Assembly: GCA_944325255.1 (NCBI GenBank)
Contig: CALUZH010000030.1
Coordinates: forward strand, 1 to 54,683
DNA length: 54,683 nt
Direction: 5' to 3'
Source of the DNA: an uncultured Erysipelotrichaceae bacterium
Lineage (GTDB): Bacteria > Bacillota_I > Bacilli_A > Erysipelotrichales > Erysipelotrichaceae
Part shown: positions 1 through 54,683 of the stretch, in pieces
Layout: the number at the start of each line of letters is the position of its first letter
Numbering within the stretch: position 1 is the stretch's first letter
Notes under the pieces: model-generated
Databases searched by the model: none
Told to the model about the DNA's origin: nothing
What the model saw: the letters and a program-made list of their open reading frames with translations, nothing else
Made by a program: the position numbers and the translations under genes

Positions 1-73
1 GAATAGTCACGATAGACGGTTTATTCTTTGGCATGTAGAATTCCTTATACTCTTTTTTATAATCAAAAGCCAT
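1..73 (-). CDS. GyrI-like small-molecule-binding domain protein, 5' end only
   Basis: Only the first 24 codons lie in the window; the gene runs off the left edge. The peptide begins MAFDYKKEYKEFY and continues with MPKNKP, which I recognise as the usual opening of GyrI-like (AraC effector-binding fold) stand-alone proteins in Bacillota. A strong Shine-Dalgarno sequence (AGGAGG) sits 7 nt before the ATG. Such proteins bind or hydrolyse small ligands and often travel with mobile or accessory DNA. The gene lies beside the 3' end of rlmCD, separated by about 190 nt that do not look like the rest of the window. Function beyond the family name cannot be judged from this fragment. Confidence 0.65.
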   Translation of the reverse strand, partial: MAFDYKKEYKEFYMPKNKPSIVTI

Positions 74-262
74 AACGCTTCCTCCTATTTATCCTGACAT
101 CTATCTCACAGCCACAACTACCCCAACCTCTAACTCGGCAACTCAACTCTCACACTTTTTGAGCCGAATTGCCCTTGGATAAGTTACCGAGAAGCGTTTT
201 GTCTGCCCGATGCCATATTTGCTCGATTGCCCGAAAACCGTAGTATTACTGGGCTTTCACGC
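74..262. other. Intergenic stretch of foreign-looking DNA next to rlmCD
   Basis: About 190 nt with no supported gene. Composition and wording differ from the host intergenic regions, which are very AT-rich. An imperfect inverted repeat is formed by the TAGTATT-type words near 241-249 and 286-296, spanning the rlmCD stop codon. It could be an integration boundary; nothing else is recognisable. Confidence 0.4.
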
Positions 263-1567
263 CTATTCTCCTTTGACCCTTGACATCAATACTACCGTCT
301 CCACATGTTGAGTATTAGGGAAAAAATCAAAGGCTTTAATCGTTTCGATTTTATAGCGTTTCAATAAGATATTTAAATTTTTAGCCAATGTTGCACTGTT
401 ACAAGATATATAAATAATATTATTGATTTTAGCTTTTAACATATTCTCAAGCATATTGGCATCAAGGCCACTGCGTGGCGGATCGACAATCAAAGTATCA
501 ATATGACGGTTTTTAAAATGTAGTTTCAGCATCTCAGCCGCATCGCCATAGACAAAACGCAAATTATCAAGATGATTATTACGGGCATTGGCGTTGGCAT
601 TTTTAACAGCTGAAGCATCTAACTCAATACCGACCACTTCTTTAAATTTATTATGGGCTAAAAAAGACATAAGGCCGATACCGGCATATGCTTCCACTAA
701 AAGTTCTCCTTCTTCCAATAAATAATATACATATTCATACATCTTTTCGGCTGCTGAGGTATTAAGCTGCAAAAAGGCTTTGGGCGAAATATTTAAAGCG
801 AAATCGGCATAATGAAAATGCAAATCTTTTTTGCCACTTAAGTATTTAATATCAGAACCAAACAATTCCTTACTATTTTTGGCTATATTGGTCGATTGGC
901 TGATACTTTGAAAATGCTTGACTAATTCATCAATCATTTCCTTTTTATATTCATCATGCCCGCCAATTAAAGATAAAGAACTCATGTTTCCTAAAACTCT
1001 TATGACTATGTACCTTAAGCCTTTTTTGAGATGATGATCAAAATCTTTGATGCCATATTTATTCAAAATTAAAAGAGCTTCCTTAAGCTTAAGATTTAAT
1101 TCTTCATCATGATTTAAACAATCCTCAATGGAAATAAAACGATTAGAGTTTTGGGCGTAAAAACCGACGGTCAACTTATTGGTGCATCTTTTGACCGGCA
1201 ACTTTAAGGCATTACGATAATGTCGCTTTTTTGGACTTGGGGTAATATCGACATCGGCATAGATATCGGCATATTTGGCTAAAGATTCTTCCAGTATCGC
1301 TTTTTTGATGCGCAATTGTTCATCATAATCGGCATGTAAGAGTGTACAGGCCCCGCACTGTTGATAAAAAGGACAGGTGATTTTAATTCTGGACGGGGAA
1401 GCTTTGACGATTTCTTTAAGTTCGGCCGTTTTATAATTCTTATAAGAAGCATCAATTCTAACATCCGCTATTTCTTCAACTAAAACTCCCGGTATAAATA
1501 CCGGCTTTTTTTCGATATAGGCAATGCCTTCACCATTAATGCCATATTTTTTAATCTTTACTTTCAT
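263..1567 (-). CDS. rlmCD: 23S rRNA (uracil-C5)-methyltransferase, RlmCD/RumA family
   Basis: SAM-dependent enzyme that makes 5-methyluridine in 23S rRNA. Starting from ATG at 1567 the protein is 434 aa. Residues 1-55 form a TRAM domain. Cys65, Cys71 and Cys74 plus a later Cys (in IEDCLNH) are the [4Fe-4S] ligands. The SAM site is VEAYAGIG, followed by VDPPRSGLD and the catalytic-Cys motif YISCNSATL, and the end has the typical HVETVVLMSR. An in-frame TTG six nt upstream is possible but unlikely. A TATAAT box lies only 8 nt before the ATG and there is no Shine-Dalgarno sequence, so the mRNA may be leaderless. The 3' end abuts foreign-looking DNA. A second, TRAM-less paralogue lies at 36594-37700. 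Confidence 0.93.
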   Translation of the reverse strand: MKVKIKKYGINGEGIAYIEKKPVFIPGVLVEEIADVRIDASYKNYKTAELKEIVKASPSRIKITCPFYQQCGACTLLHADYDEQLRIKKAILEESLAKYADIYADVDITPSPKKRHYRNALKLPVKRCTNKLTVGFYAQNSNRFISIEDCLNHDEELNLKLKEALLILNKYGIKDFDHHLKKGLRYIVIRVLGNMSSLSLIGGHDEYKKEMIDELVKHFQSISQSTNIAKNSKELFGSDIKYLSGKKDLHFHYADFALNISPKAFLQLNTSAAEKMYEYVYYLLEEGELLVEAYAGIGLMSFLAHNKFKEVVGIELDASAVKNANANARNNHLDNLRFVYGDAAEMLKLHFKNRHIDTLIVDPPRSGLDANMLENMLKAKINNIIYISCNSATLAKNLNILLKRYKIETIKAFDFFPNTQHVETVVLMSRVKGE

Positions 1568-1575
1568 ACCCAATA

Positions 1576-1581
1576 ATTATA
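1576..1581 (-). promoter_or_regulatory. -10 box of rlmCD, positioned for a leaderless transcript
   Basis: TATAAT on the minus strand with 8 nt between it and the ATG at 1567. Transcription normally starts about 7 nt after the -10 box, which would place the first base at or beside the start codon. No convincing -35 hexamer is visible at 17 nt. Confidence 0.5.
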
Positions 1582-1625
1582 ATGCATATCTCTTGTCTCT
1601 TCATTATATTTATGTTATTTTAATA

Positions 1626-1642
1626 ATACCCATAGGGGGTAT
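1626..1642 (+). promoter_or_regulatory. CsoR-type copper operator
   Basis: The pseudo-palindrome ATACCC-ATA-GGGGGTAT lies just before the copA ribosome binding site (AGAGGT at 1645-1650). G/C-tract inverted repeats of this kind are the known targets of CsoR repressors, and a csoR gene with an intact Cu(I) triad ends this same operon. Copper would release CsoR and induce copA-csoR. Confidence 0.75.
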
Positions 1643-1656
1643 ATAGAGGTATTCAT

Positions 1657-4023
1657 ATGAAGAAAAATTATACAGTTAAGGGTATGTCTTGTGCCATATG
1701 CAAGAATACGATTGAGAAAAACCTTTCTAAGCTCGATGCTGTTAAAAGCTGCAGTGTTAACTTATTAGAGAATGAGATGGCTATCGAATATGATGAAAAC
1801 AAACTTTCGGAAAACGAACTGGCCAAAGATGTCAAAGATTTAGGCTATGAACTTTTGCTTAAAGATACTGGCAAGAAAGTTGATTCCACCCGTATCCGTT
1901 TTATTGCCAGTATCATCTTAATGGTGATATTAATGTATTTTTCTATGGGCCATATGCTTCATTTGCCATATCCTTCCCTTGATCAGTTTAATATTGCCCT
2001 CATTGAAATGGCCTTGGCCATCATTATCTATATCTTAAACTTTCATTATTTTAAAAGCGGCTGGCTGTCCTTATTGCATCTTAATCCCAATATGGATGCC
2101 CTAGTAGCCTTATCTACTTCCGTATCCTTCCTTTATTCGCTTTGGGCAACTTATAAAATAAGTATCGGTGATACCTCCTTCCATTTATATTATGAAACCG
2201 GGGCCATGATTTTGGTGATTGTTTCGATTGGCAAGTTTATTGAAGGCGAAAATAAAAAGAAAACAACCGATACCATCAGAGCCTTAGCTACCTTAAGGCC
2301 GATGAATGCCCGGCTCTTAAAGAATGGGGAAACAATCACTGTTCCGATTGACGAAGTTGAGGTTGGCGATATCTTGGTCGTTAAAGCCGGGGAAAATATT
2401 CCGCAAGACGGCATCGTTAAAAACGGTCATTGTCTGGTTGATGAATCGATGTTGACGGGTGAATCTTTACCGATTGAAAAAGCTCCCGGCCATAAGGTAA
2501 TTGGCGGTACCATCAATTTAAACGGCAATATTGAAATAGAAGTCAGTGTTGCTGATAAGGATTCCGTTTTAAACAGTATTATTGAATTAACCAAAGAAGC
2601 CACTCAAAAAAAGATTCCGATTGAACGCTTTGCCGATCGGGTATCGGCCTTCTTTGTGCCGGGCGTCCTCATAATTTCCTTAATTACCTTCCTTATTTGG
2701 TATTTAAGCAGCGGTCATCTTGAAAACAGTTTGAACTTCGCTCTTTCGGTACTGGTCATCTCTTGTCCTTGTGCCTTAGGTTTGGCTACGCCAAGTGCCA
2801 TAATGGTGGCAACCGGACTCAGTGCCAAAAACGGTATTCTCATTAAAAATCCGGCGATTTTGGAAATTGCCGGCAAAATTAAAAATATTGTCTTGGATAA
2901 GACCGGTACCATTACCGAAAATCGGGTAAGCATCGTCGAAGAAAAAATCTATGATGAGCAAATGAAAGAAGTTGTTTCCTCTTTGGAAGCCAATTCCAAT
3001 CATCCGATTGCCCAAGCCATCATCGCTAAGTATCCTGAACATCATTTGCATTTTAGTAGTTTCAATGAGGTCAGCGGTCGGGGCATCATTGCCAAGGATG
3101 ATGAACATCAATATCTGGCCGGCAATGTTGCCTGGCTTAAAGAAAATGGGGTAAATGTTGGTGCCGAGGATATCAGGAAAGCACAGGAAAACAGCTGGTC
3201 CATGATTGCCGTTGCCCTTGATGATAAACTTTTAGGCATCATCTATTTGGCCGATGTCATCAAACCGACTTCCGTTTTCGCCATTAAAGAGCTTCAAGAT
3301 ATGGGCATCAATGTAACGATGTGCACCGGGGATAATCCGATTACCGCTGCCAAAATCGCTAAGGAAGCCGGCATTGGAAACTATATTGCCGAAGTCAAAC
3401 CGGAAAATAAATATGCTATTATAGAAGAGAAGAAAAAAAGCGGCATCACGGCCATGGTCGGCGACGGTATTAATGACGCTATTGCCCTAAGCAGTGCCGA
3501 TGTATCCTTCGGTATTGCTGCCGGCAGTGACATCGCCTATGCTTCCAGTGATGTCATTCTCATTAAAAATGACTTGACGGATATCGCTTATTTGATTGCC
3601 ATCGCCCAAAAAACGATGCGCACGATTAAGCAAAATCTCTTCTGGGCCTTGTTTTATAACGCTATCTTTATCCCGTTAGCTGCCGGTGCCCTATATCCGG
3701 GCTTTGGCATTGCCCTAAATCCGATGATCGGGGCCTTTACGATGTCCATCTCTTCAATCTTCGTCTTAAGCAATGCTTTAAGAATTCGTAATATTAAAAA
3801 GAAAGGAATAAGCTATATGAACAAAGTTGTCAAAATCGAAGGCATGATGTGCCAACACTGCCAAAAACGCGTTGAGGATGCTTTAAAGAAGCTCCATCTT
3901 GATGTCCGCGTATCCTTGGAAGACAAGGCGGCCTACATCAATAATTGTCAAGTTGATGATGCTTTGATTAAACAAAGTATCGAAGATGCCGGCTACGAAG
4001 TCAAAGAGATTACCAATGCCTAA
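1657..4023 (+). CDS. copA: Cu(I)-exporting P1B-type ATPase with C-terminal CopZ-like domain
   Basis: Copper-efflux pump, 788 aa, inner membrane. Residues 1-66 are a heavy-metal-associated (HMA) domain with Cys12 and Cys15 in GMSCAIC. The pump core follows: the TGE actuator motif (MLTGESLP), the CPC metal site (SCPCALGLATPS), the phosphorylated Asp in DKTGTIT, the P1B HP motif (SNHPIAQ) and the GDGINDA hinge. After the last membrane helices a linker (RIRNIKKKG) leads to a second HMA domain at the C-terminus with Cys732 and Cys735 (GMMCQHC). That placement is unusual, because CopA HMA domains are normally N-terminal and CopZ a separate protein. An internal ribosome site and ATG at 3817 could also yield this domain alone. 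It is preceded by a CsoR operator and overlaps csoR by 8 nt. Confidence 0.95.
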   Translation: MKKNYTVKGMSCAICKNTIEKNLSKLDAVKSCSVNLLENEMAIEYDENKLSENELAKDVKDLGYELLLKDTGKKVDSTRIRFIASIILMVILMYFSMGHMLHLPYPSLDQFNIALIEMALAIIIYILNFHYFKSGWLSLLHLNPNMDALVALSTSVSFLYSLWATYKISIGDTSFHLYYETGAMILVIVSIGKFIEGENKKKTTDTIRALATLRPMNARLLKNGETITVPIDEVEVGDILVVKAGENIPQDGIVKNGHCLVDESMLTGESLPIEKAPGHKVIGGTINLNGNIEIEVSVADKDSVLNSIIELTKEATQKKIPIERFADRVSAFFVPGVLIISLITFLIWYLSSGHLENSLNFALSVLVISCPCALGLATPSAIMVATGLSAKNGILIKNPAILEIAGKIKNIVLDKTGTITENRVSIVEEKIYDEQMKEVVSSLEANSNHPIAQAIIAKYPEHHLHFSSFNEVSGRGIIAKDDEHQYLAGNVAWLKENGVNVGAEDIRKAQENSWSMIAVALDDKLLGIIYLADVIKPTSVFAIKELQDMGINVTMCTGDNPITAAKIAKEAGIGNYIAEVKPENKYAIIEEKKKSGITAMVGDGINDAIALSSADVSFGIAAGSDIAYASSDVILIKNDLTDIAYLIAIAQKTMRTIKQNLFWALFYNAIFIPLAAGALYPGFGIALNPMIGAFTMSISSIFVLSNALRIRNIKKKGISYMNKVVKIEGMMCQHCQKRVEDALKKLHLDVRVSLEDKAAYINNCQVDDALIKQSIEDAGYEVKEITNA
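3817..4023 (+). CDS. copZ: Possible internally initiated CopZ-like copper chaperone (68 aa)
   Basis: Within copA, in the same frame, an ATG at 3817 is preceded by AAAGGAA at a spacing of about 9 nt, which is a usable Shine-Dalgarno sequence. The product would be a complete 68-aa HMA domain (MNKVVKIEGMMCQHCQKR onwards) with the CxxC Cu(I) site, the size of CopZ chaperones. This may be a former separate copZ gene joined to copA by loss of a stop codon, or a gene still expressed in two forms. No other copZ is seen in the window. The internal start is inference; the fused reading frame is seen directly. Confidence 0.5.
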   Translation: MNKVVKIEGMMCQHCQKRVEDALKKLHLDVRVSLEDKAAYINNCQVDDALIKQSIEDAGYEVKEITNA

Positions 4024-4273
4024 AGATCGCAAGAAAGTCAAAAAATTTCTGAATATTGCCCTTGGTCAATTAGAAGGTATCCTAAAAATGATTGACGAAG
4101 ACCGTTATTGTTTAGAAATATCCGATCAACTTATGGCTACCAGAGCACTTTTAAAAAAAGCCAACAATATCATTCTCAAGGATCATATCGATGATTGCGT
4201 CAGACAAGCCATCATTGACGGCGATGATGAAAAGATTGATGAAGTTATCAAAGCTTTGGAAAAACAAATTTAA
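4016..4273 (+). CDS. csoR: CsoR-family copper-sensing repressor
   Basis: All-helical DUF156/CsoR repressor, 85 aa. I use the ATG at 4016, which gives the family's normal N-terminus (MPKDRKKVKKFLN) and an 8-nt overlap with copA; an upstream in-frame start at 3986 would add 10 residues and is less likely. Cys32, His57 and Cys61 form the full Cu(I)-binding triad, which separates CsoR from RcnR and FrmR types. It probably represses the copA-csoR operon through the operator at 1626-1642. Confidence 0.9.
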   Translation: MPKDRKKVKKFLNIALGQLEGILKMIDEDRYCLEISDQLMATRALLKKANNIILKDHIDDCVRQAIIDGDDEKIDEVIKALEKQI

Positions 4274-4296
4274 AAAGCGGTTCATTCCGCTTTTTT
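4272..4296. terminator. Bidirectional terminator between csoR and the chorismate mutase gene
   Basis: Stem AAAAAGCGG / CCGCTTTTT with a TTCATT loop. Both flanks supply a U-run, so it can end transcripts from either side. It overlaps the last codons of the minus-strand gene. Confidence 0.85.
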
Positions 4297-4563
4297 CAAT
4301 TCTTCGATATGCCGTGCCTGATAAGCTTTGGAAAGGCTAATAACTTCTTTTAAAAAAAGGATATAGGCCTTACAAAGTTCTTCATCTTTTATATCGGCAC
4401 TCAACCTTTTAAGCATTTCTTCTTCTCTTTTACGATCTTCAATATTTAAGCCCTCGGCAAACTTTTTTTCAGCAATCTTTAAAACGACCTTTTGGCGTTT
4501 TATAAAAAGCTTTTTCATTTCATCATCAATTTCATTAAGTAAGTTTCTTTCTTCTTCAAACAT
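4282..4563 (-). CDS. Chorismate mutase type II (AroQ-like) domain protein
   Basis: Single-domain, 93 aa, all-helical. The pattern LLNEIDDEMKKLFIKRQKVV, then AEKKFAEGLNI and DRKREEEML, matches the AroQ fold with the substrate-binding Arg/Lys and Glu positions. AroQ enzymes convert chorismate to prephenate in Phe/Tyr synthesis. No other aromatic-pathway gene is nearby; it overlaps the 3' end of a DMT transporter gene by 8 nt and is probably co-transcribed with it. A role in transport of an aromatic compound is possible but only inferred. Confidence 0.75.
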   Translation of the reverse strand: MFEEERNLLNEIDDEMKKLFIKRQKVVLKIAEKKFAEGLNIEDRKREEEMLKRLSADIKDEELCKAYILFLKEVISLSKAYQARHIEELKKAE

Positions 4564-5422
4564 TCTTCTTCTCCTTAACTTTGGTCGGCAATTGGGAAAG
4601 TATCACCGCCATAAACATCAAAATACTACCGATAATTTCTTTATAACTTAAACTTTGGCCCAAAAAGAAAAATGATGTCAAAGCGGCAATAACCGATTCT
4701 AATGATAAAATAATCGAAGCTACCGTCGCATCGACACTTTTTTGGCCCACAGTCTGCAAGGTATAGGCTATGGCCGTCGAAAAAATACCGGTATAAAGAA
4801 TTGAAGGCAGGGCCTTAAAATAGTTTAGACCGTTGAAATCTTCCAAAATAAGGGCCGCTATCAAAGATAAAATACCGGCAATTAAATATTGTAGGCATGA
4901 CATCTTTAAAGGATTGACCCATTTTACATAGTGGGCAACCACCAATATTTGCAAGGCAAAAAAGAAGGCACAAAGGATTAAAGATAAATCGCTCACTTTC
5001 AAGTCCAATGAAGCTCCACATAGCATATAAAGACCGACAAGCGCTAAAGCCAGGGCCAGAATAAGTTTCTTACCGATGCGCTTTTTTTGTAAGATAAAGG
5101 CTAAAAGCGGCACCAGGACAATATATAAAGAAGTCATAAAACCGGCTTTACCGGCACTGGTATCAATCATGGCAAATTGCTGGAGGTTAGGAGCGATAAA
5201 CATAATAATGCCTAGTACTATACCGCTTTGCCACATCTTCCTTTGATCATTTTGTTCATCCTTCTTAAAAAGAAAGGGTAAAATGACCAGTCCGCCCAAG
5301 ATAAAACGGGAACCGTTAAACAGAAAAGGACCGATCAGGGAAGCGGATATACTTTGAAACATAAAGGCCGTACCCCATATCAGGGCTGTCACCAATAATA
5401 ATAATTCACCTTTTTTATTCAT
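4556..5422 (-). CDS. EamA-family (DMT) metabolite exporter
   Basis: Integral membrane protein of 288 aa with about ten hydrophobic helices and two EamA repeats. The first repeat has LVTALIWGTAF and the second begins after the LMCGASLD loop and includes YTLQTVGQKSVDATVAS. DMT proteins export amino acids or other metabolites; the substrate is unknown. The true start is the ATG at 5422 (MNKKGELLLL). The reading frame stays open upstream, but that extension is merely the antisense of tRNA-Leu. TATAAT sits 7 nt before the ATG and there is no clear ribosome binding site, so this mRNA may be leaderless. The gene overlaps the downstream chorismate mutase gene. Confidence 0.85.
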   Translation of the reverse strand: MNKKGELLLLVTALIWGTAFMFQSISASLIGPFLFNGSRFILGGLVILPFLFKKDEQNDQRKMWQSGIVLGIIMFIAPNLQQFAMIDTSAGKAGFMTSLYIVLVPLLAFILQKKRIGKKLILALALALVGLYMLCGASLDLKVSDLSLILCAFFFALQILVVAHYVKWVNPLKMSCLQYLIAGILSLIAALILEDFNGLNYFKALPSILYTGIFSTAIAYTLQTVGQKSVDATVASIILSLESVIAALTSFFFLGQSLSYKEIIGSILMFMAVILSQLPTKVKEKKNV

Positions 5423-5429
5423 AAGCCCA

Positions 5430-5435
5430 ATTATA
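5430..5435 (-). promoter_or_regulatory. -10 box of the EamA gene, positioned for a leaderless transcript
   Basis: TATAAT on the minus strand, followed by 7 nt (TGGGCTT) and the ATG at 5422. This is the same geometry as at rlmCD, femX and queH. Confidence 0.5.
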
Positions 5436-5573
5436 ACGCTTTTTAATATAATCAAATAATAAAAATTCTTTGAATTGATGATTGTAAGACTAATTTCTAC
5501 TTGCCAAGTTATAGGGCTTTTCTCATGAGGGTATTGCTTTGAAGGCTTTTTTATTATAGAATAATAAAGCACT

Positions 5574-5656
5574 CCGGGCGTGGCGGAATTGGCAGACGCA
5601 CCAGACTTAGAATCTGGCGGGTGACCGTGGGGGTTCAAGTCCCTTCGCCCGGACCA
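5574..5656 (+). tRNA. tRNA-Leu (anticodon TAG)
   Basis: A class II tRNA of about 83 nt including encoded CCA. The acceptor CCGGGCG pairs with CGCCCGG. The anticodon arm is CCAGA-CTTAGAA-TCTGG, giving TAG. A long variable arm (GGCGGGTGACCGTGG region) and the T-loop GTTCAAGTC are present. Confidence 0.95.
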
Positions 5657-5661
5657 CTTTT

Positions 5662-5735
5662 GCCGGTATGGTATAATGGCAACACAAATCCATGGTAAGG
5701 ATTAGCTCTCAGTTCAATTCTGGGTACCGGCACCA
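5662..5735 (+). tRNA. tRNA-Thr (anticodon GGT)
   Basis: About 74 nt with encoded CCA. The acceptor GCCGGTA pairs with TACCGGC. The anticodon arm is AATCC-ATGGTAA-GGATT, so the anticodon is GGT with T33 and A37. The T-arm is CTCAG-TTCAATT-CTGGG. It lies 5 nt after tRNA-Leu in one transcript. Confidence 0.88.
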
Positions 5736-5748
5736 CTTAAAAAAATAG

Positions 5749-5777
5749 CTTCACCTTTAGCGGGTGAAGTTTTTTTA
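5749..5777 (+). terminator. Terminator of the tRNA-Leu/tRNA-Thr transcript
   Basis: Stem CTTCACC / GGTGAAG followed by seven T residues, 14 nt after the tRNA-Thr end. Confidence 0.85.
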
Positions 5778-5790
5778 TTCTTTCATATTA

Positions 5791-5820
5791 GAAAAAAGTA
5801 CGAACATTTTCGTTCGTACT
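5791..5820 (-). terminator. Terminator of the nucleotidyltransferase gene
   Basis: Perfect 9-bp stem AGTACGAAC / GTTCGTACT, followed on the minus strand by a T-run. Confidence 0.8.
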
Positions 5821-5850
5821 CATATTTCCTAAAATAAGTATTAAATATTT

Positions 5851-6762
5851 TTATTTCTTCCAAAGATCAAACGGATATAAGCCCTGGTCTTTATAAGCTT
5901 GAATCTTAGCTACTACCTTTGGTTTATCTTCCCGATAAGTTACCCCAAACCAGGCATCTTCACTGGTCAATACTTTGACATCACAATAGCCATCATGAAT
6001 CATATCGCCGACATTATTCGGCAATAAAGCCTCATATTTAAGCGGATTATTGGCAATACCCTTAGGCAATTGCTTGGCAAAAATATCCTTCATGTAGTCC
6101 ATGACATCCGGATAGAAACCCCAGAAGTTCATTGATACGACAGTATCATTGCTGACAACGATATCCTTGCCATCTTCTTCAACAACCGCTTGACCGTCAA
6201 TTCTCTTAATCTTCATTACTTCCTTGATATCAGTTAAATTGCCTTCATTGTCGGTTTGACAGAATCCCCGGGTAACCGAACCGTTATCCGATAAGGTATT
6301 GGCTAATTTATAACCGACCATGCAGTAACGTTTAGGCTTAACTTCATTTTTTAAGCAAGCAATAATCTTCTTAAAGGCATCTTTGCCATAGAAGTCATCG
6401 GCATTACAGATGACAAAAGGATCATCCTTTAAAATATCGCGGCAAGCCAATAAGGCATGAGTCGTACCCCAAGGTTTTTCGCGGCCTTCCGGTACCTCGA
6501 TGCCCTCAGGGATATCATTTAAATCCTGATAAGCATATTCAACTTCAATAAAAGGTCTGATCTTATGGGTTAAATGTTCCTCAAAAGCTTGTTCGTGCTC
6601 CTTACGAATAATCAATACCAGTTTTTCAAATCCGGCTTGAATGGCATCATAAATTGTAAAATCAATAATGCATTCACCGTTATTGCCGACCGTATCAATC
6701 TGTTTCAATCCGCCATATCGGGAACCCATACCGGCCGCCAAAATTACTAATGTTGGTTTCAT
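5851..6762 (-). CDS. Sugar-phosphate nucleotidyltransferase family protein
   Basis: A 303-aa enzyme with the GT-A/NTP-transferase signature at the very N-terminus (LVILAAGMGSRYGGLKQ), the nucleotide-binding pattern, and FVICNADDFYG as the metal-binding region. This type makes NDP-sugars or similar activated precursors for cell-envelope polymers. The sequence diverges from GalU and RfbA, and the NDP and sugar cannot be named. The start has a good ribosome site (AGGAAGG). It appears monocistronic, with its own terminator. Confidence 0.8.
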   Translation of the reverse strand: MKPTLVILAAGMGSRYGGLKQIDTVGNNGECIIDFTIYDAIQAGFEKLVLIIRKEHEQAFEEHLTHKIRPFIEVEYAYQDLNDIPEGIEVPEGREKPWGTTHALLACRDILKDDPFVICNADDFYGKDAFKKIIACLKNEVKPKRYCMVGYKLANTLSDNGSVTRGFCQTDNEGNLTDIKEVMKIKRIDGQAVVEEDGKDIVVSNDTVVSMNFWGFYPDVMDYMKDIFAKQLPKGIANNPLKYEALLPNNVGDMIHDGYCDVKVLTSEDAWFGVTYREDKPKVVAKIQAYKDQGLYPFDLWKK

Positions 6763-6842
6763 TTGTGTTACCTTCCTCTTCTTGTTTCTATTATATGGTT
6801 AAATCATAGTCTAAACAAGAATATAAAGAAATAAAGCGCCTT

Positions 6843-7415
6843 TTAAGACGCCAAATATTTCTTTATACGATGATATAATTCCCCAATCGGCAAGCCCATA
6901 ACGGCATAATAATCACCATTAAGTCTTTTGATATAGCGGGCCCCATAACCTTGAATGGCATAGGCTCCGGCCTTGTCCAAAGGTTCAAGTGTAGCGGCAT
7001 AAGCAGCAATTTCTTCTTCATCCATCGGATAAAAACTAACCCGGGAAACTACTGAGAAAGTTTCACTTTGTTTTTGAGATATAAGTGATACCCCGGTTAT
7101 AACTTCATGGGTGCGGCCGGCAATTTTTCTAAGCATCGCCTTGGCCTTTTCTTGGTCCAGAGGCTTGCCTAAAACTTCATTATCCATCGTCACAATCGTA
7201 TCGGCACCGATGACTAAACTATCAGGATGTTTTTTAAAGACGGCTAAAGCTTTCTTGAACGAAAGATTTTCAATCTCACTTACCAAATCACCCTTTTCAT
7301 TAATTGTCTCATCAATATTTAAAGCTTCGACACTAAAGGGAATATTCAAACTTTCCATCAATTCCCGACGACGTGGCGAACCGCTGGCTAAAATCACATT
7401 AAGCATTTTTTTCAC
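6843..7415 (-). CDS. maf: Maf-like nucleotide pyrophosphatase
   Basis: 190 aa. Maf proteins hydrolyse non-canonical or modified NTPs (dTTP/UTP and m5UTP types) and were first linked to septum inhibition. Visible motifs are ILASGSPRRRELM near the N-terminus, VIGADTIV, the GKP turn, GRTHEVITGV, and AYAIQGYGARYI with NGDYYAVMGLP near the end. An in-frame ATG three codons in is an alternative start. It overlaps coaX by 17 nt and is the last gene of the metK-coaX-maf operon. Confidence 0.92.
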   Translation of the reverse strand: MKKMLNVILASGSPRRRELMESLNIPFSVEALNIDETINEKGDLVSEIENLSFKKALAVFKKHPDSLVIGADTIVTMDNEVLGKPLDQEKAKAMLRKIAGRTHEVITGVSLISQKQSETFSVVSRVSFYPMDEEEIAAYAATLEPLDKAGAYAIQGYGARYIKRLNGDYYAVMGLPIGELYHRIKKYLAS

Positions 7416-8160
7416 CTCGATAATAAATGTATCTTAAAGCCGATGTAACCATCTCCGGGATAAATTCATCAACTTCCGCAATATAAGGGACAACATAGTG
7501 GCCCAATCCCCCGGCGGCAATCACCCGATAATCTTTTAAATCAAGGGCATTAACCAATTCCTTAAGTAAATATTTAGTTGCCCCAATAGTGCCGTCAATA
7601 ACTCCGACATTCATTGAAGCGACCGTGGTATTGGCCAAGACATCAGCTTGTTTATATAGCCGAAAAGGCGGTAATTTAGCGGCATTTTCAAAAAGTGAAT
7701 TAACTTGTAAACGTAAGCCAGGACCGATGATGCAATAACGAAATACGCCTTCCTTATCGACATAACAAATGACATTGGCCGTACCGAAGGATAAAATAAT
7801 CGTCGCTTTATGGGTTAAATGATAGCCATATTCGGCCATGGCAATTAAGTCGCTGCCGACTTCTTCCGGAGAGGCAGTCGCAATTTTAATAGCGGCATAA
7901 TCTTCTACCATTAAGGGTTCAATGTTAAATACTTTTTTTATCGCTAAGACAATAAGCGGTTTAATGCGGGGAACCACACAGGAAACCATGGCGGCCTCAA
8001 TTTCTTTATCAAGCTTTTTTTCATCGGCAAAATCTTTCATGACCGCTTCATAATCACCATGATTGGTATCATAACTTTTTGATGTCAATTCCCTGTCACC
8101 ATCAAAGGCGGCCAATTTGATATTGGTATTACCGACATCGACTGTCAACAATAAGGCCAT
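7399..8160 (-). CDS. coaX: Type III pantothenate kinase
   Basis: 253 aa; phosphorylates pantothenate as the first step of coenzyme A synthesis. It belongs to the ASKHA fold: DVGNTNIKLA at the N-terminus is the phosphate-1 motif, GPGLRLQVNSLFENAAKLP is the CoaX signature, and DGTIGATKYL and AAGGLG follow. It starts on the base next to the metK stop codon and overlaps maf, so it lies under the metK SAM riboswitch. Confidence 0.93.
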   Translation of the reverse strand: MALLLTVDVGNTNIKLAAFDGDRELTSKSYDTNHGDYEAVMKDFADEKKLDKEIEAAMVSCVVPRIKPLIVLAIKKVFNIEPLMVEDYAAIKIATASPEEVGSDLIAMAEYGYHLTHKATIILSFGTANVICYVDKEGVFRYCIIGPGLRLQVNSLFENAAKLPPFRLYKQADVLANTTVASMNVGVIDGTIGATKYLLKELVNALDLKDYRVIAAGGLGHYVVPYIAEVDEFIPEMVTSALRYIYYRGEKNA

Positions 8161-9309
8161 CTACTTTAAATACTCCTTTAATTTGTCAACCTTATCCAAA
8201 CGTTCAAAAGGAACATTCAATTCCTCCCGTCCCATATGACCATAGCTGGCCAAATTAAGATAAATAGGTCTTAAAAGATCCAATTCACTGATAAGATTTT
8301 TGACCCGCATATCAAAATTTTTATTTACCGCTGCATAAATATTTTCTAAGCTTGTATGATTAGTGCCATAGGTATCAATAAATACCGATACCGGTTCAGG
8401 AATACCGATGGCATAAGAGATTTGAATCAAGGCCCGATCACACAATCCGGAAGCAACCAAATTCTTGGCAACATAGCGGGCATAATAAGCCGCACTGCGG
8501 TCAACTTTACTCGGATCCTTGCCGGAAAAGGCTCCGCCGCCATGAGGGGCATAGCCACCATAAGTATCAACGATAATCTTACGGCCGGTTAAGCCGACAT
8601 CGCCAAGCGGACCGCCGATCACAAAACGACCGGTAGGATTAATCAAAAAACGGGTATCTTCATCAATCAATGCCGGATCAATAACTTGATCAATAACTTC
8701 TTTTCGCAAATCACGGCGTACCGTTTCGATATCGACATCAGCCAGATGTTGATTCGATACAACGATGGTATCAATCCTTTTGATTTTAGAATCGCTGTAT
8801 TCCACACTTACCTGAGCCTTGCCATCCGGACCAAGATAGGGCAAGATTCCCTTTTTTCGTACTTCATCCTGCCTTTTTACCAGACTTTGGGCCAGCTCAA
8901 AAGATAAAGGCATATAATTAGCGGTTTCATTGCAGGCATAGCCAAACATCATGCCCTGATCTCCGGCCCCAATTTCTTCATTATCCAGACAAACCCCTTG
9001 GTTAATATCACCCGATTGGCGGACAATGCGCACTTCCACATCAATTTTGTCATATTCAAAGCCCCATTCAGGACGCGTATAACCGATATCCTTAATTGTT
9101 TGACGGGCTATTTTTTCAATATCGACATTCGCATCGGCACTGATTTCGCCCGTTACAATCAAAACATTTTTGGAAGCTACTGTCTCACAAGCCACGTGGG
9201 CATGAGGATCTTGAGCAATAATGGCATCTAATACGGCATCGGATACCTGGTCGCAAATCTTATCAGGATGCCCCTTGGTAACCGCTTCAGAAGTAAAAAT
9301 AGTTCGCAT
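8161..9309 (-). CDS. metK: S-adenosylmethionine synthetase
   Basis: 382 aa; makes SAM from methionine and ATP. Signature regions are TSEAVTKGHPDKICDQVSD at the N-terminus, GAGDQGMMFGYA, the Pro/Gly loop FVIGGPLGDVGLTGRK and the P-loop GGGAFSGKDPSKVDRS. I use the ATG at 9309 because TGGAGGA lies just before it; five extra in-frame codons upstream overlap that ribosome site. It is the first gene of metK-coaX-maf and is preceded by an S-box leader. Confidence 0.97.
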   Translation of the reverse strand: MRTIFTSEAVTKGHPDKICDQVSDAVLDAIIAQDPHAHVACETVASKNVLIVTGEISADANVDIEKIARQTIKDIGYTRPEWGFEYDKIDVEVRIVRQSGDINQGVCLDNEEIGAGDQGMMFGYACNETANYMPLSFELAQSLVKRQDEVRKKGILPYLGPDGKAQVSVEYSDSKIKRIDTIVVSNQHLADVDIETVRRDLRKEVIDQVIDPALIDEDTRFLINPTGRFVIGGPLGDVGLTGRKIIVDTYGGYAPHGGGAFSGKDPSKVDRSAAYYARYVAKNLVASGLCDRALIQISYAIGIPEPVSVFIDTYGTNHTSLENIYAAVNKNFDMRVKNLISELDLLRPIYLNLASYGHMGREELNVPFERLDKVDKLKEYLK

Positions 9310-9320
9310 AAAATGTTCCT

Positions 9321-9467
9321 CCAAAAATAAAACCTCTTCATAAAGAAGAGGAAGTCAATAATTAATTAAAATTCCTCATCTTTCAGACTGCTCTGTAGGA
9401 TTTAGCACCTTGATATCAGGTTGCCGGGCTTCTTCGGGCCTATTCCCTCCGCCACTCTTGATAAGGT
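9321..9467 (-). promoter_or_regulatory. SAM-I (S-box) riboswitch with terminator, upstream of metK
   Basis: Reading the minus strand from 9467 gives the S-box core: CTTATCAAGAG, GGCGGAGGGA, GGCCCGAAGAAGCCCGGCAACC, then AAGGTGCTAAATCC and GAAAGATGAGG. A CCTCTTC / GAAGAGG stem with a T-rich tail (9321-9351) is the terminator. High SAM should stop transcription of metK and hence of coaX and maf. The aptamer starts only 16 nt from the dus stop codon. Confidence 0.96.
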
Positions 9468-9482
9468 TTTAAGCTTAAATAA

Positions 9483-10484
9483 TTATAAGCCAAGTCCCTT
9501 TTCTTGACAATAATAATTATCTAAAAACAGGGCATATTCATTTAATAATAGCTTTAAATCTTCACGATTTTGAATTCTATTCAACAATCCGCGATATCGG
9601 GCACTGCAATATAAACCATTTAAATAATGGGGAGCTAAGCCCCGCATTTGACGAGCGGCCGTATCTTCACCATATAAGTCTATCAACTTATCAAAATGTT
9701 TAAGGCAAACATCAAAACGTTCCCGATAAGTAACAAGATAATGCTTTTGCCCTTTGAGATAATTATTAATCTCTTTAAGCAAGAAGGGATTGCCGATAAG
9801 ACCGCGGCCAATCATTATGGCATCAACCTTACTGAAGGCCATTTTTTCTTTAAAGTCTTCCACAGTTTTGATATCGCCATTGCCGACAACCGGAATCTTT
9901 AAGGCAGCTTTAATATCTTTAATCTTTGACCAATCAGCCTTGCCTTCATACATTTGCGATCTGGTACGGCCATGGACTGCCAACATCGATATGCCGCATG
10001 CTTCAAGTTTACGGGCAAAACCGACATAATCAAAAGGCTCATTAGTAAAACCGACCCGCATTTTGACACTTACCGGTTTTTTGACCGCCTTGACTATTTC
10101 TTCGACAATTTTAAAAGCCAATTCCGGCTTCAACAAAAGTGCACTGCCGGCTCCGGTCTTAATAACCTTTTTCACGGGACATCCCATATTGATATCGATA
10201 ATATCGCAATTAGTAAAGCGGTCGACATATTTAGCAGCTGCTACCATCTTGCTAAGATCACTGCCGAAAAGCTGTAAAGCTAAGGGATGAAAAGAATCAT
10301 CAATATCGGCCATCTTTAAAGTCTTGGCATTACGATAAAAAAGCGCCTGGTCAGAAATCATTTCCGTATATACCAGCCCTGCCCCATTATTAAAGGCCAA
10401 TTCCCGAAAAGCTGCATTGCTGACCCCGGCCATTGGCGCAACCACGGTCGGACTGTCAATAAGCAGATCTTTGATTTTCCACAT
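9483..10484 (-). CDS. dus: tRNA-dihydrouridine synthase, DusB type
   Basis: FMN-dependent reductase of tRNA uridines, 333 aa. Seen: TIM-barrel start PTVVAPMAGVSN, the catalytic Cys in INMGCPVKKV, VSVKMRVGF, AVHGRTRSQMYEG, GNGDI and MIGRGLIGNPF. The start is the ATG at 10484 (MWKIKDL); upstream in-frame codons lie inside hslO. It overlaps hslO by 29 nt and closes the ychF-to-dus operon. Confidence 0.93.
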   Translation of the reverse strand: MWKIKDLLIDSPTVVAPMAGVSNAAFRELAFNNGAGLVYTEMISDQALFYRNAKTLKMADIDDSFHPLALQLFGSDLSKMVAAAKYVDRFTNCDIIDINMGCPVKKVIKTGAGSALLLKPELAFKIVEEIVKAVKKPVSVKMRVGFTNEPFDYVGFARKLEACGISMLAVHGRTRSQMYEGKADWSKIKDIKAALKIPVVGNGDIKTVEDFKEKMAFSKVDAIMIGRGLIGNPFLLKEINNYLKGQKHYLVTYRERFDVCLKHFDKLIDLYGEDTAARQMRGLAPHYLNGLYCSARYRGLLNRIQNREDLKLLLNEYALFLDNYYCQEKGLGL

Positions 10485-11340
10485 CTTTAATCCAAGCTTC
10501 CACTTCTGCTTTTTTAAAACGATAGAGCTTATTGCAGAATTCACACTTTACTTCAATATCATCTTTGGCCAAATCTTTTAAATCATCAAGGGGCAAAGTG
10601 AAAAGTCCGCGAATAAAGCGTTCCCGATTACAATCGCAAACATAATCACAGCTTGCTGTTTCTAAAATCTCAGCTTGGGGGAAATAGCTTTCTAAGATCT
10701 CCTCCAGGCTCAAGCCCTCATTAAGCAAAGATGATATCGGTCTTAATCTTTTTTGGACATCTTCAAGATAAGCAATATCTTCTTCATCATGACCCGGCAT
10801 CAATTGGGCAATCATCGCTCCGGCAGCCTTGCAAGAATAATCTACATCCACCAAGACGCCCACCGATACAAGTGAAGGAATTTGCTCGGAAAGAGCGAAG
10901 TAATAGGCAAAATCTTCGCCGATTTCCCCGCTTTGCAAGGCGACTTGACCAGTAAATCGATCCTTGAGTCTTAAGTCTTTGGTCACCTTAAGATAACCAT
11001 CATTTCCTACCGCTTTACCAACTGCCAATTTGCCATTATCGTTATATTTCATATAAAGCTTATTGTCGCCCACAAAACCCTTGATATGACCGTTACTTTG
11101 AGCGGTAACCAAGATTGTACCGATTGGCCCGTTACCATTGATTGTCGTTGTGACACTTTCTTCTTCGCCCTTTAAATTAGAAGCCATAATGGCATTTACG
11201 GCCATCACCCGGCCCAAGGCTGCCAAAGAAGTAGGATAGAGATCATGAATAATCCGAGCTTTTTCACAAAGCTCACGGATATTGCATAAGGCAATACCGA
11301 TCTTGCCGCTGGGGCTTATGGCCTTTAAAATTTCATTCAT
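10456..11340 (-). CDS. hslO: Redox-regulated chaperone Hsp33
   Basis: 294 aa; holdase activated by oxidative unfolding. The C-terminal zinc site is intact: CDCNRE (CxC) followed by CEFC (CxxC). The N-terminal core includes NGNGPIG and SGEIGEDFAYYF. The ribosome site AGGAGA precedes the ATG. It lies between ftsH and dus, with a hairpin in the ftsH-hslO gap that may lower its expression. Confidence 0.95.
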   Translation of the reverse strand: MNEILKAISPSGKIGIALCNIRELCEKARIIHDLYPTSLAALGRVMAVNAIMASNLKGEEESVTTTINGNGPIGTILVTAQSNGHIKGFVGDNKLYMKYNDNGKLAVGKAVGNDGYLKVTKDLRLKDRFTGQVALQSGEIGEDFAYYFALSEQIPSLVSVGVLVDVDYSCKAAGAMIAQLMPGHDEEDIAYLEDVQKRLRPISSLLNEGLSLEEILESYFPQAEILETASCDYVCDCNRERFIRGLFTLPLDDLKDLAKDDIEVKCEFCNKLYRFKKAEVEAWIKDVENQRSAY

Positions 11341-11360
11341 ATAATTCTCCTATCATAATA

Positions 11361-11384
11361 AAGGCCGAAGCATTATTCGGCCTT
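11361..11384 (-). terminator. Hairpin (attenuator or weak terminator) between ftsH and hslO
   Basis: Perfect 9-bp stem AAGGCCGAA / TTCGGCCTT whose 5' arm includes the last codons and stop of ftsH. The following tail is TATTAT, not a full T-run, so partial termination or mRNA stabilisation is more likely than a full stop. Confidence 0.55.
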
Positions 11385-13298
11385 ATTTTCAGAACTTTGC
11401 GGATTGATATCGATGACCACTTCCGCGTCTTCTTTGCGCATCAATTTATCATCCTTGACTACAAGCTTGCCATCTAGGACATCTTGAATCTCTTCGGCCG
11501 TCAATGTTTCATTGGCCATCAAGGCATTGGCAATCTTAATCAAATCATCCTTATGGGCATTGATAATCTCGGTAGCGAAGTTATGGCAATGATCAATAAT
11601 CTTGCGGACTTCAATATCAATTTCATATGCTACTTGACTGGAAGCATTGCTTGGCGAATTATAATCGCGGCCCAAAAATACCGAGTGGGTACCGCTGTCA
11701 TATTGCACCGGACCAAGTTCCGACATACCATAGGTCGTAACCATATCCTTGGCAATTCTTGTTGCCTGTTGGATATCACCCGAAGCTCCGGTCGTAATAT
11801 CATCAAAGAAGATTTCTTCAGCACAACGACCACCCATATAAGAGGTAATGGTATCCATTAATTCTTTGCGGGTATTTAAGATTCTTTCTTTGCGCGGGGT
11901 AATTAAGTTATAACCGCCGGCATTACCGCGAGGAATAATAGTAACTTTTTGCACAACGGCGCCATCCGGCAAATTCAAACCGACAATGGCATGACCAGCT
12001 TCATGATAAGCCACCAATTTTTTAGTCTTATCATCATAAGTCCGGGATTTTTTAGCCGGGCCCATCAAAACCCTGTCGATGGCTTCATCAATCTGTTCGA
12101 CACTGATAACTTCTTTATTTTGGCGAACTGTTAAAATAGCCGCTTCGTTTAAAACGTTTTCCAAGTCCGCACCCGAGAATCCCGGTGTCCGACGAGCTAA
12201 GGCTTCAAGGTCGACATCATCAGCGATCTTCTTATTGCGGGCATGAACTTTCAAAATAGCTTCCCGGCCCTTAAGATCCGGTAAGGATACGGTAATTTGT
12301 CGGTCAAAACGTCCCGGTCTGAGCAAAGCCGGATCCAAGACATCCGGACGGTTAGTGGCGGCAATAACGACAATGCCGGAATTATCGGACATACCGTCCA
12401 TCTCGACCAGCAATTGGTTTAAGGTTTGTTCCCTTTCATCATGGCCACCACCCATACCGGCGCCTCTTTGGCGACCGACTGCATCGATTTCATCAATGAA
12501 AATCATACATGGGGCCGTACTTTTAGCCGTCTTAAACATATCTCTTACACGGCTGGCACCGACACCGACAAACATTTCTACAAAGTCCGAACCGGAAATT
12601 GAATAAAAAGGCACATTAGCTTCACCGGCTACAGCCTTAGCCAAAAGAGTCTTACCGGTTCCCGGAGGACCGACTAAAAGAATTCCTTTAGGAATACGGG
12701 CGCCCATCTTGGCAAATTTACGTGGCGTTTTTAAATAGTCGATTATTTCCGCCATTTCTTCTTTCTCTTCTTCGCAACCGGCGACATCGCCAAAACGCAC
12801 TTTGATATCGCTCTCTAAACGGGCCTTAGACTTGGAGAAATCAAAAGCCTGTTTATTGGCACTGCCGCCGCCCATCCGATTGAGCATGAAAAAGGCAAAT
12901 GCGACAAAAATAATTAATGGCAAAGAACTGCCGATAAGATCAATCCAAATATTGGATTGATTGGCATCAACGATACTGACATTGTCGACACTTTCTAAAG
13001 AAGTTAAAAGTTCATCAACCTCATTTTCGGTATTCGGCAAGACCGTTACAAACTCATAGCTTGTTCCCTGCGCATCGGTATAAATACCGCTGACCGTTAA
13101 AGTATTGTAGTCAACGGCCACACTGGCAGCATCAATACGGTCTTCTTCAACGGCCGTTTGAAATTCACTATAACCCAAGCTAACCGTTCGGGTAGCCATC
13201 GGATTAGAAAAAAACATGGAAATGATGAATACCAGTACAATGATATATGGAATACTGTATATTAATCGATTTCGATTGTTGTTATTGGGATTTTGCAT
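11373..13298 (-). CDS. ftsH: ATP-dependent zinc metalloprotease FtsH
   Basis: 641 aa, membrane-anchored AAA+ protease. Two N-terminal helices (about residues 13-30 and 118-138) flank an external domain. The AAA module has GPPGTGKT (Walker A), [11 protein letters not shown] (Walker B) and the second region of homology with [18 protein letters not shown]. The protease zinc site is HEAGH. The C-terminal tail is acidic. It follows hpt by 15 nt. Confidence 0.97.
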
Positions 13299-13313
13299 GC
13301 TGGTTAATCTCCT

Positions 13314-13844
13314 TTAGTAACATTCATCTTTTAATACGCCGATATAAGGCAAATTACGATATTTTTGATTAAAATCCAAACCAAAGCCGACCACAAAGGC
13401 ATCCGGTACTTCAAAGCCGACATAATCAGCCTTGATATCGCATACCCTTCTATCCGGCTTATCCAAAAGCGATATAATCTTAACGTCGCGAGCCCCTTTT
13501 TGATATAAAAGATCGCGAACTTTTTTGAGGGTTCTTCCGGTATCGATAATATCTTCAACCAAAATGATATCATCGCCAAGAACCGAAGAATCCAAGTCTT
13601 TTATTATTTGTACATCACCGCAAGACTCCGTTCCGACATAACTTTTGACATCCATGAAATCAATTTCAATATTAAGTGTTATGCGCTTCATCAATTCCGC
13701 CATAAAAGGAACCGAGCCCTTTAATAAACCGACCAAAACCGGTTGACGGCCGACGTAATCATGATTTATGGCATCAGCCAGATCCCGACAACGACGAGCA
13801 ATCTCCTCTTCACTTATCAATATGAATTTGATATCCGAATGCAT
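13314..13844 (-). CDS. hpt: Hypoxanthine phosphoribosyltransferase
   Basis: 176 aa; salvages hypoxanthine and guanine with PRPP. The PRPP loop is ILVEDIIDTGRTL, with LLKGSVPFMAEL upstream and LLDKPDRR downstream. I use the ATG at 13844, preceded by GAGGGGG; an in-frame TTG at 13859 overlaps tilS. The tilS-hpt-ftsH order is the usual Bacillota one. Confidence 0.95.
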   Translation of the reverse strand: MHSDIKFILISEEEIARRCRDLADAINHDYVGRQPVLVGLLKGSVPFMAELMKRITLNIEIDFMDVKSYVGTESCGDVQIIKDLDSSVLGDDIILVEDIIDTGRTLKKVRDLLYQKGARDVKIISLLDKPDRRVCDIKADYVGFEVPDAFVVGFGLDFNQKYRNLPYIGVLKDECY

Positions 13845-13855
13845 ACAAAGCCCCC

Positions 13856-15046
13856 TCAATGTACCAATTCTACCACAAAAAAACGTGGTGTAGTAGTATA
13901 ATGATTAACATTTGCCCCAAGACCCGGTACCAAGATAATCTCACCCTTGGCATTGAGGACAATCGGCCACAAATGTCGATATTTTAAAGGAATTTTTTGA
14001 TCAATAAAAAAGCGGGAAACCTTCTTATGTCCATAAGGCATAAGGATACTATCACCCTCTTTAAAGGATCGAACCGTCAGGGGCCAATCATCCTTTAAAA
14101 GCTTAAGGCCCTGTAACTTATTACCCTTAGCACTAAAAGCATAATAGGGCTTTTTAATTTCTTTCCAGGCTTCATAAGTATCAATGTAAGGTTTTGGCAA
14201 ATCATAAACCATAATATAACCATAACTCTTAGCCAATATTTTATTTTTAATCGGAATTTCCATATTTTTAGAACTTTCCAAAGTCTTTAATAAATCCTTC
14301 AAAAAAGCCTTGCCTAAATTCGGATAAAGCCACCTGCGCAAGATATCTTCCGCTTGGGGATAAGTTATAAATTCTTCATATAAAAGCGTTTTTCGATCCT
14401 TTAAAAAAACTTCCAAAGCTTTTTCGCTTGCTTCTTTTTGATGATTTAAATAAGCAATCTCAGCTAAGATCTTTTGTCTTTTTTCTTGATCATAAAAGGC
14501 TATTTCCCGATGGCGGATTTGATTGCGGCGATAGTGATCTTCAAAATTAGTTTCATCAATGCCATATGGGATCCCTTCCTTTTTTAAGTAAGCCATTAAT
14601 AGAGCTTTACTATAATTTAAAAAAGGCCGATATACTTCCATACCATAGATAATATTATGTTCTTGGATACCATAATATTGAGGGATGATATTTTTCTCCT
14701 TTTGCATGATAAAAGTTTCCAAAACATCATCTTCCTGATGGGCTAAGTAAAGCTTTTGACAATTATAAAGACGATAGATTTCGGCAAAAAATCGATAACG
14801 TAAATCGCGGGCCCACTTTTGAAAATTGCCATTAACATTTTGGGGATCAGCCCAATATATTTCTAAAATCAAGCCCTGTTTTTGACAATAATCATTCAAA
14901 AGTAACATATCCCTTAAAGCGCTTGGCCGTTTATTATAATTGACATGGGCGACTATCGGCTTATAACCCTGCTTGCATAAATAAACCAAAAGGGCCATGG
15001 AATCAGGCCCTCCCGAACAAGCGACTAAGATATTTTCTTTAAACAT
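13856..15046 (-). CDS. tilS: tRNA(Ile)-lysidine synthetase
   Basis: 396 aa; converts C34 of tRNA-Ile(CAU) to lysidine. The N-type ATP pyrophosphatase loop SGGPDSMALL lies at about residues 12-21, followed by AHVNYNKRPSALRD. The C-terminal half shows the TilS substrate-binding part (VRSFKEGDSI, KVSRFFIDQKIP). The ATG at 15046 (MFKENIL) is chosen; the longer frame overlaps ychF. It overlaps ychF by 8 nt. Confidence 0.93.
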   Translation of the reverse strand: MFKENILVACSGGPDSMALLVYLCKQGYKPIVAHVNYNKRPSALRDMLLLNDYCQKQGLILEIYWADPQNVNGNFQKWARDLRYRFFAEIYRLYNCQKLYLAHQEDDVLETFIMQKEKNIIPQYYGIQEHNIIYGMEVYRPFLNYSKALLMAYLKKEGIPYGIDETNFEDHYRRNQIRHREIAFYDQEKRQKILAEIAYLNHQKEASEKALEVFLKDRKTLLYEEFITYPQAEDILRRWLYPNLGKAFLKDLLKTLESSKNMEIPIKNKILAKSYGYIMVYDLPKPYIDTYEAWKEIKKPYYAFSAKGNKLQGLKLLKDDWPLTVRSFKEGDSILMPYGHKKVSRFFIDQKIPLKYRHLWPIVLNAKGEIILVPGLGANVNHYTTTPRFFVVELVH

Positions 15047-16139
15047 GGAAACGGAAATGCATGATGTCACCGTCACTTGGCAAATAATCCTTGCCTTCTA
15101 AACGAAGCTTGCCGGCTTCTTTAAGTTTAACTTCGCTTTGATAAGTCATCATGTCTTCATATGTACATACTTCAGCCCGAATAAAGCCCTTTTCAAAATC
15201 CGTATGGATGACCCCGGCACATTCCGGTGCCGTCATCCCTTCCTTGAAGGTCCAACCTCGGCATTCATCCTTGCCGACCGTAAAAAAGGTCTTGAGTCCC
15301 AAGGTCTTATAAGCTTTTAAAATAAGTTCATCAAGTCCTGATTTAGCTATACCCAAATCATTCAAAAAAGCCGCCTTATCTTCTTTTGATAAATCGGAAA
15401 GTTCTTCTTCAATGCGGGCGGAAATCGCTACAATCTCGGCATTATGGGCTTGAGCATAATTACTTAAAGCTACAAAATGCGGATTGCTTAAAGGATCATT
15501 GATTTCTTCTTCTTTAATATTGGCAATATAAATAACCGGTTTAGCTGTTAAAAATTGAAAACCTTTGACATATTGTTCTTCATCTTTATCAAAAGTCAAA
15601 GCGGTAATCATTTCGCCTTTTTTTAAGGTTTCTAAGATCTTATTCAGGATATTAAGCTCTGTTTTAGCTTCGGCATCATTGGTTTGAGCCTTTTTATAGA
15701 TCTTGCCGATACGGTTTTCACAAGTACTCAAATCGGCCATAATCAATTCCATATTGATAATTTCCACATCATCAAGGGGATCAATACGGTTATAGACATG
15801 GGTTATGTCACTGTCTTCAAAACATCTGACGACATGGCAAATGGCATCGACACCGCGGATATTGGCCAAAAACTTATTGCCCAAACCCTCGCCGTCACTG
15901 GCGCCCTTAACTAAACCGGCAATATCCGTAAATTCAAAAGTCGTATATATCGTTCTTTCCGGCGCAAATAACTTGCTTAAATTGGTCAAACGTTCATCTT
16001 TTACTTCCACAACCCCGACATTCGGTTCAATGGTGGCAAAGGGATAATTTGCTGCTTCCACCTTACTGTTGGTAATGGCATTGAATAAAGTGGATTTACC
16101 GACATTCGGCAAACCGACAATTCCTGCTGTTAAACTCAT
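15039..16139 (-). CDS. ychF: Ribosome-associated GTPase/ATPase YchF (OLA1 family)
   Basis: 366 aa. G1 motif GLPNVGKSTLFN is at the N-terminus, DIAGLVKGA is G3, and the C-terminal TGS-like part includes FFTVGKDECRGWTF and the ending LPSDGDIMHFRFHV. YchF binds ribosomes and hydrolyses ATP and is linked to stress responses. It is the first gene of the operon and has a GAGGTG ribosome site. Confidence 0.96.
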   Translation of the reverse strand: MSLTAGIVGLPNVGKSTLFNAITNSKVEAANYPFATIEPNVGVVEVKDERLTNLSKLFAPERTIYTTFEFTDIAGLVKGASDGEGLGNKFLANIRGVDAICHVVRCFEDSDITHVYNRIDPLDDVEIINMELIMADLSTCENRIGKIYKKAQTNDAEAKTELNILNKILETLKKGEMITALTFDKDEEQYVKGFQFLTAKPVIYIANIKEEEINDPLSNPHFVALSNYAQAHNAEIVAISARIEEELSDLSKEDKAAFLNDLGIAKSGLDELILKAYKTLGLKTFFTVGKDECRGWTFKEGMTAPECAGVIHTDFEKGFIRAEVCTYEDMMTYQSEVKLKEAGKLRLEGKDYLPSDGDIMHFRFHV

Positions 16140-16219
16140 TTCTTACACCTCGCTTTATATTTTATATCAAAAGGCCAAATAATGCTAAAATAATATAGTA
16201 AATATCCAGAGGTTAGCTT

Positions 16220-16711
16220 ATGAAAACTGCAATTATCAATGTTGGCCAGGATATGGCCAAAGAAACTTCCGAATTGGCAATGCATATTTTTATTGATCAT
16301 TTCCAAAACATTATCGGTTTAGACCAGGCCCGATATATGGCTGAACTTTTTCTTTCCGCCAAGGCGATAAATGAAGAATTGGCCATGGGCACAATCTTTA
16401 AATTGATTAGCGTTGACGGCCAAAATGCCGGTTTTACCGAATATAAGATTGACGGCGACCGCATCTTTCTTTCCAAACTCTATGTAGATAAAAATTATCG
16501 GGGTCAGGGCTTAGCCCATGCCCTATTAGAGGAAGTCTTAAACTATGGCAAAAAAGCGAAAAAAAGAGCTGTCTATCTCACCGTCAATAAATATAATGAT
16601 AAGACTATCGAAATTTATAAACATTGGAATTTCCAAGTTATCGATGCGGTAGAAACACCAATCGGCAACGGCTATATTATGGATGACTATATTATGGAGA
16701 AAGCTTTGTGA
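16220..16711 (+). CDS. GNAT-family N-acetyltransferase
   Basis: 163 aa with the acetyl-CoA loop LYVDKNYRGQGLAHALLEE and the later VYLTVNKYNDKTIEIYKHWNF pattern in which N and Y contact the cofactor. The acceptor is unknown. The ribosome site AGAGG is close to the ATG. It overlaps the next gene (a P-type ATPase) through GTGA, so the two are translationally coupled. Confidence 0.85.
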   Translation: MKTAIINVGQDMAKETSELAMHIFIDHFQNIIGLDQARYMAELFLSAKAINEELAMGTIFKLISVDGQNAGFTEYKIDGDRIFLSKLYVDKNYRGQGLAHALLEEVLNYGKKAKKRAVYLTVNKYNDKTIEIYKHWNFQVIDAVETPIGNGYIMDDYIMEKAL

Positions 16712-18984
16712 TAAAGGGCTTAAATCCCGAAGAACTAAAACAGCGCATCCAAAACGGCCAAATAAACAAAAGTAATATCAAAACCGAAAAAAGTATTAAA
16801 GATATTATTTTCAGCAATATCTTTACTTTCTTTAACGGCATCAATCTTATTTTGGTCCTTTTGGTCTTTATGACCGGGCATTTTCGCAATGCCCTTTTTA
16901 TGTTGGTGGTCATAATCAATACCGCCATCGGAATTTTCCAGGAAATTAAGGCCAAAAAGACCTTGGATAAGTTGCGTTTTTTATCTAAGCCTCAGGCAAC
17001 GGTAATACGTAATAAACAAGAATTGAAAATCAGTGCCGAAGAATTGGTCTTGAATGATATTGTCAAATTAAAGCTGGGTGATGAGATCTTAAGCGATGGT
17101 GAAGTAATTGAAGGCCAAGTTTTAGTCAACGAAGCCCTTTTGACCGGTGAAAGTGAAAACATTCTCAAGTCTCATGGCGACAAGCTCTATGCCGGCAGTT
17201 TTATTACCGGCGGTATGGCCTATATGGAAATTAAAGCTGTAGGCGACCAAAATTATATAAATCATATTCTTAAAACAGTCCGCAAAAATAAAAAACAGCC
17301 TTCCCGGCTCCGCGATGCCATGGATTTCATTATCAAATCCATATCTTTGATTATTTTCCCCTTGGGTATTATCCTTTTTGCCAAGCAATTCTTTCTCAGT
17401 CAAAATAATTTAAATGAAGCCTTACTTGGCACGGTAGCTTCCTTAGTCGGCATGATTCCCGAAGGGCTTATCCTTTTGACTTCAGTCGCCTTAAGTGTCG
17501 GAGCGGTCAAACTGTCTTGGGAAAAGACGGTCGTCAATGAACTTTATTCCCTTGAAACTTTGGCCCGTTGCAACGTCTTATGTTTTGATAAGACCGGAAC
17601 TGTCACTACCGGCAAATTAAAAGTTATTAAAGATATCCGCTTTTGTGATGCCCAAGTTGATGATATCATTGCCAATATCATCAACTTATCAGGTGATGAA
17701 AATCCTACTTCTTCAGCCTTAAAAGACTACTATCATAGCCAAAATCAATATGTGCCCTTAAAGATCATACCCTTTTCTTCAAATACTAAGAAGACGGTTA
17801 TGGAAGTCCTTGGCCATACTTATGAATTGGGAGCCTTTGACTATCTTAATGTTGCATATAATCGCGAACAAAATGACCTTTTAGATAAATATCTTAATGA
17901 CGGTTACCGCCTTTTGGCCTTAAGTGACAAGGGCAAGCTTTTAGCTATTATCATCATGCAGGATGAAATACGTATAAATGCTGCACAAATCTTAGATTAT
18001 TTCAAGAAACAGGATGTGGAAATCAAAATAATTTCGGGAGATAATCCCCAAACCGTTAAAAATATCCTATCCCAAATCGGTTTAAAAGAAATATCTTGTA
18101 TGGATTGTCATAATATCGATAATACCAAGCTCCTTGAAGCCATAAATAGTTCTAATATCTTCGGGCGGGTAAGTCCCGATCAAAAAAGCTTCATAATCGA
18201 AGCCTTAAAAGCCCAGGGCAAGGTAGTCGGAATGGTGGGCGATGGAGCCAATGATGTATTGGCCCTAAAAAGTGCCGACTTTTCCATTGCCATGTTTAAT
18301 GGTGCCAAAAGTGCCAAAAATGTGGCCAATGTCGTCCTTTTGGATAATGACTTTTCCCATATGCCGTCAATTGTCAATGAAGGCCGAAGAGTTATCAATA
18401 ACATTCAAAAATCGGCAACTCTTTTTCTTTCCAAAACCGTTTTATCAATCAGCTTAAGCCTTTTAACCGTCTTAGCCTTTGCTTCATATCCTTTTGATCC
18501 CATCCAGTTAACCCTCATATCGTCCTTTTGTATCGGCTTTCCGGCCTTTTGTCTTTCTTTTGAGCCGAATTATAGTATCATCAAAGGCAATTTCCTGGCC
18601 AACGTTTTGGCCAAGGCCTTGCCTATAGCTATAGCCGTAACGATATCAGTTATCATTGTTGAAATATTAAAACTTCTCTCTTTGATCGATGAAAGCCATT
18701 TGCAAACTATCGTCGTCATCATCACTTATCTTTCCTTGCTTTATGTTCTTTATGACATATGCAAACCTTTTAACCCTTGGCGCATCGCCATATTGATTAT
18801 TGCCGCTTCCGGTATCATATTAGCCTTTTTATGGGCAAATAATTTTTTCTACTTAAGTTTTTTGCCGCTGCATGAACTTATATTAAGCTTGGCTCTTAGC
18901 CTTTTGACCATTATCCTTTTCCGTTTCTTACAAAAAAAGTCTCTGGCAAGTAAATTAGCCCAAAAACTTGATGATCAATATTAA
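16708..18984 (+). CDS. Cation-translocating P-type ATPase, CtpE-like
   Basis: 758 aa membrane pump. It begins with GTG in a 4-nt overlap with the GNAT gene. Seen: actuator LLTGESEN, the M4 ion-site motif GMIPEGLILLTSVALSVG, phosphorylation motif CFDKTGTVTTGK, and GDGANDVLALKSAD. The PEGL helix and short, simple termini match the CtpE group, whose mycobacterial member transports Ca2+. The true ion is not evident. At least six further helices follow the hinge. A terminator lies at its stop codon. Confidence 0.88.
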   Translation: MIKGLNPEELKQRIQNGQINKSNIKTEKSIKDIIFSNIFTFFNGINLILVLLVFMTGHFRNALFMLVVIINTAIGIFQEIKAKKTLDKLRFLSKPQATVIRNKQELKISAEELVLNDIVKLKLGDEILSDGEVIEGQVLVNEALLTGESENILKSHGDKLYAGSFITGGMAYMEIKAVGDQNYINHILKTVRKNKKQPSRLRDAMDFIIKSISLIIFPLGIILFAKQFFLSQNNLNEALLGTVASLVGMIPEGLILLTSVALSVGAVKLSWEKTVVNELYSLETLARCNVLCFDKTGTVTTGKLKVIKDIRFCDAQVDDIIANIINLSGDENPTSSALKDYYHSQNQYVPLKIIPFSSNTKKTVMEVLGHTYELGAFDYLNVAYNREQNDLLDKYLNDGYRLLALSDKGKLLAIIIMQDEIRINAAQILDYFKKQDVEIKIISGDNPQTVKNILSQIGLKEISCMDCHNIDNTKLLEAINSSNIFGRVSPDQKSFIIEALKAQGKVVGMVGDGANDVLALKSADFSIAMFNGAKSAKNVANVVLLDNDFSHMPSIVNEGRRVINNIQKSATLFLSKTVLSISLSLLTVLAFASYPFDPIQLTLISSFCIGFPAFCLSFEPNYSIIKGNFLANVLAKALPIAIAVTISVIIVEILKLLSLIDESHLQTIVVIITYLSLLYVLYDICKPFNPWRIAILIIAASGIILAFLWANNFFYLSFLPLHELILSLALSLLTIILFRFLQKKSLASKLAQKLDDQY

Positions 18985-19005
18985 AAGTCGGGTAACCGAC
19001 TTTTA
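18983..19005. terminator. Bidirectional terminator between the CtpE-like ATPase and degV
   Basis: Stem AAAAGTCGG / CCGACTTTT with a GTAA loop, shared by two convergent genes and overlapping both stop codons. Confidence 0.8.
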
Positions 19006-19893
19006 ATCATTTTCACTTCTTTTTTTGCCTACAAAGAATAAGGCTACCGTACCCGGACCGGTATGAGCTCCGATAACTGTACCGATAGAATAGATTTTAA
19101 CATCCCGGACTTTCTTAAAACGCGACATAATCTCTTCTTTGACAGCCAAGGCATCATCCATACATGCCGAATTGGATATATATACATAACCGTCATAATC
19201 AAGACCGTTTAAGGCTAATTCTTCCATCTTATCCACGGTTGCCATAATCACTTTCTTTTTACCGCGAATCTTTTCCTTGGCCTTTAAATGACCGTCATAA
19301 GAAACATGCAAAAGCGGACAAATATGTAATGCCGTACCGACAAAACCGGCAGCTTTAGAAACTCTTCCGCCTCGAATAAGATAAGTTAAATCGGCCGTAA
19401 AAAACCAATGTTGGATATTTAGACGATGTTCTTCAAGATAATGATAATTATCAATTATCGACATGCCTTTATCAAGATTGTCTTTGGCTATGGTCACAAG
19501 CATTCCATAGCCGCTGCTGGCAGCTAAAGAATCAAGGACATAAACCTTTTCTTCGCCATAGGCCTCATTAATTTCCTTGGCCGCATTGACTGCCGAATTA
19601 TAAGAACCGGATATCCCACTTGATAATGTTAAATGCAAGACCTTTAAACCTTTTTCGACAAAAGTTTTAAAAAAGGCCGCATATTCCATAATACCGATTT
19701 GCGAAGTCGTCGGTTGAGCACCATTCTCCATCGCCTTATAGAAATCTTCGATGGTGATGCTTTTACCATAATCATCAAGATATTCATGACCGTCCATCGT
19801 AAAATGAAACGGCAGATAAGCTATATTGCGCTCTTTAAAGAAGGCTTCCGTCATATCGACGGTTGAACAGCAAGTTATTACATAATCACTCAT
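19003..19893 (-). CDS. DegV family fatty-acid-binding protein
   Basis: 296 aa. DegV proteins bind long-chain fatty acids; FakB members present them to the kinase FakA. Seen: the opening CSTVDMT, QPTTSQIG, the TLSSGISGSYNSA loop that holds the fatty-acid carboxylate, LIRGGRVSKAAGFVGTAL, and the C-terminal IGTVIGAHTGPGTVA. There is no fakA nearby. The ribosome site is AAGGAGA. Confidence 0.9.
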   Translation of the reverse strand: MSDYVITCCSTVDMTEAFFKERNIAYLPFHFTMDGHEYLDDYGKSITIEDFYKAMENGAQPTTSQIGIMEYAAFFKTFVEKGLKVLHLTLSSGISGSYNSAVNAAKEINEAYGEEKVYVLDSLAASSGYGMLVTIAKDNLDKGMSIIDNYHYLEEHRLNIQHWFFTADLTYLIRGGRVSKAAGFVGTALHICPLLHVSYDGHLKAKEKIRGKKKVIMATVDKMEELALNGLDYDGYVYISNSACMDDALAVKEEIMSRFKKVRDVKIYSIGTVIGAHTGPGTVALFFVGKKRSEND

Positions 19894-19925
19894 TGACTGA
19901 TTCTCCTTATAAGACTATTCTACAA

Positions 19926-19955
19926 TGAAAAAGAAAGCTTGGGGGGAAGCTTTCT
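19926..19955 (-). terminator. Terminator of the tdk-prfA-prmC transcript
   Basis: On the minus strand, stem AGAAAGCTT / AAGCTTTCT with a six-C loop, followed by TTTTT. It lies 76 nt after the prmC stop codon. Confidence 0.75.
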
Positions 19956-20031
19956 TATTTCGGAGGTAGAAGATATGAAAAAATTATTACAATATCATTG
20001 AACCATAAGATTGTGTCAGATTTGTGAAACT

Positions 20032-20874
20032 TTAAGCAAAATCGACAAACAACATCCTATTTTTACCATTGATATCCTTCAATACCCTTACTTCCGCTTG
20101 AGGAAAAGCTTTTTTAAACATTTCCATCAAATGTTCCTTTTGATTATAACCGATCTCAAATGCCATCAGTCCGTGAGGATTTAAGACTTTAGGGGCATCG
20201 GCAATAATCTGTTCATAAAATTTAAGTCCGTCATGGCCGCCAAATAAGGCCACATGCGGCTCATAATCAACAACCGAATGTTCCATTGGCTCATCGCTTG
20301 GAATATATGGGGGATTAGAGATTAAAATATCAACCTTAATATTTCGCGCAATAAGCGGTTTAAGCATATCGCCGACCAAAAATTCCACATCAGCTTTTAA
20401 AGCCTTCGCATTATCTTGCGCAACCCTTATTGCCGAAGCTGATATATCACTGGCTAAGACCTTAAGCAAGGGTTCTTCTTTTTTTAAAGCGACAGCTATC
20501 GCTCCAGAACCGGTACCGATATCAACAATTACCGGCTTTTTTTCTTTTTCATCAATTATTTTTAATAATTCCAAAACCAACTCTTCGGTCTCATAACGGG
20601 GTATCAAAACATCTTTATTAACCTTGAAGCGATAACCGTAGAACCAACAATAACCCAGGACATAATTCATCGGCTCACCCTCAAGTATCCGTCTTATACC
20701 ATCATGAAATGTCTTTTCGATAAGCGGGTCGGCCTCCTTATCCAGGGATGTATAAAGGTTGACACCAGCATCATTGCATAGTTCAAACATATAAGCCCGA
20801 ATCGTCGCTATAGGAATATCGGCGTCCGCAAAGGCCTGGCGGTATTGATGAATCAGGGCATTATAACTGCTCAT
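20032..20874 (-). CDS. prmC: Release factor glutamine methyltransferase
   Basis: 280 aa; methylates the Gln of the GGQ motif in release factors. The SAM motif is VDIGTGSGAIAVAL and the catalytic NPPY is in ILISNPPYIPSDE. The ATG at 20874 (MSSYNALIHQ) gives the standard length; the longer frame reads through prfA. It overlaps the end of prfA by 14 nt, the usual prfA-prmC pair. Confidence 0.94.
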   Translation of the reverse strand: MSSYNALIHQYRQAFADADIPIATIRAYMFELCNDAGVNLYTSLDKEADPLIEKTFHDGIRRILEGEPMNYVLGYCWFYGYRFKVNKDVLIPRYETEELVLELLKIIDEKEKKPVIVDIGTGSGAIAVALKKEEPLLKVLASDISASAIRVAQDNAKALKADVEFLVGDMLKPLIARNIKVDILISNPPYIPSDEPMEHSVVDYEPHVALFGGHDGLKFYEQIIADAPKVLNPHGLMAFEIGYNQKEHLMEMFKKAFPQAEVRVLKDINGKNRMLFVDFA

Positions 20875-21937
20875 GCAACAACTTCTCTTTTTCGTCATTG
20901 GCCAATAAGGCATTGACGATATCGTCAAGCTTGCCTTCCATGATCCGGTCAAGTTGATTAATAGTTAAACCGATACGATGATCGGATACCCGGTTTTGCG
21001 GATAATTATAAGTTCTGATCTTTTCACTGCGGTCACCGGTGCCAATCTTTGATTTCCGAATAGCTCCCTCTTTTTCCGCTTTGCGACGTGCCATTTCATC
21101 ATATACCCGGGCCCGAATAATTTTAAGGGCCGTTTCCCGGTTAGCCATTTGGCTGCGTCCGTCTTGACAATTGACGGTAATGCCGGTTGGAATATGCGTA
21201 ATTCTTACGGCACTGTCGGTCTTATTAATATGTTGACCACCGGCACCTGACGAACGATGTGTTTCAATAGTCAAATCCGAATCCGGAATTTCCACATCAT
21301 CTTCTTCGACATCCGGCAAAACTAATACCGTAGCCGTTGAAGTATGGATACGCCCCTGGGTCTCGGTCTTGGGAACCCGTTGAACCCGATGAGCCCCGCT
21401 TTCGAATTTAAAGTGCCGATAAGCATCCTGTCCCTTAACTAAAAATGATATCAGGGTATAGCCGCCGGCTTCCGATTCCGAAGCTTCCATAACTTGAATT
21501 TTATAACCCAAACTTTCAGCATAATAGGAATACATGCGGAAAAGATCGCCTGCAAAAATATTGCCTTCATCGCCTCCGGCAGCCCCACGTATTTCCACAA
21601 TACAATCATAGGCATCCTCAGGATCTTTAGGAATAAGTAAAGTCTCGATATGCGTCATCAGCTTAGCCAATCGCTCAGTAGACTCTTCCAGTTCACTTTG
21701 GGCCATTTCCCGAATTTCCGGATCATTGTCCTCGGTCATAACCTTGGCTTCATCAATGGCCGATATAAGTTTCTTATATTCCTGATAGGCATCAAAGGCT
21801 CCCTTTAAGCTTGCCTGTTCCTTAGAAAGCTTAGTAAATTGTTTAGGATCTTGAGCAATATCATCACGGCTTAAAAGCTCGGATATTTCGTTATATCGTT
21901 TTTCAATTTCCTGCAATTTAACAATCTTGGCATCCAT
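20861..21937 (-). CDS. prfA: Peptide chain release factor 1
   Basis: 358 aa. It carries the GGQ motif (SSGAGGQHINKTDSAVR), the codon-recognition loop in RVPKTETQGRIHTST, and the N-terminal coiled coil. RF1 reads UAA and UAG. Its start overlaps the tdk stop by one base (TAATG). Confidence 0.97.
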   Translation of the reverse strand: MDAKIVKLQEIEKRYNEISELLSRDDIAQDPKQFTKLSKEQASLKGAFDAYQEYKKLISAIDEAKVMTEDNDPEIREMAQSELEESTERLAKLMTHIETLLIPKDPEDAYDCIVEIRGAAGGDEGNIFAGDLFRMYSYYAESLGYKIQVMEASESEAGGYTLISFLVKGQDAYRHFKFESGAHRVQRVPKTETQGRIHTSTATVLVLPDVEEDDVEIPDSDLTIETHRSSGAGGQHINKTDSAVRITHIPTGITVNCQDGRSQMANRETALKIIRARVYDEMARRKAEKEGAIRKSKIGTGDRSEKIRTYNYPQNRVSDHRIGLTINQLDRIMEGKLDDIVNALLANDEKEKLLHEQL

Positions 21938-22539
21938 TATTTATCTCCCCTCAAACGATTTGGCCGTTTAATTACTTCATGGCAATGACGACAACGGGCT
22001 TCATAACTTTCTTGGGCCCCGACCAAAATGATCGGATCGTCATAACGAGCCGGTTTACCGTTAATAATTCTTTGAGTTCGGGTAGCCGGAGCTCCGCAAC
22101 AACTACAAATAGCCGTCAATTTCGTAACAAATTCCGCTTGCGTCAATAAAATAGGCATCGGTCCGAAAGGCTCCCCGCGAAAGTCGGTATCCAAGCCGGC
22201 AACCATTACCCTTTTACCGTCATTGGCCAACATATTGCAGACCTCGCAAATACTATTATCAAAAAATTGAACTTCATCAATAGCTACTACTTCCGTCGTC
22301 GGCTTAACTTCCATAAGGATCTCATGCGGCATTTTTACGACAATGCTTTCAACACTGCTGCCGGCATGCGATACTACCTGCGTATCGGAATAACGGTTAT
22401 CAATAGCCGGTTTAAAAACCATAATTTCCTTATGAGCATATTCCAATACCTTAATTCTTCTGATAAGTTCTTCGGTCTTCCCCGCAAACATGCAGCCGGA
22501 AATCGTCTCCAGCCATCCGTCTTTATATCTTTGATACAT
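21937..22539 (-). CDS. tdk: Thymidine kinase (type II)
   Basis: 200 aa; makes dTMP from thymidine. Seen: P-loop [21 protein letters not shown], the lasso region, and zinc ligands in CSCCGAP and CRHC. It starts the tdk-prfA-prmC operon. Confidence 0.95.
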
Positions 22540-22556
22540 AATTCGTTTCCAATCCT

Positions 22557-22590
22557 TTCAAAAAAAATAAGGGTATGCACCCTTATTTTT
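22557..22590 (-). terminator. Terminator after rpmE
   Basis: On the minus strand, stem AAAATAAGGGT / ACCCTTATTTT with a 4-nt loop and a T-run. It overlaps the end of rpmE and separates it from tdk. Confidence 0.8.
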
Positions 22591-22795
22591 TATTTAAACC
22601 ATATTTCTTATTGAATTTTTCAATTCTTCCTTGGGCAGCAGCGAAACGTTGTCTTCCGGTATAAAACGGATGGCAATTGGAACAAGTATCAACCTTGATC
22701 TCGCCTTCTTTTGTCGAACCGACTTCAAATGTGGTTCCGCAACCTGCACATGTTACCTTTACCTTATGGTAAGCTGGATGAATATCTTTTTTCAT
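22583..22795 (-). CDS. rpmE: Ribosomal protein bL31 (zinc-binding form)
   Basis: 70 aa. CAGC and CSNC provide two CxxC pairs, so this is the C+ (zinc-holding) form. The family segment [10 protein letters not shown] is present. It is monocistronic with a promoter in the repeat-bearing gap after murA. Confidence 0.97.
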
Positions 22796-22894
22796 CTTTT
22801 ATTCTCCCTTCTGCCTTAAGTATCTTATCAACTTAAAGAAAGTTTAAGTGCTTTATAAATCTAGCATAAAATAAGTGCTTTGTAAATAAGCAAT

Positions 22895-24139
22895 TTACTC
22901 AATATCGGCCCCCAGAGCCCGTAATTTTTCCTTGATAGAATCATAACCGCGATAGATATGATAAGCATCGCGGATTACTGTCTCCCCCTCACCGATTAAA
23001 CCGGCAATAATTAAAGCCGCTCCGCAACGCAAATCCGTAGCCGTCAAAACATCGCCATGTAAGGGTGTTGGACCGTTAATGATGCTTTGACCGTTATAGA
23101 CCTCAATATCGGCCCCCATTTTATTAAGTTCATGGCAATGTTTGAACCTTTCGGGATAGATCGTTTCCGTTACCTTAGATACCCCCACAGCCTTAGTTAA
23201 AAGGGTCGTTAGAGGCTGTTGAAGATCGGTAGCCAAACCGGGATAAGGCAGAGTCTTGATATCGACGGCATGCAAATTATCGCTGGCAAATATTTCAACA
23301 TAGTCACTGCCGACATTCATTTTTACTCCCATGTCTTGAAGCTTGCTTAAAAGGGCATCAAGGTGTTGGGGAATGACATTATTAACTTTGACATGCTCGC
23401 CACAAGCCGCACCAATAATGATATAAGTTCCCGCCTCAATCCGGTCAGGAATAATTTCATGAACACAACCGCTTAATTCCTTAACACCATCAATTGTAAT
23501 AATGTCGGTGCCGGCCCCACGAATTTCGGCCCCCATCTTATTTAATAAGGTAGCTACATCAATGATTTCCGGCTCTTTGGCGGCATTTTCAATAGTGGTA
23601 CGACCATCAGCCAAGGCAGCGGCCATCATAATATTGATAGTAGCGCCGACCGAAGCAAAGTCCAAATAAATATTATTGCCATGTAAATGCTCAGCCTCAA
23701 TGGTATAAAAGCCATTATCATAATCAACGACAGCACCCAGAGCTTCAAAACCCTTAAGATGTAAATTGATGGGTCTGGGACCCAGGTCACAACCGCCCGG
23801 CATCTTCATCTTGACCTTCTTAAAGCGGCCAAGCAAGGCACCTAAGAAATAATATGAGGCTCTTAAGCGGGTAACCGCTTCATGATTCATGGTCACATTT
23901 TGGATTTCCCCCGGATCAATAACCAAGGTATTTTGTCGACGTATGACATTGACATTCAAAAACTCCAAAAGTTCAACCAAAGAATCAATATCAGAAATGT
24001 TGGGAATATCCAAAAAAGTTACCACATGATTGGCCAATACCGCCGCCGGTATCAAGGCTACCGCAGCATTTTTGGCCGAACTGATATGAACCTCACCATT
24101 TAACTTCCGACCGCCTCTTATTTTAATCACATCTTCCAT
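22895..24139 (-). CDS. murA: UDP-N-acetylglucosamine 1-carboxyvinyltransferase
   Basis: 414 aa; first committed step of peptidoglycan synthesis. Seen: LNGEVHISSAKNAAVALIPA at the N-terminus with the Lys-Asn pair, and the PEP-binding Cys in MPGGCDLGPRPINLH (the fosfomycin-target Cys). LPYPGLATDLQ is also typical. It overlaps the upstream HAD gene by 17 nt. Confidence 0.95.
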   Translation of the reverse strand: MEDVIKIRGGRKLNGEVHISSAKNAAVALIPAAVLANHVVTFLDIPNISDIDSLVELLEFLNVNVIRRQNTLVIDPGEIQNVTMNHEAVTRLRASYYFLGALLGRFKKVKMKMPGGCDLGPRPINLHLKGFEALGAVVDYDNGFYTIEAEHLHGNNIYLDFASVGATINIMMAAALADGRTTIENAAKEPEIIDVATLLNKMGAEIRGAGTDIITIDGVKELSGCVHEIIPDRIEAGTYIIIGAACGEHVKVNNVIPQHLDALLSKLQDMGVKMNVGSDYVEIFASDNLHAVDIKTLPYPGLATDLQQPLTTLLTKAVGVSKVTETIYPERFKHCHELNKMGADIEVYNGQSIINGPTPLHGDVLTATDLRCGAALIIAGLIGEGETVIRDAYHIYRGYDSIKEKLRALGADIE

Positions 24140-24788
24140 CGTTGTTGCTCCTTAACCACTTTAAAAGATCATTAAGATCTTCAATAACGGCATCACTGTC
24201 ACTTTGATCGATACCGAAACGTTTATCTTTACGGGCAAGCGTATAAATACCCGCCCTTTTGGAAGCTAAGATTCCCTGTTTGGAATCTTCGACAACCACG
24301 GCCTTTTCCTTATGGATATTAAGCTTTTTTAAGGCTTTTAAATATATCTCGGGATCGGGCTTATTATGGCTTATATCTTCTTTCGTCAATACTAAATCAA
24401 AATATCCGCCAAGATTGGTCTTTTTAAAAAACAAATCGATTTCTTTACGACCACTGGAGGTACAAAGAGCCAAACGATATCCTTCTTTTTTTAATTCTTT
24501 CAGAGCTTCTCTTACTTCCGGAAAAAGTAAAGAGGGATAATCAAGAGGATCTTCCGAAAAAAAATAATCATCATTTAACTTGGCCAAATATGCCTTAGGA
24601 TAAGCAACCAGGCTTTGTAAATAATCATAAGTTTCATCCATCGTTAAACCGATTATCGGATAAATATCGGCAATTTGACCCTTAAAACCCAAACGTTTAA
24701 GCCAAGTATATGTTCCTTTTATATAATGGGCTTCACTATCAATCAATGTGCCGTCCATATCCAAAAGAATTGCTTCAATCTTTTTCAT
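24123..24788 (-). CDS. HAD-superfamily hydrolase, beta-phosphoglucomutase-like
   Basis: 221 aa. Motif I is LLDMDGTLIDSEAHY, motif II LCTSSG, motif III the Lys near VLTKEDISHNKPDPEIY, and motif IV VVEDSKQGILASKRAG. This is the HAD-IA group with a helical cap; substrates are small phosphorylated metabolites. The ATG at 24788 (MKKIEAILL) is used; the longer frame overlaps the upstream gene. It overlaps murA. Confidence 0.85.
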   Translation of the reverse strand: MKKIEAILLDMDGTLIDSEAHYIKGTYTWLKRLGFKGQIADIYPIIGLTMDETYDYLQSLVAYPKAYLAKLNDDYFFSEDPLDYPSLLFPEVREALKELKKEGYRLALCTSSGRKEIDLFFKKTNLGGYFDLVLTKEDISHNKPDPEIYLKALKKLNIHKEKAVVVEDSKQGILASKRAGIYTLARKDKRFGIDQSDSDAVIEDLNDLLKWLRSNNDGRCD

Positions 24789-25464
24789 CTGCCTGCTCAT
24801 TATAACAAATGTCGGCATGTTTAACCACAAAAGCGACAAAACCCGGACAGGAATTAATAAGACCGCTGTTAATTCTTAATACCTGCAAGGCCAACCTTAA
24901 TAAAGGATCATCATTTTCATCATCTTCATCGCTTTTGCCTGATAAGACATCCCAGAAATAATGATTGATTTTAATTATCTTATTGAATATTTCCCTAGTC
25001 TTATTAAAATCGCCGTTTTTATAAAGAGCCAACATATAAGGAAAAAGGATTTTTATATCTTCACCGCTATAGTCCTTTAAAGCTTCCTTTTCCTCGAGGA
25101 TGGCCCAAAGCGGCATAAGATAATAGAGGCTATGATAGGCGTTTGTGACATCCAGATTTTGCAGAAGCAAAAAATAATTTAAGGCCTTACGATTTTGGCC
25201 TAAATCATAATGTGCTTTAGCTGTCTCAAAAACCAAGCGATGATAATTTCCCTGATTTTGCAGATTAATAGCCTTGGCCAGCGCTCCTTCCAGCAAGCCT
25301 ATCCGTATGTCCGCTTCCTCTTCGCACTTAGCCATAATCATTACTGCTTCAAGACAATCATTACAAAGATCATAAGCAGCCTTGGCCTTGGCATATATGC
25401 TTAAACGGTCGTCATTTTCGTGGATGGTATCCAAAATATTATATGCTTTATCTAAATCCTTCAT
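24775..25464 (-). CDS. Helical-repeat (TPR-like) protein of unknown function
   Basis: 229 aa from the ATG at 25464. The protein is almost wholly helical with repeats of the type AKAAYDLCNDCLEAV and AKAHYDLGQNRKALNYFLLL, which look like tetratricopeptide repeats. A low-complexity acidic stretch (DEDDENDD) separates the repeats from the last part. There is no signal peptide. It starts only about 20 nt after the fba terminator, has no good ribosome site, and overlaps the HAD gene by 14 nt. I do not recognise a function; a scaffold or sensor role is conceivable. Confidence 0.6.
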   Translation of the reverse strand: MKDLDKAYNILDTIHENDDRLSIYAKAKAAYDLCNDCLEAVMIMAKCEEEADIRIGLLEGALAKAINLQNQGNYHRLVFETAKAHYDLGQNRKALNYFLLLQNLDVTNAYHSLYYLMPLWAILEEKEALKDYSGEDIKILFPYMLALYKNGDFNKTREIFNKIIKINHYFWDVLSGKSDEDDENDDPLLRLALQVLRINSGLINSCPGFVAFVVKHADICYNEQADEKD

Positions 25465-25477
25465 TTTTATCAAACGC

Positions 25478-25505
25478 TAAAAAGGCAAGTGCCTTAACAC
25501 TTGCC
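25478..25505 (-). terminator. Terminator of fba
   Basis: On the minus strand, stem GGCAAGTG / CACTTGCC with a TTAAGG loop and a T-run, just after the fba stop codon. Confidence 0.82.
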
Positions 25506-25512
25506 GCTATTA

Positions 25513-26376
25513 TTAAGCCTTATTGTCGGAACCGAAGTCTTGAATCATCGCTTTGCACTTATTGACGATAGCTTCGCATCCCGGAGCCAGCAATTTCCGC
25601 GGGTCATAACCCTTGCCTTGGCGGTCTTTGCCTTCTTCAATATATTGACGGGTAGCCTTGGCAAATTCCAATTGCAATTCGGTATTGACATTAATCTTGG
25701 ATACGCCTAAAGAAATAGCTTTTTTAATTTGATCTTTCGGAATGCCTGAACCGCCATGCAATACTAACGGACGACCGTTGGTAACTTCTTGGATCTTGGC
25801 CAAAACTTCAAAGTTAAGACCGGCCCAATTCTCTGGATATACCCCATGGATATTACCAATGCCGGCAGCCAAGAAATCAACGCCCAAATCATTAATCAAA
25901 CGGCATTCTTCCGGATCGGCCACTTCACCCATAGAAGTAACACCATCTTCGGTACCGCCGATACCGCCGACTTCGCATTCTACGGAAATACCCTTAGCGT
26001 GAGCATAGGCGATGATTTCCTTCGATTTTTCAATATTTTCAGCGATCGGATAATGTGATCCGTCAAACATTACCGAAGTAAACCCGGCTTCAATACAAGC
26101 CTTGGCACCATCATAAGTACCATGGTCCAAATGTAAAGCTACCGGTACGGTAATGACCATAGCGTCATGGACATTTTTAACCATGTCGGCGACATTTTTG
26201 AAGCCGCACATATATTTGGCTGCTCCTTCCGATACCCCGAGAATTACCGGTGATTTCATTTCTTCGCATGCCTTTAAAATCGATTTGGTCCATTCCAAAT
26301 TATTGATATTAAAAGCGGGAACCGCATAATGGCCGTCATGAGCCTTTTTCAACATTTCTGTTGCCGATACTAACAT
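25513..26376 (-). CDS. fba: Class II fructose-1,6-bisphosphate aldolase
   Basis: 287 aa glycolytic enzyme. Zinc and phosphate sites: LHLDHGTYD, ECEVGGIGGTEDG, LHGGSGI and INVNTELQ. It is the only central glycolytic gene in the window. Two adjacent HAD genes may be unrelated. Confidence 0.96.
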   Translation of the reverse strand: MLVSATEMLKKAHDGHYAVPAFNINNLEWTKSILKACEEMKSPVILGVSEGAAKYMCGFKNVADMVKNVHDAMVITVPVALHLDHGTYDGAKACIEAGFTSVMFDGSHYPIAENIEKSKEIIAYAHAKGISVECEVGGIGGTEDGVTSMGEVADPEECRLINDLGVDFLAAGIGNIHGVYPENWAGLNFEVLAKIQEVTNGRPLVLHGGSGIPKDQIKKAISLGVSKINVNTELQLEFAKATRQYIEEGKDRQGKGYDPRKLLAPGCEAIVNKCKAMIQDFGSDNKA

Positions 26377-26401
26377 ATCTTTAATCCTCTACTTTCTACC
26401 A

Positions 26402-27052
26402 TCATTGTAAACTTTTTTCGCTCATGATAAAAGCCATAATCGCATCGGCATCCGCAAAAACCTTGGCCCCGCTTTTAAGCAATCGTCCTTCATCCTGATG
26501 TCCACCTTTTAATAGGAAGGTTTCAACACCGAGTCTTTGGCCGATTTCTAAGTCATGCAAGGTATCACCAATCAGCAAATATTCACTTCTATCCTTATCT
26601 TTAAGATAGGCATGGGCCCTTGCATATTTACCATAAGCATAGATATCATCATTGCCGATAACATCTTTAAAATAATGCCTTATTTTTAATTCTTCCAATT
26701 GTTTTAAAACCTTTTCACTTTTAGATGCCGTCAATATTACAAAATCAAAATAAACACGATATTTTTTTAAAATGACTTCAATATCCCTTCTTAAAGCAGC
26801 ATTAAAAAAACGACTTTCATAAAGTTCAACCCACATTTTACCTACCTTTTCAAAAGAATGCCTTTGAAAATCAAAACCGGCTTTAAGATAATAATCACTG
26901 ACGGGAAAGGTAAAGATTTGACGATATTCATCTAAGGATAAGCCCTTATAATTATATAAAATCCTTCTTAAGTCATTGACCGCCGATAAGGAGATATTGA
27001 CATCATCCAAAAGCGTACCGTTAAAGTCCCAAAGTATCGTTTTAAGCATCAT
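26402..27052 (-). CDS. HAD-superfamily hydrolase, phosphoglycolate phosphatase-like
   Basis: 216 aa. Motif I reads WDFNGTLLDD, with Asn where most HADs have the second catalytic Asp; this DFNGT variant recurs in a recognised subgroup, so the enzyme need not be dead. Motif II is ILTASKS and motif IV LIGDTLHDLEIGQRLG. It follows rpoE by 15 nt in the same operon. Confidence 0.8.
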   Translation of the reverse strand: MMLKTILWDFNGTLLDDVNISLSAVNDLRRILYNYKGLSLDEYRQIFTFPVSDYYLKAGFDFQRHSFEKVGKMWVELYESRFFNAALRRDIEVILKKYRVYFDFVILTASKSEKVLKQLEELKIRHYFKDVIGNDDIYAYGKYARAHAYLKDKDRSEYLLIGDTLHDLEIGQRLGVETFLLKGGHQDEGRLLKSGAKVFADADAIMAFIMSEKSLQ

Positions 27053-27067
27053 ATTAAAAAGAAGACC

Positions 27068-27400
27068 TCAATAGTCTTCCTCGTTTTTCATTTCGCCATC
27101 CTCTTCATCCTCAAGTTCGGCATCTACTTCTTCCTCTTCTTCATCATCGGCATCCATATCGGCCAAATTGACATAAGTCTCTTCAAAAGTATGGCGTTCT
27201 TTCAAATCCCATTTATTGTCTTTAAGCGAAGCAAAGCGGCCATCCAAAGTAAGATCGGTATAAAATTCAGCAATCGCTTCTTCATTAGCGATATTGACCC
27301 GATTGGCCACCTCTTCCCAAAGCTTGCTGAAAGTCATGCTCCGTTTTTTCTTAGACATCACATCGTAGGCGACGTCAGTCATAGATTTAAAATTTGTCAT
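27068..27400 (-). CDS. rpoE: RNA polymerase delta subunit
   Basis: 110 aa. An N-terminal winged-helix (HARE-HTH) domain (MTDVAYDVMSKKKRSMTFSK) is followed by a long acidic tail rich in Asp and Glu. Delta is specific to Bacillota, promotes RNA polymerase recycling and modulates sensitivity to initiating NTP. It is the second gene after a DUF1934-like gene. Confidence 0.93.
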   Translation of the reverse strand: MTNFKSMTDVAYDVMSKKKRSMTFSKLWEEVANRVNIANEEAIAEFYTDLTLDGRFASLKDNKWDLKERHTFEETYVNLADMDADDEEEEEVDAELEDEEDGEMKNEEDY

Positions 27401-27413
27401 TACTGTAAAACTC

Positions 27414-27743
27414 CTAAAACATAATCTTCAAATTAAAAGTATCGCTGACCCGATAGCGGACTGTAATTTCCTTGGTTGAAAAATGATATGCCAAACGTTC
27501 GATATTGAGTTTCATAATTCCGAAACCCGATCTTACTTCACCATAACTTTCATCATAAAGATCAAGCACAGTCGTACCATCCGCTGACTCTCGTACAAGA
27601 GAAAGGCCCAAGTCACTAAAATCAACGGTCGTCATTGCACCGTCTTTTGATTTAAAGCTAAACGGGGTGCCGTTTATCGGCTCCCCTTCATATAATATCT
27701 GTAACGATTTCAAAGTCTCATTTTCAATCGTGATTAAGGCCAT
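27414..27743 (-). CDS. YwiB/DUF1934-like beta-barrel protein
   Basis: 109 aa, predicted mostly beta. Pattern and length fit the DUF1934 (YwiB, calycin-like) family: an N-terminal strand set, a central VRESADGTTVLDL, then GEVRSGFGIMKLNIERL and a final VRYRVSD strand. Resemblance is weak at sequence level and is partly supported by its place before rpoE. Function is unknown. A strong promoter precedes it. Confidence 0.5.
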   Translation of the reverse strand: MALITIENETLKSLQILYEGEPINGTPFSFKSKDGAMTTVDFSDLGLSLVRESADGTTVLDLYDESYGEVRSGFGIMKLNIERLAYHFSTKEITVRYRVSDTFNLKIMF

Positions 27744-27762
27744 TTCCTTATACTCAAGTAGA

Positions 27763-27790
27763 AGTATACAAAAATATTTTTTTATGTCAA
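27763..27790 (-). promoter_or_regulatory. SigA-type promoter of the DUF1934-rpoE-HAD operon
   Basis: TTGACA, 16 nt, TATACT on the minus strand; then about 12 nt to a TAAGGAA ribosome site and the ATG at 27743. It is the best consensus promoter in the window. Confidence 0.8.
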
Positions 27791-27903
27791 CAAAAAATGA
27801 AGCTTTTTTTATCCTTAAGCTGTAAAGGCTTTCATAATATTCGAAAATGCCTTATAATAATAGCGTGCTCATAAGTAATAAAGCACAAAGAAGGGGGACA
27901 AAA

Positions 27904-28101
27904 ATGACCGGTAAGGTTAAATGGTTCAATGCCGAAAAAGGCTATGGTTTTATCACCGGCGACGACGGTCGGGAAGTGTTTGTACACTATTCGGCAATTA
28001 ACAGTGATGGTTTTAAAACATTGGACGATGGTCAAGCCGTGGTTTATGAGATCAAAGAAAGCGATCGCGGACCACAGGCTTGCAATGTCCAAAAAGCTTA
28101 A
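27904..28101 (+). CDS. cspA: Cold-shock protein (CspA family)
   Basis: 65-aa OB-fold RNA chaperone. RNP1 is KGYGFITG and RNP2 VFVHYSAI. The ATG at 27904 follows AAGGGGG. A TATAAT at 27853 predicts a 5' leader of about 45 nt, shorter than in E. coli cspA. Confidence 0.96.
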
Positions 28102-28107
28102 TAAGCA

Positions 28108-28139
28108 ATTTAAAAGCCGACGATGTCGGCTTTTAAATT
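28108..28139. terminator. Bidirectional terminator between cspA and rubrerythrin
   Basis: A long near-perfect palindrome (AATTTAAAAGCCGAC / GTCGGCTTTTAAATT) with a 3-nt loop serves both convergent genes. Confidence 0.85.
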
Positions 28140-28674
28140 AATAATCGATACGTTCAAGTTTAAAGGCGCTTTGAGCTTGACCACATAAAGGACATACAAG
28201 CGGTGCCTTCTTGCCTAAATGACGATATCCGCATTTACTGCAAACCCATACTTCTTCATGTTCCTTGGCATATACCAATTCATTTTCAACATTATTAAGT
28301 AATTCCAAATAACGTTCTTCATGATGTTTTTCGACCTTGGCTACCATATCCATTTGCGCAGCAATGCGGTTAAAGCCTTCTTCTCTGGCAACTTCGGCAA
28401 AGTCTTTGTACATGCTGGTCCATTCGTAGTTTTCGCCGCTAGCAGCCATTTGTAAGGCTGTTTTTAAATCCGGCATTCCGCCGTTTAAGGCTTCAAACCA
28501 CAAACGGGCATGTTCTTGCTCATTACGGGCTGTTTCGTCAAAGTACTTAGCTACCTGTTCTAAACCGTCTTTGCGGGCAACTTCGGCAAAGTAAGTGTAC
28601 TTGTTGCGAGCTTGCGATTCACCGGCAAAAGCTTCTTGCAGATTCTTTTCGGTTTTAGATCCCTTTAATTCCAT
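28138..28674 (-). CDS. rbr: Rubrerythrin
   Basis: 178 aa peroxide-reducing protein. The N-terminal four-helix diiron domain carries [25 protein letters not shown], and [12 protein letters not shown]. The C-terminal rubredoxin domain has CSKCGYR and CPLCG. It is translated from the ATG at 28674 after AAGGAGA and overlaps the PerR-like gene by 20 nt, so the two form a peroxide-response operon. Confidence 0.95.
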
Positions 28675-29050
28675 AATTTTTCTCCTTTTCCCTGCATTTT
28701 CTGCACTTCCCTTTAAAGATGATCTCGGCATCTTCAATATCAAGACCCAGCTTGGCATAATCGGCATATAGCTTGGTGATATCTAAGGGAAGATCTATAA
28801 GCGCCCCACATGAAAGACATACAAAATGTCCATGCTTTTCCAAACATGAATCATAAATGATGCTTTTTCCGCATTTGACACTTTTTAGCTTGCCGGCATT
28901 CAGCAATTCTTCAAGCCGACGGTAAACCGTCGCCCGCGAAATAATCCGGCCATCCCTATTGAGTTCAGACAAAAGCTCTTCCGCCTTAATATGGCGTTTT
29001 CTTTGAAATAAAGCTTCATCGATTAATGTTTTTTGTCTGGTTTGCCGCAT
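28655..29050 (-). CDS. perR: Fur/PerR-family metalloregulator
   Basis: 131 aa. The winged helix has AEELLSELN and [17 protein letters not shown]. The zinc site is CLSC and CRKC, with HGHFVC supplying the sensing-metal His residues. Gene partner rubrerythrin favours PerR (peroxide sensing) over Fur. A palindrome-like operator lies on its own promoter. The symbol is by context; an Fe or Mn role is not excluded. Confidence 0.85.
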
Positions 29051-29063
29051 AAATCACCTTTAT

Positions 29064-29106
29064 TGAGAATTAATCTCATTATAGCATTTAACGATTTGTT
29101 TGTAAA
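29064..29106 (-). promoter_or_regulatory. perR-rbr promoter with Fur-family operator
   Basis: On the minus strand: TTTACA (29101-29106), 17 nt, TATAAT (29078-29083). The interrupted palindrome TGAGAATTAATCTCA (29064-29078) covers the predicted start site and touches the -10 box. It has the 7-1-7 layout of Fur/PerR boxes although the wording departs from the PerR consensus, so autoregulation is likely. Confidence 0.65.
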
Positions 29107-29128
29107 GGCTGTCCTTATAATCTATAAT
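29100..29128 (+). promoter_or_regulatory. femX promoter, divergent and sharing -35 bases with perR
   Basis: TTGTAA (29100-29105), 17 nt, TATAAT (29123-29128), then 7 nt to the ATG at 29136. The -35 hexamer occupies the same bases as the -35 of the opposite perR promoter. The start site should fall on or next to the A of the ATG, so the transcript would be leaderless. Confidence 0.65.
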
Positions 29129-29135
29129 GATGTCT

Positions 29136-30401
29136 ATGGAACTTAAAATCATTGATAAAAAGACCTTTGATAATTTTGCCTATAATCATCCAAAAGCGCA
29201 TTTTATGCAAACTTCCCCATGGGGTGAAGTTGCCATGAAAAGACATATGCAAGCCTATCTTTTGGGTCTTTATGACCAAGAAAAATTAAAAGCGGTCGCT
29301 TTATTCTTAGAAAAGAAATTATTAAATTACAGCTATTTTTATTGCCCGCGCGGCTTCCTTATCGATTATGATGATAGGGCCCTTTTAAAAGTAATGGTTG
29401 AAGAATGCACAAAATTCGCTAAAAAACACCATGCCTTATATTTTAAAATCGATCCGGATATTATTATTCGCAAGCATGGAGCCAAGGGTGAGACCATATT
29501 TGAAGACAAGGCTAAACTTGAATTGATTGATGTCTTAAGTAAAATGGGTGGCCAACATAAAGGCTTTACTACCCGCTTTGCCGATTCCAGTAATCCTCGC
29601 TTCACTTTCCGCTTAAATCTTGATGCCGATATGGATAGTATTGTTGCCCATTTTCATCCGACATTGCGCAATATTATCAAGCGTCAAAACCCTTTTGACT
29701 TAGATATTTATAAAGGTGATGAAAAAGATGTCCAAGCCTTTTATGAGACCATGGAAGAAACTTCCAAACGCAAAGAAATCGTCCTGGAACCTTATTCCTT
29801 CTTCGCTGATTTCTATAATATCTTAAATCACTATGGCATGTCGGATATCTACTTGGCTAAATTAAATGTTCATAAGCTAAAAAACTATTATCAAAATAAA
29901 AAGAACGAATTAGAAAAAGCCCTTCTCCAAGCCAAAGAACCGACAGCTACACTCCGACAAAAAAAGGAACTTGGCAATCTTGAAGATCAGCTAAAAAAAG
30001 TAAATAAGGAAGCCGCCGCTGTCGATGAAATAAAGGCTGAAGAAATTGTCTTATCGGCGGTTATTACTGCCAAGTATAAGGATAAGGTATGGATTGTCCA
30101 TGGCGGTAACCGGGACATCTTAAAATTCGTCAATGCCAATTATGAACTTTACTATCGGATAATCTGCGATGCCAAGGCCCAAGGCTATCATTGGGTCGAC
30201 TTCTTCGGTGCTGAAGGAAATGTCGACCAAAGCAGCAATCTTTATGGCATCACCATGTTTAAAATGCGCTTCGGCGGCGACTTTGACGAATTTATCGGCG
30301 AATTTGATTTTATTTTAAAACCTCTTGTCAACAAGCTTTTAATGACCATTGTAAAGGCTCGAAGACGTTATTATATTAAAAAGGCAGAACACCAAAAATG
30401 A
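29136..30401 (+). CDS. femX: FemAB-family peptidoglycan aminoacyltransferase (first of a tandem pair)
   Basis: 421 aa, cytoplasmic. Fem enzymes add amino acids from aminoacyl-tRNA to the peptide stem of lipid II. Two GNAT-like subdomains are separated by a helical coiled-coil arm (about residues 250-300, KKNELEKALLQAK... QLKKVNKEAA), the hallmark of FemA/FemX. The segment QTSPWGEVAM at the start and YHWVDFFGAEGNVD near the end are typical. There are three candidate ATGs (29127, 29130, 29136); the promoter geometry favours 29136, and no ribosome site precedes any of them. It overlaps the next fem gene by ATGA. Confidence 0.88.
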   Translation: MELKIIDKKTFDNFAYNHPKAHFMQTSPWGEVAMKRHMQAYLLGLYDQEKLKAVALFLEKKLLNYSYFYCPRGFLIDYDDRALLKVMVEECTKFAKKHHALYFKIDPDIIIRKHGAKGETIFEDKAKLELIDVLSKMGGQHKGFTTRFADSSNPRFTFRLNLDADMDSIVAHFHPTLRNIIKRQNPFDLDIYKGDEKDVQAFYETMEETSKRKEIVLEPYSFFADFYNILNHYGMSDIYLAKLNVHKLKNYYQNKKNELEKALLQAKEPTATLRQKKELGNLEDQLKKVNKEAAAVDEIKAEEIVLSAVITAKYKDKVWIVHGGNRDILKFVNANYELYYRIICDAKAQGYHWVDFFGAEGNVDQSSNLYGITMFKMRFGGDFDEFIGEFDFILKPLVNKLLMTIVKARRRYYIKKAEHQK

Positions 30402-31672
30402 AAATTGTAGAGATACCCGCTGCACAATTCAATGAATTGACTAAAAACCATCCCTTGGCTTCTTTTGAACAGACTGCCAATTGGGCAAAGCTTAAAAAAT
30501 ATACCGGCTGGCAAAGTTTTTTTATCGCCTATGAAGATGAAAATGCCAATTATTTGGCCTATGCCATGTTGCTGGCTAAAAAGCTACCCTTATTTAATTA
30601 TTATCTTTTCTATTCACCTCATGGCTATCTCCTTGATTATAAAGATGAAGAATTGCTTAAAAATTTCCACCGAGACCTCTTGTCATATTTAAAAAAACAC
30701 CGGGCCTTTGAAATCATCATCGACCCCTACCTCATCTATCAAGAAAGAGATATTGACGGTAAGATTGTAGAAAATGGCACAGAAAACCGTATCGCCGTCG
30801 ATAATTTAAAGAATTTGGGCTATGTTCATAGCGGCTTTAATCTATATTATGAAAATCTTCAACCGCGTTTTCTATTCCGCTTAAATCTGGAAGGCAAAAG
30901 TTTTGAAGAACTTTTTAAAAATTTCCGTTATGAAGCCCGCAGACGGGCAAAACGCCAAGATTATCTCGCCATTACGGTTCGCGAATTAAGCCGTGAAGAA
31001 ATTCCGGTATATAAGCGTTTAATGCAAGATACCGCCAAAAGAAGAGGTTTCTTAGACCGATCATTGGGTTATTATGAACAAATGTATGACGCTATGCACG
31101 ATGATGGTCTTTTACATTATTATGTAGCCGAAATCGATTTTGAACGCTGTCGGCAAAATGTCCAAAAGGAAATTACTAAATCCTTAAATAAGATTTCCAA
31201 GTTACAAAGCCGAAGCAATAGTAAACATAATGAAAATGTCATTCATGAAGAAGAAATAGTTTTAAACAGCAATCAGGAATTATTGGCGGTCGTTGATAAA
31301 GCGTCTTTAGAATACGGCAATAAAATGGCCTTGAGCGGAGTGACTTTAATTACCTATGGTCAAGAAGCAGTAATGCTGCTGGCCGGCAATGATGAAAAAT
31401 ACCTCCAACACTTCATGACTTCCAATATCATCGTCAGCAACCTAATAAAATTAGCTCAAAGTAATGGTTATAAATATTATAATTTCTACGGTATCACCGG
31501 TGATTTTAATCCTCAAAGCGAACATTATGGCCTTTATGCCTATAAAAAACAATATGGCGGTGAAGTTGTGGAATTGATTGGCCAATTCTCCTATGTTGTT
31601 GCACCGCTTATCAAACACTTATATGATTTGGGTATCAAAATCTATAACTTGACTAAAAAGTTTAACTCTTAA
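30398..31672 (+). CDS. FemAB-family peptidoglycan aminoacyltransferase (second of a tandem pair)
   Basis: 424 aa, same family as the preceding gene but clearly diverged. N-terminal FEQTANWAKLKKYTGWQSF, central FLFRLNLEGKSFEELF and KRQDYLAITVRELS, a coiled-coil arm (NVQKEITKSLNKISKLQ) and a final YKYYNFYGITGDFN. Two Fem genes imply an interpeptide bridge or branch of at least two amino acids. A tRNA-Thr gene follows 71 nt downstream on the same strand. Confidence 0.87.
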   Translation: MKIVEIPAAQFNELTKNHPLASFEQTANWAKLKKYTGWQSFFIAYEDENANYLAYAMLLAKKLPLFNYYLFYSPHGYLLDYKDEELLKNFHRDLLSYLKKHRAFEIIIDPYLIYQERDIDGKIVENGTENRIAVDNLKNLGYVHSGFNLYYENLQPRFLFRLNLEGKSFEELFKNFRYEARRRAKRQDYLAITVRELSREEIPVYKRLMQDTAKRRGFLDRSLGYYEQMYDAMHDDGLLHYYVAEIDFERCRQNVQKEITKSLNKISKLQSRSNSKHNENVIHEEEIVLNSNQELLAVVDKASLEYGNKMALSGVTLITYGQEAVMLLAGNDEKYLQHFMTSNIIVSNLIKLAQSNGYKYYNFYGITGDFNPQSEHYGLYAYKKQYGGEVVELIGQFSYVVAPLIKHLYDLGIKIYNLTKKFNS

Positions 31673-31743
31673 AACAAATTATTGGCATTTTAGATAAAAA
31701 TAATGCTAATATATATGGGCACGACAAAGTCGTGACCATAGAT

Positions 31744-31819
31744 GCCGACGTAGCACAGCCGGTAGTGCAACGCACTCGTAACGCGTAGGTCGTAGGTTCA
31801 AGTCCTATCGTCGGCACCA
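31744..31819 (+). tRNA. tRNA-Thr (anticodon CGT)
   Basis: 76 nt with encoded CCA. Acceptor GCCGACG / CGTCGGC. The anticodon loop is CTCGTAA, giving CGT, with one mismatch closing the anticodon stem (A-C). The T-arm has GTTCAAGTC. It reads ACG codons. Confidence 0.93.
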
Positions 31820-31832
31820 TTCTTCTTTGTCC

Positions 31833-31877
31833 AAAAAGTCCTATATGGCTGATATAGCTAAAATAGGTCTTTTTTTA
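31833..31877 (+). terminator. Terminator of tRNA-Thr(CGT)
   Basis: Imperfect stem AAAAAG-T-CCTAT / ATAGG-T-CTTTTT followed by further T residues. Confidence 0.65.
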
Positions 31878-31995
31878 TGCCCTAAATCTCGAAAATTATC
31901 TTCTTAAATAGAGCTTTCCGCTGCTTTTTTACCGAAATTTAATTTTAATCGCCGGGATAAATGTTAATATATATAAGTATTGAAGGGGAGAAAAT

Positions 31996-32844
31996 ATGCC
32001 GGCATTATATGCTCATTATCATTTTGGCAATGCTGCCTTAGAGGGTCTTTCATCTGATCTAAAAAAGCTTATTAATACACATCACGAACTTTTTGATATC
32101 GGCGTTCAGGGACCGGATATCTTTTTTTATTATCATCCTTTAAAAAATAATCCTGTTGCCCGCTATGGCAATCAAATGCATGATGCCAAAGCCGCAGCCT
32201 TTTTTGTTCCTTTAAAAAATATTCTTTCAGAAAATATCAAGGATGAAGCTGCCATAAGTGCCTATCTTTTAGGTTTTACTTGTCACTATGCCTTTGATAC
32301 TTTGGCTCATCCCTACATCGCCAAAAAAATAATTGTCTCTCATGTTTCCCATTATGCCATTGAATCAGACTATGACCGATATTTGATGGTAAAGGATGGC
32401 CATTTTAATAGTTGCCTTGAACAAATTCATCCGACTTTAGAAAACGCTAAAATTATTCAAAAGTGTTTCCCTCAATTTTCTGTTTCCGTCATTCTCGATG
32501 CCATTAAGGGTATCAAAGACTATAATCGTTTGCTTTTGGCCCCGGGGGTTTTAAAGCGTACTATTTTAGGAAGCATTATGAAAATGCTGCCGATTAAGGA
32601 TTTTGCCGACCACTTAATAACTACTAAAGAAAATCCTTTATGCCGCGACAGCAATCTCCGACTTGATAAGATTCAAGCCCAAGCCTTAAAGCTCTATATA
32701 AAACTCAGTGAAAACCTGATGACTTATCTTCATGGCGAAAGTGACTTAAGTAATTTATTTGATCATACTTTTGATGAAAAAGATGATATTGACGATATAC
32801 CTGTTTATGAAGACTTGAATAAGGAGCGAAATTATGTCATTTAA
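31996..32844 (+). CDS. Zinc-dependent phospholipase C family protein
   Basis: 282 aa, helical. The N-terminus PALYAHYHFGN, then GVQGPDIFFYYHP, FTCHYAFDTLAHPYI and HYAIESDYDRY give the His/Asp zinc ligands of the PLC/S1-P1 fold. There is no signal peptide, so it is probably cytoplasmic, unlike toxins of this fold. The start follows GAAGGGGAG. It overlaps the MFS gene by 11 nt. Confidence 0.82.
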   Translation: MPALYAHYHFGNAALEGLSSDLKKLINTHHELFDIGVQGPDIFFYYHPLKNNPVARYGNQMHDAKAAAFFVPLKNILSENIKDEAAISAYLLGFTCHYAFDTLAHPYIAKKIIVSHVSHYAIESDYDRYLMVKDGHFNSCLEQIHPTLENAKIIQKCFPQFSVSVILDAIKGIKDYNRLLLAPGVLKRTILGSIMKMLPIKDFADHLITTKENPLCRDSNLRLDKIQAQALKLYIKLSENLMTYLHGESDLSNLFDHTFDEKDDIDDIPVYEDLNKERNYVI

Positions 32845-34066
32845 AATGAACAGTTTAGAAAAAAAGTGGGTTCTCTACGATGTCGGCAATTCGGCTTTTA
32901 CCCTATTGGTATCAACTATCATGCCGATATACTTCAATGCCCTGGCCTCAAGTGCCGGCATCAATGAAGTGGATTATTTGGCTTATTGGGGTTATGCCAC
33001 TTCCATCGCTACGGCCATAACCGCTATTTTGGGGCCGACCCTTGGCACCTTATCCGATGGCAAGGGCCGCAAAAAAGGCTTTTTTATGGCAGCCGTCTTA
33101 ATCGGTGCCATAGGCTGTATCTTTTTGGGCTTTATGCAAAGCTGGTTGTGGTTTCTCTTACTCTTTGTCTTGGCCAAGTCTGCTTATTCGGTAAGCTTAG
33201 TATTTTATGACTCAATGTTGGTTGATGTTACCAGCCAAGAAAGAATGGATGAAGTTTCTTCCCAAGGCTATGCCTGGGGCTATATCGGAAGTTGCATTCC
33301 CTTTGTCCTTTCATTGGTTTTGGTTTTAATGTATGAAAGTTTCGGCATCAGCCAGGCAACAGCGATGATTTTAGCCTTTATGCTTATTGCCGTTTGGTGG
33401 CTGGCCCTTTCCTTACCGCTTATCAAAGCTTATAAGCAAACCCATTTTGCTGAAGAAGGCGGCGAAGGTCTTAGAGGCTTGAGCCGTTTAAAAACAACCT
33501 TCAAGGACCTGCGCAAGCATCCTAAGTGTCTATGGTTTTTAATCGCCTTCTTCTTTTTCATTGACGGTGTCTATACTATCATTGATATGGCTACCGCCTA
33601 TGGCACAGCCTTGGGCTTTGATACTACTTCCCTTTTACTGGCTTTACTCTTAACCCAAATTGTTGCCTTCCCGGCCGCTATCATATTCGGCCGTCTAGCC
33701 AATAAATATCCTAGCTACAAATTAATCTATATATGTATTACCGCCTATCTTCTGATTGCCGTATATGCCATTTTTATGGTTGAACAATATCAATTTTGGA
33801 TCTTAGCTGTTTGTGTCGGTCTATTCCAAGGAGCCATCCAATCCCTGTCCCGTTCTTATTTCGCCAAAATTATTCCTGAAGAAAAAAGCGGGCAGTTTTT
33901 TGGCATTTATGATATTTGCGGAAAGGGAGCATCACTTTTTGGTACAACCATGGTTTCTTTAATAGCCCAAATAACCAATACCACTAACCTGGGTGTCGGT
34001 TCCTTAGCTATCTTATTTGCCCTGGGTCTTATTTTCTTTTATAAGACCAATAATATTAAAGCCTAA
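32834..34066 (+). CDS. Atg22/UMF1-like MFS transporter
   Basis: 410 aa with 12 predicted helices. EKKWVLYDVGNSAFTLLVST opens the family, followed by the MFS loop LGTLSDGKGRKKGFF and the mid-protein segment FYDSMLVDV. The family resembles the yeast vacuolar effluxer Atg22; bacterial substrates are unknown. It is coupled to the phospholipase gene. A second ATG five codons in is possible. Confidence 0.85.
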   Translation: MSFKMNSLEKKWVLYDVGNSAFTLLVSTIMPIYFNALASSAGINEVDYLAYWGYATSIATAITAILGPTLGTLSDGKGRKKGFFMAAVLIGAIGCIFLGFMQSWLWFLLLFVLAKSAYSVSLVFYDSMLVDVTSQERMDEVSSQGYAWGYIGSCIPFVLSLVLVLMYESFGISQATAMILAFMLIAVWWLALSLPLIKAYKQTHFAEEGGEGLRGLSRLKTTFKDLRKHPKCLWFLIAFFFFIDGVYTIIDMATAYGTALGFDTTSLLLALLLTQIVAFPAAIIFGRLANKYPSYKLIYICITAYLLIAVYAIFMVEQYQFWILAVCVGLFQGAIQSLSRSYFAKIIPEEKSGQFFGIYDICGKGASLFGTTMVSLIAQITNTTNLGVGSLAILFALGLIFFYKTNNIKA

Positions 34067-34092
34067 TAGGTCGATAAGGTTCACTTCCTAAT

Positions 34093-34127
34093 AAAAAGAG
34101 TACGTAATCAAAGTGTACTCTTTTTAT
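34093..34127 (+). terminator. Terminator of the phospholipase-MFS operon
   Basis: Perfect stem AAAAAGAGTAC / GTACTCTTTTT. Confidence 0.82.
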
Positions 34128-34136
34128 TTACTTAAG

Positions 34137-35266
34137 TTATTTATGTCGATAACTATCGGGAACATAACTTGCATAGAGATATTTATCTTCCCATATTTCA
34201 TCATGATAGGAACTATATTCACAAATCTTGCAGCCGTTATATAGATCATCGGCGATTTCGTAAATTACTTCTTTTAATTCTAGATTCGTTAAATATTTTT
34301 GGGGAATGGCTTTTAAGCCCAAATGAGCACCGACAATATTGCCGGTAACAGAGCCGGTTGAATCGCTGTCACCGGAATGATTAACCGATGCAACTATGGC
34401 CTTTGCAAAATCATTCCCATATTTAAGCGAACAATATATAGCGATAGCCAGTGTCTCTTCAGTTGCCCATCCTTGACCAAGTTTACTTATGTCCTTTAAA
34501 TCATTAAGGCATTGATCTTGAGACAGGTCAATAGCTTCATTAATTAAATTCATAAAATCCGGCAAATGCTTATTCTTGGCAAACAGGCGACTAATAGCTT
34601 TTTGCATATCCCTTACTGCGTCAAGAATCGTCATCTTTTCACTGTGGACCAAAACTTGAATAATATGAACCAAGGCCGCCGCCGGGATATAACCAAGCGC
34701 ATGACCATGAGCAAGAGCAGCTATTTCCGCACCGAGCATATCGATTTCATCAATCCCGCTTCCTGCCTCTTCAAAATACAGGCCGACCGGAGCGACCCGC
34801 ATCAATCCGCCACAGCCCTTGCTCATATTAACCGGTTTTCCGATCGAGCCGAAATTTTGACTGCCGATCACTGTCAAGCAAGTATTTCCCGGTGCCCGGC
34901 GGGCAAACATCGCCGGAACATTCAAAAGCCAGGAATAGTGCTCATTATCATCATCTAAGGGATATTTTTCGCTTTGGGTTTTATACCAGTCAAGATAAAC
35001 CTTTGCAATATAGTCAGGAATTGGACCCAATATACCGCGAGTCATATAGCGCGTATGGGCAAATAATATGCCATTGGCCGTAAATAGCGTCAATTGGGTA
35101 TCATCGGAAATTTGGGCTAAACGTTTTTAAGGACATATTCAATAGTTCCTCTTTTTTCAAAATAGTCAAATATTTCGGTACTATCCATAAATTCCAGCGG
35201 ATAGCCCATGGCATCACCAATCGCCCCGCCCAAAAGACAAGCCCGATATTTAGCAAGATTCTTCAT
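34137..35266 (-). pseudogene. ADP-ribosylglycohydrolase family gene, frameshifted
   Basis: The family removes ADP-ribose from proteins or splits related compounds. The first part (35266-35117, 49 codons) has ACLLGGAIGDAMGYPLEF with the first metal-site GD, then stops (VLKNV, TAG). From about 35122 a second frame continues directly with ISDDTQLTLFT (the second metal motif) to the normal end, including NHSGDSDSTGSVTGNIVGA. One missing A in an A-run (TTAAAAACG) explains the shift. The rest is intact, so the break may be recent, a sequencing error, or a real -1 slip (T AAA AAC). It lies 12 nt after the aminopeptidase gene. Confidence 0.8.
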
Positions 35267-35277
35267 ATAGCTCTATC

Positions 35278-36558
35278 TTAAAATCCCACACTTTCATCGG
35301 CCATTTTAAAATTGCTTTCATAAAAAGCTTTAAGACCAGCGATCATATAATCAATATCCCGACTTCCGCAAGTTTCCAGACAAGAATGCATTGCCAATTG
35401 GGCAATGCCGATATCTAAAGACAGTAAAGAAACTTGATTGTTGGAAAGATTGCCCAAGGTTGAACCGCCCCTTATATCACTGCGATTAGTGTAAAACTGA
35501 TAAGGAATATCCTTATCTTTCAAGATTTTAATAAAAATCGAGGCACTCAAACTGTCGCTTGTATATGATTGATTGGCATTATATTTAATGACAATGCCCT
35601 TATTGAGACAAGGATAATTGTTAAGATCGGATTTTTCCCGATGATTGGGATGAACGGCATGGGCATTATCGCAAGATAACATCATCGATCTGGCAAAAGC
35701 TGAAGATTCATCAAAATTCAAAGCCTTGGCAATACGGGAAAAAGTCAATCGCGCAAAGTCACCAAAAGCCCCTTGACGGGTCAATGATCCGACTTCTTCA
35801 TTATCAAAACAGGCAAACACATCAATATTTTGACTATTATCACTTTCCATGAAAGCTTTAAATGCCGCAAAGGCCGAAGCTAAATCATCAAGATGATGAG
35901 CCGTTATAAATTCCTTATCTTCACCCCAATTTAAAGCTTTTTGGTAAGGATAGAGATAAAGATCGAAATTGAGAATATCTTCTTCACTAGCCTTTAATTC
36001 CTCAGCCAATAAAGCCTTAAGATCGCCCTTTTCGCCAAGTGATGCCAAAGGCAATAAATCAACTTGCGGATTTAATTCTCTGCCCTTATTGCATTCAGGA
36101 TTTAAATGAATGGCTAATGAGGGAATAATACATAGAGGCCGCTTAAAATCAATATGCTTAATAGCCAGTTGATGGTCCTTTTCTACAATTACCCGGCCGG
36201 CCAAAGAAAGGGGCCTATCAAACCATGTCGAATAGATGGGACCGCCATAAACTTCGGTATTAAGCTTATAATAATTATCTTCTTTGATCAAAGCCTCAGG
36301 CTTTAATTTAAAACCGGGACAATCATTATGACTGGCCGTGATTCGAAAGGCAAAAGAAGATAAACCTTGCGGAACTTTAAAAGCGATTATCGATGAGCCG
36401 TTACGAACAGTATAATAATGGCCGCCGGCATCAAGCTTAAAATCTTTTTTCTCATCCAAATATTGAAATCCGGCAGCTTTTAATTTATTTTGCAGCCAAT
36501 CTACGGCATTAAAGCTTGAACGTCCCTCGTCCAAAAGCGAAAATATTTCTTCTAACAT
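35278..36558 (-). CDS. M18-family aminopeptidase
   Basis: 426 aa cytoplasmic metallopeptidase. Metal ligands are in ITASHNDCPGFKLK, TAHHLDDLASAFAAF, FDNEEVGSLTRQGA and a terminal His region. The segment YGGPIYSTWFDRPLSLAGRV is typical of the M18 (DnpEP/ApeB) family. It removes N-terminal acidic or other residues from peptides. Confidence 0.93.
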   Translation of the reverse strand: MLEEIFSLLDEGRSSFNAVDWLQNKLKAAGFQYLDEKKDFKLDAGGHYYTVRNGSSIIAFKVPQGLSSFAFRITASHNDCPGFKLKPEALIKEDNYYKLNTEVYGGPIYSTWFDRPLSLAGRVIVEKDHQLAIKHIDFKRPLCIIPSLAIHLNPECNKGRELNPQVDLLPLASLGEKGDLKALLAEELKASEEDILNFDLYLYPYQKALNWGEDKEFITAHHLDDLASAFAAFKAFMESDNSQNIDVFACFDNEEVGSLTRQGAFGDFARLTFSRIAKALNFDESSAFARSMMLSCDNAHAVHPNHREKSDLNNYPCLNKGIVIKYNANQSYTSDSLSASIFIKILKDKDIPYQFYTNRSDIRGGSTLGNLSNNQVSLLSLDIGIAQLAMHSCLETCGSRDIDYMIAGLKAFYESNFKMADESVGF

Positions 36559-36593
36559 AATAAACCTTCTTTCTTTCGCTATAGTATCACAGT

Positions 36594-37700
36594 TTAGTGA
36601 AGATTAGCGATACTTAGAGCTTCCATATGATCGGTAAAACCGAATTGATCAAAAAGCGTTACCGGCTCAAAAGTATAAGCCTTGGCCAATTTTGTCATAT
36701 CTCCCTTTAAGCTGGGCGGAAAACAGGATACATAAGCTATACGTTTCGGTTTTTTATCCAAAATCATCTTAATAAAATCCTCTCCCAAACCGCTTCTTGG
36801 CGGATCAACCACCAAGACATCATAATCTTCACTATAAGCTAAATCTTTGACATCACTGGCAATAAAAGAAACATTATGGCAATTATTTAAAACTGCATTA
36901 GCCTTAGCACCGGCAATTGATGAAGGATTAATATCAACACCGATAACTTTTTTCGCTTCTTGCGCCAAATAAAGACTGATAGTACCGATGCCGCAATAGG
37001 CATCCAAGACAACTTCATCCCTTGTAACTTTTAAACGTTGGCGTAATTTATGATAAATAATATCAGCCATTGAAGGATTAACCTGATAGAAAGTCTTAGA
37101 ACCAATCAAAAATTGAAAATCACCAAGATTATCCCGCAAATAGCCCTTACCAAAAAGCGTTTTTAATGTTCCTTCCAAAACGATTGTCGTATTTCTTTTA
37201 TTAATCAGCAAATCAAAGTTGACCATCTCCGGACAGGCTTTTTTTATTTCCCTTACAAAATGGCGACTGCCTTCAAATATCATATTACCAACCACCAGGC
37301 ATACATTCGCATGACCGTTTTTGCTTATCCTCAAAACCAAATAACGCAAAAACCCTTGACCATTTAAAGGATTATAAACCGGAATATGATAATGATTGGC
37401 AAGCTTTAAAACTGCTTTTAATATTTTTGTTCCCAAAGGATGCTCCAAAAGGCAATTATCGACGGCCACAAGTTTGCCACTGCCCTCGGCATAAAGACCG
37501 GCCTTAACCTGACCCTGGTCTTTGAAAAAACGATATACAATCTTATGCCGATAGTGATAGATTTGGGGATTGGCAATAACTTCCTCCACATCAAGATATT
37601 GCGAAATTGCCGCTACCTTCGCTTTTAAAGAAGCTTCATAATTATCTAAAGGATATTTACAAGCCCCGCACTTTTTAAAATAAGGACAATTCATTATCAA
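36594..37700 (-). CDS. TRAM-less RlmCD/TrmA-type uracil-C5-methyltransferase
   Basis: 368 aa. It lacks the N-terminal TRAM domain and begins at the iron-sulfur Cys cluster (CPYFKKCGACKYP, plus VDNCLLEHP). The SAM site is LDAYCGIG; VDPPRSGLGEDF and the catalytic YVSCFPPSL follow. The ending DHMEALSIAN replaces the usual HVETV. It is a paralogue of the gene at 263-1567 and may act on a different uridine. It overlaps the phosphatase gene by 4 nt. Confidence 0.87.
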   Translation of the reverse strand: MIMNCPYFKKCGACKYPLDNYEASLKAKVAAISQYLDVEEVIANPQIYHYRHKIVYRFFKDQGQVKAGLYAEGSGKLVAVDNCLLEHPLGTKILKAVLKLANHYHIPVYNPLNGQGFLRYLVLRISKNGHANVCLVVGNMIFEGSRHFVREIKKACPEMVNFDLLINKRNTTIVLEGTLKTLFGKGYLRDNLGDFQFLIGSKTFYQVNPSMADIIYHKLRQRLKVTRDEVVLDAYCGIGTISLYLAQEAKKVIGVDINPSSIAGAKANAVLNNCHNVSFIASDVKDLAYSEDYDVLVVDPPRSGLGEDFIKMILDKKPKRIAYVSCFPPSLKGDMTKLAKAYTFEPVTLFDQFGFTDHMEALSIANLH

Positions 37701-38140
37701 AATTCCTGAAGATTTTCTAAAAAATAATCCAAAGCCTTATCAATATCATGATAGGTCTTTTCAAAATCACGGGTATACCAAGGATCGGCTATTTCCCCTT
37801 TTAAATTTAAAAGCCTTATTTTATTTTCTTTATCACCGGCAAATATTCTTTTTAAGGCCGCTATATTACCATGATCCATGGCAAAGATATAATCATAATC
37901 AAAATAATCCTTCGTTTTTACCCTTGCTGCTTCATGTCTTGTATAAGATATATGATGTTTTTTTAAGCATTCTTGGGCCAAAGGATAGATATCATGACCA
38001 ATCTCTTCGTCCGAAGTCGCTTTAGAAGCAATCACAAAGTCATCATCAAGACCCCGTTCTTTAACTTTTTGTTTAAGCATGAATTCCGCCATCGGACTGC
38101 GACAGATATTGCCATAACACACAAATAAAACTTTGATCAT
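37697..38140 (-). CDS. Low-molecular-weight protein tyrosine phosphatase
   Basis: 147 aa. The P-loop VLFVCYGNICRSPMAE has the catalytic Cys and Arg, and IADPWYTRDF holds the general-acid Asp. In Bacillota such enzymes act on tyrosine or arginine phosphate. It is coupled to the downstream methyltransferase gene by a 4-nt overlap. Confidence 0.92.
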   Translation of the reverse strand: MIKVLFVCYGNICRSPMAEFMLKQKVKERGLDDDFVIASKATSDEEIGHDIYPLAQECLKKHHISYTRHEAARVKTKDYFDYDYIFAMDHGNIAALKRIFAGDKENKIRLLNLKGEIADPWYTRDFEKTYHDIDKALDYFLENLQEF

Positions 38141-38169
38141 ATAAGCATTATATCATTGTCAGAAGACTT

Positions 38170-40782
38170 TTAATTATCCTTATTAATTTTAGATAATAAG
38201 CTTTTGCCGCTTTGTACTGTTAAAAAAGAAGCGAAAGCTAAAACTACAACCATGCAGTAGCTGCTTAAATCCAGAGTTTTAACGGCAAATATCGTTGCCA
38301 AGCCCGGGAATAAAATAACCAAACTCAATAAGGAGAAACCGATGAAGAAAGCGCCAATTAACCAAGAATTGTTAAACAAACATTTATTAAAAATAAGAGG
38401 TCGATAACTTTTAGAACTGAAGCCATGAAATAGACGACTCAAACACAAAACAGCAAAAGCCATGGTCATCGCAGAGGCAGTATCGTCTTGATAGCCGATG
38501 AAGTAAGCTATCATCGTAAAAATGGCGATAGCCAAACCATCAAGGCCAATGCGAAGTAAAAAAGAACGGGTTAGTATTGACTCATTCTGTGGCCGTGGTT
38601 TTTCTTTCATCACTTCATCTGATCCCGGTTCCAGTCCCAATGCGATAGCCGGCAAAGAATCGGTCAAAAGATTGATAAACAGTAAATGAACCGGAGCAAA
38701 CGGCAGCGGCAGCAACATTACCGATGCAAAAAGAACCGCTAAAATAGCTGCAAAATTACCGGACAAAAGGAATTGAATGGCGTTTTTAATATTTCGATAA
38801 ATATTGCGGCCATTTTCAATAGCTTTGACAATCGTTGCAAAATTATCATCAGCCAAAATCATTGCCGATGCATCTTTAGCCACTTCCGAACCGGTAATAC
38901 CCATAGCTACACCGATATCGGCCTGTTTTAAAGCCGGAGCATCATTGACTCCATCGCCGGTCATAGCCACAATGGCACCGTTGGCTTGCCAGGCCTTGAC
39001 AATACGAATCTTATGTTCCGGTGTAACCCGTGCATAAACCGCAACATCCTTAACAAAATCAGCTAATTCTTCATCGCTTATATGGTCAATCTCCGCTCCC
39101 TCTACCGCTTTTTTATCCGGCGTTAAAATGCCTATTTTATCAGCTATAGCTTTAGCGGTAAGCAAATGGTCACCGGTAATCATCACGGCATTGATATGAG
39201 CTTCTTTGCACGCTTGTACCGCTGCTTTCGATTCGGTGCGCGGCGGATCCATCATCGCGATAAGACCTAGAAAAATTAAATCTTTTTCATCCTCATAATC
39301 CAATTTAAGGCCTTTAAAGGGCTTATAAGCCAAAGCCAAAACTCTAAGACCGGAAGCGGAAAAAACAGCGGATTGCCGGGAAATGCGACTGATGTCTTCA
39401 TCATCTATCAATCTGATTCCTGATGATTCGGCGATTTTTGTTACCTTTTTAAGCAAGACATCACATGCCCCTTTAACGATTAAAATCTTTTCACTATCAA
39501 ATTCATTCAGAGTAGTCATCATTTTGCGGCCGCTATCAAAAGGTATCTCCGCTATACGCGGATATTGTTTATTGGCCGAATCGGTATCAATCCCTTTTGC
39601 TTTTGCCATTTCCAGCATGGCAATTTCCGTCGGATCACCGATTTTTTCTTCATCATTCACTTTAGCGTCATTACATAAAATACTATAAGTTATAAGTTTT
39701 TTAAGCAGGGCGTCACTTTGATCAAAAGTTGAACAGCATATCTTTTTATGATCAACATAATATGCTTCAATTGTCATTTTATTTTGAGTGAGCGTTCCTG
39801 TTTTATCTGAACAGATGACCGAAACGCTGCCCAGTCCTTCAACCGCCTGCAGTTTCCTAACAATCGCTTTTTCTTTGGCCATTTTTTGCGTGCCAATCGA
39901 CAATACGATAGTCACAATAGAACTTAATGCTTCCGGTATCGCCGCTACTGCCAAAGCAATCGCAAACAGGAAGGCATCGACAATATTATCTCCCTTTAAG
40001 ACACTCAACAGAAGTAATATACCGCACAAGGCAATAACTATGAGTGACAATTTTTTACCGAAAATATCAAGATTTACTTGTAACGGTGTCTTTTTTTCTT
40101 CGGCATTTTTTATTAAGCCAGCTATTTTCCCAACTTCGGTATTCATGCCGACTGTCGTAACTACATAACTGCCGCGACCATTAGTAACAAATGTTCCGGC
40201 ATAAACCATATTAAAACGTTCAGCTAAAGGAACATTATCTGCTTTGATAGCATTAAGTGCTTTATCAACGCCAATGCTTTCTCCCGTCAAGGCACTTTCA
40301 TCAACTTTCAATGAAGCCAAAGTCAAAAGACGGCCGTCGCTTGGAACATAGTCGCCGGCATCGAGGTAGACAATATCGCCAACTACAACTTCCCATGCAG
40401 GAAGCATAACTATTTCATTATTGCGTAATACCTTAGCCATAGGCGAAGCCATTTTTTTAAGACTGTTTAATGAAGCTTCGGCTTTAACGGTCTGCACTGT
40501 TCCTAAAATTGCATTTAGCAAGGTTACGGCAAAAATAACAAGAGCACTCTCTCCTTCGCCGATTAAAGCAGAGATACCTGCTGCCACCAACAAGATAATG
40601 ACCAAAAAATCTTTAAATTGACTGAAAAAAATATAGATAATACTTTTATTCTTGGTTTCTCCGAGCTCATTGCGGCCATATTTGGCCCGGCTGCGCGCAA
40701 CTTCTTCATCATTCAGCGGATTCAAAGAACCGTTAACAGCGATTAAAGTTGCTTTCTCATTCAATTGATAATATTCTTTCAT
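38170..40782 (-). CDS. P2-type Ca2+/Mn2+-transporting ATPase
   Basis: 870 aa with the cation-ATPase N-domain and C-terminal domain found in PMCA/SERCA-like pumps. Seen: SALTGESIGVDK, the M4 motif VAAIPEALSSIVTIVLSIG, phosphorylation motif CSDKTGTLTQNKMT, the MITGDHLLTAKAIA loop, TGDGVNDAPALKQADIG, and NLLTDSLPAIALGLEP in M6. A yybP-ykoY (Mn2+-sensing) riboswitch precedes it, which points to manganese export as in other Bacillota, though Ca2+ is also possible. Confidence 0.93.
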   Translation of the reverse strand: MKEYYQLNEKATLIAVNGSLNPLNDEEVARSRAKYGRNELGETKNKSIIYIFFSQFKDFLVIILLVAAGISALIGEGESALVIFAVTLLNAILGTVQTVKAEASLNSLKKMASPMAKVLRNNEIVMLPAWEVVVGDIVYLDAGDYVPSDGRLLTLASLKVDESALTGESIGVDKALNAIKADNVPLAERFNMVYAGTFVTNGRGSYVVTTVGMNTEVGKIAGLIKNAEEKKTPLQVNLDIFGKKLSLIVIALCGILLLLSVLKGDNIVDAFLFAIALAVAAIPEALSSIVTIVLSIGTQKMAKEKAIVRKLQAVEGLGSVSVICSDKTGTLTQNKMTIEAYYVDHKKICCSTFDQSDALLKKLITYSILCNDAKVNDEEKIGDPTEIAMLEMAKAKGIDTDSANKQYPRIAEIPFDSGRKMMTTLNEFDSEKILIVKGACDVLLKKVTKIAESSGIRLIDDEDISRISRQSAVFSASGLRVLALAYKPFKGLKLDYEDEKDLIFLGLIAMMDPPRTESKAAVQACKEAHINAVMITGDHLLTAKAIADKIGILTPDKKAVEGAEIDHISDEELADFVKDVAVYARVTPEHKIRIVKAWQANGAIVAMTGDGVNDAPALKQADIGVAMGITGSEVAKDASAMILADDNFATIVKAIENGRNIYRNIKNAIQFLLSGNFAAILAVLFASVMLLPLPFAPVHLLFINLLTDSLPAIALGLEPGSDEVMKEKPRPQNESILTRSFLLRIGLDGLAIAIFTMIAYFIGYQDDTASAMTMAFAVLCLSRLFHGFSSKSYRPLIFNKCLFNNSWLIGAFFIGFSLLSLVILFPGLATIFAVKTLDLSSYCMVVVLAFASFLTVQSGKSLLSKINKDN

Positions 40783-40807
40783 CCATTCCCTTTTCTAAGG
40801 CGGGGCA

Positions 40808-40956
40808 ATAAAAAAACTTTTATAGCCCATATGCCAAAATAAGCCATAAAAGTCTCACAATTTAATTGCGACCCGGATGAAATATCATCGTCTTGACGCC
40901 ATCGCAAACGCTCTTGAAGCGCTGGTTACTCCCTTTTACTAAGAGCCAGTATATCC
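40808..40956 (-). promoter_or_regulatory. yybP-ykoY (Mn2+) riboswitch upstream of the P-type ATPase
   Basis: On the minus strand the leader contains AAAAGGGAGTAACCAGCGC, an internal CAAGACGATGA arm and then GTGAGACTTTTATGGC. The last segment pairs with GGCTATAAAAGT before a seven-T run, forming the terminator. The GGGAGUA loop and the GAGAC...UUUUGGC arm are the known yybP-ykoY features. Manganese binding would prevent termination and turn the pump on. Confidence 0.82.
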
Positions 40957-41039
40957 AAAATTATATAAATAAGCAAGTTATTTATGACCAATTCTATAAA
41001 ATAGATAAAAACCTCCCTAGCATATTGACAAAGACATAA

Positions 41040-41093
41040 TACAAATGATACAAATAATACAGTTAATACAATTAGTACAAATAAGACAGGTGA
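41040..41093 (+). repeat. Six tandem 9-nt repeats (TACAAATAA type) before the VanW-like gene
   Basis: Consecutive units: TACAAATGA, TACAAATAA, TACAGTTAA, TACAATTAG, TACAAATAA and GACAGGTGA; the last contains the ribosome site AGGTGA. TTGACA at 41025-41030 is a good -35 hexamer, and the repeats then provide several -10-like TACAAT/TACAAA words. The array may bind a regulator or shift promoter strength by copy number. Confidence 0.7.
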
Positions 41094-41098
41094 TAACT

Positions 41099-41770
41099 AT
41101 GCTCAACAAATTGTCTAAGATAAAAAGATCGTTTCGTCATTACATATCTCATCGCTTTTCAACAATCCGCCATTTAGCAAGCAGAAAAAACAAAGATGAC
41201 TTTGGCTGTTATTTAAACGAAATTAAGTTGCCGGTAATGCAAGCGGCAAATTTAGCTTCCATCTGCTTGCCGTTGAATCATTTACTGATCAAGCCCAAAG
41301 AGCGTTTCTCTTTTTGGTATTGTTTAAAAAGTACTGATACCGCAGGTCTAAAAAATGAAAGTTTTGAGTATTTAACCGACGCATTGTTTTATCTTTTTTT
41401 AAATGGTCCGTTTAAAATAATCGAACGGCACGCTAAAGAAATAACGCATTGTTCTTATGCCAGCGCTTCGTTAAAAGGCATTGAAACCACGGTTATAAAA
41501 GATGCATTGGACCTGAAAGCTAAAAATATAGCTGATTATCCGATTGAAATAAATATATTTGTTGAGAATAACTACCTTTTTGCCGCCTTAAAAACCAAAG
41601 AAAGACCGCAACTTCACTATCGTGTCGTCAATAAAAATCTCAAGTATCCAAGTATCGACCATGAACAATTTGAAACAGTTGATATCTATCGGCAAACCAT
41701 CGCTAAAGAAAAAATACTGCATGAAGAAAAACTCTATACCAATGTTTCCCGATCTTTATACGGAATATAG
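41099..41770 (+). CDS. Divergent VanW-like protein
   Basis: 223 aa from the ATG at 41099 (AGGTGAT ribosome site); an in-frame ATG at 41045 lies within the tandem repeats and is unlikely. Family features: NLASICLPLNHLLIKPKERFSFW and FKIIERHAKEI, followed by VIKDALDLKAKN and LHYRV. However, the usual GGGLCQLSN motif is replaced by NESFEYLTD, so the Gly-Cys signature is lost. VanW's role is unknown; it occurs in some vancomycin-resistance clusters, but none of vanRSHAX is here. I would not call this resistance. Confidence 0.7.
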   Translation: MLNKLSKIKRSFRHYISHRFSTIRHLASRKNKDDFGCYLNEIKLPVMQAANLASICLPLNHLLIKPKERFSFWYCLKSTDTAGLKNESFEYLTDALFYLFLNGPFKIIERHAKEITHCSYASASLKGIETTVIKDALDLKAKNIADYPIEINIFVENNYLFAALKTKERPQLHYRVVNKNLKYPSIDHEQFETVDIYRQTIAKEKILHEEKLYTNVSRSLYGI

Positions 41771-41780
41771 GAAGGAACTT

Positions 41781-41888
41781 ATGAAAAACGAAAATATTTT
41801 GGCTGTCGGCATTATCGCCTTATTTATTTTGGTAGTATTATCCATTGTCGGAATTGACAGTCTTTTACTTTTTGCTTACAGTGTTTAA
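41781..41888 (+). CDS. Small membrane peptide (35 aa)
   Basis: ATG at 41781 is preceded by AGGAAGGA, a strong ribosome site. The peptide is one hydrophobic helix (ILAVGIIALFILVVLSIVG) with a short charged N-terminus (MKNEN). It starts 11 nt after the VanW-like gene and overlaps the convergent glpK stop by 4 nt. The function is unknown; no toxin family is recognised. Confidence 0.6.
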   Translation: MKNENILAVGIIALFILVVLSIVGIDSLLLFAYSV

Positions 41889-43351
41889 TCTTTCAAGCAC
41901 TTAGCAACGGCCTTTAACCATCCTTGGTAATAAAGATTCATCATTTCCGCATCTTTTTGCGGCTCAAAGGCGGTAAAAGTGTCATTAGTAAAATCTTCAT
42001 AATGATAAACTCCGGCCTTAAGACCAGCCATTCGGGCAGCTCCTAAGGCTGTTGATTCTTGCATCGGCTTGCGCATTATCGGCATTTGCAGCAAATCGCT
42101 TTGGAATTGCAGCAGAAAATTATTAGATGCGGCGCCGCCATCTACTCGCAATGAATCAATTTTATAACCGATATCTTCCTCTACCGCATCGAGCAAATCT
42201 TTTACTTGATAGGCCATTGCTTCCAATGCCGCTCTTACCAGGTAACGATGGTCACTGCCGCGAGTTAAACCGCATATCAAGCCTCGGGCTTTCTTATCCC
42301 AATAAGGAGCCCCCATGCCGGTAAAAGCAGGAACAATATACACTCCGCCGTTATCATCAATGCTTGAAGCAATAGCTTCGCTGTCTTGAGCTTTGCCGAT
42401 AATCTTTAAACTGTCTCTGAGCCATTGAATCAACGAGCCCGATACAAAAATGGACCCCTCTAAAGCATAAGTAATTTCATTACCGATCTTCCATGCAACT
42501 GTCGATAATAAATCATGCTTGGATTTAATCAAAGAAGCCCCGGTGTTAATCAAAAGGAAACCTCCGGTACCGTAAGTATTCTTACTTTCGCCCCGTTTAA
42601 AGCAACTTTGGCCAAACAAAGCAGCCTGCTGATCACCGATTAAACTCATGATCGGACAGGCATAGGCAAAGAAATAATATTCCAATACCTTGCCAAAGTC
42701 AGCGGCCGTATCTTTTATTTCCGGCAAAATAGAGCGCGGAATATCAAAAAGCTTCAAAAGTTCATCGTCCCAATCCAATTTGGCTATATTCATCAAACCG
42801 GTACGGGAAGCATTGGTTACATCGGTAGCATGAACCTTACCGCCGGTCAATTTCCATAAAAGCCAGGTATCCACCGTCCCAAAAAGTAAGTTCTCATTAT
42901 TCTTAAGACCAGGGATGTTTTCATAGAGCCACATTATTTTAGTAAAAGAAAAGTACGGGTCAAGTAAAAGTCCGGTTTTTTCTTTAAAAAGATTATCATA
43001 ACCGGCTTTTTTTATCCGATCGACAATATAAGAAGACTGCCTGGATTGCCAAACAATGGCGTTATATACTGGCTGGCCGCTTTCTTTATCCCAAATGACT
43101 GTCGTTTCCCTTTGATTGGCAATGCCGATGGACGCTACTTCCTGAGCTTTAATTTTGCCATCGTAAAATATTTCTTGAATAACGCTTAATGCCGATAGCC
43201 ATATTTCCTGAGCATCTTGTTCAACATGACCGGGATGAGGAAAAATGTTAGTTAAAGCCTTTTGCGCAACCTTAACCACATTTTGATTTTCATCAAACAA
43301 AATGGCTCGAGTACTGGTTGTTCCCTGATCAATAGCTAAAATATATCGCAT
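41885..43351 (-). CDS. glpK: Glycerol kinase
   Basis: 488 aa; makes glycerol-3-phosphate. Seen: AIDQGTTSTRAILFD at the N-terminus, VWQSRQS, EGSIFVSGSLIQWLRD and RVDGGAASNNFLLQFQSD. There is no glpF or glpD in the window. Gene ends overlap the convergent small membrane ORF. Confidence 0.96.
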   Translation of the reverse strand: MRYILAIDQGTTSTRAILFDENQNVVKVAQKALTNIFPHPGHVEQDAQEIWLSALSVIQEIFYDGKIKAQEVASIGIANQRETTVIWDKESGQPVYNAIVWQSRQSSYIVDRIKKAGYDNLFKEKTGLLLDPYFSFTKIMWLYENIPGLKNNENLLFGTVDTWLLWKLTGGKVHATDVTNASRTGLMNIAKLDWDDELLKLFDIPRSILPEIKDTAADFGKVLEYYFFAYACPIMSLIGDQQAALFGQSCFKRGESKNTYGTGGFLLINTGASLIKSKHDLLSTVAWKIGNEITYALEGSIFVSGSLIQWLRDSLKIIGKAQDSEAIASSIDDNGGVYIVPAFTGMGAPYWDKKARGLICGLTRGSDHRYLVRAALEAMAYQVKDLLDAVEEDIGYKIDSLRVDGGAASNNFLLQFQSDLLQMPIMRKPMQESTALGAARMAGLKAGVYHYEDFTNDTFTAFEPQKDAEMMNLYYQGWLKAVAKCLKD

Positions 43352-43546
43352 ATAACTGACATCTCCTTTGCAAACTAAAATAAGTTATAGATACTTAAAT
43401 TTTAAAACATTGTTGTGCCGGTTCCAATATCAATCCCAGCATGATGTTTTAATATCAGCTCTTCTTCGTTTGTCTTTTGATGCATGAACAGCAAAACTTG
43501 AATCAGATTAAGATTTGATATGTTATTATTTTCTGTGGTGATAGCA

Positions 43547-44554
43547 TTGAAAAAGATATGTTGGATTACAACCGGCGGAACAATCGCCAGCATTGAAAGC
43601 GCAAACGGCTATATCGCTGCCAATAAAGGCAAAATTTTATATGACTTATTGGGCAACATGACCAAACAATATAACATCGAAATATTCGATCTTTTTACCA
43701 TGGACAGCAGTAATATTCAACCGGAAGAGTGGAAGGCAATGGCTCGTTGCATCAATGCCAAAATAAATGACTACGACGGCTTTGTAATAACGCACGGTAC
43801 TGATACGATGGCTTATAGTTCCAGCTGCTTGAGCTTCATGCTGCTGAATATAAAAAAACCCGTTGTTTTAACCGGGTCGCAATTGCCGCTTACCCATCCC
43901 CTAAGTGATGGCTTGGAAAATATGCGTCTGGCCCTGGCTATAGCCGGCAGCGATTGCCAAGGCATCTTTGTCGCCTTCAACCGCAAGGTGATTTTGGGAA
44001 CCAGGGCAGTCAAAGTGAGAACTACGGGATTTCATGCTTTTGAAAGTGTTAATTTCCCTTATGTGGCGACCGTCAACAGTTTAGGTTTAGATTTACACAA
44101 AGAATCATTAGTTAAAAATGATAACAACTATCAATATAATGACAGTCTGTGCACAGATGTATTTTTATTAAAACTGATTCCCGGCATGAACCCCGATATT
44201 TTTAATATGCTGATAAAATTAAAAATAAAAGGAGTTGTTATTGAAGCTTTCGGCATCGGCGGCCTATCTTTTATCCGCCGCGACTTCACTAAAAAAATTG
44301 TCGAACTGTTAGATGCAAATATAAGTGTAGTTGTCTGCAGCCAATGCTTGTATGAACGTAGTGATTTCAGTATCTATGAAGTTGGCAAAAAAGCTTTAGA
44401 ACACGGAGTTATTGAAGCCTACGATATGACAAGTGAAGCCTGCGTTACAAAACTGATGTGGATTTTAGGCCAAACTAACGACCAGCAAAAAGTCAGAGAA
44501 ATGTTTTTGCATAATTATGCAAATGAAATTAATAACAGTATAAGAAAAAAATAA
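43547..44554 (+). CDS. ansA: Type I L-asparaginase
   Basis: 335 aa from the TTG at 43547, chosen because GGTGAT precedes it and the product starts with the normal MKKICWITTGGTIAS; GTG at 43535 or 43538 and ATG at 43520 are alternatives. Catalytic Thr residues are in TTGGTI and THGTDTMAY. It lacks a signal peptide, so it is cytoplasmic (type I, low-affinity). It is divergent from glpK. Confidence 0.9.
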   Translation: MKKICWITTGGTIASIESANGYIAANKGKILYDLLGNMTKQYNIEIFDLFTMDSSNIQPEEWKAMARCINAKINDYDGFVITHGTDTMAYSSSCLSFMLLNIKKPVVLTGSQLPLTHPLSDGLENMRLALAIAGSDCQGIFVAFNRKVILGTRAVKVRTTGFHAFESVNFPYVATVNSLGLDLHKESLVKNDNNYQYNDSLCTDVFLLKLIPGMNPDIFNMLIKLKIKGVVIEAFGIGGLSFIRRDFTKKIVELLDANISVVVCSQCLYERSDFSIYEVGKKALEHGVIEAYDMTSEACVTKLMWILGQTNDQQKVREMFLHNYANEINNSIRKK

Positions 44555-44859
44555 TGTCAAAAGCTTTTAGGTGTCAATCCCTTGGATTGTAAGTTTTTAA
44601 AAAATCCATAAAATTCCCCGTTGCCTAGATAAGGAATTGCTTTAATCATTATTCTGTTAATTCACTGTCATTGCCACACAGCAGCCTTTGAATCTTTGGA
44701 GATAGGCTGCCTTTTTGCAGTTTATAAATAAGCCCTAAATCTCAAAATTTGGCATTTTAGTGGATAATTCTAATTCATAGCATTATTATATTTAATGAAA
44801 AATTCTTATAATATAGGTAAACGAATATCAAAATATTTCCGTTGCAAGGAGGAAAAGGG
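44555..44859. other. Intergenic region between asparaginase and the activase gene
   Basis: About 305 nt. It contains a terminator (44681-44716), the 12-mers GCCCTAAATCTC and TTGGCATTTTAG that are also found around tRNA-Thr(CGT), and AT-rich -10-like words (TATAATATAGG near 44808) probably used by the following gene. No further gene is supported. Confidence 0.5.
44681..44716 (+). terminator. Probable terminator after asparaginase
   Basis: Stem GCAGCCT / AGGCTGC with a 16-nt loop and a TTTTT tail, 127 nt after the stop codon. Confidence 0.6.
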
Positions 44860-47778
44860 ATGTATTTAGGGATCGACATCGGTTCTACCACCATTAAATG
44901 TGCACTTTTAAACGAAAATAAAGAACTTATATACAAAAGCTACGAACGCCATAATTGCCAGGTAAATGATGCCATGGTCAAATTGTTGACGCTCATTAAA
45001 GAAGAGTTCAACTTGGAAAATATCCAAATGGCCATTTCCGGTTCCGCCGGTATGGGCTTGGCCGAAGCTGTAAATTTACCTTTTATTCAAGAAGTTTATG
45101 CTACCAGAGTAGCAGCCAAAGAGTATTTAGATAATCCTGATTGTATTATTGAATTGGGTGGCGAAGATGCCAAAATTCTCTTTCTTACCGACGGTGTCGA
45201 AGTAAGAATGAACGGTACCTGCGCCGGCGGTACAGGGGCTTTTATTGACCAAATGGCCCAGCTTTTAAATGTTGATGTATCAGAATTAAACGAGCTTTCT
45301 AAAAATCATGAAAAGCTTTATACCATCGCTTCCCGTTGCGGTGTTTTTGCCAAGTCAGATATTCAGCCCCTCATCAATCAAGGGGCCCGCAAGGAAGATT
45401 TGGCTTGCAGTATTTATCATGCCGTAGCCAATCAAACCATTAGCGGTTTAGCTCAAGGTCGTGATATCGCCGGCAAGGTCGTCTATTTGGGCGGTCCTTT
45501 AAGTTTTAACAGTGAATTGCGTAAGGCCTTTGATGAAAGTCTTAATTTAGAGGGCATCTTCCCAGAAAACAGTCTCTACTTTGTGGCCTTGGGTGCCGCT
45601 TTAATGGCTATTAAAGAAAAGGATGTCAATATTGACCATATCATTAAATTGACTAAAGAAAATACCGGTGCGGCCAATTATCATTCATTGCCGCCGCTTT
45701 TTGAAAGTGAAGAAGAATATGCCGAATTTAAAAAGCGTCATGATAAGGCCAAGGTTAATATCTTAAATCCGGAAATTATTGAAGGTCCGGTTTATTTGGG
45801 CATTGATGCCGGTTCGACGACTTTGAAAGTCGTCTTGATCAATGAAAAACAGGAAATCGTTTATTCCCATTATCAATCAAATCTTGGCAATACCCTGTCT
45901 TTAGTCTTGGAAGATTTAAAAGAACTTTATAGTAAAAATCCGAATATGCAGATTATGTCTTCATGTGCCACTGGTTATGGCGAAGATTTAATCAAGGCTG
46001 CCTTTAAGGTTGATATGGGGGTTGTGGAAACCATGGCCCACTTTACAGCCGCAAAAAAATTTATGCCTGATGTGGATTTCATTATTGATATCGGCGGCCA
46101 AGATATCAAATGTTTCAAGATTCGTAACGGCTCCATTGATAATCTGTTCTTAAATGAAGCCTGCTCCAGCGGTTGCGGTTCCTTCCTTCAAACATTTGCC
46201 AGTGCTTTGAACTATTCTATCGAAGACTTTGCCAAATTAGCCTTATTTGCCAAACATCCGGTTGATTTGGGATCCCGTTGCACCGTCTTTATGAATTCCT
46301 CAGTCAAACAGGCCCAAAAAGATGGAGCCGGTATTGAAGATATCTCTGCCGGTTTATCCATCAGCGTCGTCAAAAATGCCCTTTATAAAGTTATTCGGGC
46401 CAGCGCTCAGGACTTAGGCAAAAATATTATCGTTCAAGGCGGTACTTTCTATAATGATGCAGTATTAAGAGCCTTTGAGATGGAACTCAATACAGCGGTA
46501 GTAAGACCGAATATTGCCGGCTTGATGGGGGCGTATGGATGCGCTCTTTATGCGATGGAAAATTGTGATGGCCCTTCAACTATCATCAATTATGAAGAAC
46601 TTTGTGCTTTTGAAAACAGTGTTCGCCAAGTCAAATGCGGTCTTTGCAACAATCATTGTCTTTTGACCGTCCATTCCTTCGGCAACAATTCCCGTTTTAT
46701 CAGTGGTAACCGCTGTGATCGCCCAATCAGCAATAAACATGGTAGTGATGATCTTAATATTTATGAATATAAACGCCAGCTTTTAAAAGATTTAAAACCA
46801 CTTGAAGGAAAACGCGGCAAGATCGGTTTGCCGATGGCCTTGAATATGTATGAAATGTATCCTTTCTGGCATCGTTTCTTCACGGACTTAGGTTTTGAAG
46901 TAATAACCCGTTTTGAGGCCAATATGCAAAATTTCCGCAAAGCTCAAAATTCCATTCCTTCAGATACGATATGTTTCCCGGCCAAGATGGTTCATGCCGC
47001 CATCTATTCCCTTTTGGATGAACATGTGCCATATATCTTTTATCCATGTATGACCTACAATATCAAAGAAGAAAATACCGACAATAATTATAATTGCCCG
47101 GTTGTAGCCTATTATCCGGAAGTCATTGAAGCCAATGTCAAGCGGCTTGAAGAAACGACTTTCATTTCGCCGATGATCGCTATTAATAACCGTAAGGTCT
47201 TTGTCAATAAGATGTATGAAGCCTTAAAACCATACTTTGATGATTTAAAGTTGCCGGAACTTATCCATGCGGCCAGCGGCGCCTATAAGGCATATGATGA
47301 TCATTTAAACAAGATTGAAGAAAAAGGCCGCGAAATTATAACCCGAGCCGAGCTTATGGATAAGGAGATTATTGTTTTGGCCGGACGGCCTTATCATATC
47401 GATCCTTTAATCAACCATGGTATCGATAAACTCTTGGCCAGCTATGATGTCGCCATCATCTCCGAGGACGCCGTCGAATGCGGCTTCAATAAGGATCGCT
47501 TGGAAGTATTGAACCAATGGTCTTATCATTCCCGCCTTTATGGTGCAGCCCATTATATCAAAGATAAGGAGCATATGAATCTGGTACAATTAGTTTCTTT
47601 TGGTTGTGGCATTGATGCCATTACTACTGATGAAGTAAGAGAAATTCTGGAGGGTCATGGCAAGATATATACCCAACTCAAGATTGACGAAATTACTAAT
47701 CTGGGAGCCATCAAGATTCGCTTCCGTTCACTTTTGACCGCCCTTAAACAAAAAAGGAGCAAAATACATGACAAATAA
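44860..47778 (+). CDS. Tandem acyl-CoA dehydratase activase (BadF/HgdC-type, double ATPase)
   Basis: 972 aa. HgdC-type proteins are ATPases with a [4Fe-4S] cluster that pump low-potential electrons into partners. There are two ASKHA ATPase domains: residues 1-260 (LGIDIGSTTIK) and 315-570 (LGIDAGSTTLKV). Both keep the two cluster Cys residues (GTCAGGTG with ASRCGVF; ACSSGCGSF with GSRCTVF). The C-terminal 400 residues hold a Cys-rich patch (CGLCNNHC ... NRCDRP) and a DUF2229-like region. The start is ATG after AAGGAGG. An 11-nt overlap joins it to the HgdB-like gene. Most relatives carry both as one large protein; substrate unknown. Confidence 0.87.
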   Translation: MYLGIDIGSTTIKCALLNENKELIYKSYERHNCQVNDAMVKLLTLIKEEFNLENIQMAISGSAGMGLAEAVNLPFIQEVYATRVAAKEYLDNPDCIIELGGEDAKILFLTDGVEVRMNGTCAGGTGAFIDQMAQLLNVDVSELNELSKNHEKLYTIASRCGVFAKSDIQPLINQGARKEDLACSIYHAVANQTISGLAQGRDIAGKVVYLGGPLSFNSELRKAFDESLNLEGIFPENSLYFVALGAALMAIKEKDVNIDHIIKLTKENTGAANYHSLPPLFESEEEYAEFKKRHDKAKVNILNPEIIEGPVYLGIDAGSTTLKVVLINEKQEIVYSHYQSNLGNTLSLVLEDLKELYSKNPNMQIMSSCATGYGEDLIKAAFKVDMGVVETMAHFTAAKKFMPDVDFIIDIGGQDIKCFKIRNGSIDNLFLNEACSSGCGSFLQTFASALNYSIEDFAKLALFAKHPVDLGSRCTVFMNSSVKQAQKDGAGIEDISAGLSISVVKNALYKVIRASAQDLGKNIIVQGGTFYNDAVLRAFEMELNTAVVRPNIAGLMGAYGCALYAMENCDGPSTIINYEELCAFENSVRQVKCGLCNNHCLLTVHSFGNNSRFISGNRCDRPISNKHGSDDLNIYEYKRQLLKDLKPLEGKRGKIGLPMALNMYEMYPFWHRFFTDLGFEVITRFEANMQNFRKAQNSIPSDTICFPAKMVHAAIYSLLDEHVPYIFYPCMTYNIKEENTDNNYNCPVVAYYPEVIEANVKRLEETTFISPMIAINNRKVFVNKMYEALKPYFDDLKLPELIHAASGAYKAYDDHLNKIEEKGREIITRAELMDKEIIVLAGRPYHIDPLINHGIDKLLASYDVAIISEDAVECGFNKDRLEVLNQWSYHSRLYGAAHYIKDKEHMNLVQLVSFGCGIDAITTDEVREILEGHGKIYTQLKIDEITNLGAIKIRFRSLLTALKQKRSKIHDK

Positions 47779-49027
47779 GATTGTTTTCACCAAAGAAATG
47801 GCCAAGGACTATACCATCCTCATTCCAATGATGTGCCCGATTCATTTTGAACTAGTTAAAAATGTCTTGGTTAACAGCCGTTATAAAGTCGAACTTTTGA
47901 CCAATACCGGACCCGGAGTTGTGGAAGCCGGCTTAAAATATGTCCATAATGATACTTGTTACCCGGCCCTTTTAGTTATCGGACAAATGATCAATGCCTT
48001 ACAAAGCGGAAATTATGATTTAAATAAAACCGCTTTAATCATTACCCAAACCGGTGGTGGTTGTCGGGCCTCCAATTATATCTATCTTTTGCGCAAGGCC
48101 TTAAAAAAGGCCGGTTTGGAACAGATACCGGTAATTTCTTTAAATTTTTCGGGTCTTGATTCCCAACCGGGTTTTAAACTGGATATTAAATCTTTGCGCT
48201 GTCTTTTAGCCGCTTTGGTTTATGGTGATCTTTTGATGGATCTTTCTAACCAATGCAAGGCTTACGAATGTCAAAAAGGCGAAAGCATGGCCTTAGTTGA
48301 TGCCTGGGTCCAAAAGCTTTCAGCCGAATTTAAAAACGGCAAAGGCATAGGCAGAAAGGAAATGCGGGAGAGGCTCAAAGCCATAACCTTGGATTTTGCC
48401 AAAATTCAGCGGCAAAAAGAAAAGAAGGTCAAGGTTGGAATTGTCGGCGAAATTTATATTAAGTATTCTTCGCTTGGCAATAATAATCTTGAAGATTTCT
48501 TAAATGCTGAAGGCTGTGAGATTAAGGTTCCGGGCATTATGGGCTTTATGTTATATTGCATATATAATTCCATTGAAGACCATAAGCTCTATGGTGGTAA
48601 GTGGCTTCGCTTGCAAATCGTTAAAATCGCCTATAAATATGTTTTAGGCTTAGAGAAAATGATTATCGATGCCATCAAAGATAATTCCGACTTTGAAGTC
48701 CCTTCTTCCTTTGATAACTTAATTAAGGAAGCTTCCAAAGTCATCAAGATCGGTACCAAGATGGGTGAAGGATGGCTTTTGACCGGAGAAATGATGGAAT
48801 TAAATGCTGCCGGTTTTAAAAATATCATCTGTACTCAGCCCTTCGGTTGCCTGCCTAATCATATTGTCGGTAAGGGCATGATCCGTAAGATTAAACAGCT
48901 TGATCCGACATGCAATATCGTACCGATTGACTACGATCCCGGTGCCAGCAGCGTCAATCAACAAAACCGCATCAAGTTAATGTTGGCGGTGGCTAAAGAA
49001 AGCTTAGAAAACGAAAACGAGGCCTAA
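47768..49027 (+). CDS. 2-hydroxyacyl-CoA dehydratase (HgdB/YjiM-like) subunit
   Basis: 419 aa, the partner of the preceding activase. Cys residues sit in conserved positions: MMCPIHF, NDTCYPALL, TGGGCRASNY and CTQPFGCLPNH, fitting Fe-S cluster ligation. In one-piece relatives this part is the C-terminal region of a ~1,400-aa protein. It may be a dehydratase or another difficult reduction (such as double-cubane-cluster proteins); I cannot decide. Its end overlaps convergent queH by 4 nt. Confidence 0.82.
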   Translation: MTNKIVFTKEMAKDYTILIPMMCPIHFELVKNVLVNSRYKVELLTNTGPGVVEAGLKYVHNDTCYPALLVIGQMINALQSGNYDLNKTALIITQTGGGCRASNYIYLLRKALKKAGLEQIPVISLNFSGLDSQPGFKLDIKSLRCLLAALVYGDLLMDLSNQCKAYECQKGESMALVDAWVQKLSAEFKNGKGIGRKEMRERLKAITLDFAKIQRQKEKKVKVGIVGEIYIKYSSLGNNNLEDFLNAEGCEIKVPGIMGFMLYCIYNSIEDHKLYGGKWLRLQIVKIAYKYVLGLEKMIIDAIKDNSDFEVPSSFDNLIKEASKVIKIGTKMGEGWLLTGEMMELNAAGFKNIICTQPFGCLPNHIVGKGMIRKIKQLDPTCNIVPIDYDPGASSVNQQNRIKLMLAVAKESLENENEA

Positions 49028-49038
49028 CCTCGTTTTTT
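49014..49038. terminator. Bidirectional terminator in the overlap of the HgdB-like gene and queH
   Basis: Stem AAAACGAGG / CCTCGTTTT with loop CCTAA, inside the coding ends of both convergent genes. Confidence 0.78.
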
Positions 49039-49638
49039 ATTGCGCTCAGCCAAGGAATAAAGACAACCGCAATAATCCTGATGGTATAAATCAAGATTTG
49101 CGTTAAGCTCATTATTCTTTTCAAGGCCCCCGCCCTTTTTAAAATCGGAAGCCAAAAATTCAACACCGTAACGTTGGGCAAGCAAATGGCCTAAATGATT
49201 GATATAATTGGCATTTTTATGACCGGATATGGACATAACTGTCGTGCAATAGTCAAAATTATGCTCCTTGGCATAAATAAAGGCTTCCTTCATTCTTAAA
49301 CCGTAACATATGCAACAGCGTCTATACCCTTCTCGATCATGCTTATAGGGACTTATTATGTCTAAAAATGACTTAGAATGATTGGGTGGAATAACCAGTT
49401 TGATATAGTGTTCATCTTTAATATGATCCAAATAGCGTTCTAGTTCCCTAAGCCGTTTATCATATTCTTCCCGCGGATAAATATTATCATTGCCATAATA
49501 TATCGTAATATCAAAATATTGATCCAAGAGTAACAAGGGATATACACTGCAGGGACCGCAGCATACATGCAAAAGCAAGTTTTTACGCTCGCTTAAATTA
49601 TGTACCGTATCTTGAAATTCCCGAAAGTAGCTTTTCAT
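49024..49638 (-). CDS. queH: Epoxyqueuosine reductase QueH
   Basis: 204 aa; reduces epoxyqueuosine to queuosine in tRNA, replacing QueG. Cys motifs are HVCCGPCS near the N-terminus, RRCCICYGLRM in the middle and DYCGC near the end, which ligate the Fe-S cluster and metal. An extended -10 (TGGTATAAT) lies 8 nt before the ATG and there is no ribosome site, so the mRNA is probably leaderless. A queuosine-precursor transporter operon lies upstream. Confidence 0.92.
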   Translation of the reverse strand: MKSYFREFQDTVHNLSERKNLLLHVCCGPCSVYPLLLLDQYFDITIYYGNDNIYPREEYDKRLRELERYLDHIKDEHYIKLVIPPNHSKSFLDIISPYKHDREGYRRCCICYGLRMKEAFIYAKEHNFDYCTTVMSISGHKNANYINHLGHLLAQRYGVEFLASDFKKGGGLEKNNELNANLDLYHQDYCGCLYSLAERNKKRG

Positions 49639-49646
49639 CGCTTTCT

Positions 49647-49655
49647 ATTATACCA
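49647..49655 (-). promoter_or_regulatory. Extended -10 promoter of queH, leaderless geometry
   Basis: TGGTATAAT (TG extension plus TATAAT), then AGAAAGCG and the ATG. The extension would compensate for a weak -35. Confidence 0.55.
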
Positions 49656-49703
49656 AACACTTTTATTGATATATGCTTTAAGCATCTTTTTTAAAATATC
49701 CTT

Positions 49704-50453
49704 TTAATGCTTCTTCAAAAAGCGCAAGATCATAAGCATGCTTTCCAGGCGGTCGTGCCCATGAAAGCCATGCCCGGCATTATTTAAAATATGCAGGTCA
49801 CAGTTTTGATAAACTTGAGAAGCTTTTAAGCTATAAGTAACGGGAACTAAAGTATCTTTATCGCCATGAATAATTAAAACCGGTCCACTATATTGGCTGA
49901 TTAAGCTATAAATATCAAGATTATATACATCGGCAGAATATTTTTTGCCGACCAAAAGTCCGAATATCGCGGTCTCATCAATCTCATCAAAAGATGCAAA
50001 ACGTTTACGGGCATCATCAATAATCACAAATCCCGGATAAAGAAGAATTAAGCCATTAAGCATTTTCCTTTCAGTTGCCGCTAAAGCTGCAGCTAAGCCG
50101 CCTTGGCTCTCCCCGGCAAGGTAAATATCTTCATGGGCAATGCCTTCCTTTTCAATAAAATAATCGATGATAGCCAAAAAATCTTCTTTTTCACTTATGG
50201 CCGACATCTTCAACATTGAACCTGAACTTTTGCTCGTCAAAGAACCGCCGCAAAAATCAAAAAGATAAACATTATAACCGTTCATTGCCAAAAATCTGGC
50301 ATAGTCGTCATTATCATTATGGTCTCCACCAAAGCCATGACCGAAAATAATAAGCTTCTGGCTCTTATTTAAGGATTTATAAAATAAGCCATAGATTCTT
50401 TTATTACCTAAATTCAGCGGATATTCCCAGATCTTTAATTCCTTATCAATCAT
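49704..50453 (-). CDS. Alpha/beta hydrolase (esterase-like)
   Basis: 249 aa. Seen: oxyanion HGFGGDH, the nucleophile in AGESQGGLAA, the acid Asp in HGDKDTLVP and the terminal His in NAGHGFHG. It resembles bacterial carboxylesterases of the feruloyl-esterase type. It is the third gene of the transporter-SDR-hydrolase operon, whose leader looks like a preQ1 riboswitch, so a role in freeing a queuosine precursor is possible but only inferred. Confidence 0.82.
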   Translation of the reverse strand: MIDKELKIWEYPLNLGNKRIYGLFYKSLNKSQKLIIFGHGFGGDHNDNDDYARFLAMNGYNVYLFDFCGGSLTSKSSGSMLKMSAISEKEDFLAIIDYFIEKEGIAHEDIYLAGESQGGLAAALAATERKMLNGLILLYPGFVIIDDARKRFASFDEIDETAIFGLLVGKKYSADVYNLDIYSLISQYSGPVLIIHGDKDTLVPVTYSLKASQVYQNCDLHILNNAGHGFHGHDRLESMLMILRFLKKH

Positions 50454-51109
50454 TATTCATCCTTCCAGACAAAATGATGTTTTATGGCTTCACCACCGTC
50501 CACGATAATACTTTGACCTGTACAAAAAGTATTAATAACTGTCAAAAAATAAGCCCAGGAAGCCATTTCTTCAACACTTGCCCATCTTTTAAGCGGTGTC
50601 TCTTCCATGATTTCATTCCATAATTTTTCATCATTCATGACTACTTCATTAAGTTTGGTACATACCCCTCCCGGATCTAAGGAATTGCAGGTGGCATTAA
50701 ATTTAGCTAAACGCAATGCGGCATTTTTGGTATAGGCTATAACCCCGCCCTTGCTGGCACAATATTGGGGAAATTCGGAACCAGTATGGCCGCTGGCAGA
50801 ACCGATATGTAAGACTGAATGAATATTTTTTTGAAAAGCATACTTTTCCGTAATGTAAATCAAGGCCTTCAAATTAATATCAATATCATCTTCATTTTGC
50901 GTACCGGCACAATTGATTAATATATTTATATCATCAATTTCCGGTAGATGTTCAAAGTCCCGAATATCCAATAAATAATGGGTATATAAGGGTGAATCAA
51001 TGCCGGCTTCTTCCCGGTCAAAACCGATAACTTCATGTCCTTCGGCAAGAAATTTTTCCGCAATGGCTCTGCCGATACCCCCGGCTGAACCGGTAATCAA
51101 TATCTTCAT
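50453..51109 (-). CDS. Short-chain dehydrogenase/reductase
   Basis: 218 aa. Rossmann motif ITGSAGGIGRAIAEKF at the N-terminus, the NNAG-like LINCAGT, Ser in IGSASGHTG and the catalytic YCASKGG. The last part has DGGEAIKHHF. NAD(P)-dependent; substrate unknown. It overlaps the transporter gene by ATGA and the hydrolase gene by one base, so all three are co-translated. Confidence 0.87.
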   Translation of the reverse strand: MKILITGSAGGIGRAIAEKFLAEGHEVIGFDREEAGIDSPLYTHYLLDIRDFEHLPEIDDINILINCAGTQNEDDIDINLKALIYITEKYAFQKNIHSVLHIGSASGHTGSEFPQYCASKGGVIAYTKNAALRLAKFNATCNSLDPGGVCTKLNEVVMNDEKLWNEIMEETPLKRWASVEEMASWAYFLTVINTFCTGQSIIVDGGEAIKHHFVWKDE

Positions 51110-51837
51110 CTATCTTCCTCTTTCAACATTTTTAAATATTCCTTTCCCACATCATCTTTTTTCCAGGATTTAGCTATATTATAGCCCCATGGTGAGAAAA
51201 TGACTTCCATTAATAATTCTAATAAGGCTCCGGTCAAAGCACAGCTTAAACATTGAATAAGGGTCCAAGAAAAGCCATCCCAAAAGATAGGGGCAAAGAT
51301 TTTAAAGACTATGAGGGCAAAAACTAAATTATCAATAAATTGGCCAATTAAGGTCGATATATAAGTTCGGGCCATATATGCTGTCTTAGTACTTGAATCT
51401 TTAAATAATTTGCCAATCGTCCAATTTAAGAAATTATTGACATATGCCGAAAGAATAAAGGCAATGCTGCTGCCCAAAAGGATAAACCAGGTACCCTTAA
51501 AAATCGTATTAAAAGCTGTATAATCGGCAGCACTTGAGGGTATAATTGCCGCAATAAAAAAGATCAAAGAAGCCAATAAATTTACAAACATCGCAAAAAT
51601 AGCTACCCGATTAGCGGCTTTGGGACCGTAATGTATCGTAATAACATCCATCGACATAAAAGACAGCCATGACATTAAAATCCCGCCATCAAGGGCTAAA
51701 TAAGGTAAATCAACAATCGTCTTATTGGCTAAAAGATTCATACCTACCACACTGACGGTAAATAAGGCTACTACCGATGATGGAATATTGCGTAATAATA
51801 TCTTGGTCATGTTCAATTCTTTTTTTAGATAATCCAT
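51106..51837 (-). CDS. Queuosine-precursor transporter (QPTR/YhhQ family)
   Basis: 243 aa, about six to seven helices. Family features are GMNLLANK, the LDGGILMSWLSFMSMD segment, RVAIFAMFVNL and QFIDNLVFALIVF. YhhQ proteins import preQ0/preQ1 or related precursors. The ATG at 51837 follows GGAGG; the longer frame reads into the leader. The operon leader contains a preQ1-I-like element and two hairpins. Confidence 0.88.
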   Translation of the reverse strand: MDYLKKELNMTKILLRNIPSSVVALFTVSVVGMNLLANKTIVDLPYLALDGGILMSWLSFMSMDVITIHYGPKAANRVAIFAMFVNLLASLIFFIAAIIPSSAADYTAFNTIFKGTWFILLGSSIAFILSAYVNNFLNWTIGKLFKDSSTKTAYMARTYISTLIGQFIDNLVFALIVFKIFAPIFWDGFSWTLIQCLSCALTGALLELLMEVIFSPWGYNIAKSWKKDDVGKEYLKMLKEEDR

Positions 51838-51849
51838 AAATTCCTCCAT

Positions 51850-51980
51850 TAAAAAAGTTTTGCCCATCAGCAAAACTACCAAAAAAAAATAACGGCTTGA
51901 ACCATCAAGCCGCAACATTTAAAAAATGGCAGTCCTGGTTTTATTTAACGACAGGATGGTACAAACGAACTGTCGGTATC
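51850..51980 (-). promoter_or_regulatory. Candidate preQ1-I riboswitch leader with tandem terminator hairpins
   Basis: On the minus strand, GACAG-TTCG...ACC...CTGTC is followed by GTTAAATAAAACCAGGA, resembling the preQ1-I stem, C-containing loop and A-rich tail. Next come CGGCTTGA / TCAAGCCG with a nine-T run and AGTTTTGC / GCAAAACT with a T-run. The transporter that follows makes preQ1 the natural ligand. Match is not perfect (three extra bases before the 3' stem arm). Confidence 0.5.
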
Positions 51981-52008
51981 AAAGATACAAAAATATTCTA
52001 AAGGAAAT

Positions 52009-53219
52009 TTAACGGATATGCAAATCCATCGCAATTCCTTCTTCAAGCATCCGCTTTTTAACCGGGCGACAATACAATAAGGCTCCAAAAATCAATATAG
52101 CCGTAATAGCTAAAGAAAGTGGAAATACCAGCATAATATTGGTAAATGTAGGATTCATAGGAAAGATAAAACTTACCCAGGTAATACGAATACCGCAAAC
52201 CCCGATCATAGTCAATATTGCCGGCAAAAGAGAAATACCAAAACCCCTTAAATATCCGGACATAACTTCATACAGCAAACTAAAAATATGGGTAATCATA
52301 ATAAGCATTAAACGAATATAACCGATTTCTATAACTTCCGGATTATTATTGAATATCGCTAAAAGATTACGTCCGAAAAAGAAGACAATAGATATACCTA
52401 ATCCTAAAGCAATTAATCCTTCAAGGATACTTATAAATAATATCTTTTTACACCTTTGGTATTGCCGCGCCCCATTATTTTGGCCGACAAAGATTGTGCA
52501 AGCCTGCGAGAAGGCATTAAGAATATCATAAGTTATAATTTCAATATTGTAGGCAGCGCTTGAAGCGGCCATAACAATTGTACCTAAAGAATTGATGGCT
52601 GATTGAATAACGATATTGGCAACAGCGAACACCGCACTTTGAATACCGGCCGGAAGACCGATAGCGATGATTTTTATAAAGCTTTCTTTGTCAATAGAAA
52701 GTCTTCGCACTTCCACCCTAATGCTAAGCGGGCTTTTAAGCAATTTAATGAATAAAAGGATAGAACTTACGGCATTGGCAATAACGGTAGCGATAGCTAC
52801 ACCGTTAACGGTCATATGAAAGACAATAACAAATATCAAATTCAAAATAACATTCAATATGCCGGATGTCGCCAAAGCGATAAGCGGTACTTTGGTCTCC
52901 CCGATACTTTGGAAAATCGCTGCTTCAAAATTATAAAGCAGAATAACCGGCAATCCTAAAAAGTAAATGCGCAAATATAGGATAGTATAAGGAAATACAT
53001 CACTAGGAACATTTGATATCGTCAATAACCAAGAAGCTGAAAGTTCCCCGATTATAGCGGTAATGATGCCACCTCATAAAGCTGTCAATATAGCGGTATG
53101 GACTGTCTTCTTACAAGCTTCCTCATCTTTCTTGCCCAAAGTAGGGCAATAGCGACATTGGCGCCCAAAGAAATACCGACAAAAAGATTAACAACCAAGG
53201 AAATAATCGGAGTGTTAGC
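52009..53219 (-). pseudogene. MATE-family multidrug efflux transporter, degraded
   Basis: The C-terminal 338 codons (52009-53025) are open and match MATE transporters (YLRIYFLGLPVILLYNFEAA, AIFQSIGETKVPL). Upstream the same homology continues as GELSASWLLTI, GGII, then an in-frame TGA in place of Leu (TAL-stop-GG), KKDEEACKKTVHTAILTAL, and after a frame change near 53145 NTPIISLVVNLFVGISLGANVAIA. The first ~60 residues are missing, replaced by repeat DNA at 53220. So: one nonsense mutation, one frameshift, one truncation. Confidence 0.85.
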
Positions 53220-53268
53220 CCCGACCGGGCCTACCGGTCCGACCGGCGCAATTGGACCAACTGGGGCG
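53220..53268 (+). repeat. Scrap of collagen-like Gly-X-Thr repeat
   Basis: The plus strand reads PTGPTGPTGAIGPTGA, typical of bacterial collagen-like genes, but the frame has no start or further repeats and ends in unrelated sequence. It sits exactly at the junction of the MATE relic and the recombinase relic, and is probably a recombination scar. Confidence 0.6.
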
Positions 53269-53312
53269 TTTTATTTAGGAAAGGCGACTATCTGTAAAAA
53301 TGCGTTTTTTTG

Positions 53313-54066
53313 TCAAACCGCCTCGTTATGGGTATTGACCTCGATAAATTCTTGAATACAGCGGAGCTCGTCAGCAAAGCGGAATACAATGCTGATATAG
53401 CCGCCCTCGTGTATCTTGATATGCTCTACTAGTTCAATCAAAATGTCCCGTGCCAGTCGATGTTCTGATACTGCCGGAACGCAGTCAAGAACGGGTTTTC
53501 GGTATCAATGCCATTTACCAGTTCTGCCTGCTCCGCTCGGAGCTTTCCAATGACTTCATCCAGGGCCTCGGCCTGCCGCTCATAGTCCTCTTTCATGTGC
53601 CGGTAATCAGAATGGGAAATTTCACCGTCTTTCCAGTCTTGATAAATGGCCTGTTTGTAGCGGGTGATTTTAGCAAGCTCCCGTTCCTTTTGTTCAATGG
53701 CATCCATCAGCTTTTTGGACTGGCTTTTGACCAGCGGGGCCCGGTTGATCCGTTCAATGGTTTTTGTGCAATCGACAGCCAGGTAAACCTGTTGTTGAAT
53801 GGCATAGAGGACAGCAGCCTCCAGGCGGTCATGTTTGATGGTGTGTTTCGTACAAGCCGTTTTTGACTGATCTTTATAAGTGCGGCAGTAATAGTACACC
53901 ACACTTCCGACTTTGCTCCGGGTCATAGCCTTTCCACAGTCAGCACATTTCAAAAAGCCGCTGAATAGATACAGCTTTTTCTGCTGGGGGCCTGTGCGGG
54001 TATCCCGGATCAGAAGCCGCTGTACCTTTTCAAAGGTTTCCCGGTCAATGATTGCCTCATGGGTAG
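53313..54066 (-). pseudogene. Large serine recombinase, C-terminal relic
   Basis: Homology begins at THEAIIDRETFEKVQRLL and includes the zinc ribbon LKCADCGKAMTR / YYYCRTYKDQ ... C, the coiled coil and ENPFLTAFRQYQNID. Near 53450 the frame shifts; another frame continues with LARDILIELVEHIKIHEGG and ends FIEVNTHNEAV. The N-terminal catalytic resolvase domain is absent: upstream of 54066 lies unrelated sequence. This group mediates integration of Tn4451/Tn1549-like elements. Confidence 0.85.
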
Positions 54067-54079
54067 TTTGTCCTATGAG

Positions 54080-54126
54080 AAAAGCGCAAGGCCAGTACTG
54101 CAACAGAGCTGACTTTGCGCTTTTTT
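54080..54126 (+). terminator. Hairpin at the recombinase relic junction
   Basis: Stem AAAAGCGCAA / TTGCGCTTTT with a 25-nt loop and T-run on the plus strand. It may come from a lost gene. Confidence 0.5.
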
Positions 54127-54373
54127 ATATCTCTTGATAAAATGCCTGAATGTTAATATTGGCCCAGCAAAATCTTAATTTCGTTTGTATCAATCATTCT
54201 CGTCCTTATCTGTGGGGAACCTATGCCATGCCGTATGTTTTTTGTGACCTATAAATAGTTTTTTGATCCATCTTAATATTGTTTCTACAAAAGGAACCAC
54301 ATATTACCAAATACAAATACTACCACAAGAAACAATAAGAATGCTCTCACTTCTCCCAAAGGCATTTTTCATC
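54127..54373. other. Degenerate stretch with short membrane-like reading frames
   Basis: No intact gene. On the minus strand, just after the partial gene at the right edge, a short hydrophobic frame starts at 54358 (MPLGEVRAFLLFLVVVF) and stops at ~54285; a second frame continues with VVPFVETILRWIKKLF to DKDEND. Together they would make one small membrane protein if a frameshift were repaired. Confidence 0.35.
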
Positions 54374-54683
54374 TCACTTTGTTGCAAATGTATTCATGAA
54401 GAAGTCAGTAAAAGCGGCCAGCTCATCGTCCTGAGATACATAGACGTATAGTTTTTCATCTTCCAGCCAATCATAGGCATTGATGCCAATATACCCTTTT
54501 TTGTCCGGATAAATGATAAAAGCATCAGTAGGGTACTTATTGCGGTAAGCTTTCAGAATTTCAGAGCGGCGGTAGTAGGTCGGGTCACCACAGCCAGAAA
54601 GATCGGGAACTGTGGGAACGACCACGATTGTTTTGCTGGCCTCATTCCAGCCAACAATTAAATTTCCGATTTTTGTTTTGCTT
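54374..54683 (-). CDS. Unidentified protein, C-terminal part
   Basis: The frame is open to the right edge (103 codons visible). Readable segments: KIGNLIVGWNEASKTIVVVP, DLSGCGDPTYYRRSEIL, DAFIIYPDKKGYIGINAYDW and DELAAFTDFFMNTFATK. GC content and codon choice (GGC, CTG, CAG) are richer than in the host genes, suggesting mobile-element cargo. I recognise no family. Confidence 0.5.
   Translation of the reverse strand, partial: SKTKIGNLIVGWNEASKTIVVVPTVPDLSGCGDPTYYRRSEILKAYRNKYPTDAFIIYPDKKGYIGINAYDWLEDEKLYVYVSQDDELAAFTDFFMNTFATK

Follow-up and report, generated by a model that had tools for sequence, protein, structure and literature searches.

Can a single gene for a copper pump also encode a separate copper chaperone within its own 3′ end? 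The copA gene of an uncultured Erysipelotrichaceae bacterium raises this question: the pump it encodes ends in a second HMA domain, and that domain begins with an in-frame methionine codon preceded by a potential ribosome-binding site. The gene lies in a stretch of 54,683 nucleotides (contig CALUZH010000030.1), referred to here as the window. An earlier note, made from these letters alone, had proposed that copA gives rise to two products, a pump that carries a tethered chaperone and, by internal initiation, a free CopZ. Nucleotide conservation and the distribution of separate copZ genes among relatives support this proposal, and translation from the internal start would be the step that follows from them. 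The 3′ end of copA is thus very probably a nested copZ, at which in-frame internal initiation would yield free CopZ besides the tethered pump.

The copA gene and its C-terminal domain

The features of the locus are as follows (positions in the window).

1626-1642, unstranded: putative CsoR-operator-like palindrome ATACCCATAGGGGGTAT / TACCCATAGGGGGTA, 5′ of copA, read in the sequence
1657-4023, forward: copA, Cu(+) P1B-type ATPase of 788 aa with an HMA domain at the N- and the C-terminus (ORF, Pfam, CPC motif, predicted fold)
1669-1851, forward: N-terminal HMA domain of CopA (Pfam, E 6.2e-16)
3781-3816, forward: short linker from the last transmembrane helix to the C-terminal HMA domain, containing the candidate internal ribosome-binding site; coil at 713-720 in the predicted structure
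3802-3808, forward: candidate internal Shine-Dalgarno (SD) sequence AAAGGAA, AAGGAGGA in most relatives (sequence and comparative conservation)
3817-4023, forward: proposed nested copZ, an in-frame ORF from ATG 3817, 68 aa, with GMMCQHC and a complete HMA/CopZ fold
4016-4273, forward: csoR-type copper-sensing repressor gene (PF02583), whose start codon (ATG, 4016) overlaps the copA stop
4272-4295, unstranded: terminator-like hairpin ending the copA-csoR operon (consensus match only)

The window's CopA contains the HMA domain twice, together with the E1-E2 ATPase and hydrolase domains (Pfam). Specifically, it combines these two domains with the CPC, DKTGT and GDGIND motifs and an N-terminal HMA domain, which are the features that define the CopA class, and the csoR gene in the operon agrees with copper as the likely substrate. 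A motif of the TACCC-N5-GGGTA type is found 5′ of copA in 16 of 128 loci with a fused C-terminal HMA domain (expected: 0.006 per 290 nt of coding DNA). Two more P-type ATPase genes lie in the window (16903-18456, forward; 38752-40527, reverse), and their CopA matches are only 28-35% identical.

ATG 3817 is codon 721 of copA, in frame, at a spacing of 8 nt from AAAGGAA. Searched on its own, the 68-aa piece (3817-4020) matches the HMA family (Pfam, PF00403) with E 3.5e-8, above the cut-off, and by sequence it matches the solved CopZ structures 1k0v, 6ff2 and 2qif as well as copper-ATPase domains. In the structure predicted for CopA (overall pLDDT 77.5, from an alignment of 15 rows), a strand (721-728) is followed by a helix (733-744), two strands (749-753 and 758-764), a second helix (768-777) and a last strand (781-787). 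The internal methionine is residue 1 of this complete predicted HMA fold; given this order of elements, initiation at 3817 would yield exactly one complete CopZ fold. The complete C-terminal domain of 68 aa, the in-frame ATG and the AAAGGAA site described in the earlier note are therefore confirmed by the ORF, by Pfam and by the predicted fold.

The SD energy at 3802-3808 is -5.9 kcal/mol. Starts presumed to be real have quartiles of -8.9, -7.4 and -5.1 kcal/mol; the site falls inside their range, near its weak end, and its SD is weaker than in most relatives. Since 9% of the other internal ATGs that are in frame in the window (26 of 283) equal or better this value, the single sequence argues only weakly for an internal start. 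RNA structure around the internal start does not rise above chance (z +1.06), and an Rfam search of 1500-4500 gave no match. An internal promoter for a short transcript was considered and rejected, the 9 promoter-like matches being no more than the 9.0 expected by chance. Neither an internal promoter nor an RNA structure is needed or seen for a nested copZ.

The candidate internal start in related CopA loci

CopA-like matches are present in 193 of 196 genomes of the source bacterium's family, many of them with a C-terminal HMA domain and many extending to residue 781-787. For a wider survey, family relatives were combined with 80 named loci taken from a broad set of genomes and 80 further regions, and the loci were sorted by sequence motifs; the sample was picked by similarity to the query and is not an estimate of prevalence. 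Among the 181 CopA loci classified, 20 have an HMA frame no more than 900 nt past a stop (most of them directly adjacent), 29 have none, and 132 are fused; the earlier statement that a C-terminal HMA domain is rare is thus wrong for this CopA family, as judged from this similarity-chosen sample. There are tandem relatives in which the stop, the SD, the ATG and the separate copZ occur at the same place and in the same gene order. Fusion without any internal start occurs in a few lineages (genus g49, L070 and L082). The members of genus g49 (L042, L043 and L045) have a proline-containing linker before the fused domain, no SD or start and, instead, a free CopZ-like ORF that is no longer than 65 codons. 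Some CopAs end in two or three HMA domains (L133, L164, L177, L184, L193, L195, L203, L204, L063 and L188).

The survey of homologues for a C-terminal HMA domain and an internal ribosome site, which the earlier note had proposed as a check, came out in favour of the internal start. In 126 of 131 distinct fused genes (96%) a start codon, which is ATG in 122, precedes the last HMA motif by 4-13 codons, and in 97 of the 131 it lies exactly 8 codons before GMxCxxC, which is the usual start position of free CopZ. An SD of -8 kcal/mol or stronger is present at the site in 106 of the 131 genes (81%), whereas 2.7% of the 3,596 remaining in-frame ATGs inside these genes have one. The comparison has a small bias in the site's favour, as the best candidate start was taken at each site. 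The ribosome site, whose absence from close relatives had been named beforehand as counting against internal initiation, is kept throughout the family and well beyond it, in Lachnospiraceae, Oscillospiraceae, Christensenellaceae, Coriobacteriia, one Treponema and one member of the Elusimicrobiales.

More specifically, the linker before the site varies in length between about 18 and 78 residues and cannot be aligned, and the distance from SD to ATG is nearly fixed. The frame in which the SD is read differs among genes, as does the peptide encoded there (KEE, KGG, QGG, QEV, LEV; 120 distinct heptapeptides), so that it is the nucleotides that are conserved and not the amino acids. When the genes are aligned on the ATG, the information content is highest from -14 to -9 and falls to near zero farther upstream, like that of an ordinary ribosome-binding site. 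Among the CopAs with several C-terminal HMA domains, seven of the eight in the counted set have SD and start only at the last one, and the two never occur together at any of the 12 earlier C-terminal HMA domains. The eighth CopA (L177) lacks the start; about 260 nt 3′ of its last HMA domain there is a separate copZ. A ninth case, Catenisphaera adipataccumulans (L063), has SD and ATG before the last HMA domain only. What is found, then, is the sequence signature of a gene within a gene, namely an in-frame internal SD and start conserved beyond coding constraint, and the comparison of relatives argues very strongly for an internal start.

Separate copZ genes and other explanations

Of the 38 genomes examined for HMA ORFs, 1 of 23 with the internal start has a separate soluble CopZ-type ORF, as do 8 of 9 with a fused domain and no start and 6 of 6 without a C-terminal HMA domain; the nominal p for this complementarity (2e-8) is only indicative, because the ORF classes were set after viewing, and the genomes are related. 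The exceptions are Paucilactobacillus vaccinostercus, with both the start and a CopZ-like ORF, and L082, with no start and no separate CopZ seen. One of the eight fused genomes with CopZ and no start (G100) is cut by a contig end. Small ORFs of the DCANCA type beside CadA-like ATPases, of the GMCE type and of the LxCPxC type, as well as membrane-anchored ORFs, were set aside as not being soluble CopZ. Start and SD are lost together, and a separate copZ is then usually present.

The earlier observation that no separate copZ is seen holds for the whole genome of the source bacterium (98.8% complete), in which an HMA search revealed no other copZ. The sole further HMA domain is a 73-aa DCANCA-type ORF (MKKTYKIDVDCANCANKM..., L002 1429-1650, contig C4), which adjoins an ArsR gene and a CadA/ZntA-like ATPase gene. 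Very similar sets of ArsR, CadA/ZntA-like ATPase and free HMA genes are seen in most relatives examined, as if the metal-binding domain of CadA were a separate gene.

The best-placed alternative, itself very unlikely, is that a separate copZ became fused to copA through loss of the copA stop and that the leftover ribosome site is inert and makes nothing. Adjacent copA-stop-SD-copZ arrangements do exist in relatives, and they make fusion through stop loss a likely origin of the gene. The SD bases, however, are kept where synonymous sites are near saturation: in one genus AAGGAGGA (AAG GAG GA) is unchanged in 12 of 13 species, with a median identity of 35% at 4-fold sites and a median CopA identity of 61%. 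Codon choice also speaks against an inert remnant, as Lys-Glu at the site is coded AAG-GAG in 45 of 51 cases, compared with 67 of the 578 Lys-Glu pairs in other parts of these genes (odds ratio 57, p 3e-31). This dipeptide codon test and the genus-level test replaced a weak per-gene test of synonymous recoding, in which p < 0.05 was reached in only 34 of 126 genes and most single genes were not significant, because KEE codons already resemble an SD. Nor would a remnant account for an SD that stays constant while the linker varies several-fold, or for the joint disappearance of start and SD where a separate copZ usually exists. A nested copZ has probably arisen from, or could revert to, a tandem copA-copZ pair, because relatives have the same order with an intervening stop codon.

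Next in order, and hardly probable, is the explanation that the C-terminal HMA domain serves solely as a second metal-binding domain tethered to the pump, as in CopA of Archaeoglobus fulgidus, for which such a C-terminal domain is known (as quoted in PMC7558416). The lineages that are fused without an internal start (g49, L070, L082) fit this explanation and suggest that the tethered domain may be useful in its own right. As the only role, it leaves unexplained the start and the strong SD that most fused genes possess, and also the near absence of separate copZ from genomes with the internal start. The tethered and free roles can coexist.

Still less probable is an elongation pause, in which the SD-like sequence would aid the folding of the last transmembrane helices and the methionine would be incidental. 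In the predicted structure the site does lie only a short way past the last membrane helix, but across relatives the distance from this helix to the SD differs several-fold at a nearly fixed spacing to the ATG, and in multi-HMA proteins the site precedes the last HMA domain, far from the membrane. Release of the chaperone from CopA by a protease would give the same free CopZ, and the linker is a predicted coil, but the linker peptides are not conserved and the SD nucleotides are, which leaves this route barely credible.

Relation to known systems

If copZ is indeed nested in copA, ribosomes starting at ATG 1657 would read through and produce CopA with its tethered C-terminal HMA domain, and other ribosomes would bind the SD at 3802-3808 and start at ATG 3817 to produce a free 68-aa CopZ. 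The free CopZ would pick up cytosolic Cu(I) and pass it to the pump, both products coming from one CsoR-controlled copA-csoR operon. Initiation at 3817, the amount of product, the chaperone function and the control by CsoR are proposed here from the sequence, and it is from the conserved internal start that we infer CopZ as a free soluble protein. It is also reasonably likely that this is a lineage-wide system of one gene and two proteins: initiation inside copA would be almost the sole source of free CopZ in several Bacillota classes and in some other phyla, pump and chaperone would stand at a fixed, ribosome-set ratio, and the arrangement would be kept by selection and have an origin separate from that of the E. 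coli frameshift.

In E. coli, a frameshift and an early stop release the N-terminal HMA domain. Programmed -1 ribosomal frameshifting on copA yields the pump and CopA(Z) (Meydan et al. 2017; Drees et al. 2017, as cited in PMC10187127 and PMC9548414). The parallel is one of function, since in both cases a single copA would yield a pump and a free HMA chaperone and there is no separate copZ, whereas the domain is N-terminal and released by frameshifting in E. coli and here would be C-terminal, in frame 0 and made by internal initiation. Genes within genes that use internal translation initiation are known from RpnL/RpnS (PMC10327210), and Cas11d within the large Cascade subunit is a further case (as cited in PMC10327210). 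There, too, a C-terminal domain is also made alone from an in-frame internal ribosome-binding site and start, but the protein families are different, and the free domain proposed here would be a metallochaperone, which is an independent gene in relatives. Haemophilus influenzae has separate copZ-copA genes (PMC10187127). The copA-copZ operons of the relatives L048, L064 and L143 share the gene order and the same SD and ATG before CopZ with the window, but in them a stop codon divides the two genes, whose frames are joined here. CopA of A. fulgidus is similar in that the pump carries an HMA domain at either end; in that organism CopZ is encoded by a gene of its own, and we know of no report of an internal start in its copA.

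No earlier report of internal initiation for copA/copZ was found in the open-access literature; internal initiation is known in other families, and its use for copA/copZ would be new. If the nested copZ is real, then (i) the annotation of many gut and anaerobic bacteria lacks a copper chaperone, since gene callers give the long copA only, (ii) there is a second, unrelated route to a pump and a chaperone from one gene, beside the E. coli frameshift, which points to selection for obtaining the two from a single message, (iii) this internal start ranks among the more deeply conserved in-frame ones and (iv) the locus is well suited to testing how one metal-binding domain divides its work between tethered and free copies.

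Two other kinds of small HMA protein were seen in the genomes compared. One is a second small HMA family with the pattern GM[MA]C.MCE.H.N..IRK and a C-terminal extension (L257, L260, L321, L319, L332, L333 and L368); it occurs once directly 3′ of copA (L082/L333). The other comprises apparently membrane-anchored proteins (L320, L363, L364 and L367), in which an N-terminal hydrophobic helix is followed by a cysteine pair of the GCCG or SCCGG type and then by the HMA domain.
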